Part shown: positions 1 through 64,000 of the stretch, one piece after another | How the letters are laid out: each line of letters opens with the position of its first letter | Position numbering within the stretch: the first letter of the stretch is position 1 | Assembly (NCBI RefSeq): GCF_004335005.1 | Contig: NZ_RQRT01000006.1 | Location: 1-64,000, forward strand | Reading direction: 5' to 3' | DNA from: Paracoccus nototheniae | Lineage (GTDB): Bacteria > Pseudomonadota > Alphaproteobacteria > Rhodobacterales > Rhodobacteraceae | Length of the DNA: 64,000 nt | Made by a program: the position numbers and the translations under genes | Notes under the pieces: generated by a model | The model's input: the letters and a program-made list of their open reading frames with translations, nothing else | What the model was told of the DNA's origin: nothing | The model's database searches: none

Positions 1-293
1 CGCGGGGCCTCGCGGCGCAGGGCCATCGCCTCGGCCCGGTCCAGCGCGGCCAGCGTCTGCGCGGGGGTGGCGCCCCCGGCGCGCAGCCGCCGCCACAAGC
101 GCAGAACGGATGCGGGTGACCATGGCAGCGCCGCGCCTGCCAGCCACAGCCGCAGCGCTTCGGGCAGCGCGTCATAGGCCGCCATCGGATCGCGGCTGCG
201 GCTGCGCGGGCGTTGCGCGGTCGCGCCCAGATTGCCGTTATGGCGGGGGGCGGGGCGAGACGCAGGAGCTGCGGCAGGGATGCGGGCTAGCAT
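1..293 (-). CDS. DUF6525 family protein (partial, 3' end beyond left edge)
   Basis: The reading frame starts at an ATG at 293-291 and runs off the window after 97 codons. The visible protein has a basic, Arg-rich N-terminus followed by NLGATAQ, DPMAAYDALPEALRLWL and AALPWSP, a pattern I know from the small DUF6525 proteins of Rhodobacteraceae, whose function is unknown. The start codon overlaps the stop of the DUF1826 gene by 7 bases, so it is the third gene of the putative zinc-responsive operon and is probably translationally coupled. The family assignment is from memory of the motif, and the C-terminus cannot be seen. Confidence 0.7.
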   Translation of the reverse strand, partial: MLARIPAAAPASRPAPRHNGNLGATAQRPRSRSRDPMAAYDALPEALRLWLAGAALPWSPASVLRLWRRLRAGGATPAQTLAALDRAEAMALRREAP

Positions 294-921
294 GAGGCCG
301 CCTCGTCCACCGGGTCCACCACCACGACCAGCCGCGTCCGGCCCGGCTGAGCGGGCGGAGAGCGATGCAGGATGCCGGTCGCCCCGTTCCCCCATGCGCG
401 GCCCCGGAACAAAGCGGCATGGCCCGTGGGCATCTGCTGGATATGGGCGACATCGTCGGGGCCGGAGGCGGGGCCGAATTGCGTGCCCGGCCCCCGCAGG
501 GTGCAGATCAGCCGGGCGCGGACCCCGTCCATGTGCCATTTGGGGCAGGTCTGGCCCGCCGTCACCTCGATCCGCAGGGTGACCAGCAGGGCGCCCAGAT
601 GGCTGGCGGCCTGTGTGGTCAGGGCGGCGATCTGGTCGGTCAGCGCCTGACGGTGCGGACCATGGGGCAGGGCGCTGGCGTCACAGGCTGGCGCGATCGC
701 CGCGGGTGCGTCCTGCGGGCGCAGCACCTGACGCAGGCGCGGCAGCTGGTCGGGGTGCAGAGCGTCCAGCCATGCCTGAAAGCCGGGGTCGGGCTGGCGC
801 TGCCACAGGGCCACCGCCACGCCGGGCATCGCGATGGTGCCCAGCACGCGGGGATCGGCGGCGCTGTTCATGGCGGTGGCCGGGCGCAGGGCCGGGTCGG
901 CCTGCCGCATCAGGGCGGGGG

Positions 922-925
<4 letters not shown>
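287..925 (-). CDS. DUF1826 domain-containing protein
   Basis: A 212-residue soluble protein without signal peptide or membrane segments. The C-terminal half carries [20 protein letters not shown], then HAALFRGR and ILHRSPPA, a His/Asp arrangement that looks like an Fe(II)/2-oxoglutarate-type double-stranded beta-helix (HxD plus distal H). This matches DUF1826, a family often found beside COG0523 GTPases. Its ATG overlaps the stop of the upstream GTPase gene (ATGA, 922-925), indicating translational coupling. The role is unknown; the context suggests zinc starvation. The oxygenase-like fold is my inference from the motifs. Confidence 0.8.
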
Positions 926-2154
<1,229 letters not shown>

Positions 2155-2190
2155 GGGATCCTCGGGGGCGGCGGTTGGCGGGAAGCCTGG

Positions 2191-2217
2191 TCGTTACTGT
2201 AATAGTATTACATAACG
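2191..2217. promoter_or_regulatory. Zur-box-like palindrome
   Basis: TGTAATAGTATTACA at 2198-2212 is a perfect 15-base palindrome around a central G, flanked by GTTAC and TAACG, which extend the dyad imperfectly. It is the most AT-rich spot in the neighbourhood. It lies 44-58 bases upstream of the COG0523 GTPase start, and zinc-linked COG0523 genes are typically Zur-regulated. The ABC-F gene starts 109 bases away on the other side. The assignment to Zur is an inference. Confidence 0.6.
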
Positions 2218-2320
2218 ACGATCAACCCCGTTTTGCGGAGCCCCCATCCACTGGTCCAATCCGCTGCGCGCCGCGTCGCAAAGCATTGACGCCCCGCGCC
2301 CGATGGGCCATGCCGCGCGC

Positions 2321-4186
2321 ATGCTGCATATCGATGACATCTCGTATTCCATTCAGGGCCGCCCGCTGTTTACCGGCGCCTCGGCTTCTGTCCCCGAAGG
2401 CCACAAGGTGGGCCTTGTCGGTCCCAATGGCGCTGGCAAGACCACGCTGTTCAAGCTGATCCGCGGAGAGCTGGGTCTGGACGGCGGCGCCATCAGCCTG
2501 CCGACCCGCGCCCGCATCGGCGGCGTGGCGCAGGAATCGGCGGCCACCGACCGGTCGGTTCTGGACACGGTGCTGGACGCCGATCTGGAACGCACCGCGC
2601 TGATGGCCGAGGCCGAGACGGCGACCGACGCCCATCGCATCGCCGACATCCAGACCCGCCTGACCGATATCGACGCCTGGTCCGCCGAGGCGCGGGCCGC
2701 GACGATCCTGAACGGTCTGGGGTTCGACACCAACGACCAGCAGCGCCCGACCAGCGATTTCAGCGGTGGCTGGCGGATGCGGGTGGCGCTGGCCGGGGTG
2801 CTGTTCGCGCAGCCCGACCTGCTGCTGCTGGACGAACCGACCAACTATCTGGACCTGGAAGGCGCGCTGTGGCTGGAGACCTATCTGGCCCGCTATCCCC
2901 ATACCGTCATCATCATCAGCCATGACCGCGGCCTGTTGAACCGCGCCGTCGGCCACATCCTGCATGTCGAGGATCGCAAGCTGACACTGTATACCGGCGG
3001 CTATGACAGCTTTACCCGCATCCGCGCCGAAAAACGCGCGCTGCAGGCGGCCGAGGCCAAGAAGCAGACCGAACGGCGCGCGCATCTGCAAAGTTTCGTG
3101 GACCGTTTCGGTGCCAAGGCCAGCAAGGCCCGTCAGGCGCAGGCCCGCGTCAAGATGCTGGCCAAGATGGAGCCGATCACCGCCCCGGAAGAGGCCAAGT
3201 TCTTCCGCTTCAGTTTTCCCCAGCCCGAGGAACTGTCGCCCCCCATCGTCGCGATGGAGGGCGTCTCGGTCGGCTATGGCGACCGTGCGGTGCTGTCGCG
3301 CCTTGGTTTGCGCATCGATCAGGACGACCGGATCGCGCTGCTGGGTCGCAACGGGCAGGGCAAATCGACGTTGTCCAAGCTGCTGGCCGACCGGCTGGCG
3401 CCGATGGCGGGCAAGGTGGTGGTGTCGAACAAGCTGCGCGTCGGCTATTTCGCCCAGCATCAGGTGGACGAGCTGTCGCTGGACGAGACGCCGCTGGATC
3501 ACATCCGCGCCGTGCGCCCGAACGAGATGCAGGCCCGCCAGCGCGCCCGTCTGGCCGGTTTCGGTCTGATGGAGGCGCAGGTCGAGACCAAGGTCCGCGC
3601 CCTGTCGGGGGGCCAAAAGGCCCGGCTGTCGCTGCTGCTGGCCACCATCGACGCGCCGCATCTGCTGATTCTGGACGAACCGACCAACCACCTTGATATC
3701 GAATCCCGCGAGGCTCTGTCCGAGGCGCTGAACGATTACACCGGCGCCGTGGTGCTGGTCAGCCACGACATGCACCTGCTGGGGCTGGTCGCGGACCGGC
3801 TGTGGCTGGTCAAGGACGGCGCCGTGGCGCCCTATGAGGGCGATCTGGACGATTACCGCCGGTTCCTGCTGTCGGGCGACGTGCCCGCCGAGAAATCCGG
3901 CGAGAAGACGCCCGAGACGCCGAAGCCTGCCCCGCCCAAGCGCCCGAACCGCGATGCGGTGCTGGCGATGCGGTCCGATGTCCGCAAGGCCGAGGAGCGG
4001 GTCCAGAAACTGACCGAGATGATGGGCAAGCTGGACAAGAAGCTGGCCGATCCGGGTCTGTACAACGATCCCTACGAGGCCGAGAAATGGGGCAAGAAGC
4101 GGGCCGAGGCCGTGCGTGCGCTGGCTTTCGCCGAAGAGTTGTGGATGGGTGCGCTGGAAAAGCTTGACGCAGCCGAGAAAGCCTGA
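2321..4186 (+). CDS. ABC-F family ATPase (YheS/Uup-like)
   Basis: A 621-residue soluble protein with two ABC cassettes and no membrane domain. Cassette 1 has Walker A GPNGAGKTT (residues 34-42) and LLLDEPTNYLD. Cassette 2 has GRNGQGKST, LSGGQKARLS and LILDEPTNHLD. The linker is charged, and the C-terminal tail (about 530-621) is predicted coiled coil, as in YheS/Uup. ABC-F proteins act on the ribosome during translation or resolve stalled states. I chose the ATG at 2321, which starts directly with the MLHIDDIS segment; an in-frame ATG at 2303 would add six residues. No strong Shine-Dalgarno is visible. The exact subfamily is uncertain. Confidence 0.9.
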   Translation: MLHIDDISYSIQGRPLFTGASASVPEGHKVGLVGPNGAGKTTLFKLIRGELGLDGGAISLPTRARIGGVAQESAATDRSVLDTVLDADLERTALMAEAETATDAHRIADIQTRLTDIDAWSAEARAATILNGLGFDTNDQQRPTSDFSGGWRMRVALAGVLFAQPDLLLLDEPTNYLDLEGALWLETYLARYPHTVIIISHDRGLLNRAVGHILHVEDRKLTLYTGGYDSFTRIRAEKRALQAAEAKKQTERRAHLQSFVDRFGAKASKARQAQARVKMLAKMEPITAPEEAKFFRFSFPQPEELSPPIVAMEGVSVGYGDRAVLSRLGLRIDQDDRIALLGRNGQGKSTLSKLLADRLAPMAGKVVVSNKLRVGYFAQHQVDELSLDETPLDHIRAVRPNEMQARQRARLAGFGLMEAQVETKVRALSGGQKARLSLLLATIDAPHLLILDEPTNHLDIESREALSEALNDYTGAVVLVSHDMHLLGLVADRLWLVKDGAVAPYEGDLDDYRRFLLSGDVPAEKSGEKTPETPKPAPPKRPNRDAVLAMRSDVRKAEERVQKLTEMMGKLDKKLADPGLYNDPYEAEKWGKKRAEAVRALAFAEELWMGALEKLDAAEKA

Positions 4187-4301
4187 CCCCATCGGGCTGT
4201 GGCGAAAATGCCAAGGCCATCGCGATGCTGCCTTGCGCCGGTTGTGCGCCGTGATGGGCGGGATTAGATGGCCTCAACGCCCTTTGGACCGGAACGACCC
4301 G

Positions 4302-5042
4302 ATGAAATATGCCCTGGCCTTCGCCCTTCTTTTCGCCACGCCGGTTGCCGCGCAGGACTTCGGCCTGACGGGGGACCGGGTGTTCTCGTTCGATCTGGGG
4401 CTGGGTGCCAAGGTCGGCCCGGCCTATCCCGGCGGCGAAGAGGCCGAGGTCGCGCCCTGGCTGATCTTTCGCGATGCCGGTTTCGGCCCGGTCGGGCAGG
4501 CGCCTGCGCAGGGGTTCTCGCTGGCCCCGTCCTTCAATACGGTGGGCAAGCGCGACAGCAGCGACGAGGCGGCGCTGACCGGCCTGAACGACATCGACCG
4601 CGCCTATGAGCTAGGCCTGCGCGCCAGCTATGCCACCGGCCCCATCACCGCCTATGGCAGCCTGCGCCGCGGTTTCGACGGCCACGAAGGGCTGACCGGC
4701 GAGATCGGGGCGAAATACCGCACCGAGCTGTCGGATCGCGTGACCCTGTGGTCGGGCGCCGAGGTCGGTTACGGCAATGACGATTTCAACGACACCTATT
4801 TCGGCGTGACCCCCACCGAAAGCGTGACCAGCGGCCTGCCCGCCAGCGCGCCCGGCGGCGGCTTCAACGAAGCCGCGATCACGTTCGAGGCGCGCTATGC
4901 CCTGAACGACACCACCGCCCTGCTGGGGCAGGTGCGCTATGGCAAGCTGATCGGCGACGCCGCCGATTCGCCGGTCGTGCAGGATGAATACCAGCCCTCG
5001 CTGCGCCTCGGCGTGACGCGCCGGTTCTCGTTCGGGTTCTGA
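4302..5042 (+). CDS. MipA/OmpV family outer membrane protein
   Basis: A 246-residue protein with a short signal peptide (MKYALAFALLFATPVAAQ, cleavage after AxA). The mature part is of beta-barrel type: LGLGAKVGPAYPGGEE near the N-terminus, alternating strands, and a C-terminal segment ending in SLRLGVTRRFSFGF with the terminal Phe typical of BAM substrates. This matches the MipA/OmpV family of outer membrane scaffold or adhesion proteins. I chose the ATG at 4302 because it begins the signal peptide and has GGAACG a few bases upstream; a longer in-frame start exists. It lies 115 bases after the ABC-F gene on the same strand. Its function here is unknown. Confidence 0.85.
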   Translation: MKYALAFALLFATPVAAQDFGLTGDRVFSFDLGLGAKVGPAYPGGEEAEVAPWLIFRDAGFGPVGQAPAQGFSLAPSFNTVGKRDSSDEAALTGLNDIDRAYELGLRASYATGPITAYGSLRRGFDGHEGLTGEIGAKYRTELSDRVTLWSGAEVGYGNDDFNDTYFGVTPTESVTSGLPASAPGGGFNEAAITFEARYALNDTTALLGQVRYGKLIGDAADSPVVQDEYQPSLRLGVTRRFSFGF

Positions 5043-5059
5043 TCCGCGACGGCTGTCTG

Positions 5060-5101
5060 CTGCCGCCGAATGGACGGGATGGCCCGGCCCTTCGGTGGCA
5101 G
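5060..5101 (+). terminator. Possible hairpin after the MipA-like gene
   Basis: CTGCCGCCGAA (5060-5070) pairs with TTCGGTGGCAG (5091-5101) with one G-T pair and a 20-base loop, 18 bases after the stop codon. There is no T-tract, so it is at best a weak or Rho-assisted terminator. A second small hairpin (AGCGTC/GACGCT) lies at 5144-5161. Confidence 0.35.
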
Positions 5102-5189
5102 CGATGCCTCTGCCCACCTGCATTCGTTCCAGACCCGGCTTGCAGCGTCTTTACCGACGCTCTGGTACACCCTAGGGTTGTGACGTGAT

Positions 5190-5227
5190 CCCGGCTGGCC
5201 GGGAGGGTTTTCTCAGCTCCAGCCGGG
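5190..5227 (+). other. Inverted repeat in the leader of the small secreted protein gene
   Basis: CCCGGCTGG at 5190-5198 and CCAGCCGGG at 5219-5227 form a perfect 9-bp stem around a 20-base loop. It ends 13 bases before the ATG at 5241. The stem could act in the mRNA leader or as a DNA operator. No homology is known to me. Confidence 0.4.
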
Positions 5228-5240
5228 GATAGGGCGCCTA

Positions 5241-5600
5241 ATGCGGCAATCTGCCCGGTCTTTGGTGCTTTTGCTGGCGATGGCGCCCTTGCTGCTGGCT
5301 GGCGCGTGGGCCGGTGGTGGGACAGCGCGGGTCGTTTGCACCATGGCCGACGGCACCGACCCCGCCCCGGGCCAGGCCCTGTGCGACGCGCTGCGCAATC
5401 AGCATGACGGCCCGCCTCTGCGCCTGCATGTTCTGACGACCGGGCCTGCGGCGCTTGGCGCGCGGCTGGACCTTTTGACGGATCAGGGGCCGCGCCTTGG
5501 CCCGGCCTTGGAATTTTCGGTCATGGATCGCGCCCTGACCCCCGATGATTTTCAACTTTTTGCCCGCGACCTGCTGAGGTTCGGGCTGCTTCAGCCATAA
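5241..5600 (+). CDS. Small secreted protein of unknown function
   Basis: A 119-residue protein with a clear signal peptide (hydrophobic LVLLLAMAPLLLAGAWA). The mature part is about 95 residues, has two cysteines about 15 residues apart (RVVC and QALC) that could form a disulfide, and ends in a helical stretch. I do not recognise a family. It ends 10 bases before the M10 protease start, so the two genes are probably co-transcribed. Serralysin operons elsewhere carry a small periplasmic inhibitor, but the sequence shows no recognisable inhibitor motif, so this remains a context-based guess. Confidence 0.7.
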   Translation: MRQSARSLVLLLAMAPLLLAGAWAGGGTARVVCTMADGTDPAPGQALCDALRNQHDGPPLRLHVLTTGPAALGARLDLLTDQGPRLGPALEFSVMDRALTPDDFQLFARDLLRFGLLQP

Positions 5601-5610
5601 GGACCGGCCC

Positions 5611-7815
5611 ATGTGCCAGATCTGTGCCGCCCTGCGCCCGATGGAAAAAACCTGCGCGCTCAGCGAATTCACCGGCACCGCGGTCGACCGGCTGGCCGCG
5701 ACCCTGCGCGAGGCGGGCGATGCCCCCGACAACACCCGCACCCCGTATCGCATGGGTCCGGACGACGTGTTCAGGGGCATCATCGCCTCGGGTTCCGACG
5801 AGGATTGGGTCGGCATCCGGCTGGAGGCTGGCACGACCTATCAGATCGCGGTGACCGGCGATGCCCTGTCCGATCCGATGCTGGCGCTGTATGACGGATC
5901 AGGACGTCTGCTGGCGGCGAATGATGACATCAATGCCAGTCTGGACAGCGGCCTGACCTTCAGGGCGCAGGTGACCGGCACCTATTTTCTGGGTGCCTCG
6001 GGCTATGGCGGACAGACCGGCAGCTATCACATGACCGCGCAGGAACTTGCGCCCGCCCGGCCCGCCTCGACGCTGGAACTGGCCCGCTATCTGCACGAGG
6101 GGTTCTGGCGCGACAACTGGCAAGAGGCGCGGGCTTTCGATCTGTCGGGCGACCGCGAGATCACCGTGAACCTGACCCAGTTGGACCCCGACGGGCGCGC
6201 GCTGGCCCGCGATGCGCTGGCCGCATGGTCCGCCGTCGCCGATATCCGGTTTCGCGAAACGAACCAGACCGCCGACATCCAGTTCGACGACGAGAATTCG
6301 GGCGCCTATGCCCAGTCCACGACACAAGACGGCCGGATCCTGTCCTCGGCGATCAATATCGACCGCGGATGGCTGTCCGATTACGGCGCGGCGATCGGCA
6401 CCTATGGGTTTCAGACCTATCTGCACGAGGTCGGCCACGCCATCGGTCTGGGCCATCAGGGCAATTACAACGGCAGCGGTTCCTTTGCGATGGACGCGCG
6501 GTTTGCCAATGACAGCTGGCAGGCCTCGGTCATGTCCTATTTCGGGCAGGACGAAAATCCCAATGTCACCGCCTCGCAAGCCTTCGTGGCGACCTTGATG
6601 CCTGCCGATATCATGGCGATCCAGATGCTGTACGGCGCCCCGGGCGCCGGATCGCTAAGCGCCGGGAGCACCACTTATGGGGTCGGCCACACGCTTGGCG
6701 ACAGCTGGCTGGGGCGGGTCTTCACCGCGCAGGGCAGTGTCGGGGTCGCGGGCGTCAGGGATGCGCGGTCGGTTGCGATGACCATCCATGACCGGGACGG
6801 GTTCGATGTCCTGGACTTTCGCAACGACGCGCAAAGCCAGCGGGTCGACCTGCGACCGGGGGGCGTGTCGGACATCTATGGGCTGACCGGCAACCTGCAG
6901 ATCACGCAAGGAACCCAGATCGAGGGGTTTGTCGCCGGGGCAGGCAATGATGTCGTCACGGGGAATGGCGTCGGCAACCTGCTGCGGGGCGGGGCTGGCC
7001 GTGACGTTCTGACCGGGATGACGGGCAATGACAGCCTGCATGGCGAACGGGGCCATGACACCCTGTGGGGCGGTGCGGGGCACGACTGGCTGTTTGGCGG
7101 TGACGGCGACGATCAGCTGTCGGACATGATCGGCAACAACCTGCTGTCGGGCGGGGCCGGGCAGGACCGTCTGATCGCAGGCGCGGGCCGCGATACGCTG
7201 CAGGGCGATGCGGGCCATGACTTGCTGGATGGCGGGGCCGGGGACGACCTGATCTTTGGCGGCATCGGTGCGGATACGATCCTTGCCGGGCCGGGCAATG
7301 ACACTGCCCATGGGGGCTGGGGCCATGACGTCATGAATGGTGGCTTTGGCTGGGACAGGCTCATCGGGGGGCTGGGCAATGATGCGCTGGATGGCGCCTT
7401 GGGCAATGACACGCTGGAGGGCAACGAGGGCAACGACCTGCTGCGTGGCGGGGCGGGCGCGGATCTTCTGTCGGGCCATCAGGGGAATGACACGCTGGTG
7501 GGCGGCATGGGATCGGACACGATGGCGGGGGGGATCGGCGCCGACGTCTTTCGCTTTTTCAGTGTCGCCGACAGTGCGCGTGGCGCCGGCGATCTGATCA
7601 TCGATTTTGACCCCTTGGCCGACCGGCTGGATCTGCAGGCCATGGACCTGCGCTTTGGGGGCCGGGGCGCGCCGTCCGGTCCCGGATCGATCAGCTGGGA
7701 TCATGTGGGTGGGCAGACCCATGTCACTGTCGATCTGGATGGCGACCGGCAGGCCGATATGGTCATCCGGCTGGCCGGTACCCTGATGCTGGAGGCCGAC
7801 ACCTTCGTGCTGTGA
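5611..7815 (+). CDS. Serralysin-like M10 metalloprotease with RTX repeats
   Basis: A 734-residue secreted protease. There is no classical signal peptide; the start MCQICAALRP is typical of Rhodobacteraceae M10 proteins. A pre-peptidase beta domain spans roughly residues 45-140. The catalytic domain carries HEVGHAIGLGH (zinc ligands H272, H276 and H282, catalytic E273) and the Met-turn SVMSYFG (M308). About 20 glycine/aspartate nonapeptide repeats (GGAGxD type) occupy residues 444-643 and should bind calcium. A C-terminal secretion region follows, indicating type I secretion. The start has AAGGA upstream. No type I secretion genes are in the window. The substrate is unknown. Confidence 0.92.
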   Translation: MCQICAALRPMEKTCALSEFTGTAVDRLAATLREAGDAPDNTRTPYRMGPDDVFRGIIASGSDEDWVGIRLEAGTTYQIAVTGDALSDPMLALYDGSGRLLAANDDINASLDSGLTFRAQVTGTYFLGASGYGGQTGSYHMTAQELAPARPASTLELARYLHEGFWRDNWQEARAFDLSGDREITVNLTQLDPDGRALARDALAAWSAVADIRFRETNQTADIQFDDENSGAYAQSTTQDGRILSSAINIDRGWLSDYGAAIGTYGFQTYLHEVGHAIGLGHQGNYNGSGSFAMDARFANDSWQASVMSYFGQDENPNVTASQAFVATLMPADIMAIQMLYGAPGAGSLSAGSTTYGVGHTLGDSWLGRVFTAQGSVGVAGVRDARSVAMTIHDRDGFDVLDFRNDAQSQRVDLRPGGVSDIYGLTGNLQITQGTQIEGFVAGAGNDVVTGNGVGNLLRGGAGRDVLTGMTGNDSLHGERGHDTLWGGAGHDWLFGGDGDDQLSDMIGNNLLSGGAGQDRLIAGAGRDTLQGDAGHDLLDGGAGDDLIFGGIGADTILAGPGNDTAHGGWGHDVMNGGFGWDRLIGGLGNDALDGALGNDTLEGNEGNDLLRGGAGADLLSGHQGNDTLVGGMGSDTMAGGIGADVFRFFSVADSARGAGDLIIDFDPLADRLDLQAMDLRFGGRGAPSGPGSISWDHVGGQTHVTVDLDGDRQADMVIRLAGTLMLEADTFVL

Positions 7816-7836
7816 CGCCGCGCGCCGCGCCGTTTG

Positions 7837-7879
7837 GGTGACGGGCGGTCGGTTGACGCGCGTTCGGTTGACGGGCGGG
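7837..7879 (+). repeat. 15-bp tandem repeat upstream of murB
   Basis: The units GTGACGGGCGGTCGG, GTTGACGCGCGTTCG and GTTGACGGGCGG follow one another with a 15-base period; the TGAC boxes start at 7839, 7854 and 7869. The block lies between the protease stop and the murB start. Two of the units contain TTGAC, resembling -35 elements. No function is known. Confidence 0.6.
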
Positions 7880-7905
7880 GCAGGGCTGGCTACCACCCTT
7901 GGATC

Positions 7906-8841
7906 ATGAGCATCGATCTTCCCAGCCCGCGCGGCACCCTGACCCCCGACCGTTCTTTGGACAGCCTGACATGGCTGCGCGTCGGAGGGCCGGCCGACTG
8001 GCTGTTCCAGCCCGCCGACACCGCCGATCTGGCGCAGTTTCTGGCCGAACTCGATCCTGCCGTCCCGGTCTTTCCGATGGGCGTGGGCAGCAACCTGATC
8101 GTGCGCGATGGCGGCATCCGGGGCGTGGTGATCCGCCTTGGCCGTGCCTTCAACAGCGTCGAGGCCGAAGGTGGCATCGTCACCGCAGGCGCCGCCGCGC
8201 TGGATGCGCAGGTCGCGCGCCGCGCCGCCGAGGCGGGGCTGGACCTGACCTTTCTGCGCACCATCCCCGGCAGCATCGGCGGCGCGGTGCGGATGAACGC
8301 GGGCTGCTATGGCAGCTATCTGGCCGATCACCTGATCGATGCCGAGGCGGTCACCCGCGATGGCCGGATCGTCACCCTGACGCCAGACGATCTGGCCTTC
8401 GGCTATCGCGAAACGCAGTTGCCGCCCGATTGGGTGATCACGCAGGCGCGCCTGCGCGCGGCGCCCGGCGATCCCGATGCGCTGCATGCCCGGATGGCCG
8501 ATCAGCTGGCCCGCCGCGATGCCAGCCAGCCGACCCGCGAACGCAGCGCCGGTTCGACTTTTCGCAATCCGGCGGGCTTCAGCTCGACGGGCGAGGCTGA
8601 CGATACCCATGATCTCAAGGCCTGGTCGCTGATCGACCGGGCGGGCCTGCGCGGTCACAGCTGGGGGGGCGCGCAGATGTCGGACAAGCACCCCAATTTC
8701 CTGCTGAACACCGGCGGCGCCACCGCCGCCGAGCTGGAGGCCCTGGGCGAACTGGTCCGTCGCCGCGTGCTGGAAGACAGCGGCCATGACCTGCAATGGG
8801 AGGTGATCCGCATCGGTGATCCCGCCCCGGACACCGACTGA
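7906..8841 (+). CDS. murB: UDP-N-acetylenolpyruvoylglucosamine reductase
   Basis: A 311-residue flavoenzyme that reduces UDP-GlcNAc-enolpyruvate to UDP-MurNAc with NADPH in the cytoplasm, the second step of peptidoglycan precursor synthesis. Visible FAD-domain signatures are [16 protein letters not shown], the [16 protein letters not shown] loop, the SAGSTFRNP segment with the active-site Ser, and [13 protein letters not shown] near the C-terminus. The ATG at 7906 starts the conserved protein; an upstream in-frame start would read through the 15-bp repeats. It is followed by ddl and the fts genes. murC, usually just upstream in this group, is absent here. Confidence 0.93.
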
Positions 8842-8855
8842 CGAGCCCGACGGAT

Positions 8856-8882
8856 TGCCGCCTGTTGCGCAAGGTGGCGGCA
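8856..8882 (+). terminator. Hairpin after murB without T-tract
   Basis: TGCCGCC (8856-8862) pairs with GGCGGCA (8876-8882), and TTGCGCAA in the loop can form an inner stem. It starts 15 bases after the murB stop. With no T-run it may be an attenuating or processing structure rather than a terminator. Confidence 0.3.
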
Positions 8883-9026
8883 TCTTGCCCAACATTCTGA
8901 CCGGCCCCCCGGATTCCGGCTTTTGCGAACAGGGCTTTGCCTGTATCGTTTCCTTATATGACGTCCCCGACCAAGGGGGCGCGGACGATATGAAGCCCGG
9001 ATCAACCGGGCGCGAAAGGCGAACAC

Positions 9027-9962
9027 GTGACGGGCAGGTCGAGCAGGACAGCCCACTCGGTTGCCGTTCTGATGGGCGGACCCTCGGCTGAACGCGAGGT
9101 GTCGATGTCCTCGGGGCGCGAATGCGCGGATGCGCTGCGGGTGGCAGGATATCAGGTGACCGAGGTGATCCTCGGCGCGGCGCGCGGGGACGAGATCGTC
9201 CGCCGCCTGACAGAGCTTTCCCCCGATGTTGTCTTCAACGCCCTGCATGGCCGCTTGGGTGAGGATGGCTGCGTGCAGGGGCTGCTGGAATGGCTGGACA
9301 TCCCCTATACGCATTCCGGGGTTCTGGCCTCGGCCCTGGCGATGGACAAGACCCGCGCCAAGGAAGCCTTTCGCGCCGCAGGCCTGCCGGTGGTGGAAAG
9401 CGTGATCGCCGAGGCAGCCGATGTCCGCCGCCGTCATGTCATCGCGCCGCCCTATGTGGTCAAGCCCAATGACGAGGGATCGTCGGTCGGCGTCTATATC
9501 GTCCATGACGGGGCGAATGCGCCGCCCGATCTGGCCGCCGACATGCCCGCGCGGGTGATGGTCGAAACCTATGCGCCGGGCCGCGAACTGACCACCACGG
9601 TCATGGGCGACCGCGCGCTGGACGTGACCGAGATCCAGACCGATGGCTGGTACGATTACGCCGCCAAATACACGGTCGGCGGGTCGCGCCATGTGATCCC
9701 CGCCGACATTCCCGCCGAGATCCGCGCCGCCTGTCTGGACATGGCGCTGCGCGCGCATCGGGCGCTTGGCTGCACCGGCCTGACCCGCACCGATTTCCGG
9801 TGGGACGAGGCGCGCGGGCTGGCCGGTCTGATCATCCTTGAAGTGAACACCCAGCCCGGCATGACGCCCACCAGCCTTGCCCCCGAACAGGCCGCCCATG
9901 CGGGCATCGATTTTCCCGCCCTGATGGCGTGGATGGTAAAGGATGCGCTGTGCCGATCGTGA
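9027..9962 (+). CDS. ddl: D-alanine--D-alanine ligase
   Basis: A 311-residue ATP-grasp enzyme that joins two D-Ala for the peptidoglycan stem peptide. It shows MGGPSAEREVSMSSG at the N-terminus, VFNALHGRLGEDGCVQG, the ATP-binding VVKPNDEGSSVGVYIV loop, and the metal-binding ILEVNTQPGMTPTSL near the C-terminus. The GTG at 9027 is preceded by GAAAGGCGA and gives the usual family N-terminus. Its 3' end overlaps ftsQ by 13 bases. Cytoplasmic; part of the division and cell-wall cluster. Confidence 0.93.
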   Translation: MTGRSSRTAHSVAVLMGGPSAEREVSMSSGRECADALRVAGYQVTEVILGAARGDEIVRRLTELSPDVVFNALHGRLGEDGCVQGLLEWLDIPYTHSGVLASALAMDKTRAKEAFRAAGLPVVESVIAEAADVRRRHVIAPPYVVKPNDEGSSVGVYIVHDGANAPPDLAADMPARVMVETYAPGRELTTTVMGDRALDVTEIQTDGWYDYAAKYTVGGSRHVIPADIPAEIRAACLDMALRAHRALGCTGLTRTDFRWDEARGLAGLIILEVNTQPGMTPTSLAPEQAAHAGIDFPALMAWMVKDALCRS

Positions 9963-10894
9963 TCGACCACCGCCCCGGCAAGCAGATCACCCCGCCGGGC
10001 CCCCGCCTGCGCCGCGATCCGGCCCCTTCGCGGCTGAAATACCGGCTGGAGCGGATGTGGCTGAAGCCCTTTTACCGCCGGGTGCTGCGGCTTGGCCTGC
10101 CCGCGTTTGTGGTGGCGATGATCGCAGGCGTCTGGCTGTCGGACGAGGATCGCCGCGCCACCCTGACCGACAGTGTCGGCTCGGTCGTGGCCGAGGTTCA
10201 GAGCCGCGACGAATTTCAGGTCCGGGTCATGACGATCGAGGGTGCCTCGCCTGTCGTGGACCGGGCCTTGCGGGCGATGCTGCCGGTCGATCTGCCGGCC
10301 TCCAGCTTTGACATCGATCTGGCGGCCCTGCGCCTGCAGGTGATGCAGCTGGATGCGATCGAGACGATCGATCTGCGCATCAAGCCGGGCGGCATTCTGT
10401 CGGCGGTGGTCAAGGAACGCGAACCCGCGATCCTGTGGCGCCATGCGCGCGGCATCGACATGCTGGACGCGGGCGGCCACCGGGTGGCGTCGGTCACCTC
10501 GCGCGAGGTGCGCCCCGAGCTGCCGATGATCTCGGGCGAGGGGGCGGATTTGGCCACTGCCGAGGCGATGGCCCTGTTCGATGCGGCCGGGCCGATCCTG
10601 CCCCGGGTGCGCGGGCTGGTCCGGCGAGGCGAACGGCGGTGGGATCTGGTGCTGGACTTCGGCCAGCGCATCATGCTGCCCGAAAAGGGCGCCGTGATCG
10701 CGCTGGAGGCCGCCATCGCGATGGACCGGGCCGAGGATATGCTGGGCCGCGACATCGTCGCCGTCGATCTGCGCGATCCGCAGCGCCCGGTCCTGAGGCT
10801 GGGGATCGACGCGCGCAACACGATCCGGACCGCGCGCGGCCTGCCCCTGCTGGGGCCGGATGGCAGCGTGCTGCCCGAAGAGACCGAAGGCTGA
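9950..10894 (+). CDS. ftsQ: Cell division protein FtsQ
   Basis: A 314-residue single-pass membrane protein of the divisome core (FtsQ-FtsB-FtsL). The basic cytoplasmic N-terminus (about 35 residues) is followed by one membrane segment (LGLPAFVVAMIAGVWL), a POTRA domain starting around FQVRVMTIEGAS, and the FtsQ beta domain to the C-terminus. I chose the GTG at 9950 because AAAGGA lies 7 bases upstream; an in-frame ATG at 9929 would lengthen the overlap with ddl. The overlap indicates coupled translation with ddl. Confidence 0.9.
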   Translation: MPIVIDHRPGKQITPPGPRLRRDPAPSRLKYRLERMWLKPFYRRVLRLGLPAFVVAMIAGVWLSDEDRRATLTDSVGSVVAEVQSRDEFQVRVMTIEGASPVVDRALRAMLPVDLPASSFDIDLAALRLQVMQLDAIETIDLRIKPGGILSAVVKEREPAILWRHARGIDMLDAGGHRVASVTSREVRPELPMISGEGADLATAEAMALFDAAGPILPRVRGLVRRGERRWDLVLDFGQRIMLPEKGAVIALEAAIAMDRAEDMLGRDIVAVDLRDPQRPVLRLGIDARNTIRTARGLPLLGPDGSVLPEETEG

Positions 10895-10918
10895 GAGAGA
10901 CAAGGGAGGGAACGGCGA

Positions 10919-12253
10919 ATGACAGATCTGTATCACACGCAACGCGCCATGCGGAACATGCGCCGGGCCGCCCTGCAGCGGGGCGTCATCGGCATTCTGG
11001 ACATCGGCACGTCCAAGATCGCCTGTCTGGTGCTGCGTTTCGACGGCACCGGCACATTCCGGGAAACCGATGGCGTCGGTCCGATGGCCGGACAGGTGAA
11101 TTTCCGCGTGATCGGCGCGGCCTCGACCCGCTCGCGCGGCATGCGGCGCGGCGAGATCGAGACGATGGCCGAAACCGAACGTGCGATCCGCACCGTCGTC
11201 GCCGCCGCGCAGAAGGTGGCGGGCGTGCGGGTCGATCACGTCATCGCCTGCCTGTCGGGCGGGCGCCCCGCCTCCTATGGGCTGGCCGGAGAGATCACGC
11301 TGGCCTCGGGCAAGGTCGGCGAACATGACATCGCGCAGGCCCTGGCCGCCTGCGAGCCGCCCGATTTCGGGCGCGGCCGCGAGGTGCTGCACGCGCAGCC
11401 GGTGAATTTCGCCGTGGACAACCGCAGCAATCTGGCCGATCCGCGCGACCATCTGGGCAACAAGCTGTTTTGCGACATGCATGTGCTGACGGTCGATGGC
11501 GATGCGATCGGCAATCTGGTGCAATGCATCCGGCGCTGCGATCTGGAACTGGCGGGCATCGCCTCGGCGCCCTATGCCTCGGCCCGCGCCAGCCTTGTCG
11601 AGGATGAACAGGAACTGGGCGCCGCCTGCATCGATTTCGGCGGCGGCGGCACCGGCGTGTCGATCTTTATCAAAAAGCACATGATCTTTTCGGACCATGT
11701 GCCGATCGGCGGCAATCTGGTCACGCAGGACATCTCTCAGGGGTTGCGGGTCAGCCTGCCGATGGCCGAACGGCTGAAAACCCTGAATGGCGGGGTCGAG
11801 GCGACGGGCCGCGACGATCGCGACATGATCGATGTCGGCGGCGAGACCGGCGATTGGGAGGCCGACCGCCGTCAGGTCAGCCGCGCCGACGTGATCGGCG
11901 TCATGCGCCCGCGGGTCGAGGAGATTTTGGAACATGTCCGCGAGGTGCTGGATGCGGCGGGCTTTGACTGGATGCCCAGCCAGCAGATCGTGCTGACCGG
12001 CGGTGCCAGCCAGATCCCCGGACTGGACGGGCTGGCGGCGCGAATCCTGGGGCCGAATGTCCGTTGCGGACGGCCCATGCGCATCGACGGGCTGGCCCAT
12101 CAGCTGACCGATCCCAGCTTTTCCAGCGCCGTGGGGCTGGCTTTGTTCGCGGCCCATCCACAGGACGAATGGTGGGATTTCGAAATGCCCGCCGACCGCT
12201 ATCCGGCCCGCAGCCTGCGCCGCGCCTATAGGTGGTTTAAAAACAACTGGTAA
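10919..12253 (+). CDS. ftsA: Cell division protein FtsA
   Basis: A 444-residue actin-like ATPase that anchors FtsZ to the membrane. It shows the phosphate-1 motif LDIGTSKIACLVLR, the 1C domain, ACIDFGGGGTGVSIF (phosphate 2), LTGGASQIPG near residue 360, and a C-terminal amphipathic membrane-targeting helix ending in YRWFKNNW. A strong GGGAGGGAA Shine-Dalgarno precedes the ATG. It is 24 bases from ftsQ and 221 bases from ftsZ. Confidence 0.95.
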   Translation: MTDLYHTQRAMRNMRRAALQRGVIGILDIGTSKIACLVLRFDGTGTFRETDGVGPMAGQVNFRVIGAASTRSRGMRRGEIETMAETERAIRTVVAAAQKVAGVRVDHVIACLSGGRPASYGLAGEITLASGKVGEHDIAQALAACEPPDFGRGREVLHAQPVNFAVDNRSNLADPRDHLGNKLFCDMHVLTVDGDAIGNLVQCIRRCDLELAGIASAPYASARASLVEDEQELGAACIDFGGGGTGVSIFIKKHMIFSDHVPIGGNLVTQDISQGLRVSLPMAERLKTLNGGVEATGRDDRDMIDVGGETGDWEADRRQVSRADVIGVMRPRVEEILEHVREVLDAAGFDWMPSQQIVLTGGASQIPGLDGLAARILGPNVRCGRPMRIDGLAHQLTDPSFSSAVGLALFAAHPQDEWWDFEMPADRYPARSLRRAYRWFKNNW

Positions 12254-12474
12254 GTTCGATTTCAGCGAATAGGGGTCCGTGGGGCAGTCGCCACCATATT
12301 CAGCGGCTATGGCAAGATACCGCCTATACTCGCGCATATCAGGCCCATATTTTGCGATTTCTTAACCTTTTCGGGTGACGCAACCGGCCCGAATGAGTAG
12401 CATGACAGTTAAACAAAGGGATTCGAGCGGGACACCCGCGCCCCAAGCCGAAGCAGCGAAAACAGGCGGACAAC

Positions 12475-14052
12475 ATGAACCTCAATCTGATGATGAACGA
12501 CGAAGAAGAGCTGAAGCCGCGCATCACCGTTTTCGGTGTCGGGGGTGCGGGCGGCAACGCGGTCAACAACATGATCTCGAAGCAGCTCGACGGGGTCGAA
12601 TTCGTGGTCGCCAATACCGACGCGCAGGCCCTGCAGCAGTCGCGGGCGACCTCGCGCATCCAGATGGGTCCGAAGGTGACCGAGGGTCTGGGCGCGGGCG
12701 CCAAGCCCACGATCGGCGCCAAGGCCGCCGAAGAGACCATCGAGGACATCGTTGATCACCTGATGGGCGCGCATATGTGCTTCATCACCGCCGGCATGGG
12801 CGGCGGCACCGGTACCGGTGCCGCCCCGATCATCGCGCAGGCCGCGCGCGAGATGGGCATCCTGACCGTCGGCGTCGTGACCAAGCCTTTCCAGTTCGAA
12901 GGCACCAAGCGGATGCGTCAGGCTGAAGAGGGCGTCGAAGCCCTGCAGAAGGTCGTCGATACGCTGATCATCATCCCCAACCAGAACCTGTTCCGGCTGG
13001 CGAACGAGAAAACCACCTTTACCGATGCCTTCGCGATGGCCGATGACGTGCTGTATCAGGGCGTCAAGGGCGTGACCGACCTGATGGTGCGTCCCGGCCT
13101 GATCAACCTGGACTTTGCCGACGTGCGCGCGGTGATGGACGAGATGGGCAAGGCGATGATGGGCACCGGCGAAGCCTCGGGCGAGAACCGCGCCCAGGAA
13201 GCCGCCGAACGCGCCATCGCCAACCCGCTGCTGGACGAGATCAGCCTGAACGGCGCCCGTGGCGTGCTGATCAACATCACCGGCGGCTATGACATGACCC
13301 TGTTCGAGCTGGACGAGGCCGCCAATGTCATCCGCGACAAGGTCGACAGCGATGCCAACATCATCGTCGGCTCGACCCTGGATCCGGATATGGACGGCGC
13401 GATCCGCGTCTCGGTCGTGGCCACCGGCATCGATGCCGCTGTGGCGGTTGCCGAAACGCCCTCGCCCCGTCGCAGCATGGCGGCGCCGCTGACGCAGAAC
13501 CCCTCGGTCGCCCATGCAGGGCAGGACGAGCCGCAGATGCCGCCCCGCCGCGTGCCCGCACCCGCCATCCCCTCGGAAGCGCAGGCGCCTGCGTCGCGCG
13601 CCGAAGAGGACATGCCCCAGCCCGCCTATCAGCCGCGCGACACGGCGCGTCAGACGGCGGTGCGGATCGATGACGATGCCTCGGCCTTCGTCGCGCCCCG
13701 CTCGACCGGCGCCCGTGCCGGTCAGCCCGCCCCCGAGGTGATGGAGCGTCTGCGCCGCGCGGTGGACAATCACGGTCGCAGCACGCCCGCCGCCGCCGCC
13801 CCGCAGGCGCCGCAGCCCGCACCGGCCCCCAACAGCCGCATGAGCGGTCTGGGCCGCATGCTGGAACGCATGGCCGGTCACGGGGAATCGGGCGGGCAAA
13901 AGCCCGGCGCCTCGTCCATCGCGGAACGCGTGAACGAGCGTGTGGCGACCCGCGCCCGCCAGCAGGATGCCGATTTCGACGATCTAGCCAGCCCCGACAG
14001 CGGCAAGGACAATGTCGAGATCCCGGCCTTTCTGCGCCGTCAGGCCAACTGA
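12475..14052 (+). CDS. ftsZ: Cell division protein FtsZ
   Basis: A 525-residue tubulin-like GTPase that polymerises into the Z-ring. The N-terminus has [12 protein letters not shown], the tubulin signature [10 protein letters not shown] lies near residue 105, and the T7 loop region has [11 protein letters not shown]. The globular core ends near residue 320. A long Pro/Ala/Arg-rich linker of about 190 residues follows, then the conserved C-terminal peptide [11 protein letters not shown] that binds FtsA. The extended linker is typical of alphaproteobacterial FtsZ. The 221-base leader before the gene could hold its own promoter; I see no convincing -35/-10 pair in it. Confidence 0.96.
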
Positions 14053-14084
14053 TCCGGTTCACGAAACCGGCACATCCCAACCCG

Positions 14085-14114
14085 AAAGGGGCCGCGTCAC
14101 GCGGCCCCTTTTTC
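14085..14114 (+). terminator. Rho-independent terminator of ftsZ
   Basis: AAAGGGGCCGCG (14085-14096) and CGCGGCCCCTTT (14100-14111) form a perfect 12-bp stem with a 3-base loop (TCA) and five T in a row at 14109-14113. It begins 33 bases after the ftsZ stop and should separate the fts operon from lpxC. Confidence 0.9.
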
Positions 14115-14282
14115 GTTTGTTTGCCGGGATTTGCGCCAGATGGTCGGGGGATTGTTGCAGGGCCGGGGGGGAATGTTTCACCCCGTCACAAAACGTTAAT
14201 TGAATGCGGGGGCCGGCGGGCCTAGCTGAACTGAGACGCGGCACGATGCCGACAGACGACTTATCCGGAAGGCAGGCAGATC

Positions 14283-15218
14283 ATGCAGGCGACGCTGAAA
14301 GACAAGGTGACATTCACGGGCGTGGGGCTGCATTCCGGCGCCTCTGTCCGGCTGACCATTCACCCCGCGCGTCCCGGCCATGGCATCGTCTTCCGCCGCA
14401 CCGACCTGACCCCTGCCGTCGACATCCCCGCCATGTGGGATCATGTGACGCCGTCCAAGCTGTGCACGCTGCTGGACAATGGCAAGGGCGTGACCCTGTC
14501 CACCGTCGAACATGTGATGGCCGCGCTGGCCGGGACCGGCATCCACAATGCGCTGGTCACCGTGGACGGCCCCGAGATCCCGATCCTGGACGGCTCTGCC
14601 GCGCCTTTCGTCGATGGCATCATGGAGACCGGCATCCAGCGTCAGTCGGCCCCGCTGCGGGCGATCCGCGTTCTGCGCACGGTCGAAGTGCGCGAGGGCG
14701 AGGCGTTCGCCCGCCTGTCGCCCGCCGACCATCTGCAGATCGATTTCCAGATCGATTTCACCGATGCGGCCATCGGCCATCAGGAAAAGCGGCTGGACAT
14801 GGCCAATGGCGCCTTCCTGCGCGAACTGGCCGACAGCCGGACATTCTGCCGCGCCTCGGATGTCGAGATCATGCGCCGCAACGGCCTGGCGCTTGGCGGC
14901 ACCTATCTGAACGCCGTCGTCGTCGATGGCGAACAGATCCTGACGCCCGGCGGTCTGCGCCACGCGGACGAGGCCGTGCGTCACAAGATGCTGGACGCCA
15001 CCGGCGATCTGGCGCTGGCGGGCGCGCCGCTGCTGGCCCGCTATACCGGCCACCGTGCGGGTCATGCGATGACCAACCGCCTGCTGCGGGCGCTGTTTGC
15101 CGATCCGACCGCCTGGCGGTGGGAACTGTGCACCCCCGAGCTGGAGGGTCGCCTGCCCGGCGCGGGCGTGGCCGATTACGCCCGCGACAGCGTGGCCATC
15201 GCCATCGCCGCCGAATAA
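14283..15218 (+). CDS. lpxC: UDP-3-O-acyl-N-acetylglucosamine deacetylase
   Basis: A 311-residue zinc enzyme that catalyses the committed step of lipid A synthesis in the cytoplasm. It begins with TLKDKVTFTGVGLHSG. The zinc ligands are in STVEHVMAAL (His) and in HKMLDATGDLAL (His and Asp). The catalytic His is in GHRAGHAMTNRLL. The length is normal. It follows ftsZ as in most alphaproteobacteria but behind a strong terminator, so it likely has its own promoter in 14115-14282. Confidence 0.95.
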   Translation: MQATLKDKVTFTGVGLHSGASVRLTIHPARPGHGIVFRRTDLTPAVDIPAMWDHVTPSKLCTLLDNGKGVTLSTVEHVMAALAGTGIHNALVTVDGPEIPILDGSAAPFVDGIMETGIQRQSAPLRAIRVLRTVEVREGEAFARLSPADHLQIDFQIDFTDAAIGHQEKRLDMANGAFLRELADSRTFCRASDVEIMRRNGLALGGTYLNAVVVDGEQILTPGGLRHADEAVRHKMLDATGDLALAGAPLLARYTGHRAGHAMTNRLLRALFADPTAWRWELCTPELEGRLPGAGVADYARDSVAIAIAAE

Positions 15219-15237
15219 GGTGCCGTGCCCTGTCATC

Positions 15238-15269
15238 CGCCCCGGCCGCCCTGCGGCGCCGGGGCGTTT
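15238..15269 (+). terminator. Probable terminator of lpxC
   Basis: CGCCCCGGC (15238-15246) pairs with GCCGGGGCG (15258-15266), with an 11-base loop that can partly pair further, followed by TTT. It starts 20 bases after the lpxC stop codon. The short T-run lowers confidence. Confidence 0.7.
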
Positions 15270-15389
15270 CCTTGCCGGCGGAATTCAACAGATTGCCATT
15301 TTGCGCCCCCTGATGTTCTGTGCTAGAGGATGCCGGCACTGCGGACCTCTGGGGATGCAGGGCGGCGACAATCGTAGGGCAGGGTGAAT

Positions 15390-16238
15390 ATGGCGGGCGC
15401 AAAAATCTCGGCTCGGGTGATGGCTGCGGCGCTGGCGGGTCTTGTTCTGGCAGGCTGCGCAGGCAACCGCGATTCGGGCCTGAGAGAGAATCTGGACCGA
15501 TACACCGCCGAGGACATCTACAAGCGCGGCGAGTTCGAGCTGGAGAACAGCGGCAAACCCGAAGACGCGGTCTTTTATTTCAGCGAGATCGAGCGGCTGT
15601 ATCCCTATTCCGAATGGGCCAAGCGGGCGCTGATCATGCAGGCCTATGGCAACCATCGCGCGGGCAATTACGAAGAGGCGCGGGGCGCGGCTCAGCGTTT
15701 TCTGGACAGCTATCCCGGTGACGAGGATGCGGCCTATGCGCAATATCTGCTGGCCTTGTCCTATTACGACCAGATCGACGACGTGGGCCGCGATCAGGGC
15801 CTGACCTTTCAGGCGCTGCAGGGGCTGCGAACGGTGATCGAACAGTATCCCGACAGCGAATATGCGCGCAGCTCGATCCTGAAATTCGATCTGGCCTTTG
15901 ACCATCTGGCCGCCAAGGAAATGGAGATCGGGCGCTATTACCTGAAACAGGGTCATTACGCCGCGTCCGTGAACCGCTTCCGCGTCGTGGTCGAGGAATT
16001 CCAGACCACCACCCAGACCCCCGAGGCGCTGCTGCGTCTGGTCGAGGCCTATCTGGCGCTTGGCCTGCTGGACGAGGCGCAGACGGCGGGCGCGATTCTG
16101 GGCCACAATTTCCAGTCCTCGCCCTTCTATGACGACGCCTTCCGCCAGCTGCGCGGACGGGGTCTGTCGGCCGAGGTGCAGGGTGACAGCTGGCTGACCA
16201 ATGTCTATCGCCAGACCGTTCAGGGACGCTGGCTGTAA
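15390..16238 (+). CDS. bamD: Outer membrane protein assembly factor BamD
   Basis: A 282-residue outer membrane lipoprotein of the BAM complex, which inserts beta-barrel proteins. The signal ends in the lipobox LAGC (lipidated Cys23). The rest is helical with TPR motifs, for example DIYKRGEFELENSGKPEDAV, RLYPYSEWAKRALIMQAY and YPDSEYARSSILKFDLAFDHLA, which are typical BamD segments. I chose the ATG at 15390 with AGGG at 15381-15384; a GTG two codons earlier is possible. The MipA-type barrel in this window would be one of its clients. Confidence 0.93.
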   Translation: MAGAKISARVMAAALAGLVLAGCAGNRDSGLRENLDRYTAEDIYKRGEFELENSGKPEDAVFYFSEIERLYPYSEWAKRALIMQAYGNHRAGNYEEARGAAQRFLDSYPGDEDAAYAQYLLALSYYDQIDDVGRDQGLTFQALQGLRTVIEQYPDSEYARSSILKFDLAFDHLAAKEMEIGRYYLKQGHYAASVNRFRVVVEEFQTTTQTPEALLRLVEAYLALGLLDEAQTAGAILGHNFQSSPFYDDAFRQLRGRGLSAEVQGDSWLTNVYRQTVQGRWL

Positions 16239-16263
16239 TGCAGTCCCGGCACTGCGCCGCCCC

Positions 16264-17910
16264 GTGCTGAGATCGCTGGACATCCGCGACATGCTGCTGA
16301 TCCAGCGGCTGGACCTGTCCTTTGGACCGGGCCTGAACGTGCTGACCGGCGAGACCGGGGCGGGCAAGTCGATCCTGCTGGATTGTCTGGGCTTTGTGCT
16401 GGGCTGGCGGTCGCGCGCCGAACTGGTCCGTCAGGGCGCCCAGCAGGGCGAGGTTCAGGCGGTCTTCGATCTGCCCGACGCCCATCCCGCCCATGCCATC
16501 CTGTCCGAGGCCGGGATCACCATCGACGAGGGCGAGCTGATCCTGCGCCGGGTGAACGGTCTGGACGGGCGCAAGACGGGCTGGGTCAACGACCGCCGCG
16601 TGTCGGGCGAGGTGCTGCGGCAACTGTCCGAGGTTCTGGTCGAACTGCACGGCCAGCATGACGACCGGGGTCTGTTGAATCCGCGCGGCCACCGGGTGCT
16701 GCTGGACGCATTCGGCGCGCTGGACACAGGCCCCGTCCGCGCCGCATGGACCGCCCGCCGCGAGGCGAACCGCGCGCTGACCGAGGCCGAGGCCGCCCTG
16801 ACCGCCGCCCGTCAGGAAGAGGAATATCTGCGCCACGCCGTGGCCGAACTGGACAAGCTGGCGCCCGAACCGGGCGAGGAACAGCGTCTGGACATCGCGC
16901 GGCGCGCCATGCAGGGCGCCGAACGCATTCGCGACGACGTGGCCCGTGCCCTGCAGATGCTGGGCAGCGATGGCGCCGAAAGCGCGATGGTCGATGCCGC
17001 CCGCTGGCTGGAAGGCGCCGCCGAACAGGCCGAGGGGCGGCTGGACGAACCCTTGGCGGCCCTGTCGCGCGCCCTGATCGAGCTGGGCGAGGCCACGCAG
17101 GGCATTGAGGATACTCTGCAGGCGCTGGATTTCGATCCCTCGGCGCTGGAAAACACCGAGGAGCGGCTGTTCGCCCTGCGCGCGCTGGCCCGCAAGCATG
17201 ACGTTCTGGCCGATGATCTGGCCGGGCTGGGCGAGCAGCTGCGCGACCGCCTTGGCCGCATCGATGCCGGAGAGGCGCAGATGACCACGCTGCGGGCCGA
17301 GGCCCGTGCCGCGGATCAGGCCTATGACGCCGCCGCCGCCGCGTTGACCGCCGCCCGCACCGCTGCAGCAGTGCGGCTGGATGCCGCCGTGACCGCCGAA
17401 CTGGTGCCGCTGAAGATGGAACGCGCGGTGTTTCTGACCGTGGTGTCGCCGTCCGATCCGGGGCCGGACGGGCGCGATACGGTGGCGTTCACCGTCGCCA
17501 CGAACCCCGGCGCGCCCTCGGGTCCGCTGGACAAGATCGCCTCGGGGGGCGAGCTGTCGCGGTTCCTGCTGGCGCTGAAGGTTTGTCTGGCGCAGGGCAA
17601 TGACGCGCTGGTGATGATCTTTGACGAGATCGACCGGGGTGTCGGCGGGGCGACCGCCGATGCCGTGGGTCGTCGCCTGCAGAATCTGGCCAATGGCGCG
17701 CAGGTTCTGGTCATCACCCATTCGCCGCAGGTCGCGGCCTTGGGGGCGGTCCATTTCCGGGTGTCGAAATCGGTGACCGACGGCATGACAACATCGACCG
17801 TGGTGGCGCTGTCCGAGGCCGATCGCGTCGCCGAGATCGCGCGGATGCTGGCAGGTGACCGGGTGACAGGTGCCGCGACCGAGGCCGCGCGGGCATTGCT
17901 GGACGGCTGA
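16264..17910 (+). CDS. recN: DNA repair protein RecN
   Basis: A 548-residue SMC-like ATPase for double-strand break repair. The N-terminal Walker A GETGAGKS is at residues 29-36. A central coiled coil rich in Ala, Glu and Arg follows (about 150-360), then the ABC signature region ASGGELSRFLLALK and Walker B VMIFDEIDRGVGG. I chose the GTG at 16264 since it yields the usual LRSLDIRDMLLI N-terminus; the Shine-Dalgarno is poor. It lies 25 bases after bamD, as is common in Rhodobacterales. No SOS box was recognised upstream. Confidence 0.93.
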   Translation: MLRSLDIRDMLLIQRLDLSFGPGLNVLTGETGAGKSILLDCLGFVLGWRSRAELVRQGAQQGEVQAVFDLPDAHPAHAILSEAGITIDEGELILRRVNGLDGRKTGWVNDRRVSGEVLRQLSEVLVELHGQHDDRGLLNPRGHRVLLDAFGALDTGPVRAAWTARREANRALTEAEAALTAARQEEEYLRHAVAELDKLAPEPGEEQRLDIARRAMQGAERIRDDVARALQMLGSDGAESAMVDAARWLEGAAEQAEGRLDEPLAALSRALIELGEATQGIEDTLQALDFDPSALENTEERLFALRALARKHDVLADDLAGLGEQLRDRLGRIDAGEAQMTTLRAEARAADQAYDAAAAALTAARTAAAVRLDAAVTAELVPLKMERAVFLTVVSPSDPGPDGRDTVAFTVATNPGAPSGPLDKIASGGELSRFLLALKVCLAQGNDALVMIFDEIDRGVGGATADAVGRRLQNLANGAQVLVITHSPQVAALGAVHFRVSKSVTDGMTTSTVVALSEADRVAEIARMLAGDRVTGAATEAARALLDG

Positions 17911-17913
17911 GCC

Positions 17914-18249
17914 CTAGTCCAGGATCTTGCCCGCCGGGCGCAGGATCGACCGGATAATGCCGCTGGCCGCCTCGATTCGGACCAGTTGGCCGTGAAGCAC
18001 CGCATAGATCTCGCCCTCGGGCGGCTCGGACAGGCCATAGCGACCCGGACGGGTGACGCGGTGCGTCTGGCCCTGCGGCGCGACGGCACCCACGGCGGGC
18101 AGGGGCCGCGCGGGACCGGCACAGTCCATCGTGCAGGCCACCAGCGCGTCAAGCCCGCGCGGCGATGGTGTGTTGGGGGCTGTCAGTGCGGCAAGACCCA
18201 TCATGGCCCCTGCCGCCGCAGCGGCAAAGGGGTGCAGCGGGGTCATCAT
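17914..18249 (-). CDS. Small exported protein, paralogue of 18366-18677
   Basis: A 111-residue protein with a hydrophobic N-terminal export signal (FAAAAAGAMMGLAALTAP). The C-terminal third, YAVLHGQLVRIEAASGIIRS, matches the neighbouring gene product (YAVVGGHLVRIEAASGKILS) almost residue for residue. This short beta module resembles the C-terminal module of RcnB-like periplasmic proteins, but I cannot assign a family. There is one CTMDC cysteine pair. An ATG at 18246 fits the GAGG site slightly better than 18249. It converges with recN, with 3 bases between the stops. Confidence 0.65.
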   Translation of the reverse strand: MMTPLHPFAAAAAGAMMGLAALTAPNTPSPRGLDALVACTMDCAGPARPLPAVGAVAPQGQTHRVTRPGRYGLSEPPEGEIYAVLHGQLVRIEAASGIIRSILRPAGKILD

Positions 18250-18316
18250 ATCCTCGGGTGGTTATGCCCTGCCAACCCGAGGCAGTGCTTTGGGTTCCCC
18301 GTCATCGGCGCATGGC

Positions 18317-18331
18317 GGTCATGCAATGACC
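18317..18331. promoter_or_regulatory. GGTCAT-N3-ATGACC palindrome between the paralogues
   Basis: GGTCAT (18317-18322), spacer GCA, ATGACC (18326-18331). A perfect interrupted palindrome 68 bases upstream of the start of the 17914-18249 gene and just behind the 3' end of its paralogue. A possible operator; the regulator is unknown. Confidence 0.4.
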
Positions 18332-18365
18332 TGCGCGCCTGTCAATCAGGCAGTGGGGCGGGGGT

Positions 18366-18677
18366 TCAGTCGGGCATCCGGGGCAGGGGGCGCAGGACGG
18401 ACAGGATCTTGCCGCTGGCCGCCTCGATCCGGACCAGATGGCCGCCCACGACCGCATAGCGGCTGCCGGGCAGGTCGGGACCAAGCCCCACCGCCCCCAG
18501 ATTGTCGATCATCTGAATGGTTGTGCTGTCGGGAATGTCGCCGACCATCGGCAGGGCGACGGCGGCGCGGACATGGTCCCCGGCCTCGGCCGGGGCGCCG
18601 ACGGGTCCGGTGAACAACGTGAAGGCAATCATCGCGACTGCGCATATCCCGCATGCGATGACGTTCCGGCTGTTCAT
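18366..18677 (-). CDS. Small exported protein, paralogue of 17914-18249
   Basis: A 103-residue protein starting at the ATG at 18677 with AAAGGCGG upstream. An N-terminal hydrophobic segment (NVIACGICAVAMIAFTLF) acts as signal peptide or anchor. The C-terminal 30 residues (SRYAVVGGHLVRIEAASGKI) are nearly identical in pattern to the product of the next gene, while the middle parts differ. The two genes are tandem on the same strand, 116 bases apart, suggesting duplication with divergence of the central part. Function unknown. Confidence 0.65.
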   Translation of the reverse strand: MNSRNVIACGICAVAMIAFTLFTGPVGAPAEAGDHVRAAVALPMVGDIPDSTTIQMIDNLGAVGLGPDLPGSRYAVVGGHLVRIEAASGKILSVLRPLPRMPD

Positions 18678-18769
18678 CTGGTCCGCCTTTTTGATCCCGT
18701 TCGCGATCCCCCAACTAGACAAATGTTAAATCGTTCCGCCCGGGTGGGCAATCCTCTAGCAGCGGCCCT

Positions 18770-19639
18770 CTAGGAGCGGCGGGCCTCGAAACGCGGCAGC
18801 ATGGCAGAAAAGTCACGCCCCCGCCCGTCCTCGTGCTGAACAAAGTCGCTGTAAAGCTGCCGGGCCAGCGCCCCCATCGGCGTGTCGGCCCCGGTCGAGC
18901 CTGCCGCCTGCTGGGACAGATCCAGATCCTTCAGCATCAGTTCCGCCGCAAAACCGGGCTTATAGCCGTGATCGGCGGGCGAGACGGGGCCCACCCCCGG
19001 CGCCGGGCAATAGGTGGTCATCGACCAGCTGGCCCCCGAGCTGGTGGATACGACATCGAACATCTTCTGCCGGTCCAGCCCCAGACTGTCGGCCAGCGCA
19101 AAAGCTTCGCAGGTGGCGATCATTGTTACGCCCAGGATCATGTTGTTGCAGATCTTGGCGGCCTGACCGGCACCGCTGTCGCCGCAATGGACGGTCTTTT
19201 GCCCCATCACGTCGAACAGGGGCTGCACGCGGGCCACATCCCCCACGCTGCCGCCGACCATGAAGGTCAGGGTGCCCGCCTGCGCGCCGCCGATCCCGCC
19301 CGAGACGGGGGCGTCCAGCGCGCCCAGACCGGCGGCGCGGGCCTGATCGGTCACCGCGCGGGCGCTGTCCACATCGACGGTCGAGCAATCGCACAGGATC
19401 GCACCGGGCCGCATGGCCGGGATGACCTGGCCTGCCACCGCGCGCAGGATCGCGCCGCTTGGCAGCATGGTGATGACCAGTTCAGCGTCCCGCGCGGCGT
19501 CTTCGGCGCCGGCCGCCATGGTGACGCCCGCAGGCGCCCCGGCGGCAGTGTCAAAGCCCGTCACCTGATGCCCGGCCGCCGCCAGATTGGCGGCCATCGG
19601 CGCGCCCATATTTCCCAGACCGATGAATCCGATCTTCAT
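18770..19639 (-). CDS. mmsB: 3-hydroxyisobutyrate dehydrogenase
   Basis: An 289-residue NAD-dependent dehydrogenase that oxidises 3-hydroxyisobutyrate to methylmalonate semialdehyde in valine breakdown. The Rossmann motif GFIGLGNMGAPMA is at the N-terminus, the substrate-binding DAPVSGGIGGAQAGTL segment is in the middle, and the catalytic Lys is in GAGQAAKICNNMILG. The ATG at 19639 overlaps the stop of the hydrolase gene (ATGA) and has GGGAGGG upstream. It is the last gene of the acyl-CoA dehydrogenase operon. Confidence 0.92.
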   Translation of the reverse strand: MKIGFIGLGNMGAPMAANLAAAGHQVTGFDTAAGAPAGVTMAAGAEDAARDAELVITMLPSGAILRAVAGQVIPAMRPGAILCDCSTVDVDSARAVTDQARAAGLGALDAPVSGGIGGAQAGTLTFMVGGSVGDVARVQPLFDVMGQKTVHCGDSGAGQAAKICNNMILGVTMIATCEAFALADSLGLDRQKMFDVVSTSSGASWSMTTYCPAPGVGPVSPADHGYKPGFAAELMLKDLDLSQQAAGSTGADTPMGALARQLYSDFVQHEDGRGRDFSAMLPRFEARRS

Positions 19640-20643
19640 TCCGCACCCTCCCACAGCAATTCATCCTGTTCCAGCGGCGCCAGCATGGCGCGCAGCGCGT
19701 CCGGCCCCGCATCCGCCTGCCAGTCCGGGCGGCGGTCCTTGTCGATGATCTGGGCGCGCACGCCCTCCAGAAAGTCGCTCTCGGCGGTGGCGCGGGCGGT
19801 AAAGCGGTATTCGCGCGACAGCGATTGCTGCATCCGCGTATCGGCGCGCGCCGCCCGCACCATCGCCAGCCCCGCCGCCATCGACAAAGGCGAGTTCCGG
19901 CCAAGCGCGTTGAGCGTGTCCGCATCGCCCGCCTGTTCCAGCGCCGCGATGATATCGGCGACATGGCGCCCGCCAAAGGCCGACAGGTCGCGCCGATCCA
20001 GCGTGGCGGCGGGGGCAGGATGGCCCGCAAGGCAGCCCAGATCGCCCGTCTCTTCCAGCGTGGCGATCAGGCCGGGCCAGTCCGCCTCGGGGATATACAG
20101 ATCCGCAAAGCCCGCATGGATCGCATCGCCCGGTCCCATCCGCGCGCCGGTCAGCGCCAGATATTCCCCGATCCGCCCCGGTGCGCGACCCAAAAGCCAG
20201 GTGCCGCCCACATCGGGGATCAGACCGATGCCGCTTTCGGGCATGGCGATGCGGGTCGTGTCGCCCACCACGCGGTGGCTGGCATGACCGCCCACCCCCA
20301 CGCCGCCGCCCATCACAAAGCCCTGCATCAGGGCCACGACGGGCTTGGGGAAATCGGCAATGGCCGCATTCATGCGGTATTCGTCGCGAAAGAAATCCCG
20401 GCCCACGCCGTGATCGCCCGCGCGCCCGGCGTGATAGACTGCTGCGATATCGCCACCCGCGCAAAAGGCCCGGTCGCCCAAGGCGTCGATGACGACCAGC
20501 GCCACATAGGCATCGTCGCGCCAGTCGTCCAGCGCCTTGTGGATGGCCAGCGCCATAGGATGGGACAGCGCGTTCAGCGCCTGCGGGCGGGTCAGCGTGA
20601 TGCGGCCCGCGCGGCCTGTCTTGCGGATCTGCAATTCGTCCAT
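19636..20643 (-). CDS. 3-hydroxyisobutyryl-CoA hydrolase (crotonase family)
   Basis: A 335-residue crotonase-fold protein. FCAGGDIAAVY and VMGGGVGVGGHASHRV form the oxyanion hole, and MPESGIGLIPDVGG carries the Glu and Asp typical of HIBYL-CoA hydrolases rather than hydratases. It cleaves 3-hydroxyisobutyryl-CoA, releasing the free acid for the downstream dehydrogenase. It is one base from the acyl-CoA dehydrogenase stop and overlaps mmsB by 4 bases. Plain enoyl-CoA hydratase is the alternative; length, motif and neighbours favour the hydrolase. Confidence 0.88.
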   Translation of the reverse strand: MDELQIRKTGRAGRITLTRPQALNALSHPMALAIHKALDDWRDDAYVALVVIDALGDRAFCAGGDIAAVYHAGRAGDHGVGRDFFRDEYRMNAAIADFPKPVVALMQGFVMGGGVGVGGHASHRVVGDTTRIAMPESGIGLIPDVGGTWLLGRAPGRIGEYLALTGARMGPGDAIHAGFADLYIPEADWPGLIATLEETGDLGCLAGHPAPAATLDRRDLSAFGGRHVADIIAALEQAGDADTLNALGRNSPLSMAAGLAMVRAARADTRMQQSLSREYRFTARATAESDFLEGVRAQIIDKDRRPDWQADAGPDALRAMLAPLEQDELLWEGAE

Positions 20644-20644
20644 C

Positions 20645-21790
20645 TTATGCCCTTCCGGCCAGCAGCGCGCGGCTGATGATCACGCGCATGATTTCATTGG
20701 TACCTTCCAGGATCTGATGCACCCGCAGATCGCGGACGATCTTTTCGATCCCGTAATCGGCCAGATAGCCATAGCCGCCATGCAGCTGCAGGCATTGGTT
20801 GGCCACCTCGAAGGCGCGGTCGGTCACATGCAGCTTGGCCATGGCGCAGAAGGTGCTGGCATCCGGGGTGGCGTGGTCCAGCTTCCATGCGGCCTGCCGC
20901 AAAAAGATGCGGCTGGATTGCAGCGCAGTCTCCATCTCGGCCAGCCGGAACTGCAGGGCCTGAAACCGGTCCAGCGATTGGCCGAACGCCTTGCGGTCGC
21001 CCATATAGGTCAGCGTCGCGTCCAGCGCTGCCTGCGCCCCGCCAAGGGCCGAGGCCGCGATGTTCAGCCGCCCCCCGTCCAGCCCGGCCATCGCATAGGA
21101 AAAGCCGCGCCCCTCGTCGCCCAACAGGTTCCCGGCAGGGATCAGGCAATCATCGAACTGGACCTGCGCGGTGGGCTGGGCACGCCAGCCCATCTTGTCC
21201 TCGGGGGCGCCAAAGGACAGGCCGGGGGTGCCATCCTCGACGATCACGGTGCTGATGCCCTTGGGCCCGTCCGCGCCGGTCCGCACCATCGTGACATAGG
21301 CGTCCGAATAGCCGCCGCCCGAGATGAAGGCCTTGGTCCCGTTCAGCCGCCAGCCATCGTCCCCGGCCACCGCCCGGGTGCGCAGTGCGGCCGCGTCCGA
21401 GCCGCTGCCCGGTTCGGTCAGGCAATAGCTGAAGATTTTCGTCATGGAACACAGATCGGGCAGCCAGCGCCCCTTGTCCGTATCCGAGCCATAGCGCGCG
21501 ATCATGCCGCCGCACATGTTGTGGATCGACAGGAACGACGCGACCGAGGGGCAGGCCATCGACAGCGCCTCGAAGATCAGGGTGCCGTCAAGCCGCGACA
21601 GGCCGCTGCCGCCATCCTCTTCGGGCACGAAGATGCCGCCCAGACCAAGGGCCGCCACATCGGGCCACAGATCGCGGGGGATGGTGCCGTCAGCCTCCCA
21701 TGCGCGGGCATGGGGCGCGATGCGGGTGGCGCCGAAATCGCGGGCCATGTCGAATATGGCCTGCTGTTCCTCGGTCAATGCGAAATCCAT
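20645..21790 (-). CDS. Acyl-CoA dehydrogenase, probable isobutyryl-CoA dehydrogenase
   Basis: A 381-residue flavoprotein. The N-terminus is MDFALTEEQQAIFDMARDFG. CLTEPGSGSDAAALRTRA is the FAD/substrate signature, and the C-terminal region holds QLHGGYGYLADYGIEKIVRD and ILEGTNEIMR. The catalytic base is presumably the Glu in LEGTNEI or nearby. With HIBYL-CoA hydrolase and HIBADH downstream it should oxidise isobutyryl-CoA to methacrylyl-CoA, passing electrons to ETF. GGGGAGGGAT precedes the start. A GTTGC-type palindrome lies 53-71 bases upstream. The methacrylyl-CoA hydratase is not in the window. Confidence 0.9.
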   Translation of the reverse strand: MDFALTEEQQAIFDMARDFGATRIAPHARAWEADGTIPRDLWPDVAALGLGGIFVPEEDGGSGLSRLDGTLIFEALSMACPSVASFLSIHNMCGGMIARYGSDTDKGRWLPDLCSMTKIFSYCLTEPGSGSDAAALRTRAVAGDDGWRLNGTKAFISGGGYSDAYVTMVRTGADGPKGISTVIVEDGTPGLSFGAPEDKMGWRAQPTAQVQFDDCLIPAGNLLGDEGRGFSYAMAGLDGGRLNIAASALGGAQAALDATLTYMGDRKAFGQSLDRFQALQFRLAEMETALQSSRIFLRQAAWKLDHATPDASTFCAMAKLHVTDRAFEVANQCLQLHGGYGYLADYGIEKIVRDLRVHQILEGTNEIMRVIISRALLAGRA

Positions 21791-21842
21791 GCGGCATCCC
21801 TCCCCGGAGCGCTTGTGACGTCTGTGTCTGTAAGTGCCAGAT

Positions 21843-21861
21843 GTTGCGACAATGTTGCAAC
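21843..21861. promoter_or_regulatory. 19-bp palindrome in front of the valine-degradation operon
   Basis: GTTGCGACAATGTTGCAAC reads as a palindrome with one mismatched pair around a central A. It lies 53-71 bases upstream of the acyl-CoA dehydrogenase start and 12 bases or less beyond the ybdK-like stop, where a repressor or activator site is expected. The binding protein cannot be named from sequence. Confidence 0.5.
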
Positions 21862-21872
21862 CGTTCCGGGCC

Positions 21873-23003
21873 TTACAGGTCGCGGCGGAACTCGGCGATC
21901 AGGTGGCGGGTGACGGCCTGCATCGCCTCGGGCGGGCTGGCACCGGCGGCGCGGGCGCGGGCATGGACATGACGCTGCGCCTGTGCGGCCGTGCCGCCGG
22001 CCACCATGTCGCGCAGGCGGGCGACAAAGGGCTGGCTGTCCAGCGCATCGGCATCCTCGGCGATCAGATCCAGCCAGTCTGCGGCGATCCGGTCAAAGGG
22101 CAGGATCGCATGGGCGCCGAAATCGATCAGCCCCTCGGTCGTGCCATAGCGGGCGGCGCGCCAGCGATTTTCGTTCAACAGGAACGGCTCGTATTGCCGC
22201 CAGCGCTGGTTCCTGCGCGACAGGCGCCACAGCATGCGCAGGGTGGCCTGGATCAGCGCCGCCAGCGTCAACGCATCGGCCACGCGCGGACAGGCATCGC
22301 AGATGCGGGTTTCCAGCGTCGGATATTTGCTGCTGGGCCGCAGATCCCACCAGATCTTGGACCCGTCCTCGATGATGCCCAGCCCGGTCAGGGCATCGAC
22401 CGAGCGTTCGAATTCCGCCCAACTGCCAAAGGCCGGGGGCAGGCCGGTGCGGGGCATGTCGCCAAAGACCGTGGTGCGATAGGAGGCAAGCCCGGTATCC
22501 TGTCCCATCCAGAACGGGCTGGAGGCCGACAGCGCCAGGAGATGCGGCAGGAAATAGGCGAACTGGTTCATCAGATCGATCCGCTGCGCAGGATCGGCAA
22601 TGCCCACATGGACATGCATCCCGCAGATCAGCATCCGCCGCGCCACCCCGCCCATGTCGCGCGACAGCTGGTTGTAGCGGTCCTTGTCGGTATGGTCCTG
22701 ATCGCGCCAATCGGCAAAGGGGTGACACGAGGCCGAGACCGGCGCCAGCCCGTGCTCCGCCGCACGGGCCGCCACCGTCGCGCGCAGATGGCGCAAACGC
22801 TCGCCCGCCTGACGGATATCGGGGGCGACGGGGGTGCCGATCTCGATCTGGCAGCGCAGGAATTCAGGGCTGACCTGATCGCCCAGATCAGCCTCCAGCG
22901 CCGCCATCAGCGCCTTGGGGGCGGCGGCGAGCTGGCAGGTCTTGGTGTCGACGAGCAGATATTCTTCCTCGATGCCGAGGGTGAATTCGGGGTCTTGTGT
23001 CAT
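21873..23003 (-). CDS. YbdK-type carboxylate-amine ligase (GCS2 family)
   Basis: A 376-residue member of the glutamate-cysteine ligase 2 family. [13 protein letters not shown] at the N-terminus is the metal-binding acidic motif, followed by GMHVHVGI and [10 protein letters not shown]. Such enzymes form a gamma-glutamyl-type amide with ATP; the E. coli homologue has only weak glutamate-cysteine ligase activity and the true substrate is unclear. It sits between mmsA and the acyl-CoA dehydrogenase operon on the same strand, separated from mmsA by a dispersed repeat, so a link to valine breakdown is not evident. Confidence 0.88.
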
Positions 23004-23056
23004 GCGGGGCCCTGTGGATGCGGGACCGTGACCTTGCGTGGCAGGCCTTGGGTTTT

Positions 23057-23125
23057 GCGTCCCGCGAGCGCCGGGGGGCTGCGCGCCCCCCGGACCCCCT
23101 GCGGGATATTTTCGTGAAGAAGAAA
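23057..23125 (+). repeat. Dispersed intergenic repeat, copy A (short form)
   Basis: It begins GCGTCCCGCG, contains a GC-rich hairpin (CCGGGGGGC/GCCCCCCGG around 23070-23093), and ends GCGGGATATTTTCGTGAAG followed by AAGAAA. The same ends occur at 48832-48936 and 53981-54086, and a diverged copy is at 31561-31679. This copy lacks the inner 40-base palindromic block. It fills the gap between mmsA and the ybdK-like gene and may act as the mmsA terminator. Confidence 0.75.
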
Positions 23126-23130
23126 GGGTT

Positions 23131-24630
<1,500 letters not shown>

Positions 24631-24697
24631 CGCATCCTCCTGAAAGCTGTTGGGGGCAGGGTAGTCTTGCACAATTGCGGAATAAAGGGGAATGCTG

Positions 24698-24723
24698 GCA
24701 AAAGGGTTTTGCGTTTTTGCAAA
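24698..24723. promoter_or_regulatory. Operator-like palindromes between mmsA and the LysR gene
   Basis: GCAAAAGGGTTTTGC at 24698-24712 is a perfect 15-base palindrome (GCAAAA-N3-TTTTGC). The 8-base palindrome TTTGCAAA follows at 24716-24723, just before the LysR start at 24736. Both sit in the divergent promoter region where LysR proteins usually bind. TTTGCAAA also resembles sites of ScfR/RamB-type regulators, and one such regulator is encoded at 28809-30206. Confidence 0.5.
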
Positions 24724-24735
24724 GGTAAGTCAGCG

Positions 24736-25647
24736 ATGGACTGGGACGATCTGCGCATCTTTCTGGCGGTGTCGCGGGCGGAAAGCCTGTCGGGGGCGGG
24801 GCGGCGGCTGGCCATGGACGCCTCGACCGTGGGGCGGCGGGTGGCGCGGCTGGAACGGGCCATCGGGGCGGCGCTGTTTGCCAAGACGCCGCAGGGCTAT
24901 ACGCTGACCGCCGAGGGGGCGCGGCTGGTGGCCCCTGCCGAGGCCGCCGAACAGGCCGCCCTTGCCGCAGCCGAAGGGGTCGCGCGCGAGGCCGGGATCA
25001 CCGGGCAGCTGCGCATCGGGGCGCCCGACGGCTGTGCGAATTACCTGTTGCCGCAGGTGGCGCGGGATCTGTGCGAGGCCCATCCGGGCCTGGAGGTGCA
25101 GATCGTCGCCCTGCCGCGTGTCGTCAACCTGACCCGGCGCGAGGCGGATATGGCGATTGCCGTCTCGCCCCCCGATACGGGACGGCTGATGGTGCAGCGG
25201 CTGGCCGATTACCGGCTGCATCTGGCGGGTCATGACGATTATCTGGCCCGCCATCCGCCGCTGCGCGATCTGGACGATCTGCGCGGCCATCGGATGATCA
25301 GCTATATCCCCGACATGATCTTTGACCGCGAGCTGGATTACCTGTCGGCCACCGGGGTCGAGGCGTCGCAGATCAGCAGCAATTCCGTCGCGGTGCAGAT
25401 GCAGGCGGTGCGGGCGGGGGCGGGGCTGGGGATCGTGCATGACTTTGCCGTGCCCTCTGCGCCGGGCGTGCGCCGGGTGCTGATGGACCGCTTTGCGCTA
25501 CGGCGCAGCTTCTGGATGATCCGGCATGCCGATGACCGCGCCTCGCGCAGGCTGACGTTGCTGGCAGAGGCTGTGGCGCAGGGCATCCGGGCGGAATTGG
25601 CGCGGCTGGAGGGGGTCGGGGATGCGTGCCCCGTTCGTGGGACTTGA
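24736..25647 (+). CDS. LysR family transcriptional regulator
   Basis: A 303-residue protein with an N-terminal winged helix-turn-helix (residues 1-60: DWDDLRIFLAVSRAESLSGA, DASTVGRRVARLERAIG) and a C-terminal substrate-binding domain (about 90-295). It is transcribed divergently from mmsA, so it probably regulates mmsA and itself. The frame stays open far upstream, but only the ATG at 24736 gives the conserved LysR N-terminus. The inducer is unknown; an intermediate of branched-chain amino acid breakdown would fit the position. Confidence 0.9.
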   Translation: MDWDDLRIFLAVSRAESLSGAGRRLAMDASTVGRRVARLERAIGAALFAKTPQGYTLTAEGARLVAPAEAAEQAALAAAEGVAREAGITGQLRIGAPDGCANYLLPQVARDLCEAHPGLEVQIVALPRVVNLTRREADMAIAVSPPDTGRLMVQRLADYRLHLAGHDDYLARHPPLRDLDDLRGHRMISYIPDMIFDRELDYLSATGVEASQISSNSVAVQMQAVRAGAGLGIVHDFAVPSAPGVRRVLMDRFALRRSFWMIRHADDRASRRLTLLAEAVAQGIRAELARLEGVGDACPVRGT

Positions 25648-25701
25648 CGCGGGCCGATTCGGCGAAAAGGATGAACCTGTACAAGCCGGAGGGGGCCGAT
25701 C

Positions 25702-26163
25702 ATGCTGGTCAAGCAATTGCTGACGATGAAATCCGATGTATCCAAGCCGTGGATCGATTCGGGGACGATCGTGACGATCCTGCCCGAGACGACCCTGGGC
25801 GAGGCTGCGCGGCTGCTGGCCGAAAAGCGCATCGGCGCGGTGGTCGTGTCGCGTGACGGGCGGCGGCCCGACGGGATCCTGTCGGAACGCGACATCGTGC
25901 GGCAATTGGGCAAGCACGGCCCCGAGGTGTTGGCCCAGCCCGTCGGCGGGGTGATGACCACCGCCGTGCAGACCTGCACAACCGGCGAAGATGCGCTGAC
26001 GATTCTGGAACGCATGACCGAGGGGCGGTTCCGTCACATGCCGGTGGTGGATGGTCAGGGTGACATGCTGGGCGTGATCTCGATCGGGGACGCGGTCAGC
26101 GGGCGGCTGAAAGAGCTGGCGGCCGAGAAAGAGGCCCTGACCGGCATGATCATGGGCGCCTGA
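25702..26163 (+). CDS. CBS-pair domain protein
   Basis: A 153-residue cytoplasmic protein with two CBS motifs (roughly residues 8-70 and 76-140). The typical GAVVVSRDGRRPDGILSERD and RHMPVVDGQGDMLGVISIGD segments are visible. CBS pairs bind adenosine nucleotides (AMP, ATP or NAD-like) and act as energy or redox sensors. GGAGGG precedes the ATG. It follows the LysR gene by 54 bases on the same strand; a shared transcript is possible. The partner protein is unknown. Confidence 0.88.
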   Translation: MLVKQLLTMKSDVSKPWIDSGTIVTILPETTLGEAARLLAEKRIGAVVVSRDGRRPDGILSERDIVRQLGKHGPEVLAQPVGGVMTTAVQTCTTGEDALTILERMTEGRFRHMPVVDGQGDMLGVISIGDAVSGRLKELAAEKEALTGMIMGA

Positions 26164-26263
26164 CGCGGGGTCTCGGGCCGCGCTGCGTGGGCGCAAACTT
26201 GCAATCGGGGCGCAAATGCGCTTTGCCTGTGCAACGAAACCATGACCCAAGGACGCGATCTTT

Positions 26264-26755
26264 ATGCGCATCGGCCTTTATCCCGGCACGTTCGACCCGA
26301 TCACCCTTGGGCATATCGACATCATCCAGCGCGCGATGGCGCTGGTCGACCGGCTGGTGATCGGCGTCGCGATCAACCGCGACAAGGGCCCGCTGTTCGA
26401 TCTGGAACAGCGCGTGGCGATGGTTCAGGCCGAATGCGATGCCATCGTCGCCAAGACCGGCGGCGAGATCGTGGTCCATCCGTTCGAGAATCTGCTGATC
26501 GATTGCGCCCGCGATGTGGGTGCGACGATCATCGTGCGCGGGCTGCGGGCGGTGGCCGATTTCGAATATGAATTCCAGATGGTCGGCATGAACCGTGCGC
26601 TGGACAGCAGCATCGAGACGGTCTTCATGATGGCCGATGCGCGGCGGCAGGCCATCGCGTCCAAGCTGGTCAAGGAAATCGCGCGGCTTGGCGGCGATGT
26701 GTCCAAATTCGTGACGCCCCCCATCGCCGAGGCGCTGATGCGCCGCTACGGCTGA
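26264..26755 (+). CDS. coaD: Phosphopantetheine adenylyltransferase
   Basis: A 163-residue nucleotidyltransferase that makes dephospho-CoA from 4'-phosphopantetheine and ATP, the fourth step of CoA synthesis. YPGTFDPITLGHIDII contains the TxGH nucleotide-binding motif; DRLVIGVAINRDKGP, RGLRAVADFEYEFQM and FVTPPIAEALMRRY are further family signatures. Normal length, cytoplasmic. It faces the bactofilin gene across twin hairpins. Confidence 0.95.
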   Translation: MRIGLYPGTFDPITLGHIDIIQRAMALVDRLVIGVAINRDKGPLFDLEQRVAMVQAECDAIVAKTGGEIVVHPFENLLIDCARDVGATIIVRGLRAVADFEYEFQMVGMNRALDSSIETVFMMADARRQAIASKLVKEIARLGGDVSKFVTPPIAEALMRRYG

Positions 26756-26773
26756 GCGTCGCGGATCATGCGA

Positions 26774-26795
26774 AAGGCCCGCAGGGGCGGGCCTT
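26774..26795 (+). terminator. Bidirectional hairpin 1 after coaD
   Basis: AAGGCCCGC (26774-26782) and GCGGGCCTT (26787-26795), a perfect 9-bp stem with a 4-base loop, 19 bases after the coaD stop. Its stem is identical to hairpin 2. Confidence 0.7.
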
Positions 26796-26810
26796 GCAGA
26801 CCCAGCCATG

Positions 26811-26835
26811 AAAAAGGCCCGCCAAAGCGGGCCTT
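26811..26835 (-). terminator. Bidirectional hairpin 2 between coaD and bactofilin
   Basis: AAGGCCCGC (26814-26822), loop CAAA, GCGGGCCTT (26827-26835), with five A at 26811-26815. Read on the minus strand this is a stem followed by a T-run, so it should terminate the bactofilin transcript. Stem and flank (CCTTGCAG) duplicate hairpin 1, 40 bases away. Confidence 0.75.
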
Positions 26836-26853
26836 GCAGGCAGTGGTCGGAAA

Positions 26854-27348
26854 TTATTCCGAAACGGGCGGCGCCAGTTTCTTGGTGCCTCCATTGTTCA
26901 GCGGATCTTCCTGACGCTGGACCGAGCCTTCGAAATGAGCGCCCGATTCGATCGCGATGGTCTTGTGGATGATGTCGCCTTCGACCCGGGCCGAAGCCGT
27001 CAGCCGCACCTTGAGCCCGCGCACGCGGCCCACGACGCGGCCATGCACGATGACATCATCGCCGACGATTTCGCCCTTGATGGTGGCCGATTCGCCGATG
27101 GTCAGCTGGTGGGCGCGGATATCACCCTCGACCGTGCCTTCGATGGTGATGTCGCCCTGCGTCTTGATATTGCCGGTCACCGTCAGATCGGGCGACAGGA
27201 CCGAGGGCGACACGCGGGCGCGCGGCGCCGCTGCGGGGGTCGCGGTCTCGGCGCTGCGTTCGGGGGCTGCCTGCGGGGCGGTGGCGGCGTCCTGCGGGGC
27301 AGGGGTCTGGCTGGGGCGGTTTTCGGTCACGCGGGTCTTACTGAACAT
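26854..27348 (-). CDS. Bactofilin (polymer-forming cytoskeletal protein)
   Basis: A 164-residue protein with a disordered Pro/Ala-rich N-terminus (about 45 residues) and a central beta-helical bactofilin domain (about 50-140): GNIKTQGDITIEGTVEGDIR, GESATIKGEIVGDDVIVHGR, RVEGDIIHKTIAIESGA. Bactofilins assemble into filaments without nucleotides and position envelope enzymes. The gene overlaps the 3' end of the M23 peptidase gene by 11 bases, the classic bactofilin/M23 pair known from cell-shape control (as with Helicobacter CcmA/Csd1). Confidence 0.93.
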   Translation of the reverse strand: MFSKTRVTENRPSQTPAPQDAATAPQAAPERSAETATPAAAPRARVSPSVLSPDLTVTGNIKTQGDITIEGTVEGDIRAHQLTIGESATIKGEIVGDDVIVHGRVVGRVRGLKVRLTASARVEGDIIHKTIAIESGAHFEGSVQRQEDPLNNGGTKKLAPPVSE

Positions 27349-28621
27349 TGTCTGCTGCCTTGATGAAGCTCATCGGGTCCACGGCCCGACCGTTCATCCG
27401 CACTTCGTAATGCAGATGCGGACCGGTCGAACGTCCGGTATTCCCCATATCACCAATCCGGTCGCCTTGCGACACCCGATCGCCGACTTTCACATGGATG
27501 CGGTTCAGGTGGGCATAACGGGTTTCGGTGCCCAGTTCGTGGCGGATCTTGATCAGATTGCCATAGGCGCCCTGACGACCGGCAAAGGTCACGACACCGT
27601 CGCCGGTCACATGGATCGGCGTGCCGACCGGACCCGCCATGTCGATGCCTTCGTGCATCCGGCCCCACCGGCGCCCGAAGCCCGACGTGTAACGGAAGCT
27701 GTCGGTCACCGGCATCGCCAGCGGCAGCTTTTCGATGGCGATGCGATAGGTGTTCATCTGGTCCAGCGTCACGATGATCTGCCGGGCCTTGGTCTCGCCC
27801 TGGCTCAGCGCCGCGTCGCCGCGCGTCGAATAGGACATCGGCGTCAGCGGGCCCCCCTGACCGGAATAACCGCTGCGGATGGTGCGCAGCACTTCGTCGG
27901 GGTTCATGCCGACGCTGCGGAACACATCGTCCAGCGGCGCGACGGACACGGTCACCGCGTCCTCCAGCTGGGTCAGGATCTCATCGTTGCGGGCCAGGAT
28001 CTGGTCGCGTTCGACGGTCAGTTCCTGCGCGGCCAGCTTGGCGGTTTCGGCCTGATGTTCCGCCTCGACCCGCTGATCGGCGGCGCTGCGCAACTCGCCC
28101 GACAGAATGTCCAGCGCGACCGAGAATTCCTCGGCCCGGTCGGGGCCGGCGGCATCGGTGGTGCTGGCAAGCGCCGGATCCTGATCGGCGATGGTGTCGC
28201 GCAGGGTGGATTGCACGGCCGCCAGACCGGTTTCCAGTTCGCGGCGACCCTCTTCCGAGGTCAGCAACTGCGTCTGCATCTGCGAGACCTGATCCAGCGC
28301 GACGGCAAAGCGCGACTGCGCGGCCAGCGCTTCGGCCGCGCGGGCGTCGCGTTCGGCCTGCAGCTGTTCCAGACGCTCCTCGAACGCAGCCTGACTGCGC
28401 TGCATCTGATCGCGGGAATTGCCCGAGCTTACCGCGTCGATCACCAGAAACGAGCTGGCGACCAGCGTCCAGCCGAAGACCAGCGTGATGCCACTGATGC
28501 CAACTGCTTGCGTGACCGGGCGCAGGCGGACAAAGCGCGTGGTGTCATCGGACCGAAGGAAAAGCCGTTGCTCGGGCAGCCACTTTTCAAGCGACGCGTT
28601 CAGTCGATCCATCACCGTCAT
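27338..28621 (-). CDS. M23 family peptidase with DUF5930 N-terminus
   Basis: A 427-residue envelope protein. The cytoplasmic N-terminus (about 40 residues, DUF5930-like) is followed by one membrane segment (GISGITLVFGWTLVASSFLV), a long periplasmic coiled coil (about 70-220), and a C-terminal LytM/M23 domain with the zinc motifs HEGIDMAG (HxxxD) and GPHLHYEV (HxH). Both are intact, so it is likely an active peptidoglycan endopeptidase. It is co-transcribed with the downstream bactofilin, which may localise it. A second in-frame ATG three codons later is possible. Confidence 0.92.
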   Translation of the reverse strand: MTVMDRLNASLEKWLPEQRLFLRSDDTTRFVRLRPVTQAVGISGITLVFGWTLVASSFLVIDAVSSGNSRDQMQRSQAAFEERLEQLQAERDARAAEALAAQSRFAVALDQVSQMQTQLLTSEEGRRELETGLAAVQSTLRDTIADQDPALASTTDAAGPDRAEEFSVALDILSGELRSAADQRVEAEHQAETAKLAAQELTVERDQILARNDEILTQLEDAVTVSVAPLDDVFRSVGMNPDEVLRTIRSGYSGQGGPLTPMSYSTRGDAALSQGETKARQIIVTLDQMNTYRIAIEKLPLAMPVTDSFRYTSGFGRRWGRMHEGIDMAGPVGTPIHVTGDGVVTFAGRQGAYGNLIKIRHELGTETRYAHLNRIHVKVGDRVSQGDRIGDMGNTGRSTGPHLHYEVRMNGRAVDPMSFIKAADNVQ

Positions 28622-28735
28622 TGTCAGATTCTGTCCCCCGAAGGCACGCCGTTTTCTGAAGGCGAGGCGCGTTGGTTCCGTTCAGCCTTGGGTAAACAGC
28701 AGCTGTGCCTTCATGGCAACATCCCCCGGGCATAC

Positions 28736-28757
28736 GGTTCCGTTCATTGGCGGAACC
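28736..28757 (-). other. Hairpin in the leader of the M23/bactofilin operon
   Basis: GGTTCCG (28736-28742) and CGGAACC (28751-28757) with an 8-base loop. On the minus strand the right arm overlaps the start of a 21-codon reading frame (ATG at 28749) that continues through MKAQLLFTQG to a stop near 28684. A weak candidate for a leader peptide. Confidence 0.3.
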
Positions 28758-28808
28758 CTGCCTTGGTCGGCGGTGATCCGCCGAAAAGTGTAAACGAATC
28801 GTAAATAT

Positions 28809-30206
28809 TTAAGCGATTTCATAGGGCAACGGGCCGTCCCGATCCTGCGGAATACGCAATGCCCGATCAATAGGCGGCACGGAGCGCTGGTGGCAGGCCC
28901 GGCGCGGGCAGATCCGGCAGGAAATCCCGATCGGTTCGAACGCCTGATGGCGGGTCAGATCCAGCCCGTCGGCATAGACCATGCCGGTCGCGTGGTTCAC
29001 CTCGACCCCCAGCCCGATGGCGAAACGGCGGACCGGCGCGTTGAAGGCGCCCGCATGTTTCGACACGTCGCGCGACAGCAGCAGATAACGCACCCCGTCC
29101 GGCGTTTCGGCCAGCTGGCGCAGAAAGCGGCCCGGCTGTTCAAAGGCCTGATGCACGTTCCACAGCGGGCAGGCACCGCCAAAACGTGCGAATTGCAACC
29201 GGGTCGCGGAATGGCGTTTGGTGATCGTGCCGGCCTGATCGACGCGCACGAAAAAGAACGGCACGCCCTTGGCGCCGGGACGCTGCAGCGTGGACAGCCG
29301 GTGCGCCACCTGTTCCAGCGAGGCGCCGAACAGATGCGCCAGACGTTCCAGATCGTGACGCTCGGCCTTTGCCGCGGCCAGAAAGGCGCGATAGGGCATC
29401 AGCGCGGCACCCGCAAAGTAGTTCGCCATCCCAAGCCGCGCGATCTGTCGGGCGGTGGGGCTGCGAAAGCGGGCCAGATCCAGCGTGGCCTCCAGCAGAT
29501 CGCCCTGATGTTCCAGCGCGACCAGATGCAGCAGCTGGAACAGGCGGGTGGGGGCTTCGGCGGCGGCATTGACCAGCAGGCGGTCGCCGTCGCGGCGAAA
29601 GACTGCCGCTGCGGGCAGCTCGGTCAGCTGGACGCGCAGACCGCGCGCCGCCAGCGCCGCCACGGCCAAGGCCCATGGGTCGCCGCGCGTGCCGCCCGGA
29701 CAGGCGAAGCGTTCGGCGGCAAGATCGACTGCGTCGATATAGTTGTCGCAGTAATGAAAGAAATCGCGCACCTCGTCCCAAGGTGTGCTGAGGCTGTTCT
29801 GACCGGCCGCGCCGATTGCCTGATCCAGCGCCGCCAGCCGTTCCTGCCCGTCGCGATGCGCGCGGTACAGATCCAGAAACGCCCGCGCCAGCACCGGGGC
29901 ATTGCTGGCCGCCAGCCGCAGATCGGCCAGAGGCGGGGCGGCATCGAACAGCGGATCGGCCAGCGCCTCTTGCATGTCGATGACCATGCGTTCGGCGTCG
30001 CCCGCCGCCAGCGTCGTCAGGTCGGTGCCGAATTCCTGCGCCATCCGCAGCAGGGCACCCGCGCTGATCGGCCGGTGGTTGTTTTCCATCTGCGACAGAT
30101 AGGGCAGCGAGACGCCCAGCTTTTCGGCAAAGCGCCGCTGTGTCAGCGCGGCCCGGGCGCGGGTTTCGCGCAACGCGTGACCTGCATAGATCTTTTGCGT
30201 GGCCAT
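28809..30206 (-). CDS. ScfR-type short-chain acyl-CoA transcriptional regulator
   Basis: A 465-residue regulator. The N-terminal XRE helix-turn-helix (residues 8-65) contains RFAEKLGVSLPYLSQMENNH. A central IrrE-like/DUF955-type region follows, and the DUF2083 C-terminal domain contains cysteines in ISCRICPRRACHQ. This architecture is that of ScfR proteins (RamB, PrpR, PccR), which sense short-chain acyl-CoAs such as propionyl-CoA and control their assimilation. I chose the ATG at 30206, with GGGGGGTG upstream; a GTG three codons earlier is possible. mmsA in this window makes propionyl-CoA, so a functional link is plausible. Confidence 0.9.
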   Translation of the reverse strand: MATQKIYAGHALRETRARAALTQRRFAEKLGVSLPYLSQMENNHRPISAGALLRMAQEFGTDLTTLAAGDAERMVIDMQEALADPLFDAAPPLADLRLAASNAPVLARAFLDLYRAHRDGQERLAALDQAIGAAGQNSLSTPWDEVRDFFHYCDNYIDAVDLAAERFACPGGTRGDPWALAVAALAARGLRVQLTELPAAAVFRRDGDRLLVNAAAEAPTRLFQLLHLVALEHQGDLLEATLDLARFRSPTARQIARLGMANYFAGAALMPYRAFLAAAKAERHDLERLAHLFGASLEQVAHRLSTLQRPGAKGVPFFFVRVDQAGTITKRHSATRLQFARFGGACPLWNVHQAFEQPGRFLRQLAETPDGVRYLLLSRDVSKHAGAFNAPVRRFAIGLGVEVNHATGMVYADGLDLTRHQAFEPIGISCRICPRRACHQRSVPPIDRALRIPQDRDGPLPYEIA

Positions 30207-30221
30207 GTCGCGCACCCCCCA

Positions 30222-30250
30222 TTTGCAAACCCGATCTTAGCGGTTGCAAA
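30222..30250. promoter_or_regulatory. Paired TTTGCAAA-type sites upstream of the ScfR-type gene
   Basis: TTTGCAAA at 30222-30229 and GTTGCAAA at 30243-30250, centres 21 bases apart (two helical turns), 16-44 bases upstream of the regulator start. TTTGCAAA is the core I recall for RamB and PccR sites. This fits autoregulation. Confidence 0.6.
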
Positions 30251-30268
30251 GCCTGCGGGGCAAGAGGC

Positions 30269-31459
30269 CTAGCCTTGCCGGACCAGCTGTGCCTCGCGGC
30301 GGAAAACCCATGCGATGGCCAGCAGCGACCCCACTGCCGAGGCGGTCATGATCAGCAACAGCGGCGTCGCCCCGCTGCCCGGCTGCAACAGGTTCCCGGC
30401 CAGCGCCGACAGCGCGGCCCCGCCGCCCACCGCCAGCGCGCCGCCCAGACCCGAGGCGGTACCGGCCAGTTCGGGGCGCACGCTCATCATCCCGGAATTG
30501 GCATTGGGCAGCACCATGCCATTGCCCAGGCCCATCACCGCGATGGCGCCAAAGAAGATCAGCGGGCGCACATGCCCCGCCAGATCGGCGATCAGCGCCA
30601 GCGACAGACCGATGACGCAGGTGATGGTGCCCCACAGGATCATCCGGTTCAGCCCGAAACGCGGCGAAAACCGGGCCGACAGGAAATTGCCGGTGACATA
30701 GCCAAGCGAGGGGGCCGCGAACCAGTATCCCACCTGCGCGGGCGTCAGCCCGAAGACCTGATCGCCGACAAAGGGCGCGCCGCCCAGATAGGCGAAGAAC
30801 GCCCCCGAGGACAGCGTCGCCGCCCCGCAATAGCCCCAGAAGCGGTGCGAGCGCGCCAGGATCGGATAATTCGCCCATTGCCGGCGCAAGGACAGGCCGC
30901 CGTCGCGCACCGTCTCGCCCATGTCATGCCAGGACAGGGCAAGGACGGCGATGCCCAAGGCGCCCATGACCGCGAAATTCGCCTGCCAGCCGAAGGCCTG
31001 ATCCAGAAGCCCGCCAAAGACCGGCGCCATCATCGGCACCACCGCCATGCCCATGGTGACATAACCCAGCATCGAGGCCGCGCGGTCGCCGTCATACAGA
31101 TCGCGCACCACCGCGCGGGGCACCAGCATGCAGACGGTGATGACCGATTGCAGCAGGCGGAAGATCAGGAAGGTCGTGGCCGTGGTGGCCAGCAGCGTGC
31201 CGATGGTCGCCAGCAGAAACCCCACCAGCCCCCAGATCACCACGGGCCGCCGCCCAAAGCGGTCGCTGAGCGGGCCACCCAAGAGCTGCAGGACCGCGCT
31301 GGCGCCGATATAGGCCGAGACGGAAAGCTGCATCACCCCGTATTCCACCCCGAAATCCCGCGCCATGCCCGGCAGCGAGGGCAGAAACACATTCATCGAC
31401 AGGGCCGAGACGCCCGACAGAGCGACCAGCGTCAGCAGGTGGGGCGGGGTGCGTGGCAT
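30269..31459 (-). CDS. Bcr/CflA-type drug efflux MFS transporter (first copy)
   Basis: A 396-residue inner membrane protein with 12 predicted helices. GGPLSDRFGRRPVVIWGL is the MFS loop 2-3 motif. VPRAVVRDLYDGDRAASMLG and MGMAVVPMMAPVFGGLLDQAFGW in the middle are typical of the Bcr/CflA subfamily. Likely proton-driven export of drugs or metabolites. AGGAGG sits 5 bases before the ATG at 31459. It is upstream of the ScfR-type gene on the same strand. A second member is at 54121-55341. Confidence 0.9.
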   Translation of the reverse strand: MPRTPPHLLTLVALSGVSALSMNVFLPSLPGMARDFGVEYGVMQLSVSAYIGASAVLQLLGGPLSDRFGRRPVVIWGLVGFLLATIGTLLATTATTFLIFRLLQSVITVCMLVPRAVVRDLYDGDRAASMLGYVTMGMAVVPMMAPVFGGLLDQAFGWQANFAVMGALGIAVLALSWHDMGETVRDGGLSLRRQWANYPILARSHRFWGYCGAATLSSGAFFAYLGGAPFVGDQVFGLTPAQVGYWFAAPSLGYVTGNFLSARFSPRFGLNRMILWGTITCVIGLSLALIADLAGHVRPLIFFGAIAVMGLGNGMVLPNANSGMMSVRPELAGTASGLGGALAVGGGAALSALAGNLLQPGSGATPLLLIMTASAVGSLLAIAWVFRREAQLVRQG

Positions 31460-31560
31460 GAAACCTCCTGATCGCGGGAGGATTGCATCATGTGCAGAAT
31501 GGCCCGCCTTCGCGGTCATAGCGCGCGGCTTGGCCCTGCACCAGAGCGGGCGGTGGATTT

Positions 31561-31679
31561 GCATCCCGCGACGGACGGGGGGCCGGCCCCCCGCACCCCC
31601 CTTGGTGGTCGGATCGAAGGAGCGTTCGTCGGGGGCGGTGCGGGAGCCTCTGGCGGGGATATTTGGGCCAAGATGAAAG
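31561..31679 (+). repeat. Dispersed intergenic repeat, copy B (diverged)
   Basis: It begins GCATCCCGCG, contains a hairpin CGGGGGGCCGGCCCCCCG near 31576-31593, and ends GGCGGGGATATTTGGGCCAAG with GATGAAAGA. Ends and layout match copies A, C and D but the middle differs. It fills most of the 234-base gap between the MFS and DUF486 genes; I see nothing else in that gap. Confidence 0.55.
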
Positions 31680-31693
31680 ACCGGGCGGCGTGG

Positions 31694-32050
31694 TCAGCCG
31701 AAATCGTGGAAGATGAACCAGGCGCCAAGGCAGATCAGCGAAAAGCCGACGCCGTGCTGCCAGCCGATCTTCTCGCCCAGATAGGCCCAGGAGAAGATGG
31801 CAAAGACCGAGAGGCTGATGACCTCTTGAATGGTTTTCAGCTGGGCGGCGCTGAAATAGCCATAACCGATGCGGTTGGCGGGAACCTGCATCAGATATTC
31901 GAAGAAGGCGATGCCCCAGCTAATGAAGATGACGGTGACCAGCGGTGCCGTCTTGAATTTGAGATGGCCGTACCAGGCCACCGTCATGAAGATGTTCGAG
32001 GCCAGCAGCAGGCCGACTGTGGCGACCGGGATCGGCAGGTTCAGTCCCAT
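31694..32050 (-). CDS. DMT-superfamily DUF486 membrane protein
   Basis: A 118-residue inner membrane protein with four predicted helices: ATVGLLLASNIFMTVAWYGHL, LVTVIFISWGIAFFEYLMQV, the IQEVISLSVFAIFSWAYL segment and GVGFSLICLGAWFIF. NRIGYGYFSAAQLKTIQEVI is the DUF486 hallmark. The fold resembles small multidrug transporters, but no substrate is known. The gene overlaps the 3' end of dnaB by 10 bases on the same strand, so translation is likely coupled to dnaB. Confidence 0.9.
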   Translation of the reverse strand: MGLNLPIPVATVGLLLASNIFMTVAWYGHLKFKTAPLVTVIFISWGIAFFEYLMQVPANRIGYGYFSAAQLKTIQEVISLSVFAIFSWAYLGEKIGWQHGVGFSLICLGAWFIFHDFG

Positions 32051-33528
32051 TGGGTCTGTCGGTCGCGGGCGAGGTTGCCGAAGCGGGTAAATTGCCCCTC
32101 GAAGGCCAGTTCGACCGTGCCGATGGGGCCGTGGCGCTGTTTGCCCAGGATCACCTCGGCCTTGCCATGGACGTTTTCCATCACCTGCTGCCAGCGGGCC
32201 ATGGCGTCCAGATCGCTGTCCGAGGGCTTTTCGCGTTCCTTGTAATATTCCTCGCGGAAGACGAACATCACGATATCGGCGTCCTGTTCGATCGAGCCGG
32301 ATTCGCGCAGATCGCTGAGCTGTGGGCGCTTGTCCTCGCGGTTTTCGACCTGGCGGGATAGCTGCGACAGGGCGATGACCGGGATGTTCAGTTCCTTGGC
32401 CACGGCTTTCAGCCCTTGGGTGATCTCGCTGACCTCGTTGACGCGGCTGTCCTTGGCGGTGGCGGCCTTCAACAGCTGGAGGTAGTCGACGATCAGCACG
32501 TCAAGCCCATGCGTGCGCTTGAGTTTCCGGGCCCGCGCCGCCAGCTGGTTGATCGGCAGCGCCGGGGTATCGTCGATGAACAGCGGGCAGTTCTGCAAGG
32601 CATGCGCGGCCTCGACAAAGCGGCGGAATTCGCCCTCGTCCATATTGCCGGACCGGATGCGTTCGCTTGGCACCTCGGCGGCCTCGGACAGGATCCGGGC
32701 GGCCAGCTGTTCGGCTGACATTTCCAGACTGAAGAAGCCGACGACGCCGCCCTCCACGGATCCTTGCGTGCCATCGGGTTTTTCGCCCAGCTTGTGGGTG
32801 CGGGCGATGTTGAAGGCGATGTTGGTGGCCAGTGCGGTCTTGCCCATGGACGGGCGCCCGGCCAGAATGATCAGGTCGGAATTGTTCAACCCGCCCATCT
32901 TGCCGTCCAGATCGATCAGCCCGGTGGAAATCCCCGACAGCTTGCCGTCGCGCTGATAGGCGGCATTGGCGACCTGCACGGCGCCGGTCACGGCTTTCAG
33001 AAAGGACTGGAACCCGCGTTCGGCCACCCCGGCCTCGCCCAGCTTGTAGAGCGTCTGTTCGGCGGCCTTAATCTGTTCCTCGGCATCGTCGCCGACCTCG
33101 ACCGAGGAGGCGCGGGCCGAGATGTCCTGACCCAGCAGCATCAACTCGCGGCGCAGGGCGAATTCGCGGATCATCTGGGCATAGTCGCGCGCCGCATAGG
33201 CGCTGATCGCCGAGGCCGCCATGCGCGCCAGATAGGCGGGGCCGCCCAGCTCCTTCAGCCCGTCGTCATTGTCCAGAAACGCCTTGATCGTGACCGGGCT
33301 GGCCAGCGCGTTGCGGCGGATGCGTTCGGCGCAGATGTCGAAGATGCGGGCATGGACGGGATGATAGAAATGGTCCGACTTGATGATCTGGCTGACCCGG
33401 TCGAAGACGTCGTTGTTCGTCAAAAGCGCGCCCAGCAATTGCTGTTCCGCCTCGAGCGAGAAGGGGATCGCCTGTTTGTCGTCCTCGCCTTCGGTCTGGC
33501 CGGGGATGATCACGCGCAATCCGCTCAT
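32041..33528 (-). CDS. dnaB: Replicative DNA helicase
   Basis: A 495-residue hexameric helicase of the replication fork. The N-terminal DnaB domain (about 20-130, IPFSLEAEQQLLGALL) is followed by the RecA-like domain with Walker A GRPSMGKTALATN, Walker B-type VLIVDYLQLL and the arginine-finger region KELNIPVIALSQLSRQVE. Length is normal and there is no intein. It is transcribed toward the DUF486 gene and lies 118 bases downstream of pyrE. Confidence 0.95.
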   Translation of the reverse strand: MSGLRVIIPGQTEGEDDKQAIPFSLEAEQQLLGALLTNNDVFDRVSQIIKSDHFYHPVHARIFDICAERIRRNALASPVTIKAFLDNDDGLKELGGPAYLARMAASAISAYAARDYAQMIREFALRRELMLLGQDISARASSVEVGDDAEEQIKAAEQTLYKLGEAGVAERGFQSFLKAVTGAVQVANAAYQRDGKLSGISTGLIDLDGKMGGLNNSDLIILAGRPSMGKTALATNIAFNIARTHKLGEKPDGTQGSVEGGVVGFFSLEMSAEQLAARILSEAAEVPSERIRSGNMDEGEFRRFVEAAHALQNCPLFIDDTPALPINQLAARARKLKRTHGLDVLIVDYLQLLKAATAKDSRVNEVSEITQGLKAVAKELNIPVIALSQLSRQVENREDKRPQLSDLRESGSIEQDADIVMFVFREEYYKEREKPSDSDLDAMARWQQVMENVHGKAEVILGKQRHGPIGTVELAFEGQFTRFGNLARDRQTQWD

Positions 33529-33646
33529 GTCGATGCCTGCTTTCTTGTTGTTCGGGCCAGTCTAGCGCAAAGGGCAGGGCGGGGGTATCGCCCCGCCCCG
33601 CATTTTCGGTTGATGGATCTGTGGACAGGCTGTGGATAAGCCGGTT

Positions 33647-34318
33647 TCAGCCGTTTGCCGCCTGCCATGCCCGCGGATCGGTCAGAAACGCCTCGACCTC
33701 GGTCAGGGTGGCGGCGTCGAACGCGCCTTGCGCGCGCGCCTCGGCCAGGACGTCCCACCAGGTGCACAGGTGATGCAGGGCGACGCCGTGATCGGCCAGC
33801 CGCTGCGTGGTTTCCGGAAAGATGCCGTAATAGAAGATCACCGCCGTATGGGCGCAACTGGCCCCCGTCTCGCGGATCGCATCGACGAAGGACAGCTTGC
33901 TGCCACCATCGGTGGTCAGATCCTCGACCAGCAGCACGCGCTGACCCTCGGTCATCACGCCCTCGATCCGGGCATTGCGGCCATAGCCCTTGGGCTTCTT
34001 GCGCACATAGGTCATCGGCAGGCCAAGCCGTTCGGCCATCAGCGCACCAAAGGGGATGCCTGCGGTTTCACCGCCCGCCACGTTGTCGAAGGCCTCGAAG
34101 CCCGCATCGCGCATGACGGTGGCCGCCATGAAATCCATCAGCGTGGCGCGCACGCGCGGAAAGCTGATGATGCGGCGGCAATCGACATAGGTCGGTCCCT
34201 TGAGCCCCGAGGCATAGGTAAAGGGCATGTCGGCGTTGAAATCGACGGCCCTGATCTCAAGCAGCATCCGCGCGGTCAGGCGGGCGATCTCTTCGCGGGG
34301 GGGGAAGGTCAGGCTCAT
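33647..34318 (-). CDS. pyrE: Orotate phosphoribosyltransferase
   Basis: A 223-residue enzyme that adds PRPP to orotate in pyrimidine synthesis. The PRPP-binding motif is [17 protein letters not shown], and [17 protein letters not shown] is the flexible catalytic loop. The ATG at 34318 overlaps the stop of pyrC (ATGA), so the two genes form a coupled operon; upstream in-frame starts lie inside pyrC. Confidence 0.94.
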
Positions 34319-35358
34319 GCGTCCTCCAGATGCCAATAGAGGGGGAAACCGGGGTCGAAGACGGTGACCGTCTCATCGCCTGCGGTGATATGGGTGGGAT
34401 AGGCTGCGGGCGTGTCGCGGCGGGTCAGCGTGATCCGGCCCTCGTTCGGGGGCAGGCGATAGAAGGCCGCGCCGTTAAGGCTGGTAAAGGCCTCCAGCCG
34501 GTCCAGCGCGCCATCGTCCTGAAACACTTGCGCCAGAATCGACAGGGTGTTGGGCGCGGTAAAGCAGCCCGCGCAGCCGCAGGGCTGCAGTTTCGCGGCA
34601 TCCGTATGGGGGGCGCTGTCGGTGCCCAGGAAGAACCCCGCATCGCCGCTGGTCGCGGCCTCGCGCAGCGCCAGCCGGTGGGATTCGCGCTTGGCGACCG
34701 GCAGGCAATAGTAGTGGGGCCGGATGCCGCCCGCCAGAATGGCGTTGCGGTTGATCACCAGATGATGCGTGGTGATGGTCGCTGCCAGATCATCCCCGCC
34801 CGCCCGGGCATAGGCCACGCCCTGCGATGTGGTGATATGTTCCATCACCACCCGCAGGCCCGGCACCTTGCGGCGCAGCGGGTCCAGCACGGTATCGATG
34901 AACACGGCCTCTCGGTCGAAGATGTCGACGGCGGGGTCGGTCACCTCGCCATGCACACACAGCGTCACACCGGCCTCGGCCATCGCCTCCAGCACCGGGC
35001 GGACGCGGTCAAAGTCCGTCACGCCCGAAGCGCTGTTGGTGGTGGCGCCTGCCGGGTACAGCTTGACCGCCCGGATGATGCCGTCCCAAAAGGCCGCGAT
35101 CACGTCGGCCGCATCGGTCGTGTCGGTCAGGTACAGCACCATCTGCGGGTCCAGGGCGGCGCCAGCAGGCAGGGCGGCCCGGATGCGGTCGCGATAGGCC
35201 GCGGCCTGCGCACCGGTGACCACCGGGGGCACCAGATTGGGCATGATGATCGCGCGGCCAAAGCCTGCGGAATGCGGCGCGACAGCGTTCAGCATCGCGC
35301 CGTCGCGCAGATGCAGGTGCCAGTCGTCCGGTCGGCGGAGGGTCAGCGTCTGTGTCAT
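34315..35358 (-). CDS. pyrC: Dihydroorotase (class II)
   Basis: A 347-residue zinc amidohydrolase that cyclises carbamoyl-aspartate to dihydroorotate. [10 protein letters not shown] carries the first metal ligands, [13 protein letters not shown] the carboxylated Lys, then [17 protein letters not shown] and GTDSAPH with the catalytic Asp. The length matches E. coli PyrC. The ATG at 35358 has GAGG about 9 bases upstream. It is divergent from a small helical protein gene. Confidence 0.94.
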
Positions 35359-35516
35359 GAGGGTGCCTCTATACATGGCAGGGGATGATTGCCAAGTTGT
35401 CTTGGTCATAATTCAGGAACCATGACGGAAAGTGGTGGTTGTCCCAAGGCAGCCCGGACCCCATTCTGGGCCATGACGCACGAAGACCGTGCTGTTGCCA
35501 GAAAGCAGGCTTTCCC

Positions 35517-35828
35517 ATGACTCCGATGAACCCGATGATTCCGCCTGCCGCGCAGATCCGACTGGTCAGCCAGTTCGCCCGCATCGCGATCGAGGCGCAG
35601 ATGGTGATCGGTCTGCGCATGGCGGGAATGATGGGCCTGATGACCCAGGCCCCTGGCGAGCCCTTCCTGATGATAGCCGAAAAGCAGGCCGCCGCGTCCG
35701 AGGCGCTTTATGCCATGGCCAGCGCCGGGATGCGCGGCCACAGCACCGAACGGATGCTGTCGGCGGGCATGCGCCCCTATGGTCGTCGCACCCGTGCCAA
35801 TTCCCGCAGGCTGACCGTGGTGAAATAA
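35517..35828 (+). CDS. Small Met/Ala-rich helical protein (of the type often labelled antifreeze protein)
   Basis: A 103-residue soluble protein, almost entirely helical and unusually rich in Met (MVIGLRMAGMMGLMTQ), with a basic C-terminus (RPYGRRTRANSRRL). Similar Rhodobacteraceae proteins are often labelled antifreeze protein in databases without support. The amphipathic helices and EKQAAASEALYAMAS stretch recall small phasins, which is my inference. I chose the ATG at 35517 at the start of the Met-rich protein. Function unknown. Confidence 0.7.
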   Translation: MTPMNPMIPPAAQIRLVSQFARIAIEAQMVIGLRMAGMMGLMTQAPGEPFLMIAEKQAAASEALYAMASAGMRGHSTERMLSAGMRPYGRRTRANSRRLTVVK

Positions 35829-35853
35829 CCCGTCACCGCGATGATCGAACATG

Positions 35854-35884
35854 CAAAAGGGCCCCCGGATGCGGGGGCCCTTTA
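35854..35884. terminator. Bidirectional terminator between the Met-rich protein gene and gap
   Basis: AAAGGGCCCCC (35855-35865) and GGGGGCCCTTT (35872-35882), an 11-bp perfect stem with a 6-base loop, A-run on the left and T-run on the right. It serves both convergent genes: 26 bases after the upstream stop and 22 bases after the gap stop. Confidence 0.85.
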
Positions 35885-35905
35885 TCGTCGTCCGTTTGGG
35901 CGAAA

Positions 35906-36907
35906 TCAGATCAGCTTGCCCATGGCGACAGCCGTGTCCGACATGCGGTTCGAGAACCCCCATTCATTGTCGTACCAGGTCAGGATGCGGACCATCCGGC
36001 CCTCCATGACCTTGGTCTGGTCCATGTGGAAGATCGAGGAATGCGGATCGTGGTTGAAATCCGACGAGACCAGCGATTCCTCGGTATAGCCCAGCACGCC
36101 TTTCAGCGGACCGTCGGCGGCGGCCTTGATGGCCGCGTTGATCTCGGCGACCGAGGTGTCGCGGCTGGCTTCGAACACCAGATCGACGACCGACACGTTG
36201 GGGGTCGGCACGCGGATGGCGACGCCGTCCAGCTTGCCCTTGAGTTCCGGCAGCACCAGACCCACGGCCTTGGCCGCCCCGGTCGAGGTCGGGATCATCG
36301 ACAGCGCTGCGGCGCGGGCGCGGTACAGATCCTTGTGCATCGTGTCCAGCGTCGGCTGATCGCCGGTATAGCTGTGGATCGTGGTCATGAAGCCGCGATC
36401 GATGCCGATCGTATCGTTCAGAACCTTGGCCACCGGCGACAGGCAGTTCGTCGTGCAGCTGGCATTGGACACGACCAGATCGTCCTTGGTCAGCGTGTCA
36501 TGGTTGACGCCGAACACGATGGTCTTGTCGGCATCCTCGCCCGGCGCCGAGATCAGCACACGCTTGGCCCCGGTGGACAGATGCGCCTGCACCTTGTCCT
36601 TGGAGGTGAACAGGCCCGTGCATTCCATGATCACATCGACATGGCCCCAGGGCAGTTCGGCGGGATTGCGGATGGCGGTCACCGCGATCGGACCGCGACC
36701 CACGTCGATGGACGATCCGTCCACCGTGACCTTCGCCGGAAAGCGGCCATGCACGCTGTCATAGCGCAGCAGATGGGCGTTGGTCTCGACCGGGCCCAGA
36801 TCGTTGATGGCAACGACCTCGATATCGGTGCGGCCCGATTCGATGATTGCGCGCAGGACGTTGCGACCGATCCGGCCGAAGCCGTTGATGGCGACCTTGA
36901 CTGCCAT
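35906..36907 (-). CDS. gap: Glyceraldehyde-3-phosphate dehydrogenase (type I)
   Basis: A 333-residue NAD-dependent glycolytic enzyme. [13 protein letters not shown] is the Rossmann motif, [12 protein letters not shown] contains the catalytic Cys, and [26 protein letters not shown] and [11 protein letters not shown] are family signatures. AGAGGGAT precedes the ATG at 36907. Upstream on the same strand is a tiny conserved membrane protein gene. Confidence 0.96.
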
Positions 36908-37056
36908 GGGTATCCCTCTTGAACAGGTAATGGTTGGGGGTTGTCTAGCGTGGCGACAGGCCTGATGCAAACGCGGAAAGGCTGTCCAGCGCTAACGGGG
37001 CAGAGGCCCGTCCCGGTCGCAAAGGGCACCCCCGGGAACGGCCAGCCCCGGAACGC

Positions 37057-37200
37057 CTACCGCCAGAAGCTGACATATTCGATAAAGGCGGCCATCGTCT
37101 TGGCGGCCTGCAGGGGCAGTCCCCCGCCCAGCCAGATCTGGTCGATGGCGAACACCGCAAAAATCAGCAGCAGCAGGGCAATGGCGATCTGGTTGGTCAT
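37057..37200 (-). CDS. 47-residue single-pass membrane protein next to gap
   Basis: Starts at the ATG at 37200 with a strong GGAGGC site. The protein is MTNQIAIALLLLIFAVFAID at the N-terminus (one membrane helix) followed by an amphipathic part ending in AAFIEYVSFWR. Short proteins with this layout and an -EW/EY..FWR end lie near gap in other Rhodobacteraceae, as I recall. It is too short for most gene finders. Function unknown. Confidence 0.75.
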   Translation of the reverse strand: MTNQIAIALLLLIFAVFAIDQIWLGGGLPLQAAKTMAAFIEYVSFWR

Positions 37201-37369
37201 CGGCGCCTCCGGTCGGTGCTGTATCGCGCGGTGCGGCGGCGGGGGCAAGCCCGTCCGCCCCTGCCGCCGGCCCCGGACCGACCAACCGGCCCGCCCCGCA
37301 GCTTGCCGCACAGGCGCGGCGCTCTGGTCAGCGAACCCTGTCGCCCGGGGCCTCTGAACGGACAGGAGG

Positions 37370-38380
37370 TCAGGCGTCGTCCTGCGGCAGCTTCAGGATC
37401 AGCTGGTTGGTTTCCTCCAACCGGCGGATGGCGGCGACCACCTCGGTCATGGAATCCTCGATATCCTTGGGGCGGGGATTTCCCAAAGCCTCGCGCGCCT
37501 CGCGCAGCGTTTCGGCCATGCGTTGTGACAGGTTCGACAGGATGAAATCGGCAGCCGCCGAATCGGCCTCTTGCGGGGCGGCAAGGGCGCGCACCAGGGT
37601 CGCCTGGTCCACCTCGCGCGTCAGGCGGGGCACGTCGCGCGGTTCAAGACGGGTGGGGATATGGGCAAAGATGAAGATTGCCTTGCGCACTCCGGCGGCA
37701 AATTCCGCGTCGCGTTCGTCCAGCATGCCCAGCACATCGTCGCGCAGATCGGCGGTGGCAAAGTTCAGGATCGCCCCCATCCGGTCGGCGGCGGGAATGG
37801 CGATCGCCGGTTTCGGCTGCGTCTCTGCCGCCTGCAGCAGCACCAGCCCCACGCGTTTCAGCGCCGGAGGCGTCACGCCCGAGGTCATCGACATCGCCTG
37901 CGCCACCACCCGCGCCCGGTCGCGGGGCAGGGCCACGAACACCGCCGAGGCCGCCTCGACCGGCAGCTTGGACATCATTAGCGCGACCAGTTCCACCGAT
38001 TCCGAATTGGCCAGCTTGATCAGCGCGTCATGGGGCAGGATGCACAGCCGCGGCCAGGGGTCGGCCTGACCGGTGATCGCGGCGCGCTGGCGCAGCCGGT
38101 CCGAGCTGACATCGGACAACCGCTTGCCCAGCAAGGCCAGCGTGCCGTCCAGATTTCCCGGAAAGGTGACGCCCACCGATTCCAGACGGTCGCAGAATTC
38201 GGTGATCACCGCGTCGCGGGTCTGCAGGTCGATCACCTCCATCCCGACCATTTCCTGCGCCAGCAGGGTCTGGCTGTCGCTGTCCAGCTGGTCCAGCCCG
38301 CCCATTTCCTTGTCATCCAGCAAGACGCGGACGATCACCGCCGCCTTTTGCCTTTGGCTCAGTCCGATCTGGCCGGTCAT
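37370..38380 (-). CDS. fliG: FliG-like flagellar motor switch protein (isolated)
   Basis: A 336-residue protein with the FliG domain order: N-terminal domain (RQKAAVIVRVLLDDKE), middle ARM domain, and C-terminal torque region LTREVDQATLVRAL, SNLSQRMAETLREAREAL. FliG-C charged positions are only partly kept (Arg in SQRMAE kept; the usual LRDD is LREA). No other flagellar gene is in the window. The ATG at 38380 has GGGGGCAAG upstream. In flagella it is the rotor ring that contacts MotA; here its role is open. Confidence 0.82.
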   Translation of the reverse strand: MTGQIGLSQRQKAAVIVRVLLDDKEMGGLDQLDSDSQTLLAQEMVGMEVIDLQTRDAVITEFCDRLESVGVTFPGNLDGTLALLGKRLSDVSSDRLRQRAAITGQADPWPRLCILPHDALIKLANSESVELVALMMSKLPVEAASAVFVALPRDRARVVAQAMSMTSGVTPPALKRVGLVLLQAAETQPKPAIAIPAADRMGAILNFATADLRDDVLGMLDERDAEFAAGVRKAIFIFAHIPTRLEPRDVPRLTREVDQATLVRALAAPQEADSAAADFILSNLSQRMAETLREAREALGNPRPKDIEDSMTEVVAAIRRLEETNQLILKLPQDDA

Positions 38381-38455
38381 AGCTTGCCCCCGTCGCATGC
38401 GTTCAGGGGGCATCTTGCCATGGCAAATCCTAAGATCGGATTGACGCGCGCGCCC

Positions 38456-39769
38456 TTAAAGCGGCGTCGCGTCGAAAACCCGCGCAAAGATCGTGTCGAC
38501 ATGTTTGGTGTGATAGCCCAGATCGAATTTCTCTTCGATCTCGGCGGGGGACAGGGCAGCGGTCACCTCGGGGTCGGCCAACAGCTCGGTCTTGAAATCG
38601 GCGCCTTTTTCCCAGACTTTCATGGCGTTGCGCTGAACCAGACGATAGCTGTCCTCGCGCGACACACCCGCCTGCGTCAGGGCCAGCAGCACCCGCTGCG
38701 ACATGACCAGACCCTTGAACTTGTTCATGTTGGCCAGCATCGTTTCGGGATAGATCACCAGCTTTTCGACCAGCCCCGCCAGACGGTGCAGCGCGAAATC
38801 CAGCGTAATCGTGGTGTCGGGCGCGATCGCGCGTTCGACCGAGGAATGGCTGATGTCGCGTTCATGCCACAGGGCGACATTCTCCATCGCGGGAACCACG
38901 GACATGCGCACCAGACGGGCAAGGCCGGTCAGGTTTTCCGACAGGACCGGGTTGCGCTTATGCGGCATGGCCGAGCTGCCCTTCTGGCCGGGGCTGAAGA
39001 ATTCCTCGGCCTCCAGCACCTCGGTGCGCTGCATGTGGCGGATCTCGATGGCGATGTTTTCGATGCTGCTGGCGATCACGCCAAGCGTGGCGAAGAACAT
39101 CGCATGGCGGTCGCGGGGGATGACCTGCGTGCTGATCGGTTCGGGGCGCAGGCCCAGCTTGGCGCAGACATGTTCCTCGACCGCCGGGTCGATATTGGCG
39201 AAGGTGCCGACGGCGCCGGAAATCGCGCCGGTGGCGATCTCGTCGCGGGCGCGTTCCAGACGGGCACGGCCGCGCGCCATTTCGGCGTAGAAGCGGGCGA
39301 AGGTCAGGCCCATCGTGGTCGGTTCCGCATGGATGCCATGGCTGCGACCGATGCGGACGGTGTCCTTGTGTTCGAAGGCGCGCGTCTTCAGCGCCGCCAG
39401 CACGCGGTCCATGCCCGCCAGCAGCAGATCGCTGGCGCGCACCAGCTGCACGTTCAGCGTCGTATCCAGCACATCGCTGCTGGTCATGCCCTGATGCACG
39501 AAGCGCGCCTGATCGGCACCCACATGTTCGGCCAGATGGGTCAGAAAGGCGATGACGTCATGCTTGGTCACGGCCTCGATCTCGTCGATGCGGGCGACGT
39601 CGAACTGCACGTCCTTGGCGCGCCAGAGGGCCTCGGCATTTTCGCGCGGGATCACGCCCAGATCGGCCTGCGCGTCGCAGGCATGGGCCTCGATCTCGTA
39701 CCAGATGCGGAATTTCGTTTCGGGTGACCAGATGGCGACCATGTCGGGGCGGCTGTAACGCGGGATCAT
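38456..39769 (-). CDS. purB: Adenylosuccinate lyase
   Basis: A 437-residue enzyme of purine synthesis that cleaves SAICAR and adenylosuccinate. The fumarase-superfamily signature GSSAMPHKRNPVLSE contains the flexible catalytic loop; TSSDVLDTTLNVQL and SHGIHAEPTTMGL are further active-site segments. AGGAGCC lies 5 bases before the ATG at 39769; longer upstream frames are not conserved. The C-terminus ends LGYHTKHVDTIF. Confidence 0.95.
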   Translation of the reverse strand: MIPRYSRPDMVAIWSPETKFRIWYEIEAHACDAQADLGVIPRENAEALWRAKDVQFDVARIDEIEAVTKHDVIAFLTHLAEHVGADQARFVHQGMTSSDVLDTTLNVQLVRASDLLLAGMDRVLAALKTRAFEHKDTVRIGRSHGIHAEPTTMGLTFARFYAEMARGRARLERARDEIATGAISGAVGTFANIDPAVEEHVCAKLGLRPEPISTQVIPRDRHAMFFATLGVIASSIENIAIEIRHMQRTEVLEAEEFFSPGQKGSSAMPHKRNPVLSENLTGLARLVRMSVVPAMENVALWHERDISHSSVERAIAPDTTITLDFALHRLAGLVEKLVIYPETMLANMNKFKGLVMSQRVLLALTQAGVSREDSYRLVQRNAMKVWEKGADFKTELLADPEVTAALSPAEIEEKFDLGYHTKHVDTIFARVFDATPL

Positions 39770-39917
39770 CGGGGGCTCCTTTGCGGTTGGCGCGGGCATA
39801 GCGGGACCGGGGGCCGGGGGCAAGTTTTCATGCATCCACGTGGCTTTGGGGCGGAACATTCCGCACGGGCGGCGGGTTTGGGTGCCAACAAGACCTGACA
39901 TCCGATCGGAGAATCCC

Positions 39918-40625
39918 ATGCGCCGTCCCCATGATGCCCAACCCCCGCTGACCGACGCCGACCGCACCAGCCAGACCCGCTTTGGCCCGCGCCCGGTCCC
40001 CGAGGGGCATAAGACCGCCGCCTCTGTTCATCGCAGGATGGATGCCGGCAAGGCTGCGCGTCGGGTTGGGCTTGAGGGAAGAGAGCCGTCGACGACCGCC
40101 AAGATCGTGGTCTGGGGCGGTGTCGCCTTGGGCATGGCGGGGATCGCTGCGGCGACCTCGCTGGCGGTGCGCGCGCTGAGCGGCGATGACCGCGCCCCCG
40201 AACGGCCCCATCATTCCCCCTATCGCGATGGCCCGCGCCCCGTTGCGCCGCGCTTTGCCGATCTGGACGAGGAAGAGCGCGAGGCCGTGCGTCGCCGCGT
40301 CCGCGCGCAGGCCCGCGACGACAGCCGCTATGCAGCGCAGGTGCGCGCCAAGGCCGGTCGCGGCCGGGGCGGCAACATCGCCAAGGATCTGACCCGCACC
40401 GCGACCGATCTGTCGCAGGGGCTGAACGGCGTCGCCCAATCGCTGGTCGGCGCGTTTCAGTCGTTCCGCGGCGTCTCGCATCAGGCGACCAGCATCGTGG
40501 GCGATTTCGTCGCCGCTGCCGACCAGCTGCGCGCAATCCTGAACGGCGCACCCGGTCCGCAGCCGGGGTCGCGCACGACGGATCCCGCGCGCCCGATGCG
40601 CGACGATGACCGCACCCGGCCCTGA
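39918..40625 (+). CDS. Uncharacterised single-pass membrane protein
   Basis: A 235-residue protein. The basic, polar N-terminus (about 60 residues) precedes one membrane segment (IVVWGGVALGMAGIAAATSL). An Arg-rich charged region (DEEEREAVRRRVRAQARDD) and an amphipathic helix (LSQGLNGVAQSLVGAFQSF) follow, and the Pro/Arg tail is disordered. I do not recognise a family. GGAGA precedes the ATG at 39918. The next gene (YihY) follows after 39 bases, so the two may form an operon with the SMR gene. Confidence 0.7.
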   Translation: MRRPHDAQPPLTDADRTSQTRFGPRPVPEGHKTAASVHRRMDAGKAARRVGLEGREPSTTAKIVVWGGVALGMAGIAAATSLAVRALSGDDRAPERPHHSPYRDGPRPVAPRFADLDEEEREAVRRRVRAQARDDSRYAAQVRAKAGRGRGGNIAKDLTRTATDLSQGLNGVAQSLVGAFQSFRGVSHQATSIVGDFVAAADQLRAILNGAPGPQPGSRTTDPARPMRDDDRTRP

Positions 40626-40664
40626 TATCGGGCCTGATCCTTGACCGACCATGAAAGGCCGGGA

Positions 40665-41681
40665 ATGCAGCAGAAAACCGGCGTCCTCGGGGCGCTTCTC
40701 GATCCCTTGGACGACCAGACGCGACAGAGGTTCGGGCTGAGCGCGCCTGATGGCGGTGCGACCGATGCCGGTCCTGCGGGTCCGGTGCCCGGCCTGCGCG
40801 ACATGCATCGCCGTGACTGGCTGACGGTCGGCAAGGCGCTGATGACGCAGATCGGCGATGATCGGGTCACGTCGGTCGCGGGGGGGATCACGTTCTTTGG
40901 TCTTCTGTCGCTGTTTCCGGCGATCACGGCCTTTGTGTCGCTGTACGGGCTGATGGCCGATCCGATGACCATCCAGTCGCATCTGCAGATGCTGCAGGCC
41001 CTGCTTCCCGACAGTGCGTTCGAGATCATCGCGACGCAGGTCACCTCGATCGCCTCGGCCCCCACCGGGGCCTTGTCGTTGGCAGGGGTCATGGCGTTGC
41101 TGATGGCCTTCTGGTCGGCCAATGGCGGGATGAAGGCGCTGCTATCGGCCCTGAACGTCGCCTTTTTCCAGCGCGAGACGCGCAGTTTCGTCCGCCTGAA
41201 TATCGTGGCGATGTGCTTTACCTTGGGCGGTCTGATTCTGATTGCGCTGATGCTGGTGGTGATCGCCGTCATTCCCGCATTGCTGCGGATGCTGCCGATG
41301 GGTTGGGGTGGCGAGACCCTGGTCAGCGTCATCCGCTGGCCGATCATGCTGGCGGTGCTGATCGCGGCGCTGGCGGCGGTCTATCGGTGGGGACCGGCGG
41401 CGCCCAAGTCGCGCTGGCGCTGGATCTCGCCGGGCGCGGTCGTGGCGGCGCTGCTGCTGGTGACGATCTCGATCCTGTTCTCGTGGTATGCGGCCAGTTT
41501 CGGCAATTACAACGAGACCTACGGCTCGCTCGGGGCCGTCATCGCGCTGATGACATGGCTGTGGCTGAACGCAACCATCGTGCTGATCGGCGCCGAGATC
41601 AATTCCGAGCTTGAGCGCCATCTTAAGCATATGGCAGGATTGCCCGACCAGCGTCCGCAACGGAAAGAGCCGAAATCCTGA
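40665..41681 (+). CDS. YihY/BrkB family inner membrane protein
   Basis: A 338-residue protein with about six membrane helices. The cytoplasmic N-terminus (about 55 residues) is followed by DRVTSVAGGITFFGLLSLFP, the YihY hallmark, then SANGGMKALLSALNVAF and TYGSLGAVIALMTWLWLNATIVLIGAE near the C-terminus. The family was once thought to be RNase BN; that is now discounted and the role is unknown. The ATG at 40665 with AAAGG upstream is preferred over a TTG at 40641. Its stop overlaps the next start (TGATG). Confidence 0.9.
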   Translation: MQQKTGVLGALLDPLDDQTRQRFGLSAPDGGATDAGPAGPVPGLRDMHRRDWLTVGKALMTQIGDDRVTSVAGGITFFGLLSLFPAITAFVSLYGLMADPMTIQSHLQMLQALLPDSAFEIIATQVTSIASAPTGALSLAGVMALLMAFWSANGGMKALLSALNVAFFQRETRSFVRLNIVAMCFTLGGLILIALMLVVIAVIPALLRMLPMGWGGETLVSVIRWPIMLAVLIAALAAVYRWGPAAPKSRWRWISPGAVVAALLLVTISILFSWYAASFGNYNETYGSLGAVIALMTWLWLNATIVLIGAEINSELERHLKHMAGLPDQRPQRKEPKS

Positions 41682-42019
41682 TGGCCGTCTCGCCCTATCT
41701 GCCCCTCGGGATTGCGATCGCGCTGGAGGTGCTGGGCACCACGCTGTTGCAGCGATCGGAACAGTTCACCAGACTGGCCCCGACGGTGGGGATGGCGGTT
41801 TGCTATCTGGCCAGTTTTTATCTGCTGTCGGTCAGCCTCAAGGTGCTGCCCCTGGGCGTCGCCTATGCGATCTGGAGCGCTTGCGGCGTCGCGCTGGTCG
41901 CGATGATCGGACTGGTCGTCTTTGGCCAGCGGCTGGATCTGCCCGCCGTGCTGGGGTTGGGGCTGATCGTCACCGGCGTGGTGGTGATCAACGTCTTTTC
42001 ACGCACCGTCGGACATTGA
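41681..42019 (+). CDS. Small multidrug resistance (SMR) family transporter
   Basis: A 112-residue protein with four membrane helices. The essential Glu is in LGIAIALEVLGTTLL (helix 1), and AYAIWSACGVALVAMIG (helix 3) and the C-terminal GLGLIVTGVVVINVFS match EmrE/Gdx proteins. SMR proteins exchange protons for quaternary ammonium or guanidinium compounds as dimers. Only one SMR gene is present, so a homodimer is expected. Translationally coupled to the YihY gene. It converges with the MotB-like gene. Confidence 0.9.
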   Translation: MAVSPYLPLGIAIALEVLGTTLLQRSEQFTRLAPTVGMAVCYLASFYLLSVSLKVLPLGVAYAIWSACGVALVAMIGLVVFGQRLDLPAVLGLGLIVTGVVVINVFSRTVGH

Positions 42020-42029
42020 GGCGCGGGGT

Positions 42030-43715
42030 TTACCGTTCAGTCAGCTTCAGTTCGATCCGGCGGTTCAGGGCGCGGCCGTCGGACGTGTCCTCGGGCGCGA
42101 TGGGGCGGGTATCGGCAAAGCCGGTAGGCGCCAGCCGGTTGTCCGGAAAGCCCAGATCGTCGATCAGATAGCGCACGACGGCCAGCGCGCGGCCTTGGCT
42201 CAGTTCCCAGTTGTCGGCATAGCGCCCTGCGCCCGACAAGGGCAGCCCGTCGGTATGGCCGTCCACGCGGATGATCCAGTCGATCTCGGGCGGGATCTCG
42301 TCCGAGATGTCAGTGAGCAGCTGCGCCAGCGATGCGATCTGGGTTCGCCCGGCATCGGACAGGGTCGCCTCGCCCTGCGCGAACAGCACTTCGGACTGAA
42401 ACACAAAGCGGTCGCCCACCACCTGCACGCCCTCGCGCCCCGACAGGATCTGCGACAGCCTTCCGAAGAATTCCGACCGATAGCGGGTCAGATCCTGTGC
42501 CTCGGCCTCGGCGCGCAGCCGGGCCTCTTCCTCCAGCGCAAGGCGGGCGCGGGTTTCCTCGGCGGTCCGGACCAGCGCGGCGTTCAGTTGCTGACCAAGG
42601 TCCGAGACGCGCAGTTCGGCATCCTGCTGTTCCTCGCCCGCCGCATCCAGCAGGGCCTGCAGCGATCCCAGCTGCGCGCGCAGCTGCGCCACCTGTTCGT
42701 TCAGCAGCGCGACCCGGCGCTGCCCGTCATCGGCCAGACCGTCCTGTTCGGCCAGTTGAGCCTGCGCGGCGGCCAGCAGCGCGGCATTGCGTTCGGCCTC
42801 GGTCAGTTGGGTGTCCGCCTCGGCCACGGCCTGATCGCGGGCGGCATTGGCGGCGGCCAGCAGGGTCAGGGTTTCCTCGGCCTCGCGGCGGCGTTCTTCC
42901 AGCGCCAGGGTCATGGCGGTCAGTTCGGCGTCCGCGCTTTGCAGGCGCTCGCGCAGCAGGCGGGCGGCCTCGGCTTCGGCCAGACGGGTTTCCTCGGCCT
43001 CGGTCAGGCGGGCGGTGGTTGAGTCGAGGCGGCTTTGGGCCTGCGCCAGCGCGGTGTCCTGCTGATCGACGCGGGCGCGCAGATCGGCGGCCAGCGCCTC
43101 CAGTGCGTCGCGGCGGGCGGCAGCCAGACGCGCGGCCTCGGCCACCGCGTCGGTTTCCGCGCGGGCCGAGGCGATGGCCAGTTCGGCCGCCGATGCGCGG
43201 GTTTCGGCCTGATCCAGCCGGGTTTCCAGTGCCGCGACTTGTGACTGCCCCTGCGCACGCTCGGCCAGCAGGGCCGCGACCTCGGCCTCGAAATCGGTCA
43301 GGCGGGTGCGGGCGGCGTCCAGTTCGGTCTCGCCCTGCGCCAGCTGGCTGGTCAGGCGGGCGATGCGGGCAGCGCGGTCGCGGGCCTCGGCCTCGGCCCG
43401 GGCGGCGCGTTCGGCCTCGGTCTCAAGATCGCGGGCCAGTGCGGTTTCGCGGGTCTCCGAGGCGTCCAGTGCCTGACCCAGGGCCGCCACCTGACGGCCC
43501 AGCCCCTCCAGCTGCTGCTGCTGGCGCGAGATGATCTGATCCTGCCCGGTGATCGTGCCGTCCTGCGTGGTGATCTGTTCGCGCAGCACCGATTGCACGA
43601 CGGTAAAGATCGTCAGCACGAACATCAGCACCATCAGCAGGGCCGTCATCGCATCGACGAAGCCCGGCCAGATGGTCGATGAAAAACGCTGCTGGGACGA
43701 CCGGGACAGGCGCAT
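42030..43715 (-). CDS. MotB-like protein: membrane anchor, long coiled coil, OmpA domain
   Basis: A 561-residue protein. One N-terminal helix (WPGFVDAMTALLMVLMFVLT) carries D21 at the position of the ion-binding Asp of MotB. A very long Ala/Glu/Arg/Gln-rich coiled coil spans about residues 50-415. The C-terminal OmpA/MotB peptidoglycan-binding domain (about 425-561) has DGHTDGLPLSG and FADTRPIAPEDTSDGRALNR. It follows the MotA-like gene after 5 bases. The layout is that of a stator B subunit whose periplasmic arm is extended by the coiled coil. It resembles ZorB of Zorya, but no ZorC/D/E is near. The function is unknown. Confidence 0.85.
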   Translation of the reverse strand: MRLSRSSQQRFSSTIWPGFVDAMTALLMVLMFVLTIFTVVQSVLREQITTQDGTITGQDQIISRQQQQLEGLGRQVAALGQALDASETRETALARDLETEAERAARAEAEARDRAARIARLTSQLAQGETELDAARTRLTDFEAEVAALLAERAQGQSQVAALETRLDQAETRASAAELAIASARAETDAVAEAARLAAARRDALEALAADLRARVDQQDTALAQAQSRLDSTTARLTEAEETRLAEAEAARLLRERLQSADAELTAMTLALEERRREAEETLTLLAAANAARDQAVAEADTQLTEAERNAALLAAAQAQLAEQDGLADDGQRRVALLNEQVAQLRAQLGSLQALLDAAGEEQQDAELRVSDLGQQLNAALVRTAEETRARLALEEEARLRAEAEAQDLTRYRSEFFGRLSQILSGREGVQVVGDRFVFQSEVLFAQGEATLSDAGRTQIASLAQLLTDISDEIPPEIDWIIRVDGHTDGLPLSGAGRYADNWELSQGRALAVVRYLIDDLGFPDNRLAPTGFADTRPIAPEDTSDGRALNRRIELKLTER

Positions 43716-43720
43716 CTGCC

Positions 43721-45013
43721 TTACGCCCCGTGACGCGGATCGGCGACCGGATCGCCAAACCGCGCCGCCCGCACCGCGCGGGTCAGCACCAGAATGTCAG
43801 AGCGCAGTTCAGCATGCATCTGGTCGCGCCCCTCGGTCAGATCGGCCGACAGGCGCTGCAACGCCGTCTCCAGCCGCGACAGATCGGGCGGCGGGGCAGG
43901 GGCCACGGGGGCAGTATGGGCCTGCCCGTCGGCCAGACGGTTCAGGGCGCGGGTCAGTTGATCGGACTGGCCGCTGGCGGCGTCGCGTTCGGCCTGCGCC
44001 TCGTTGACCAGCGCGTCGATGGCCTGCGCCATGACGACCACGCGTTCGTCGGCCATCAACGCGGCCTCGTCGCGCATGGCATCGCGTTCGATGTGATAGG
44101 CCTGCAGGCGTTCCATCTGTCCGGCCATCTGTTCCAGAAACCCCGCCAGCGCCGCCTGATCGACCCCGTCCCCCTCGCCCGAGGCGATGCTGAGCCGGGT
44201 AAAGCCCGACATCCACTCCTCCAACTCGCGATAGAAACGGTTCTGACCATGGGTCACGAACAGCTCCAGCAGGCCCACGACCAGCGACCCCGCCAGCCCC
44301 AGCAGCGATGATGAGAACGCCGTGGCCATGCCGCCCAGCTGCGATTCCAGCCCGGTCATCAGCTTGTCAAAGACATCCAGTCCCGTCTCGCCATCCTGCG
44401 GGGCCAGCGCGCGGATTGTGTCGACGACCGCCGGAATGGTCGTGGCCAACCCATAGAACGTGCCCAGAAGGCCCAGAAAGATCAACAGGTTCGCCAGATA
44501 GCGGGTGACATCGCGCGCCTCGTCGATGCGGGCCGCCACCGAATCAAGGATCGAGCTGGCCGAGCTGGCGCTGATCGCCCCCCCGGCAGGCCCGCGCGAT
44601 CCCAGAAGCGCCGCCAGAGGCGCCAGCAGGCGCGGGGCCGCGTCATCCGAACCGGGGGTCTTGTCGGCTTTGCTGCGCCGGGCGGCAAAACGCTCGATCC
44701 AGCTGACCGAACCGGTCAGCTGCGCCACCTGCCAGAAACAGGCCAGCACACCCAGGGCAAAGACGCCCAGAATCAGCCCGTTCAGCCAGCGGTTCGCGTC
44801 AAAGATCGACAGGATGCGGCCATAGGCGAACCAGCCGCCCGCCAGCACCAGCCCCAGCACCGTCAGCATCAAAAGGATCTGCCGCACCGGCTGAGAGAAA
44901 CGCGGCGGGCTGCCCGCCCCGGTCAGCGCCTGATCGCGGGTGGCCGAGATGCGCCGGTTGGTCAGTGTCTGCCGCGAGGGTCGCTGCGGGTCGCCATTGG
45001 TCGGATCGCTCAC
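43721..45013 (-). CDS. MotA/ExbB/TolQ-like proton channel protein
   Basis: A 430-residue inner membrane protein. Two N-terminal helices (ILLMLTVLGLVLAGGWFAYG, LNGLILGVFALGVLACFW) lie near residues 43-105. The MotA/ExbB-like pair follows: LLIFLGLLGTFYGLATTIPA, with the pore Thr, and MATAFSSSLLGLAGSLVVGL. A helical cytoplasmic tail of about 170 residues is at the C-terminus. I chose the GTG at 45013 with GGGGAT upstream. Co-transcribed with the MotB-like gene downstream and probably with chaC upstream (81 bases). Four helices plus tail recall ZorA; ExbB-type biopolymer transport is the usual database label. Confidence 0.85.
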   Translation of the reverse strand: MSDPTNGDPQRPSRQTLTNRRISATRDQALTGAGSPPRFSQPVRQILLMLTVLGLVLAGGWFAYGRILSIFDANRWLNGLILGVFALGVLACFWQVAQLTGSVSWIERFAARRSKADKTPGSDDAAPRLLAPLAALLGSRGPAGGAISASSASSILDSVAARIDEARDVTRYLANLLIFLGLLGTFYGLATTIPAVVDTIRALAPQDGETGLDVFDKLMTGLESQLGGMATAFSSSLLGLAGSLVVGLLELFVTHGQNRFYRELEEWMSGFTRLSIASGEGDGVDQAALAGFLEQMAGQMERLQAYHIERDAMRDEAALMADERVVVMAQAIDALVNEAQAERDAASGQSDQLTRALNRLADGQAHTAPVAPAPPPDLSRLETALQRLSADLTEGRDQMHAELRSDILVLTRAVRAARFGDPVADPRHGA

Positions 45014-45094
45014 CGGTAAATCCCCGTCCCGTCGATGCTTTTGCCCGACTGTAGGGCGGCCCGCCCCGGTTGCCAAGCATTCCGGGTGCGGCGC

Positions 45095-45640
45095 TCAGCC
45101 CGGCGGCGGCAGCAGCGCCCTGACAGCCTGCGACAGGGCATCCAGATGATCGTCGGCCATGCCGATCTGCGCCAGATGAGCGGCGGTGTTGAACAGATAA
45201 TCGGCATTCGGCCCGCGCCCGCCATGGGCGCGGGCGATGATGCGGGCCTGTTCATCGGCGGGCAACCCGCCCGCATATTGCCAGTGATCGCGCCGCATCA
45301 CATAGGCCAGCGCCTGCACCCGGCGCCCGTCATCCAGCGCCAGCGGCAGGATCGCCTCGCGATAGGCATCGGTCACCAGTTCGCGTGCGCGCAGATCGGC
45401 CAGCACGCGGTCATGATCGGCGGGTGCGATGCGCAGGGCCAGCCCCTGACACAGGGCGCCGTCCTGCGGGTCCAGCCCCAGCACCAGCCCGGGCAGCGCC
45501 TCGGTCCCGCGATGCTGGATCGATTTCAGGCAAAAGCTGCGGGCATAGCCCGACAGCCGCGCGGGCACCGTCTCGGCCGGGGAAAACCCCGGATCCCAGA
45601 TCAGCGAACCATAGCCGAAGACCCAATCGATGCGTTCCAT
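45095..45640 (-). CDS. ChaC-like gamma-glutamylcyclotransferase
   Basis: A 181-residue cytoplasmic protein. DWVFGYGSLIWDPGF at the N-terminus is the substrate-binding loop of the gamma-glutamylcyclotransferase fold. SGYARSFCLKSIQHRGTEA and ALAYVMRRDHWQYAGGL are ChaC signatures. ChaC enzymes degrade glutathione to 5-oxoproline and Cys-Gly. The ATG at 45640 was chosen for the conserved N-terminus. It is divergent from the DUF2125 gene, 63 bases away. Confidence 0.9.
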   Translation of the reverse strand: MERIDWVFGYGSLIWDPGFSPAETVPARLSGYARSFCLKSIQHRGTEALPGLVLGLDPQDGALCQGLALRIAPADHDRVLADLRARELVTDAYREAILPLALDDGRRVQALAYVMRRDHWQYAGGLPADEQARIIARAHGGRGPNADYLFNTAAHLAQIGMADDHLDALSQAVRALLPPPG

Positions 45641-45703
45641 TGTCCGTTCCGTCGCCTGTCCGGACAGGCTATGACATGCGCGACGCGGACAAAAGGGCCA
45701 GCC

Positions 45704-46711
45704 ATGCGCAGAACGGTGATCGGAACGGGGCTTGTGCTGGCGCTGCTGGCAGGGGGCTGGCTGGGCGCGGAAAGCATGGCCAGCCGGCAGGTGGCGGCGC
45801 TGTTCGACGCTGACCCGGCCCTGCAGGCGGCGGCTGTCCGGCCGCTGCGCGATCCGCGCGCCCTGGGCATCACCGTAACCGAGCCGCAATTCCGCGACCC
45901 GGCGATCAGCCTCAGCCTGCCCTGGGCGCGGCTGTCGCTGTCGCCGCTGTCGCCCCTGACCGCCCGGCTGGACCTGCCCGAACAGGGTCAGCTGAGCGCC
46001 GGGGGCCAGATCATGGATCTGGGGCTGAGCGACCCGCAGGCCAGCCTGTCGCTGGCGCCGCTGAGCAATATGGCCCCCGACCGGCTGGATCTGTCGCTTG
46101 GCGCCATGACGCTGGACGGCGCGCCGCTGGCCGGTGGATTGACGGTGCAGGGGCGGCTGGTCGATCTGGCCCCCGACGCCCCCGCCACCGCCCGCGCCGC
46201 CTATGATCTGACGCTGTCGCTGCGTGATCTCAGCACGGATGGTCTGGTGCGGCTTGGCCTTGATCCCGGCCCGATGCCGGGGCCTGTCAGTGCCAGCGGG
46301 CCGCTGCGGATCTGGCTGGATGACGCGCCCTCGGTCACCGGCGGGGCCGCGCCGCGCCTGACCGGCTGGCAGACCGAGGGTCTGTCGCTGCAGGCAGGCG
46401 ATATCGGCCTGCGCCTTGTGGGCCGCTTGTCGCGCGACGATCAGGGCCGCGCCGAGGGGCAGCTGGCGCTTTATTCCACTGACGCGGATGCGATGATCGC
46501 GATGGCGGCGGGGCTGGGGCTGATCCCGGGACAGGCACAGATGCTGCTGCGCGCGGGGCTGTCGCAGCTGTCGCGGGCGCCGATGGATCAGGGCCTGCCC
46601 GGCCCGGTCTTTCCCGACCCTGCGGAGGGCGAATTGCGCCTGCCCATCACCATGCGCGACGGCCAGCTCAGCCTTGGCGGCGTCAGCATCGGCGCAGCGC
46701 CGCTGCTTTAA
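45704..46711 (+). CDS. DUF2125 domain-containing envelope protein
   Basis: A 335-residue protein with an N-terminal signal or anchor (TVIGTGLVLALLAGGWLGAE) and a periplasmic beta-rich body with many LxLxL strands (for example SLSLPWARLSLSPLSPLTAR and LSLAPLSNMAPDRLDLSLGA). This pattern fits DUF2125, a family of long beta proteins in alphaproteobacteria with unknown role, possibly lipid-handling like AsmA-type folds. AAAAGGG precedes the ATG at 45704. It converges with tyrA. Confidence 0.85.
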   Translation: MRRTVIGTGLVLALLAGGWLGAESMASRQVAALFDADPALQAAAVRPLRDPRALGITVTEPQFRDPAISLSLPWARLSLSPLSPLTARLDLPEQGQLSAGGQIMDLGLSDPQASLSLAPLSNMAPDRLDLSLGAMTLDGAPLAGGLTVQGRLVDLAPDAPATARAAYDLTLSLRDLSTDGLVRLGLDPGPMPGPVSASGPLRIWLDDAPSVTGGAAPRLTGWQTEGLSLQAGDIGLRLVGRLSRDDQGRAEGQLALYSTDADAMIAMAAGLGLIPGQAQMLLRAGLSQLSRAPMDQGLPGPVFPDPAEGELRLPITMRDGQLSLGGVSIGAAPLL

Positions 46712-46732
46712 CGGTCACCCGGCGGGGGACGG

Positions 46733-47662
46733 TCATTCGGGAGGGCGGGCGCCGGGGCTGCGCCCGAAATCGGGGGCCTCGGTATCCTGACCGGCCTCGA
46801 TGATGCCCCGGCGGATGGCGCGGGTGCGGGTGAAGTAATCATGCAGTTGCTGCCCATCGCCCATGCGGATCGCGCGCTGCAGCACGAACAGCTCTTCGGT
46901 GAAGCGGCCAAGGATATCCAGGGTCGCCTCGCGATTGTGCAAAAACACGTCGCGCCACATGGTCGGGTCGCTGGCCGCGATCCGGGTGAAATCGCGAAAG
47001 CCTGCGGCGGAATACTGGATCACCTCTTCATCCGTGACCCTGCGCAGGTGATCGGCCACCCCCACCATCGTATAGGCGATCAGGTGGGGTGCATGGCTGG
47101 TCACGGCCAGAACCAGATCGTGATGCGCGGCCTCCATCCGGTCGGTCTTGGCGCCCATCGCGGTGATCAGCCGGTCCAGCCGCGCCACGGCATCGGCATC
47201 GGCATCGGGCAGCGGCGTCAGCAGCCACCAGCGGTTGCGGAACAGACTGGCAAAGCCCGACCGGGGGCCGGAATGTTCGGTCCCCGCCAGCGGATGACCG
47301 GGGATGAAATGCACGCCCGGCGGGACATGAGGCGCGACGGCGGCGATGACCGATTGCTTGACCGATCCGACATCGGTGATCGTGGCGCCCGGCGCCAGAT
47401 GCGGCGCGATCTGGGCCATGACATCGCCCATCGCGCCCACGGGGACGGCCAGCACGACCAGATCGGCGCCCGCCACAGCCTCGGCCGCGCTGTCGAAGAC
47501 CTGATCGCACAGCCCGATCTGGCGCGCGGTGTCGCGGGTCTCGGGGCTGCGGGCAAAGCCGGTGATGTGGCCTGCAAGCCCGCCCTCGCGCATGGCATGG
47601 GCCATCGAGCCCGCGATCAGCCCCAGCCCAATCAGCGCCACCTTGTCATAGATCACGCTCAC
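46733..47662 (-). CDS. tyrA: Prephenate/arogenate dehydrogenase family protein
   Basis: A 309-residue NAD(P)-dependent dehydrogenase of tyrosine synthesis. The Rossmann motif VALIGLGLIAGSMAHAMR is at the N-terminus, GVHFIPGHPLAGTEHSGP contains the catalytic His, and THL-type AVTSHAPHLIAYTMVG follows. The GTG at 47662 overlaps the hisC-like stop (GTGA), indicating a coupled operon. Whether prephenate or arogenate is used cannot be decided here. Confidence 0.91.
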   Translation of the reverse strand: MSVIYDKVALIGLGLIAGSMAHAMREGGLAGHITGFARSPETRDTARQIGLCDQVFDSAAEAVAGADLVVLAVPVGAMGDVMAQIAPHLAPGATITDVGSVKQSVIAAVAPHVPPGVHFIPGHPLAGTEHSGPRSGFASLFRNRWWLLTPLPDADADAVARLDRLITAMGAKTDRMEAAHHDLVLAVTSHAPHLIAYTMVGVADHLRRVTDEEVIQYSAAGFRDFTRIAASDPTMWRDVFLHNREATLDILGRFTEELFVLQRAIRMGDGQQLHDYFTRTRAIRRGIIEAGQDTEAPDFGRSPGARPPE

Positions 47663-48750
47663 CTTGCGTCCCCCGACGCCATGAAGCTGCCCAGACAATC
47701 CAGCACCCGGGTCACGCCCGCCTCGTCGCCCACGGTGATGCGCAAGGCTGCGGGCAGGCCATAGCCGCCGACGCGCCGCACCAGAATGCCGTCCGCCCGC
47801 AGCGCCGCGTCGGCGGCGGCGGCGATATCAGGGCTGTCGAACCGTGCCAGCACGAAATTGGCGAAACTCTCGTCGCAGCCGATCCCCATCTGGATCAGCG
47901 ATTGCCGCATCCGGTCACGCATCCGGGCGTTCAGATCCGTGCAGCGGGCGGTAAAGGCGGTGTCGCGGATCGCGGCCTCGGCGGCGGCCATCTGCGCGTT
48001 GGACAGATTGAAGGGCTGGCGGATGCGGTTCAGCACGTCGATCACCTCGCGCGCGGCATAGCCCCAACCGATGCGCAGGCCCCCCAGACCGTGGATCTTG
48101 GAGAAAGTCCGCGTCATGATGACATTGGGATGCCGGTCGACCAGTCCCGCGCCGCCGTCGAAGCCGTCGGCAAATTCGGTATAGGCCCCGTCATGGACGA
48201 ACAGCACCTGTGGCGGCAGCCCGTCCACCAGCCGCTGCAAGTCGTCCGCGCCCAGCATGGTGCCGGTCGGATTGGCCGGATTGGCGACAAAGACGACGCG
48301 GGTCCGGTCCGTCACGGCGGCCAGAATGGCATCGACATCGACCCGACGCTCGGCCTCGGGCACGGTGACCGGCACCGCACCGACCATCCGCGCCAGAATC
48401 GGATACATGGAAAAGCCGTGCTCTGTGGTGATCACCTCGTCCCCCGGCCCGGCAAAGGCCTGCACGACGAATTGCAGCACCTCGTCCGACCCCACGCCGC
48501 AGATGATCCGGTCCGGGTCCAGCCCGCAGATCTCGCCGATGGCCGCCCGCAGGCCCGCATGATCGGTCGCCGGATAGCGGTGCAGATCCCCCGCCGCCGC
48601 CCGGAACGCCGCCTGCGCCGCCGGGCTGGACCCAAGCGGGTTCTCGTTCGAGGACAGCTTCAGCACCTCGGCATGTCCCTCCAGCCGGCTCTCGCCGCTG
48701 ACATAGAGCGCGATCTCCATGATGCCGGGCTGCACGGGTGTCTGGGTCAT
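47659..48750 (-). CDS. hisC: Histidinol-phosphate / aromatic aminotransferase
   Basis: A 363-residue PLP enzyme of class II. LSSNENPLGSSP is the substrate-binding N-terminus, NPANPTGTML is conserved, and the PLP-binding Lys is in TRTFSKIHGLGGLRIGWGYA. Its linkage to tyrA by a 4-base overlap suggests that it also, or mainly, transaminates aromatic precursors, as reported for such pairs. AAGGAGG precedes the ATG. Annotated hisC by family; the true main substrate is open. Confidence 0.91.
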   Translation of the reverse strand: MTQTPVQPGIMEIALYVSGESRLEGHAEVLKLSSNENPLGSSPAAQAAFRAAAGDLHRYPATDHAGLRAAIGEICGLDPDRIICGVGSDEVLQFVVQAFAGPGDEVITTEHGFSMYPILARMVGAVPVTVPEAERRVDVDAILAAVTDRTRVVFVANPANPTGTMLGADDLQRLVDGLPPQVLFVHDGAYTEFADGFDGGAGLVDRHPNVIMTRTFSKIHGLGGLRIGWGYAAREVIDVLNRIRQPFNLSNAQMAAAEAAIRDTAFTARCTDLNARMRDRMRQSLIQMGIGCDESFANFVLARFDSPDIAAAADAALRADGILVRRVGGYGLPAALRITVGDEAGVTRVLDCLGSFMASGDAR

Positions 48751-48831
48751 GACGGGCCTCCTTGATACCGCCCCCGTCTAATCCCCCCCAGCCCTCAAGG
48801 CCAGCCCCAAGAAAACCCCTAAGCCTGCGAC

Positions 48832-48936
48832 ATTCTTCTTCACGAAAATATCCTCGGGGGGTCGCCGGTTGGTGCGCCACTGGTCCGAGGACCAGCCGGC
48901 GACGGGGGCGAAGCGCCCCCGGCCATCGCGGGACGC
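48832..48936 (-). repeat. Dispersed intergenic repeat, copy C (long form)
   Basis: Read on the minus strand it begins GCGTCCCGCG and ends GAGGATATTTTCGTGAAG plus AAGAA. The inner block contains CTGGTCCTCGGACCAG and GGCGCACCAACCGGCG and is almost identical to copy D at 53981-54086. It lies between the rpsD terminator and the hisC start, filling most of the 237-base gap. Confidence 0.8.
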
Positions 48937-48965
48937 AAAAAGGCCGCATCCGAAGATGCGGCCCC
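48937..48965 (-). terminator. Rho-independent terminator of rpsD
   Basis: On the minus strand GGCCGCATC, a TTCG tetraloop, GATGCGGCC and a T5 run (48937-48941 are A on the plus strand). It starts 23 bases after the rpsD stop and touches the end of repeat copy C. Confidence 0.88.
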
Positions 48966-48987
48966 CTGTCTCGCAGTCGCGATGAAA

Positions 48988-49608
48988 TCAGTTCTTGGCG
49001 TAGAATTCGACGACCAGGTTCGGTTCCATCTGCACTGCATAGGGAATGTCGCCCAGGGACGGCGTGCGCACAAAGGTTGCGGTCATCTTGTTGTGGTCGA
49101 CTTCCATATAGTCGGGCACATCACGCTCGGTCAGCGACACGGCTTCCAGCACGATGGCCAGCTGGCGCGAGCGTTCGCGGATCGAGATGACATCGCCTTC
49201 CTTGACACGGTAGGACGCGATGTTCACGCGCTGACCGTTGACCTGGATATGGCCGTGGTTGACGAACTGGCGGGCGGCCCAGATGGTCGCGACGAACTTG
49301 GCGCGATAGATGACCGCGTCCAGACGACGCTCCAGCAGGCCGACCAGGTTCTCACCGGTATCGCCCTTGATCCGCTCGGCTTCCGCATAGATGCGGCGGA
49401 ATTGCTTTTCGGTCAGATCGCCGTAATGGCCCTTGAGCTTCTGCTTGGCGCGCAGCTGGGTGCCGAAATCGGACAGCTTGTTCTTGCGGCGCTGGCCGTG
49501 CTGGCCGGGGCCGTATTCGCGGCGGTTGACCGGCGATTTGGCGCGGCCCCAGATGTTCTCGCCCATGCGGCGGTCGAGTTTGTACTTGGCAGACGTGCGT
49601 TTGGTCAC
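48988..49608 (-). CDS. rpsD: 30S ribosomal protein S4
   Basis: A 206-residue primary rRNA-binding protein that nucleates 30S assembly. N-terminal [20 protein letters not shown] and [16 protein letters not shown] are typical alphaproteobacterial S4 sequence. The S4 RNA-binding domain (about 95-160) holds [20 protein letters not shown] and [20 protein letters not shown]. It starts with GTG at 49608 after AGGAGAAC. A single-gene unit here with a strong terminator. Confidence 0.97.
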
Positions 49609-49730
49609 GGCTGTTCTCCTTCAGGTCGTTGCGAAGGGCGTTGTCCTCTGGCCGGAGCCTGACAGGGTTCCCCTTGCGGGGTCCACCAACACCAATGAAG
49701 CGGCCACCTACAGGCCGGGGGCGTCCGCTG

Positions 49731-50888
49731 TCAAGGCCAATCCCCCGCATCAAGTCGCCCGTCCGGCTGGAAGAAATGCGACAGGGGCAGGCCTGCCGCG
49801 CCCAGGATCCGCGCCCGGCGGCCAAGCGAGCCTTCGATGACGACCGGACGGTCGATGCCTGCAGCGGGCATCGCGGCCAGCGCCTCGCGCGTGGCATGGG
49901 CCAGTCTTGCGCGGGTGGGGCCGGGCACGGCGCCATCGATCACCACCATCGGCAGATCGACCAGCGCCGCCGCCGACAGCGCGACAAAGGCCATGGCGCG
50001 GCCCGCCTCCTCGACCCAGTCCGCCTCGATGGCGGGCGAGACGGTCCAGCCCGCATCGTCGGGGGGAAGGGGATGGCCGATCCGCCGTTCCAGCGCCGAG
50101 ACCGAGGCGCGGTCCAGCAGTTGCCCGCCCGCCGCACCGCTGCCCGGAATGGGCATCGAGCCAAGGGCGCCCGCGTTGCGGGTCGGTCCATGACGCAGCG
50201 CCCCGTCCAGCACGATGCCGCCGCCCGCGAAATGGGCCACATAGATATGGATGAAATCGCGGGGCAGGGCGGTGGTGCCAAAGATCAGCTCGGCCCCGCA
50301 GGCGGTCGTGGCGTCATTGTCCAGAAAGACCGGAAAGGGCAAATCGCGCGCCAGTTCCAGCCGCAGGTCGAAATCCAGCCAGTCGCGCATCTGCCGCCCC
50401 CAGTCCCACAGGCGATAGGGCGCGGCGATGCCCAGCCCGGTGATGCGCGCCTGCTGGGCCGCGCTCAGCGAAGTGGTCAGCGCCTCCAGCCCCTGTTGGG
50501 CAAAGGCCAGAATGCGGGCGGGGTCGGGATGGCTGTGCACCTCCTGGCGGTGCATGCGGACCTGTCCGGTGAAATCGACCAGCGCCAGTTCGGCCAGCCG
50601 CCGCCCGATCTTAAGCCCCAGAAAATACGCGCCGTCCGGCGCCAGAGCCAGCGGGACCGAGGGCTGGCCGACCTTGCCGCGCACCGCCTCGTTCGCATCC
50701 AGATAGCCCTGCGCCATCAGCTTGCGCGTCAGGTTGGTGACCGCCTGCGCCGACAGCCCGATTCGTTGCGCCAGCACCGCACGCGGCATCGGCCCGCCCC
50801 GGCGGATCAGCGACAGGATCGTGCGTTCGTTCCGGCTGAGCATGCCGGGCGGGGTGAATTCACCCCCCTCGCTTCGGTGGTCTGGCAT
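49731..50888 (-). CDS. ROK family transcriptional regulator of the frc-type operon
   Basis: A 385-residue protein with an N-terminal winged helix (about 15-75: LSLIRRGGPMPRAVLAQRIG, SAQAVTNLTRKLMAQGYL) and a ROK domain (ITGLGIAAPYRLW, FLDNDATTACGAELIFG). The Cys cluster (CxCGxxGC) that binds zinc in many ROK proteins is missing: the equivalent stretch reads GSMPIPGSGAAGGQLLDR. It is divergent from a frcBCA-type sugar transporter, the arrangement of FrcR in rhizobia, so it most likely represses that transporter in the absence of sugar. Confidence 0.88.
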   Translation of the reverse strand: MPDHRSEGGEFTPPGMLSRNERTILSLIRRGGPMPRAVLAQRIGLSAQAVTNLTRKLMAQGYLDANEAVRGKVGQPSVPLALAPDGAYFLGLKIGRRLAELALVDFTGQVRMHRQEVHSHPDPARILAFAQQGLEALTTSLSAAQQARITGLGIAAPYRLWDWGRQMRDWLDFDLRLELARDLPFPVFLDNDATTACGAELIFGTTALPRDFIHIYVAHFAGGGIVLDGALRHGPTRNAGALGSMPIPGSGAAGGQLLDRASVSALERRIGHPLPPDDAGWTVSPAIEADWVEEAGRAMAFVALSAAALVDLPMVVIDGAVPGPTRARLAHATREALAAMPAAGIDRPVVIEGSLGRRARILGAAGLPLSHFFQPDGRLDAGDWP

Positions 50889-50916
50889 CGAGATTGTCCT
50901 CCCTGAGGGCCATTAA

Positions 50917-50939
50917 TCAATACAGTTGACTTATTGACA
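50917..50939. promoter_or_regulatory. Operator/promoter candidate between the ROK gene and frcB
   Basis: TCAATA (50917-50922), 9-base spacer, TATTGA (50932-50937) form an interrupted palindrome in an AT-rich patch. A consensus -35 TTGACA at 50934-50939 overlaps the right arm, and no clear -10 is visible. Overlap of dyad and -35 fits repression by the ROK protein. Confidence 0.5.
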
Positions 50940-51009
50940 AGTCCCTTTATGTGGTGCTTTGTGAATGAGAGGCGGACGAGGAACCGCCGAGCTGGAGGAG
51001 ATTTGTAAA

Positions 51010-52038
51010 GTGACCATCAAGATTGTGTTGCGTGCGTCCGTCGCGCTGACTGCCCTTGCCCTGTCGGCAGGCGCCCCGCAGGCGCAGGAGGCCACCAAGG
51101 CCTGCCTGATCACCAAGACCGACATCAACCCCTTCTTCGTGAAAATGAAGGAAGGCGCGACCGCCAAGGCGGGCGAGCTGGGGGTCGAGCTGATGACCTT
51201 TGCGGGCAAGATCGATGGCGATCACGAGACCCAGCAGCAGGCCGTCGAAAGCTGCATCGCGGCGGGCGTCAAGGGCATCATGATCACCGCATCCGACACC
51301 AAGGCGATCACCGATGTTCTGGGGCAGGCGCGCGATGCCGGCATTCTGGTCATCGCGCTGGACACGCCGCTGGACCCGATCGACGCCGCCGACGCGACCT
51401 TTGCCACCGACAACCGCGAGGCCGGTCGCCTGATCGGCGCATGGGCCGCCGGTCAGATGGGCGAGGCCGCAGCGGATGCCAAGATCGCGATGCTGGATCT
51501 GTCGGCCAGTTCGCCCTCGGTCGATGTGCTGCGCAATCAGGGCTTCATGGAGGGCTTTGGCATCGACGTGGCCGATGAGAACGTCATCGGCGACGAGGAC
51601 GATGCCCGCATCGTCGGCCACGAGGTCACCTCGGGCAACGAAGAGGGCGGTCGTCAGGCCATGGAGGCGCTGCTGCAGATCGATCCGGGCATCAATCTGG
51701 TCTATACGATCAACGAACCCGCCGCTGCAGGCGCCTATGAGGCGCTGAAATCCTTTGGCATGGAAGAGAACGCCCTGATCGTGTCGATCGATGGCGGCTG
51801 TCCCGGCGTGCAGAACGTGGCCGAGGGCGTGATCGGTGCCACCGCCCAGCAATATCCGCTGCTGATGGCGTCCATGGGGATCGAGGCGATTGCCGCCTTT
51901 GCCGCCGACGGCACCATGCCCGAGGTGACCGAGGGTCTGGATTTCACGAATACCGGCGTCAATCTGGTCACCGATCAGGCGGTCGAGGGCGTCAGCTCGA
52001 TCAGCGTGGCCGACGGTCAGGCCCAGTGCTGGGGCTGA
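51010..52038 (+). CDS. frcB: Sugar ABC transporter substrate-binding protein (FrcB-like)
   Basis: A 342-residue periplasmic protein of the ribose/fructose-binding type. The signal peptide (about 25 residues, [20 protein letters not shown]) is followed by [40 protein letters not shown] and [20 protein letters not shown]. The pattern matches FrcB of the rhizobial fructose system. The GTG at 51010 follows GGAGGAG. First gene of frcBCA; sugar specificity (fructose, possibly mannose or ribose) is inferred by homology. Confidence 0.88.
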
Positions 52039-52059
52039 ACCGGGGCTGATCGCCACCGG

Positions 52060-52082
52060 CTGCCGCATCGACGATGCGGCAG
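52060..52082 (+). other. Intercistronic hairpin between frcB and frcC
   Basis: CTGCCGCATC (52060-52069), loop GAC, GATGCGGCAG (52073-52082), a 10-bp perfect stem with no T-run, 21 bases after the frcB stop. Such stems behind binding-protein genes often protect the upstream mRNA and so raise binding-protein levels over the permease. Confidence 0.7.
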
Positions 52083-52151
52083 GGCTGAGAACCGGCGATG
52101 GCGGGCGTTCCCCCGCCGTCGCCCTTTCCCGACATCCACACGGAGATCCCG

Positions 52152-53207
52152 ATGTCCGATACCCCCGATCCCGTGGTCGAACGCAATCCGGGCGACGCCG
52201 TCGCACGGTTCGACCACCGCCAGCGCAGCGCGCTGGACCGGTTGCAGCATTTCCTGCACCAGTATCCCACCATGGTTCCGGTCATCGTGCTGGTTCTGTC
52301 CCTGATCGCTTTCGGGCTGATCTCTCCGAATTTCTTCTCGGCCTTCAACCTGTCGCTGGTGCTGCAGCAGGTCGCGGTCGTGGGCACGCTGGCGGCGGCG
52401 CAGTCGCTGGTCATCCTGACCGCGGGCATTGATCTGTCGGTCGGCGCGGTCATGGTGCTGATTTCGGTCATCATGGGCCAGCTGGCGGTGAATTTCGGCA
52501 TTCCCGTGCCCATCGCCATTCTTGTGGGTCTGGCCTGCGGGGCCGCCACCGGGGCGCTGAACGGCTGGCTGGTCACCCGGCTGAAGCTGCCGCCCTTCAT
52601 CACCACGCTTGGCACCTGGAACGTGTTTCTGGCGCTGAACTATTACCTGTCGGGCCGGGAGACGATCCGAAGCCAGACGCTGGATACCGATGCGCCGCTG
52701 CTGAAATTCTTTGGCACCCGGTTCGAGTTCGGCGGCGCTGTGCTGACCTATGGCGTCATCCTGATGGTCGTGGTGTTCGCGGTTCTGTATTATGCGCTCT
52801 ACAAGACCGCATGGGGCCGCAGGGTCTATGCCGTGGGCGACGATCCGGAATCGGCGGCACTGGCGGGGATCCAGACGAAACGCGTTCTGATGTCGGTCTA
52901 TATGGTGGCGGGCGTGATCTGTGCGCTGGCGGCCTGGTCGTCCATCGGGCGGGTGGGATCGATCAGCCCGACCTCGTTCTTCGAGGCGAACCTAGAATCC
53001 ATCACCGCCGTGGTGATCGGCGGGATCTCTCTCTTCGGCGGGCGCGGGTCCATTCTGGGGCCGCTGATCGGGGCGCTGATCGTCGGCGTCTTCAATTCCG
53101 GCCTGCGGCTGGCAGGGGTGGACGTGCTGTGGCAGCTGTTCGCAACCGGCTGGCTGATCATCTTTGCCGTGGCCATCGACCAATGGATCAGAAAGGTGTC
53201 GTCATGA
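52152..53207 (+). CDS. frcC: Sugar ABC transporter permease (FrcC-like)
   Basis: A 351-residue inner membrane protein of the RbsC/BPD_transp_2 family with 8-10 helices. The N-terminal cytoplasmic part is about 40 residues. AAAQSLVILTAGIDLSVGAV is the family hallmark, KLPPFITTLGTWNVFLALNY follows, and AVVIGGISLFGGRGSILGPL near the C-terminus contacts the ATPase. The ATG at 52152 has GGAG upstream; its stop overlaps frcA (ATGA). Confidence 0.92.
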   Translation: MSDTPDPVVERNPGDAVARFDHRQRSALDRLQHFLHQYPTMVPVIVLVLSLIAFGLISPNFFSAFNLSLVLQQVAVVGTLAAAQSLVILTAGIDLSVGAVMVLISVIMGQLAVNFGIPVPIAILVGLACGAATGALNGWLVTRLKLPPFITTLGTWNVFLALNYYLSGRETIRSQTLDTDAPLLKFFGTRFEFGGAVLTYGVILMVVVFAVLYYALYKTAWGRRVYAVGDDPESAALAGIQTKRVLMSVYMVAGVICALAAWSSIGRVGSISPTSFFEANLESITAVVIGGISLFGGRGSILGPLIGALIVGVFNSGLRLAGVDVLWQLFATGWLIIFAVAIDQWIRKVSS

Positions 53208-53977
53208 CCGAGCCGCTGCTTTCCGCCCGCAATCTGGTCAAGCGCTATGGCCGTGTGACCGCCATGGATCATGCCGATTTCGACCTGTATCCCGGCGAGA
53301 TTCTGGCCGTCATCGGTGACAATGGCGCGGGCAAATCCAGCCTCATCAAGGCGATTTCCGGCGCGGTCAAACCCGATGAGGGCGAGATCCGGCTGGACGG
53401 CAAACCCGTCAGCTTTGCCAGCACGCTGGATGCGCGCAAGATGGGGATCGAGACCGTCTATCAGACGCTGGCCTTGTCCCCCGCCTTGTCCATTTCCGAC
53501 AACATGTTCATGGGCCGCGAACTGAAGAAGCCCGGCTTCATGGGCAAGTGGCTGGGCATGCTGGACAAGCCCGCGATGGACGATTTTGCCCGCGCCAAGC
53601 TGACCGAACTGGGACTGATGACGATCCAGAACATCAACCAGCCGGTCGAGACCCTGTCGGGCGGCCAGCGCCAAGGCGTGGCCGTCGCCCGCGCCGCAGC
53701 CTTTGGCAGCCGGGTGATCATTCTGGACGAACCGACCGCCGCTTTGGGCGTCAAGGAAAGCCGCCGGGTGCTGGATCTGATCCAGGACGTGCGCTCGCGC
53801 GGCATTCCGATCGTGCTGATCAGCCACAACATGCCGCATGTCTTCGAGGTGGCCGACCGCATCCACATTCACCGGCTTGGCAAGCGGCTGTGCGTGATCG
53901 ACCCCAAGGAGCATTCGATGTCGGATGCGGTGTCCTACATGACCGGCGCGCGGCTGCCCGAGGGGGTTGCGGCCTGA
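53204..53977 (+). CDS. frcA: Sugar ABC transporter ATPase (FrcA-like)
   Basis: A 257-residue ABC ATPase with a single cassette: Walker A GDNGAGKSS, Q-loop ETVYQTLAL, signature TLSGGQRQGVAVARA, Walker B VIILDEPTAALG and switch His in VLISHNM. A single cassette is typical of FrcA, unlike the double-cassette RbsA, so a dimer energises FrcC. Coupled to frcC by a 4-base overlap. The fructokinase gene frcK, found after frcA in rhizobia, is absent; an MFS gene on the other strand follows. Confidence 0.92.
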   Translation: MTEPLLSARNLVKRYGRVTAMDHADFDLYPGEILAVIGDNGAGKSSLIKAISGAVKPDEGEIRLDGKPVSFASTLDARKMGIETVYQTLALSPALSISDNMFMGRELKKPGFMGKWLGMLDKPAMDDFARAKLTELGLMTIQNINQPVETLSGGQRQGVAVARAAAFGSRVIILDEPTAALGVKESRRVLDLIQDVRSRGIPIVLISHNMPHVFEVADRIHIHRLGKRLCVIDPKEHSMSDAVSYMTGARLPEGVAA

Positions 53978-53980
53978 CTT

Positions 53981-54086
53981 GCGTCCCGCGGATGCCGGGG
54001 GGCTTCGCGCCCCGTCGCCGGCTGGTCCTCGGACCAGTGGCGCACCAACCGGCGCCCCCCCGCGGGATATTTTTTTGAAGAAGAAA
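53981..54086 (+). repeat. Dispersed intergenic repeat, copy D (long form)
   Basis: It begins GCGTCCCGCG three bases after the frcA stop and ends CGCGGGATATTTTTTTGAAG plus AAGAAA. It carries the hairpin GGGGCTTCGCGCCCC-type stem and the same inner palindromic block as copy C (CTGGTCCTCGGACCAG). It fills the convergent gap between frcA and the MFS gene and may serve as terminator. Confidence 0.8.
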
Positions 54087-54120
54087 TGGGGGGGCGGGGT
54101 CGTTTTGGGGGCCCGCCTGT

Positions 54121-55341
54121 TCAGTCGTCTAGGCGGCGCATCAGGGCCCATGCGAGGGCGGAGCAGATGAGCGTCGCGGTGATCGCGGGGATGGCGGTGC
54201 CGTTATAGAGCAGGCCCACGGGGGCGGCGATCAGGACGGCGGCCAGCGTCGAGATGGCGGCGATGATCGAGGCGGCCATGCCGGCAATATGGCCCATGCG
54301 CTGCAGGGCGAGGGCGTTGAGATTGCCGAAGGTCACGCCCGCCATGAAGAACACGCTGGTCGCCCAGAAGAAGAAGGCCGGGAACCGCAGCGCCTGCGGC
54401 AGGATATCCGTCAGAAGCGCCGTCAGCACGACACCCGAGACGATCGTCTGCATGACATAGGCCCATTTGGCGATGCGCCGCATGCCGAAGCGGATCACGA
54501 AGGTGGCGTTCAGGATCGTGCCCGAGCCGGACAGAAGCGCCATGGCCGCGAACCAGAGGTGGAAATTCTCGCCCTTGCCATAGGTTTCGCCGAACAGCTG
54601 CTGGGCCGAGGAGAGAAGGCCGAACATCTGTCCGAAGCCAAGCGTCAGGATCAGCGTGGCCAGCATGACCTGACGGTCCGACAGCACCTCGCGCGCGGCG
54701 GCATAGAGGGTGGGGATCCGCAGCGGGCGGCGGGCGGCGGGGGGCAGGGTTTCCTCTTGCCGCATGTTCAGCCAGAGGGCGCCGACCACGGCAAAGGCGA
54801 TGAAGGCCAGAAACACGCCCTGCCAGCCGGAAATCGCGATGATCCCCGCGCCAAGCGTCGGCGCCACGGCCGGGATCATGATGAAGATCATCATCACGAA
54901 GCTGGTGATCCGGGCCATCTCGCGCCCCTCATAGAGGTCGCGGACCAGCGCCAGGCCGACGATGCGGGGGCCTGCCGCGCCCAGACCCTGCACGAAGCGG
55001 GCGATCAGCAGGAATTCCAGCGAGTCCGCATAAAGCGCCGCGATCGTGGCGGCGATATAGATGCCAAAGCCGATTGTGATCGTCCGCTTGCGTCCGATCG
55101 CATCCGAGATCGGGCCCGCGAACAGCGTTCCCAGCCCCATGCCCGCCACGAAGGCGGTCAGGATCAGCTGGGCGCGGTTGACATTGTCGGGCGTCAGCTC
55201 GGCCGCGATATCGGGCAGGGCGGGCAGCATCGCATCGATCGAAAAGGCGATCGTCGCGAAAAGGAACGCCAACATGGCGATGAATTCGGGCAAGGGCAGG
55301 CGGCGCGGGGGCGCGGCCTGAGCAAGGGAGCTGTCGGTCAT
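54121..55341 (-). CDS. Bcr/CflA-type drug efflux MFS transporter (second copy)
   Basis: A 406-residue inner membrane protein with 12 helices. AGPISDAIGRKRTITIGFGI is the loop 2-3 motif, GLALVRDLYEGREMARITSF and IPAVAPTLGAGIIAISGWQG are Bcr/CflA features. It differs clearly from the copy at 30269-31459, so this is not a recent duplication. The substrate is unknown. It lies upstream of no regulator; the DsbA-like gene is 61 bases upstream on the same strand and may be co-transcribed. Confidence 0.9.
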   Translation of the reverse strand: MTDSSLAQAAPPRRLPLPEFIAMLAFLFATIAFSIDAMLPALPDIAAELTPDNVNRAQLILTAFVAGMGLGTLFAGPISDAIGRKRTITIGFGIYIAATIAALYADSLEFLLIARFVQGLGAAGPRIVGLALVRDLYEGREMARITSFVMMIFIMIPAVAPTLGAGIIAISGWQGVFLAFIAFAVVGALWLNMRQEETLPPAARRPLRIPTLYAAAREVLSDRQVMLATLILTLGFGQMFGLLSSAQQLFGETYGKGENFHLWFAAMALLSGSGTILNATFVIRFGMRRIAKWAYVMQTIVSGVVLTALLTDILPQALRFPAFFFWATSVFFMAGVTFGNLNALALQRMGHIAGMAASIIAAISTLAAVLIAAPVGLLYNGTAIPAITATLICSALAWALMRRLDD

Positions 55342-55402
55342 GGGGATCGCCTGTCGGTTCTGGTTCTGAAATAGGCCAGAATTGCACAGTCTGCAAGTCC
55401 CG

Positions 55403-56026
55403 CTAGGGGGAGGCTGTCATGATCTCGTCGATGACCTGCTGCCACAGCCTGGCGGGCTGGGCGCCGCTGACGGCATGGGCATCGGCCACGATGAAGGTGG
55501 GGACCGAGGTGATGCCGCGCTGACGGGCGTGATCCTCGCGCCGGGCGACCTCGTCGCGATCGGCGTCGCTGGCCAGCAGGCGGGCGGTCAGGTCCGGGTC
55601 CATGCCCGCATCGGCTGCGATGGCGGTCAGGACGGTGGGGTCGCCGATATCGCGCGCCTGATGCCAATGCGCGTCCAGAAGGCCGGACATGACGCGGTCC
55701 TGCGCGCCCTCGAGCCCGGCCCAATGCATCAGGCGATGCGCGTCGCTGGTGTCGGGTTCGCGGGGCGACGGGTTCAGCACCAGCCCAAGTGCCGCAGCAC
55801 GCTCGGCCATGGCGCGCATGGCGGGTTCGGCACCCTCGCCCAGCTTGGCGCGCAGATGGGCGATGCGGTCCATGCCCTGCGGGGCCATGTCGGGGTTCAG
55901 GCGGAACGGATGCCAGGTCAGCACGAAGGGATGGCCGGGGCGGCTGTCCAGCGCGCGGTCCAGTTCGGTCTTGCCGATCAGGCACCACGGGCAGACGGGG
56001 TCGGCAAAGATGTCCAGACGGGTCAC
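55403..56026 (-). CDS. DsbA family oxidoreductase (FrnE-like)
   Basis: A 207-residue thioredoxin-fold protein with an inserted helical domain. FADPVCPWCLIGKTELDRAL holds the CPWC redox motif near the N-terminus and RGITSVPTFIVADAHAVSGA holds the cis-Pro loop near the C-terminus. There is no signal peptide, so it acts in the cytoplasm like FrnE, a dithiol oxidoreductase linked to oxidative stress tolerance. Starts with GTG at 56026 after AAGGACC. Confidence 0.9.
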   Translation of the reverse strand: MTRLDIFADPVCPWCLIGKTELDRALDSRPGHPFVLTWHPFRLNPDMAPQGMDRIAHLRAKLGEGAEPAMRAMAERAAALGLVLNPSPREPDTSDAHRLMHWAGLEGAQDRVMSGLLDAHWHQARDIGDPTVLTAIAADAGMDPDLTARLLASDADRDEVARREDHARQRGITSVPTFIVADAHAVSGAQPARLWQQVIDEIMTASP

Positions 56027-56137
56027 GGGCGGTCCTTGAACTGGTTGCGGGGCCCTGTCTAGCGGGCGGGGGCCGGACGCGCCAGAGCTGTGGCGTGCAG
56101 TCTGGGCGCGCGGTCCGTCAGAGAAAAGCGGCCTGTC

Positions 56138-56167
56138 ACAAAAAAACGGCCCGCGCGAACGGGCCGT
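56138..56167 (-). terminator. Rho-independent terminator of the cold shock gene
   Basis: ACGGCCCG (56146-56153), 6-base loop, CGGGCCGT (56160-56167), with a run of A at 56140-56146 that reads as T-run on the minus strand. It starts 22 bases after the csp stop. Confidence 0.88.
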
Positions 56168-56188
56168 CGCATCCCCGGATCGGTTCGA

Positions 56189-56395
56189 TCAGAGCGGGCG
56201 CAGGTCGCTGGCCGAGGCCCGTCCGTCGCGGCCCGATTGCAGTTCATAGCCGACTTTTTGATTGTCCTGCAGGCCGGTCAGGCCCGCGCGTTCCACGGCG
56301 GAGATATGCACGAACACATCCTTGCCGCCGTCATCGGGTGCGATGAACCCATAGCCCTTGGTGGAATTGAACCATTTCACCGTACCGGTCGCCAT
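56189..56395 (-). CDS. cspA: Cold shock protein (CspA family)
   Basis: A 68-residue single cold-shock domain. [20 protein letters not shown] carries RNP1 (KGYGFI), and [14 protein letters not shown] carries RNP2. It binds single-stranded RNA and DNA as an RNA chaperone. AAGGAGAG lies 10 bases before the ATG at 56395. About 200 bases separate it from thrS, which leaves room for the long structured leader usual for such genes. Confidence 0.95.
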
Positions 56396-56602
56396 AACCG
56401 TTCTCTCCTTCAAGTCCTCCGGGCGCAGGATTGCGTCCGGCCGTGCAGCCCGCTTTCGGTTTTCCGGCTGCCCGTCGAGAGGGAGGCGGTAGAAAGTCTT
56501 TGCTCACAGCTACGAGAGGATGCCCGATTCGGACCAAAAGGCAAGATGGAACCGCGCGGGAAAACGCCCCCACGCGGCATGGTTGTGCAGGGGTGCTGCG
56601 GC

Positions 56603-58549
56603 TTATCGCAGATCGGGCGGCGTGGCCTCGTATGCCAGGTCCGCGACCACCTCGGCCAGCGTCAGGGTGCGGCTGCCTTGGGCATCCAGACGGCGCAGAG
56701 AGACGGTGCGGTCCTGCACCTCTTTCATGCCGATGGCGAGGATCGCTGGCACGCGGCCGACGCTGTGTTCACGGACCTTGTAGTTGATCTTTTCGTTGCG
56801 GGTATCGGCCTCGGCCCGCAGACCGGCGGCGCGCAGGGCGGCCACAACCTCGGCCACATAGTCATCCGCATCCGACACGATCGAGGCGACCACGACCTGA
56901 CGCGGCGCCAGCCACAAGGGCAGCTTGCCCGCCGAGTTTTCGATCAGGATGCCGATGAAGCGTTCGAAGCTGCCCAGAACCGCCCGGTGCAGCATGATGG
57001 GCCGGTGCTTGGCGCCGTCGGGGCCGACATATTCGGCGTCCAGACGTTCGGGCAGATTGGGATCGACCTGCAGCGTGCCGCATTGCCAATCGCGCCCGAT
57101 GGCGTCGCGCAGCACGAATTCCAGCTTGGGGCCATAGAACGCGCCCTCGCCGGGGAACAGCTCGAACTCATGGCCCGCCGCCTTGCAGGCATTGCCAAGC
57201 GCAGCCTCGACACGGTCCCAGCTTTCGTCGCTGCCGATGCGCTTTTCGGGGCGGGTGGACAGCTTGATGCGCCATTGGTCAAAGCCCAGATCGGCATAGA
57301 TGCCCGACAGGAAGTCGATGAATTTCTTCGATTCCGCCTCGATCTGATCCTCGGTGCAGAAGATATGGCCGTCATCCTGCGTGAAGCCGCGTACCCGCAT
57401 GATACCATGCAAGGCGCCCGAGGGTTCATAGCGGTTGCAGGATCCGAACTCGGCCATGCGCAAGGGCAGGTCGCGATAGGATTTCAGACCGTGGTTGAAG
57501 ACCTGCACATGGCAGGGACAGTTCATCGGTTTCAGGGCGTTGACCGTCTTGGTCTTGGCGTGATCCTCGTCCACCTCGACGATGAACATGTTCTCCTGAT
57601 AATTGTCCCAATGGCCTGATTCTTCCCACAATTTGCGGTTGACGACCTGCGGGGTGTTCACCTCGACATAGCCGTCGGCACGCTGCTTGCGGCGCATGTA
57701 ATCCTGCAGCGCGACATAGATGTTCCAGCCGTTCGGATGCCAGAAGACTTGCCCCGGCGCCTCTTCCTGCATGTGGAACAGGTCCATCTCGCGGCCCAGC
57801 TTGCGGTGGTCGCGTTTCGCGGCCTCTTCCAGCATGGTCATATGGGCTTTCAGATCGTCGCGGTTGCGGAAGGCCACGCCATAGATGCGCTGCAACATCG
57901 GACGCGTCGCATCGCCCAGCCAATAGGCCCCCGCGATATGGGTCAGCTTGAAGGCATCGGCAGGCAGTTGCCCCGTCGATTGCAGATGCGGGCCCCGGCA
58001 CAGATCCTGCCAATCGCCATGCCAGTACATGCGCAGATCCTGATCCGCAGGGATGCGGTCGATCAGCTCCAGCTTGAACGGCTCGCCGGCCGCCTTGTAA
58101 TGGGCGATGGCGCGGTCGCGGTCCCAGACCTCGGTCCGGACGGGGTCGCGGGCGTTGATGATCTCGCGCATCTTGGCCTCGATGGCGCCCAGATCCTCGG
58201 GGGTGAAGGGATCGGCGCGGTCGAAGTCATAGAACCAGCCATAGTCGCGGACCGGGCCGATGGTGACGCGCACATCGGGCCAGATCGCCTGCACGGCGCG
58301 GGCCATGACATGGGCGAAATCATGGCGGATCAGCTCCAGCGCCTGCGCGTCATCCTTCATCGTGTGGATGGCGATGGTGCCGCTGGCAGCGATGGGCCAG
58401 GCCAGATCGATGTGCTGACCATCGAGGCTGGCGGAAATGGCGCGTTTGGCCAGGCTGGGCGCGATGCTTTGCGCGACCTCGGCCGCCGTCACGCCGGCAG
58501 GGTAGTCGCGCGCATGGCCATCGGGAAAGGTCAGGGTGATCTGGGACAT
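56603..58549 (-). CDS. thrS: Threonyl-tRNA synthetase
   Basis: A 648-residue class II synthetase. The TGS domain (residues 1-60: [20 protein letters not shown]) and the editing domain (about 65-225, with [19 protein letters not shown], an HxxxH motif) precede the catalytic core with zinc Cys in [12 protein letters not shown], motif 2 [20 protein letters not shown] and motif 3 [10 protein letters not shown]. The C-terminal anticodon-binding domain starts near [24 protein letters not shown] precedes the ATG at 58549. Full length with editing function retained. Confidence 0.96.
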
Positions 58550-58714
58550 CAAAGTCCTCCTCGTCGGTCTGGCGCCCACGGAACGCCCGGTTGCAAGTGA
58601 TGGTCGGCGGCAGGCATGACCGCCACCGGGGCGACTGTCAAGCCGGGCGGGCTTGCCGCGCGGCGGCGGGAACGGCACTGTGGCGGGACCGGTTGCACAG
58701 CAGAGGGGGCGCGG

Positions 58715-59452
58715 ATGACCGATTATCTGACGACGGGCACGGGGCGGCGCATCGCCTATGACCGACTGACAGGGCAGGGGCCGGGCGTGGTGTTTCTGGG
58801 TGGCTTCCGGTCCGACATGGGCGGCTCCAAGGCCGTGCATCTGCGCAGCTGGGCGCAACAGGCGGGCCGGGCCTTTCTGCGGTTCGATTATTCCGGGCAT
58901 GGCGACAGCGCGGGCCGGTTCGAGGATGGCTGCATCGGCGACTGGACAGAGGATGCGCGCGCCGTGATCGAGGCGCTGACCGACGGGCCGCAATTGCTGG
59001 TGGGATCGTCGATGGGCGGCTGGATCAGCCTGCTGATGGCACGCGCCCTGCCGCAGCGGGTCGCCGGGCTGGTCACCATCGCCGCCGCCCCGGATTTCAC
59101 GGAACGCGGTTTCTGGGCGGGGTTCACCGCCGATCAGCGCGCCGCGTTGGAAAAGCAGGGCCGGGTCGAGATGCCAAGCGAATACGGCGCGCCGCTGGTG
59201 CTGACGCGCCGCCTGATCGAGGATGGGCGCGATCATCTGATCATGGACCGCCCCCTGTCGTTGCGCTGTCCGGTGCGGATGTTGCAGGGCACCGCGGACG
59301 CTGACGTGCCGATGTCATGGGCGCTGGACCTGCTGGATCATGCCTCGGGCGCGGATCTGCGGCTGACCCTTGTCAAAGGGGCCGATCACCGCTTTTCCAC
59401 GCCCGACTGTCTGGATCTGATCGTGCAGACGATCGAGGATCTGCCCGTCTGA
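58715..59452 (+). CDS. Alpha/beta hydrolase
   Basis: A 245-residue cytoplasmic hydrolase. The nucleophile elbow LVGSSMGGW places Ser99. The acid is probably the Asp in [12 protein letters not shown] and the base is the His in [25 protein letters not shown] and [11 protein letters not shown] are oxyanion and early strand segments. The closest type I recall is the ABHD10-like esterases of alphaproteobacteria; the substrate is unknown. The ATG at 58715 follows AGAGGGGGCG. Divergent from thrS. Confidence 0.88.
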
Positions 59453-59469
59453 TCAGAAGGTCCACCTGA

Positions 59470-59943
59470 TCAGAACGTCAGCGTGTAATGTTCGCCCATA
59501 TCGGGCTTGTCGCCGGTGATCTTAGACTTGGCGATCTGATACATGAAAGACAGGCTGCCGCCGGTGGCCCAGACCTCGGCCTCGGTCAGGTCCATGCGCA
59601 GCAGCTGCACGTCGGGATCTTGCTTGCCATCCTCGAACCAGCTGGAGGCGATGGCGTTCCACAGATCGTCCAGCTTGGCGCGGTCGTCGGACAAGGACAG
59701 GGTGCCGTGGATGCGGGCATAAAGACCCTCTCCGCCATCACTGACGACGTGGATGGCGGGCTGGGCGCCCTGCATCGCAGTTTTCGCCAGATCGGTGCCC
59801 TTGGCGGTGATGAACCACAGCACCCCGGAATCGCGGTCGGCGTAATGGGACATCGGCACCAGACGGGCATGGTCAGTCGTGCCCAGCATGCCGCTGTTGG
59901 TGTCGTCGAGGCGGCTCCAGAACTGGTCGGTGTGATCGGTCAT
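59470..59943 (-). CDS. Pyridoxamine 5'-phosphate oxidase-like general stress protein
   Basis: A 157-residue protein of the FMN-binding split-barrel family. FWSRLDDTNSGMLGT, LVPMSHYADRDSGVLWFITA and YARIHGTLSLSDDRAKLDDL match the stress-protein 26 (PNPOx-like) group. It probably binds a flavin; the reaction is unknown. AAAGGAT precedes the ATG at 59943. Tail to tail with the hydrolase gene, 17 bases apart, and 26 bases beyond the next base-rich stretch before phaZ. Confidence 0.88.
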   Translation of the reverse strand: MTDHTDQFWSRLDDTNSGMLGTTDHARLVPMSHYADRDSGVLWFITAKGTDLAKTAMQGAQPAIHVVSDGGEGLYARIHGTLSLSDDRAKLDDLWNAIASSWFEDGKQDPDVQLLRMDLTEAEVWATGGSLSFMYQIAKSKITGDKPDMGEHYTLTF

Positions 59944-60034
59944 GTCGTGATCCTTTCGGGGCCGCGTCAGGCGGCGTTCGGGATCAAAACGAGGGCGCAT
60001 GGGGGGCGGTTCCGCCCCCCACGCCGGCGCCGCC

Positions 60035-61393
60035 TTACACGGCGACGTTTTCCGAATCGATCGGATCGCTTATGCCGCAATCCGCGATCGCGCCGCCCGG
60101 CTTGCGGCGACGCTTGGGTTTGACGCTGTCGGGCAGGGCGGCATTGTCATCGATGAAATCCAGCACCATGGGCCGGATGTTCAGCCGCCAAGATTTGCCC
60201 GCAAAGATGCCGTAATGGCCCGCGCCCGGTTCCAGATGCTGGACCTTTTTCGCCGCCGGAACCCCGGTGCACAGATCCAGCGCGGCGACGCATTGCCCGG
60301 GCGCCGAGATGTCATCATTCGCGCCCTCGACCGTCATGATGGCGACTTCGGTGATCCTGCCGATATCGACGGGCCGCCCCTCGACCGTGAACCGGTTCTG
60401 GGCGATTTCGAGGTTCTTGAAGACTCGTTCGACGGTGGACAGATAGAATTCCGCTGTCATGTCCATGACCGCCAGATATTCGTCATAGAATTTGTTGTGC
60501 TTGTCAGCGTCGGATGCGGTGCCGCGCGCCTCGGCAAAGATCTGGTTGATGAAGGCCTTGGAATGCGTCTCCATGTTCATCGAGATGAAACTGGAAAGCT
60601 GCGCCAGCCCCGGATAGACCATCCGCCCCGCGCCGCGATATTTGAAGCCGACCGACTGGATCGCCAGATGTTCCAGTTCGCCCATAGTGATGCGGTTGCC
60701 GAAATCGGTGACCTCGGTCGCGGCGGCGTCGGGATCGACCGGGCCGCCGATCAGGGTCAGGGTGCGGGGCTGGGCGTTGGGATCTTCCTCGGCCAGAATG
60801 GCGGTCGCGGCCAGCGCCAGCGGGGCGGGCTGGCAGACGGCGATGACATTCACGTCAGGCCCCAGATGGCGGATGAAATCGACCAGATAGCGGGTGTAAT
60901 CCTCGACGTCGAACTTGCCTTCGCTGACCGGGATGTCGCGGGCATTGTGCCAGTCGGTGACGTAGAGTTCGCAATCGTTCAGCAGCGAGGTCACGGTCGA
61001 GCGCAGCAGCGTGGCGTAATGGCCCGACATCGGCGCGACCAGCAGCACCTTGCGGGGCAGGGGTTCGCGACGGGCAACGCGGAAGTGGATCAGATCGCCA
61101 AAGGCGCGGCGCATGACCGGTTCGACATAGACCACATGGTCCTGCCCATCCTCGCCCGCGATGGGGGGCAGTTCCCAATCCGGCTTGACCACCATGCGCG
61201 AAAAGCTGCGTTCCGTGACCCGCCCCCATGCGCTGAGCAGGTGAAAGGCGGGGTTCGGCATCAGCGCGAACATCGGGTATGACCCCATCGCCTTGGCGGT
61301 GGCACCCATCCATTCGTTCGTGTTGCGAACCGCTTCCATCGCATCATAGGAGATGATGCCCTTGAGACCCTTGACCGGCATATAACCCACCAT
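60035..61393 (-). CDS. phaZ: Intracellular polyhydroxyalkanoate depolymerase
   Basis: A 452-residue granule-bound depolymerase that mobilises stored PHB. SYDAMEAVRNTNEWMGATAK is the conserved N-terminus. The alpha/beta-hydrolase core has RKVLLVAPMSGHYATLLRST, the Cys nucleophile in VIAVCQPAPLAL (as in Ralstonia PhaZ), the Asp region in VEGANDDISAPGQC, and the His in EPGAGHYGIFAGK. No signal peptide. A start at 61381 is possible. It is divergent from phaC across 117 bases that hold two CTGCGCTGC motifs. Confidence 0.93.
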   Translation of the reverse strand: MVGYMPVKGLKGIISYDAMEAVRNTNEWMGATAKAMGSYPMFALMPNPAFHLLSAWGRVTERSFSRMVVKPDWELPPIAGEDGQDHVVYVEPVMRRAFGDLIHFRVARREPLPRKVLLVAPMSGHYATLLRSTVTSLLNDCELYVTDWHNARDIPVSEGKFDVEDYTRYLVDFIRHLGPDVNVIAVCQPAPLALAATAILAEEDPNAQPRTLTLIGGPVDPDAAATEVTDFGNRITMGELEHLAIQSVGFKYRGAGRMVYPGLAQLSSFISMNMETHSKAFINQIFAEARGTASDADKHNKFYDEYLAVMDMTAEFYLSTVERVFKNLEIAQNRFTVEGRPVDIGRITEVAIMTVEGANDDISAPGQCVAALDLCTGVPAAKKVQHLEPGAGHYGIFAGKSWRLNIRPMVLDFIDDNAALPDSVKPKRRRKPGGAIADCGISDPIDSENVAV

Positions 61394-61396
61394 TTG

Positions 61397-61474
61397 CTGC
61401 GCTGCGGCATGATCTGGGCACAGGAAGGCGGCGTTACGGGGAAAAAGCCGGTTTACGCCTTGCCTGCGCTGCGC
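61397..61474. promoter_or_regulatory. Two PhaR-like TGC-rich motifs between phaZ and phaC
   Basis: CTGCGCTGCGG at 61397-61407 and CTGCGCTGCGC at 61464-61474 share the core CTGCGCTGC with the first PhaR-like site upstream of the phaP promoter (63889-63899). They flank the divergent promoter region. Neither completes the GCAG half exactly, so binding is uncertain. Confidence 0.4.
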
Positions 61475-61510
61475 ATATCATCGACCCATTCCTAGGGGGG
61501 ATTGAGGATC

Positions 61511-63835
61511 ATGGCAAGGCAGCCGGCGGCGACCGATAAAAATGTTGCGGATTTGCGTGCGCGATCGGCAACATCCGGAAAGGGCCGGGCGGCCAGCACA
61601 GCGGCGGCTGCGGACAAGGCAGGCCCCGACAAGGCGGCGGGTGATGCACCTGCGGCGAAGGCCCGGGCATCGAAGGCTGCGGCCCGCAAGGTGGCTGGAT
61701 CAAAGGCTGGGGACGCAAAGACGGCGGGTTCAAAGGCCGGGGGCACAAGGGCCGTTGCCGCCAAGGCTGGCGCTGCGAAGGCTGGCGCTGGAAAGGCTGC
61801 GGATGGGAAGGCGGGGGCCACGAAAGCCGCTTCGCCCAAGGCTCCGGCTGCGAAACCGCGCGCGGCCAAGACTGTGGCCTCTGCCCGGTCGTCGGAGGCG
61901 TCCACGACCAAGGTCTCATCGGAAACACCCAGGCCCAAGCGGGCGACCGCGGCCAAGGCACCCCGCGACGCTGGCAAGGCCGGGGCTGCGGCCATGGCCA
62001 CCCCCGCGCCGGTGGCGGACAGCGCCTCGAAATCCGCGCCGTCAGCGCCCACGCAGACCGCGCTGCCCACCGCCACCCCTCTGCCCACCGCCCAGAAGCT
62101 GGCCGAGAATATCGAGCGGATCGAGGTGCTGGGCCATCGCCTGATGCAGGCTTTGTCCGAACGCGCCACTCCCAATCCGGGCGTCGAATCCCCCGGCCCG
62201 GATCTTTATATGACCGCCGCCAGCGCGATGCTGAAGACGCTGACCGAACATCCCGGCAAGGTGATCGAGACGCAGGTCGCCTTCTGGGGCGAGACGCTGG
62301 CCAATTACGTCCGCGCCCAGAAGGCGCTGGTGCAGGGCCAGTTGACCGCACCCGAGGATGACAGCCCGCCCGACAAGCGCTTTGCCAATCCGCTGTGGCA
62401 GAGCCATCCCTATTTCAACCTGATCAAGAAACAGTACCTGACCAATGCCCGCGCGCTGAAGGATGCGACCGGCGGGCTGGATCTGCCCGATGAGGTCGCG
62501 CGCCGCCGCGTCACCTGGCTGACCAATCAGATCGTCGACATGATGGCGCCGACGAATTTTCTGGCCACCAATCCCGACGCGCTGGAACGCGCGGTCCAGA
62601 CCGAGGGCGAAAGTCTGGTGCTGGGGCTGGAAAATCTGGTCCGCGATGTCGAACAGAATGGCGGCGAGATGATCGTGTCCCTGGCGGACCGGCGGGCCTT
62701 TACGGTGGGCGACAATATCGGCACTGCGCCCGGCACGGTGGTCTTTCGCACGCGGCTGTTCGAACTGATCCAGTACACGCCCACGACCGACAAGGTCCAC
62801 GCGCTGCCGCTGGTGATCTTTCCGCCTTGGATCAACAAATTCTACATTCTGGACCTGAAGCCGCAGAACAGCCTGATCCGCTGGCTGGTCGATCAGGGGC
62901 ACACGCTGTTCGTGGTCAGCTGGAAGAACCCCGATGCCAGCTTTGCCGAGATCGGGATGGAGGATTACGTCTCGGCCTATCTCGAGGCGATGGACAAGGT
63001 GCTGGAACTGTCGGGCCAGCCCCGCCTGAATGCCGTCGGCTATTGCATCGCGGGCACCACTTTGTCGCTGACGCTGGCGCTGCTGAAACAGCGGGGCGAT
63101 GCGCGGGTGAATGCCGCCACGCTGCTGACCACCCTGACCGACTTTTCGGAACAGGGGGAGTTCACAACCTTTCTGCAGGATGATTTCGTCAACGGCATCG
63201 ATGCCGAGGTGCAGCGCCACGGCCTGCTGCCCGCCCGCCTGATGTCGCGCACCATGAGCTTTCTGCGCGCCAATGATCTGGTCTGGGGCCCGGCCATCCG
63301 CAGCTATATGATGGGCGAGACGCCGCCCGCCTTCGATCTGCTGTTCTGGAACGGCGATGCGACGAACCTGCCCGGACGCATGGCGATGCAATATCTGCGC
63401 GGCCTGTGCCAGAAGAACGCCTTTGCCACCGGAGGGTTCGATCTGCTGGGCCATCGGCTGCATGTGTCGGACGTGACCGTGCCTATCTGCGCGGTGGCCT
63501 GCGAATCCGATCACATCGCGCCGTGGAAGGATTGCTGGCGGGGCGTGGCCCAGATGGGCGGGTCGGACCGGACCTTCATCCTGTCCCAGTCCGGCCATGT
63601 CGCCGGGATCGTCAATCCGCCGACGCGCAAGAAATACGGCCATTACATCAGCGAGGCGGGCTTTGCGGGCGACAATGCCGTCTGGCGGGACGCGGCCCAG
63701 TTTGCCGAGGGCAGCTGGTGGCCGCATTGGGGGCGCTGGCTGGCCGAACGCGCCGGGTCGATGGTCGAGGCGCGCGACGCGGGCGAGGGGCTGGAACCTG
63801 CCCCGGGCCGCTATGTCCACGAGCGTGCGGGCTAG
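61511..63835 (+). CDS. phaC: Class I PHA synthase with a histone-like N-terminal extension
   Basis: A 774-residue polymerase of (R)-3-hydroxyacyl-CoA. Residues about 195-760 form a normal class I synthase: LWQSHPYFNLIKKQYLT, YTPTTDKVHALPLVIFPPWI, and the catalytic triad Cys512 (GYCIAG), Asp667 (CESDHIAPW) and His696 (SQSGHVAGIVN). These triad positions are 187-193 residues later than in the Ralstonia enzyme. The extra N-terminus (20-190) is Ala/Lys/Gly-rich with a Lys or Arg every fifth residue from 50 to 120. The ATG at 61511 is close behind GAGG. It is divergent from phaZ. Confidence 0.95.
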   Translation: MARQPAATDKNVADLRARSATSGKGRAASTAAAADKAGPDKAAGDAPAAKARASKAAARKVAGSKAGDAKTAGSKAGGTRAVAAKAGAAKAGAGKAADGKAGATKAASPKAPAAKPRAAKTVASARSSEASTTKVSSETPRPKRATAAKAPRDAGKAGAAAMATPAPVADSASKSAPSAPTQTALPTATPLPTAQKLAENIERIEVLGHRLMQALSERATPNPGVESPGPDLYMTAASAMLKTLTEHPGKVIETQVAFWGETLANYVRAQKALVQGQLTAPEDDSPPDKRFANPLWQSHPYFNLIKKQYLTNARALKDATGGLDLPDEVARRRVTWLTNQIVDMMAPTNFLATNPDALERAVQTEGESLVLGLENLVRDVEQNGGEMIVSLADRRAFTVGDNIGTAPGTVVFRTRLFELIQYTPTTDKVHALPLVIFPPWINKFYILDLKPQNSLIRWLVDQGHTLFVVSWKNPDASFAEIGMEDYVSAYLEAMDKVLELSGQPRLNAVGYCIAGTTLSLTLALLKQRGDARVNAATLLTTLTDFSEQGEFTTFLQDDFVNGIDAEVQRHGLLPARLMSRTMSFLRANDLVWGPAIRSYMMGETPPAFDLLFWNGDATNLPGRMAMQYLRGLCQKNAFATGGFDLLGHRLHVSDVTVPICAVACESDHIAPWKDCWRGVAQMGGSDRTFILSQSGHVAGIVNPPTRKKYGHYISEAGFAGDNAVWRDAAQFAEGSWWPHWGRWLAERAGSMVEARDAGEGLEPAPGRYVHERAG
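61658..61870 (+). repeat. 15-bp coding minisatellite in phaC
   Basis: About 14 degenerate units of a 15-base repeat of the form AAGGCTGGCGCTGCG encode the pentapeptides K-A-G-A-A of phaC residues 50-120. Basic residues stand at 50, 55, 60 and so on to 120 without a break in phase. Repeat number is likely to vary among strains. Confidence 0.8.
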
Positions 63836-63888
63836 TCCCGCGTGACGCCCTGTCGGCATGGTTTCTGAACAGCGCGGTTAATTTTTTG

Positions 63889-63938
63889 CTGCGCTGCAGA
63901 AGATAAATCTTGAAATGCTGCAGTGCAGCATTCATATT
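63889..63938 (+). promoter_or_regulatory. Probable phaP promoter with two PhaR-type operators
   Basis: CTGCGCTGCAG (63889-63899) and CTGCAGTGCAG (63918-63928) both fit CTGC-N3-GCAG; the second is the core of a perfect 19-base palindrome (63914-63932). TTGAAA (63910-63915) and CATATT (63933-63938) form -35 and -10 boxes with a 17-base spacer, and the second dyad fills the spacer. As I recall, PhaR of Paracoccus denitrificans binds such TGC-rich dyads before phaP. The phasin gene would start beyond the right edge. Confidence 0.75.
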
Positions 63939-64000
63939 GGCTGCATGGAATGGAACGCAGCGACACGTTCCCTATGTCATTCGGTCGCTGCATCTTTGAG

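Follow-up and report, generated by a model that had tools for sequence, protein, structure and literature searches.

Rotary motors of the 5:2 type serve the flagellum, Tol, Ton, gliding and type 9 secretion, and Zorya, and a pair of motor-like genes in Paracoccus nototheniae, here called A and B, raises the question of what such a pair might do elsewhere. Both genes lie on the reverse strand of the window—i.e., the whole 64,000-nucleotide stretch analyzed (contig NZ_RQRT01000006.1, positions 1 to 64,000). The A subunit gene (43721..45013, minus strand) begins with a GTG start codon at 45013, MSDPTN being the N-terminus of relatives, and its stop codon ends at 43721; the product is a MotA/TolQ/ExbB/ZorA-like protein of 430 aa with four transmembrane (TM) helices. 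After a gap of 5 nt (43716..43720, minus strand), the B subunit gene (42030..43715, minus strand) encodes 561 aa, with one TM helix that carries Asp21 in the motif WPGFVD, a coiled coil at residues 46-406, and an OmpA-like domain at residues 444-552. The coordinates, the gap, the coil and OmpA domain of B, and the Asp in its single helix all agree with a preliminary description of this locus, while the 170 residues that it gave to the tail of A and the roughly 370 that it gave to the coil are adjusted to 163 and 361, respectively.

The AlphaFold model of A, a single chain predicted from an input of 49 sequences (mean pLDDT 81.6), has the four-helix MotA/ExbB-like fold with a long tail that had been proposed. 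The cytoplasmic C-terminal tail of 163 residues is mostly helical in this model (residues 284-364 and 378-419). The best structural matches were TolQ (Z 12.3), ExbB (11.5), ZorA (10.4), and MotA (9.6), spanning about 190-200 residues, and the top 19 rows were all 5:2 motor subunits, with the caveat that a Z near 10-12 for helical bundles can be weak evidence alone and reachable by chance. Among the pore helices, LGLLGTFYGLATT carries T185 and AFSSSLLGLAGSL carries S235/S236. The LGLLGTF pore motif was identical in 159/159 A proteins, and the Asp of B was present in 158/159 B proteins, the sole exception being a broken ORF.

We also searched A with family models. Window A had no match to Pfam PF01618 (MotA_ExbB) at E ≤ 0.1, since its sequence is too divergent; the same model was weakly matched by 32 of 49 A relatives (best 9.7e-5), and a genome search with it did not return the A-B locus among its matches. 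Likewise, no match to NCBIfam TolQ/ExbB models was obtained at E ≤ 1, A fell outside the NCBIfam MotA families and Pfam MotA_N, and hhalign gave no useful match between the A profile and single TolQ and MotA sequences. For B, Pfam placed an OmpA domain (PF00691, E 1.4e-15) at residues 444-552, and the scan at E ≤ 0.1 returned OmpA, SlyX, and Tropomyosin only, the MotB plug model being absent; the best solved sequence match of the OmpA domain was PomB. B belongs to the NCBIfam family NF006542 (PRK09039), with 653.7 bits (E 4e-196) against a curated cut-off of 388, and B proteins of other orders pass the cut-offs of NF006543-NF006545. The PRK09039 models (NF006542-NF006546) are named "peptidoglycan-binding protein", and the description gives no function, partner, or mechanism; an NCBIfam search with A found no model for the A partner of PRK09039. 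Literature searches for PRK09039, and others for Tn-seq or operon reports, found nothing on function, and the literature found assigns no mechanism to the pair. The label "uncharacterised" given earlier needs qualification, as B sits in a named NCBIfam family and a probable orthologue in Komagataeibacter has been overexpressed (PMC6570709).

Could the pair be an antiphage system of the Zorya kind, with wall-bound B sensing damage and the A tail recruiting an effector encoded elsewhere? ZorA1, the nearest of the defense-library models, was weakly matched by 49/49 A proteins (best 1.5e-16), and ZorB3 was matched by B (7.6e-23); sequence profiles place A near ZorA, and Zorya shares with the pair the long tail of A and the OmpA-type B. 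However, A scored 18.7 bits against the curated NCBI ZorA model, where the cut-off is 500, and the ten neighboring genes had no match among the defense models of PADLOC, in line with the earlier remark that ZorC/D/E genes are missing nearby. The pair is, moreover, almost always present in single copy, class-wide, and in a mostly fixed housekeeping gene order, unlike defense islands. A Zorya identity for A-B was rejected on gene context and scores, and we regard this reading as very improbable. What does stand is the kinship to 5:2 motors that the preliminary description had claimed, given the TolQ/ExbB/ZorA/MotA folds, the weak ZorA1 matches, and the conserved pore motif and Asp.

Conservation of the pair had at first been considered for Rhodobacterales only, but it reaches much further. 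The A profile found A in 197 of the 289 sampled alphaproteobacterial genomes, with a copy number of almost always one, and strong matches outside Alphaproteobacteria were rare. One Paracoccus genome (G412) had no A, and A is therefore not universally required. In the 80 loci that were fetched from this class sample, with gene starts set mechanically, B followed directly after A on the same strand in 80/80. When the presence of A was compared with that of fliF (FliF), both were present in 124 genomes, A alone in 73, fliF alone in 51, and neither in 41, with no association (P = 0.25); the A-B pair is independent of the flagellum. Single copy, class-wide spread, and the lack of association with fliF speak for a housekeeping role under vertical inheritance and against one in motility or defense. 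The flagellar MotA of the genome is another protein (TIGR03818, 349 bits with a cut-off of 304) and shares contig C159 with FlhA, FlhB, and FliF; together with a TolQ on contig C55, this makes A-B an additional motor.

The window does hold one flagellar homologue, contrary to the initial statement that there were no flagellar genes here. A FliG homologue (37370-38413, minus strand), the only fliG of the genome, has FliG_N, FliG_M, and FliG_C above cut-off and is divergent, scoring 113 bits against the TIGR00207 cut-off of 226.7. It lies between purB and a GAPDH gene, far from the flagellar cluster on C159, and the same arrangement is seen in many Paracoccus. With this fliG 3.6 kb from the pair, A-B might be an auxiliary flagellar stator that works with it, yet 73 of the 197 A carriers have no FliF, the flagellar cluster holds a bona fide MotA, B has no MotB plug, and A has no MotA_N. 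The gene also adjoins purB in Paracoccus relatives, and many other relatives have no fliG at their A-B locus. Both the co-occurrence with FliF and the comparison of loci speak against a flagellar link through the nearby fliG, which was rejected, and a stator role appears extremely unlikely.

We then turned to the genes that accompany the pair. Across the 80 loci, the usual run is efp-suhB-C-A-B, with gene C upstream of A in 60/80, suhB in 68/80, and efp in 62/80; the product of C is a secreted protein that is rich in proline and carries an OmpA-like domain at its C-terminus. "Stand-alone", as the pair had been called, is thus correct for the Paracoccus locus but not for most other alphaproteobacteria. 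C and A co-occur (P = 2e-6, or P = 2e-11 at a strict cut-off), but 33 genomes have C without A, and eight such C loci that were inspected contained no hidden A or B. Conversely, no C orthologue was found in Paracoccus or in the other Rhodobacterales sampled. These two observations weaken C as an obligate third subunit; since C persists without A, it is not a dedicated partner and is probably a helper rather than a defining part. In one genome without A-B (L221, G097:C24:17000-27000), C (5951-7291) adjoins a gene for a 604-aa ABC-transporter-like protein (4132-5946) of a kind that elsewhere stands downstream of B, and the locus looks as if A-B had been lost. Two further loci (L228, 2807-6547; L150, 2589-5966) have open frames of 1246 and 1125 aa, respectively, counted from candidate starts, that end in a C-type OmpA domain.

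In the window, the gene upstream of A on the same strand encodes a ChaC-like gamma-glutamylcyclotransferase (45095..45889, minus strand); almost every Rhodobacterales locus that was fetched has this gene immediately before A, and its conservation as a neighbor is confined to Rhodobacterales. Upstream of A there is also a sigma-70-like promoter match, TTGGCA-17-TACAGT (45048..45076, minus strand), which is a consensus match only, with 1 found and 0.2 expected.

The coil of B was compared across the family. In window B, its 361 residues (46-406) are proline-free, with a hydrophobic period of 3.5, and correspond to about 54 nm. Across 153 B proteins, the coil had a median length of 312 residues, the shortest being 130 and the longest 790; fully helical coils of these two lengths would measure about 19 and 117 nm. 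The 48,960 coil residues contain 3 prolines, and the hydrophobic period is again 3.5. Against this roughly six-fold variation of the coil, the C-terminal part of B is near constant, mostly 148-150 residues. Taken modulo 7, the spacing between the TM motif and the OmpA domain was 4 in 93/153 proteins and 1 in 39/153. The effect of relatedness was reduced by forming disjoint nearest-neighbor pairs, used in place of a tree-based correction. Coil length differed within 47 of these independent pairs: in 30 the difference was an exact multiple of 7 (P about 1e-14), and in 12 more it was 3 or 4 modulo 7, as a coiled-coil stutter would give. When A tail lengths were analyzed with the same pairing as a control, 3/33 were exact multiples of 7. 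Changes in length are tolerated while register is mostly kept, which fits one continuous coiled coil.

This heptad-step variation is a new result and points to a coiled coil, predicted from sequence to be in register, whose length usually exceeds the depth of the periplasm. Since that depth is roughly 20-25 nm, a rod of this kind cannot usually stand straight between membrane and wall. The phrase "anchored far into the cell wall", used in the preliminary description, therefore needs revision, as a coil of 54 nm here and 19-117 nm in the family cannot simply stand upright.

An antiparallel hairpin was rejected because odd multiples of 7 were no rarer than even ones (19 vs 11), unlike what a matched hairpin would give; the argument is indirect. 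The AlphaFold model of B has long helices at 61-237 and 248-424 with pLDDT <50 at 236-247 and, being a single chain, is undiagnostic for a hairpin. Matching between A-tail and B-coil lengths was also considered and rejected: there was none in other orders and a negative relation in Rhodobacterales, with 22 concordant and 16 discordant pairs. In the P. denitrificans/versutus group (L066, 7254-9560; L056; L060), the A frame reads 640-770 aa from stop to stop, and the A tail is expanded while B is short (474 aa). At another locus (L063, 10556-11038), 84-bp tandem repeats, i.e., 28 residues or four heptads, occur within a B protein of roughly 945 aa; such repeats are a likely source of rod lengthening.

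A six-fold variation in coil length next to a constant C-terminal part is also what a loose tether would show, and no driven partner is known. A-B might then hold the membrane to the wall as a passive tether or gauge rather than a motor, with ion flow lost or regulatory. However, nothing in A or B is more conserved than the pore motif and the Asp, both of which would be needless for a tether, and we judge this reading improbable.

The explanation that we favor is that A and B probably constitute a rotary motor of the 5:2 type, powered by ions (most likely protons), that sits in the inner membrane and works for the envelope and not for the flagellum. By analogy with solved 5:2 motors (PMC11890865, PMC12505986), five A subunits would ring two B transmembrane helices. 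Protons would pass between Asp21 of B and T185 and S235/S236 of A, and A would thereby turn relative to B. Beyond the membrane, the two B chains would run on as a continuous, parallel coiled coil, with their OmpA domains holding peptidoglycan, and the coil could link motor and wall in the manner of a long tether or drive rod; as it exceeds the depth of the periplasm, it has to run at a slant or along the wall. In the cytoplasm, the A tails would probably form a bundle like that of ZorA, and the secreted OmpA-like C probably helps at the wall in most alphaproteobacteria, with Paracoccus working without it. The most likely job of such a motor would be mechanical work on, or upkeep of, peptidoglycan and envelope during growth and division.

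A bolder version, rather unlikely in our view, is that B forms an uninterrupted parallel coil of up to about 117 nm along the wall, which the A ring would turn or wind as a winch, or which would serve as a long-range tension gauge. If this were true, a rotary motor would be working on peptidoglycan tens of nanometers away. The natural rod lengths, heptad-quantized and nearly all in register, would offer a handle on length and twist versus wall attachment in a rotary motor.

How does the favored envelope motor compare with known systems? The MotA and MotB of Komagataeibacter hansenii, 348 and 321 aa, are encoded by adjacent genes in a nonflagellate host; GFP fusions localized to the poles, and overexpression led to elongated, chained cells and faster colony spreading (PMC6570709, PMC6315621). 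These were the sole functional data that the literature yielded, and they come from overexpression only. Judged by size, order, and topology in the published description rather than by sequence, they are probably orthologues of A-B. Like A-B, they combine a four-TM protein with a one-TM protein that has a C-terminal OmpA-like domain, with sizes at the short end of the family, and their B is much shorter than that of the window.

TolQ and ExbB resemble A most closely, as its best structural matches. To our knowledge, TolR and ExbD have neither an OmpA domain nor a long coil. The resemblance allows a different reading, in which A-B is a Tol/Ton-like energizer: B, or B with a partner, would transmit force to the outer membrane, the rod being a pulling or twisting shaft that reaches beyond the peptidoglycan and not a fixed anchor. 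Given its length, the coil could traverse the periplasm more than once, and the polar location and the chaining on overexpression recall Tol-Pal (PMC6570709). Nevertheless, B ends in an OmpA domain of the peptidoglycan type, Pfam found no TolA/TonB-like gene adjacent to the pair, and the genome already has a TolQ, so that we consider this reading possible but unlikely.

With MotAB and PomAB, the pair shares a four-TM A and a B with an Asp and an OmpA domain; in contrast to them, A has no MotA_N domain and falls short of the MotA family models, B has no plug, and the pair is present without flagella. Generic ion transporters (GIT) are nonflagellar MotAB relatives, some of which have very large periplasmic domains, and their B subunits have no OmpA homology (PMC12505986), whereas window B has a clear OmpA domain. 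With ZorAB of Zorya, the pair has in common a 5:2-type core with the B Asp, an OmpA-type B, and a long cytoplasmic A tail. The peptidoglycan domains of ZorB, however, sit directly atop the TM helices (PMC11890865), while in B a coil of 130-790 residues lies between, and, unlike Zorya, A-B has no nearby effector genes. Set beside these systems, A-B is predicted to be a further 5:2-type motor, carried by most alphaproteobacteria.
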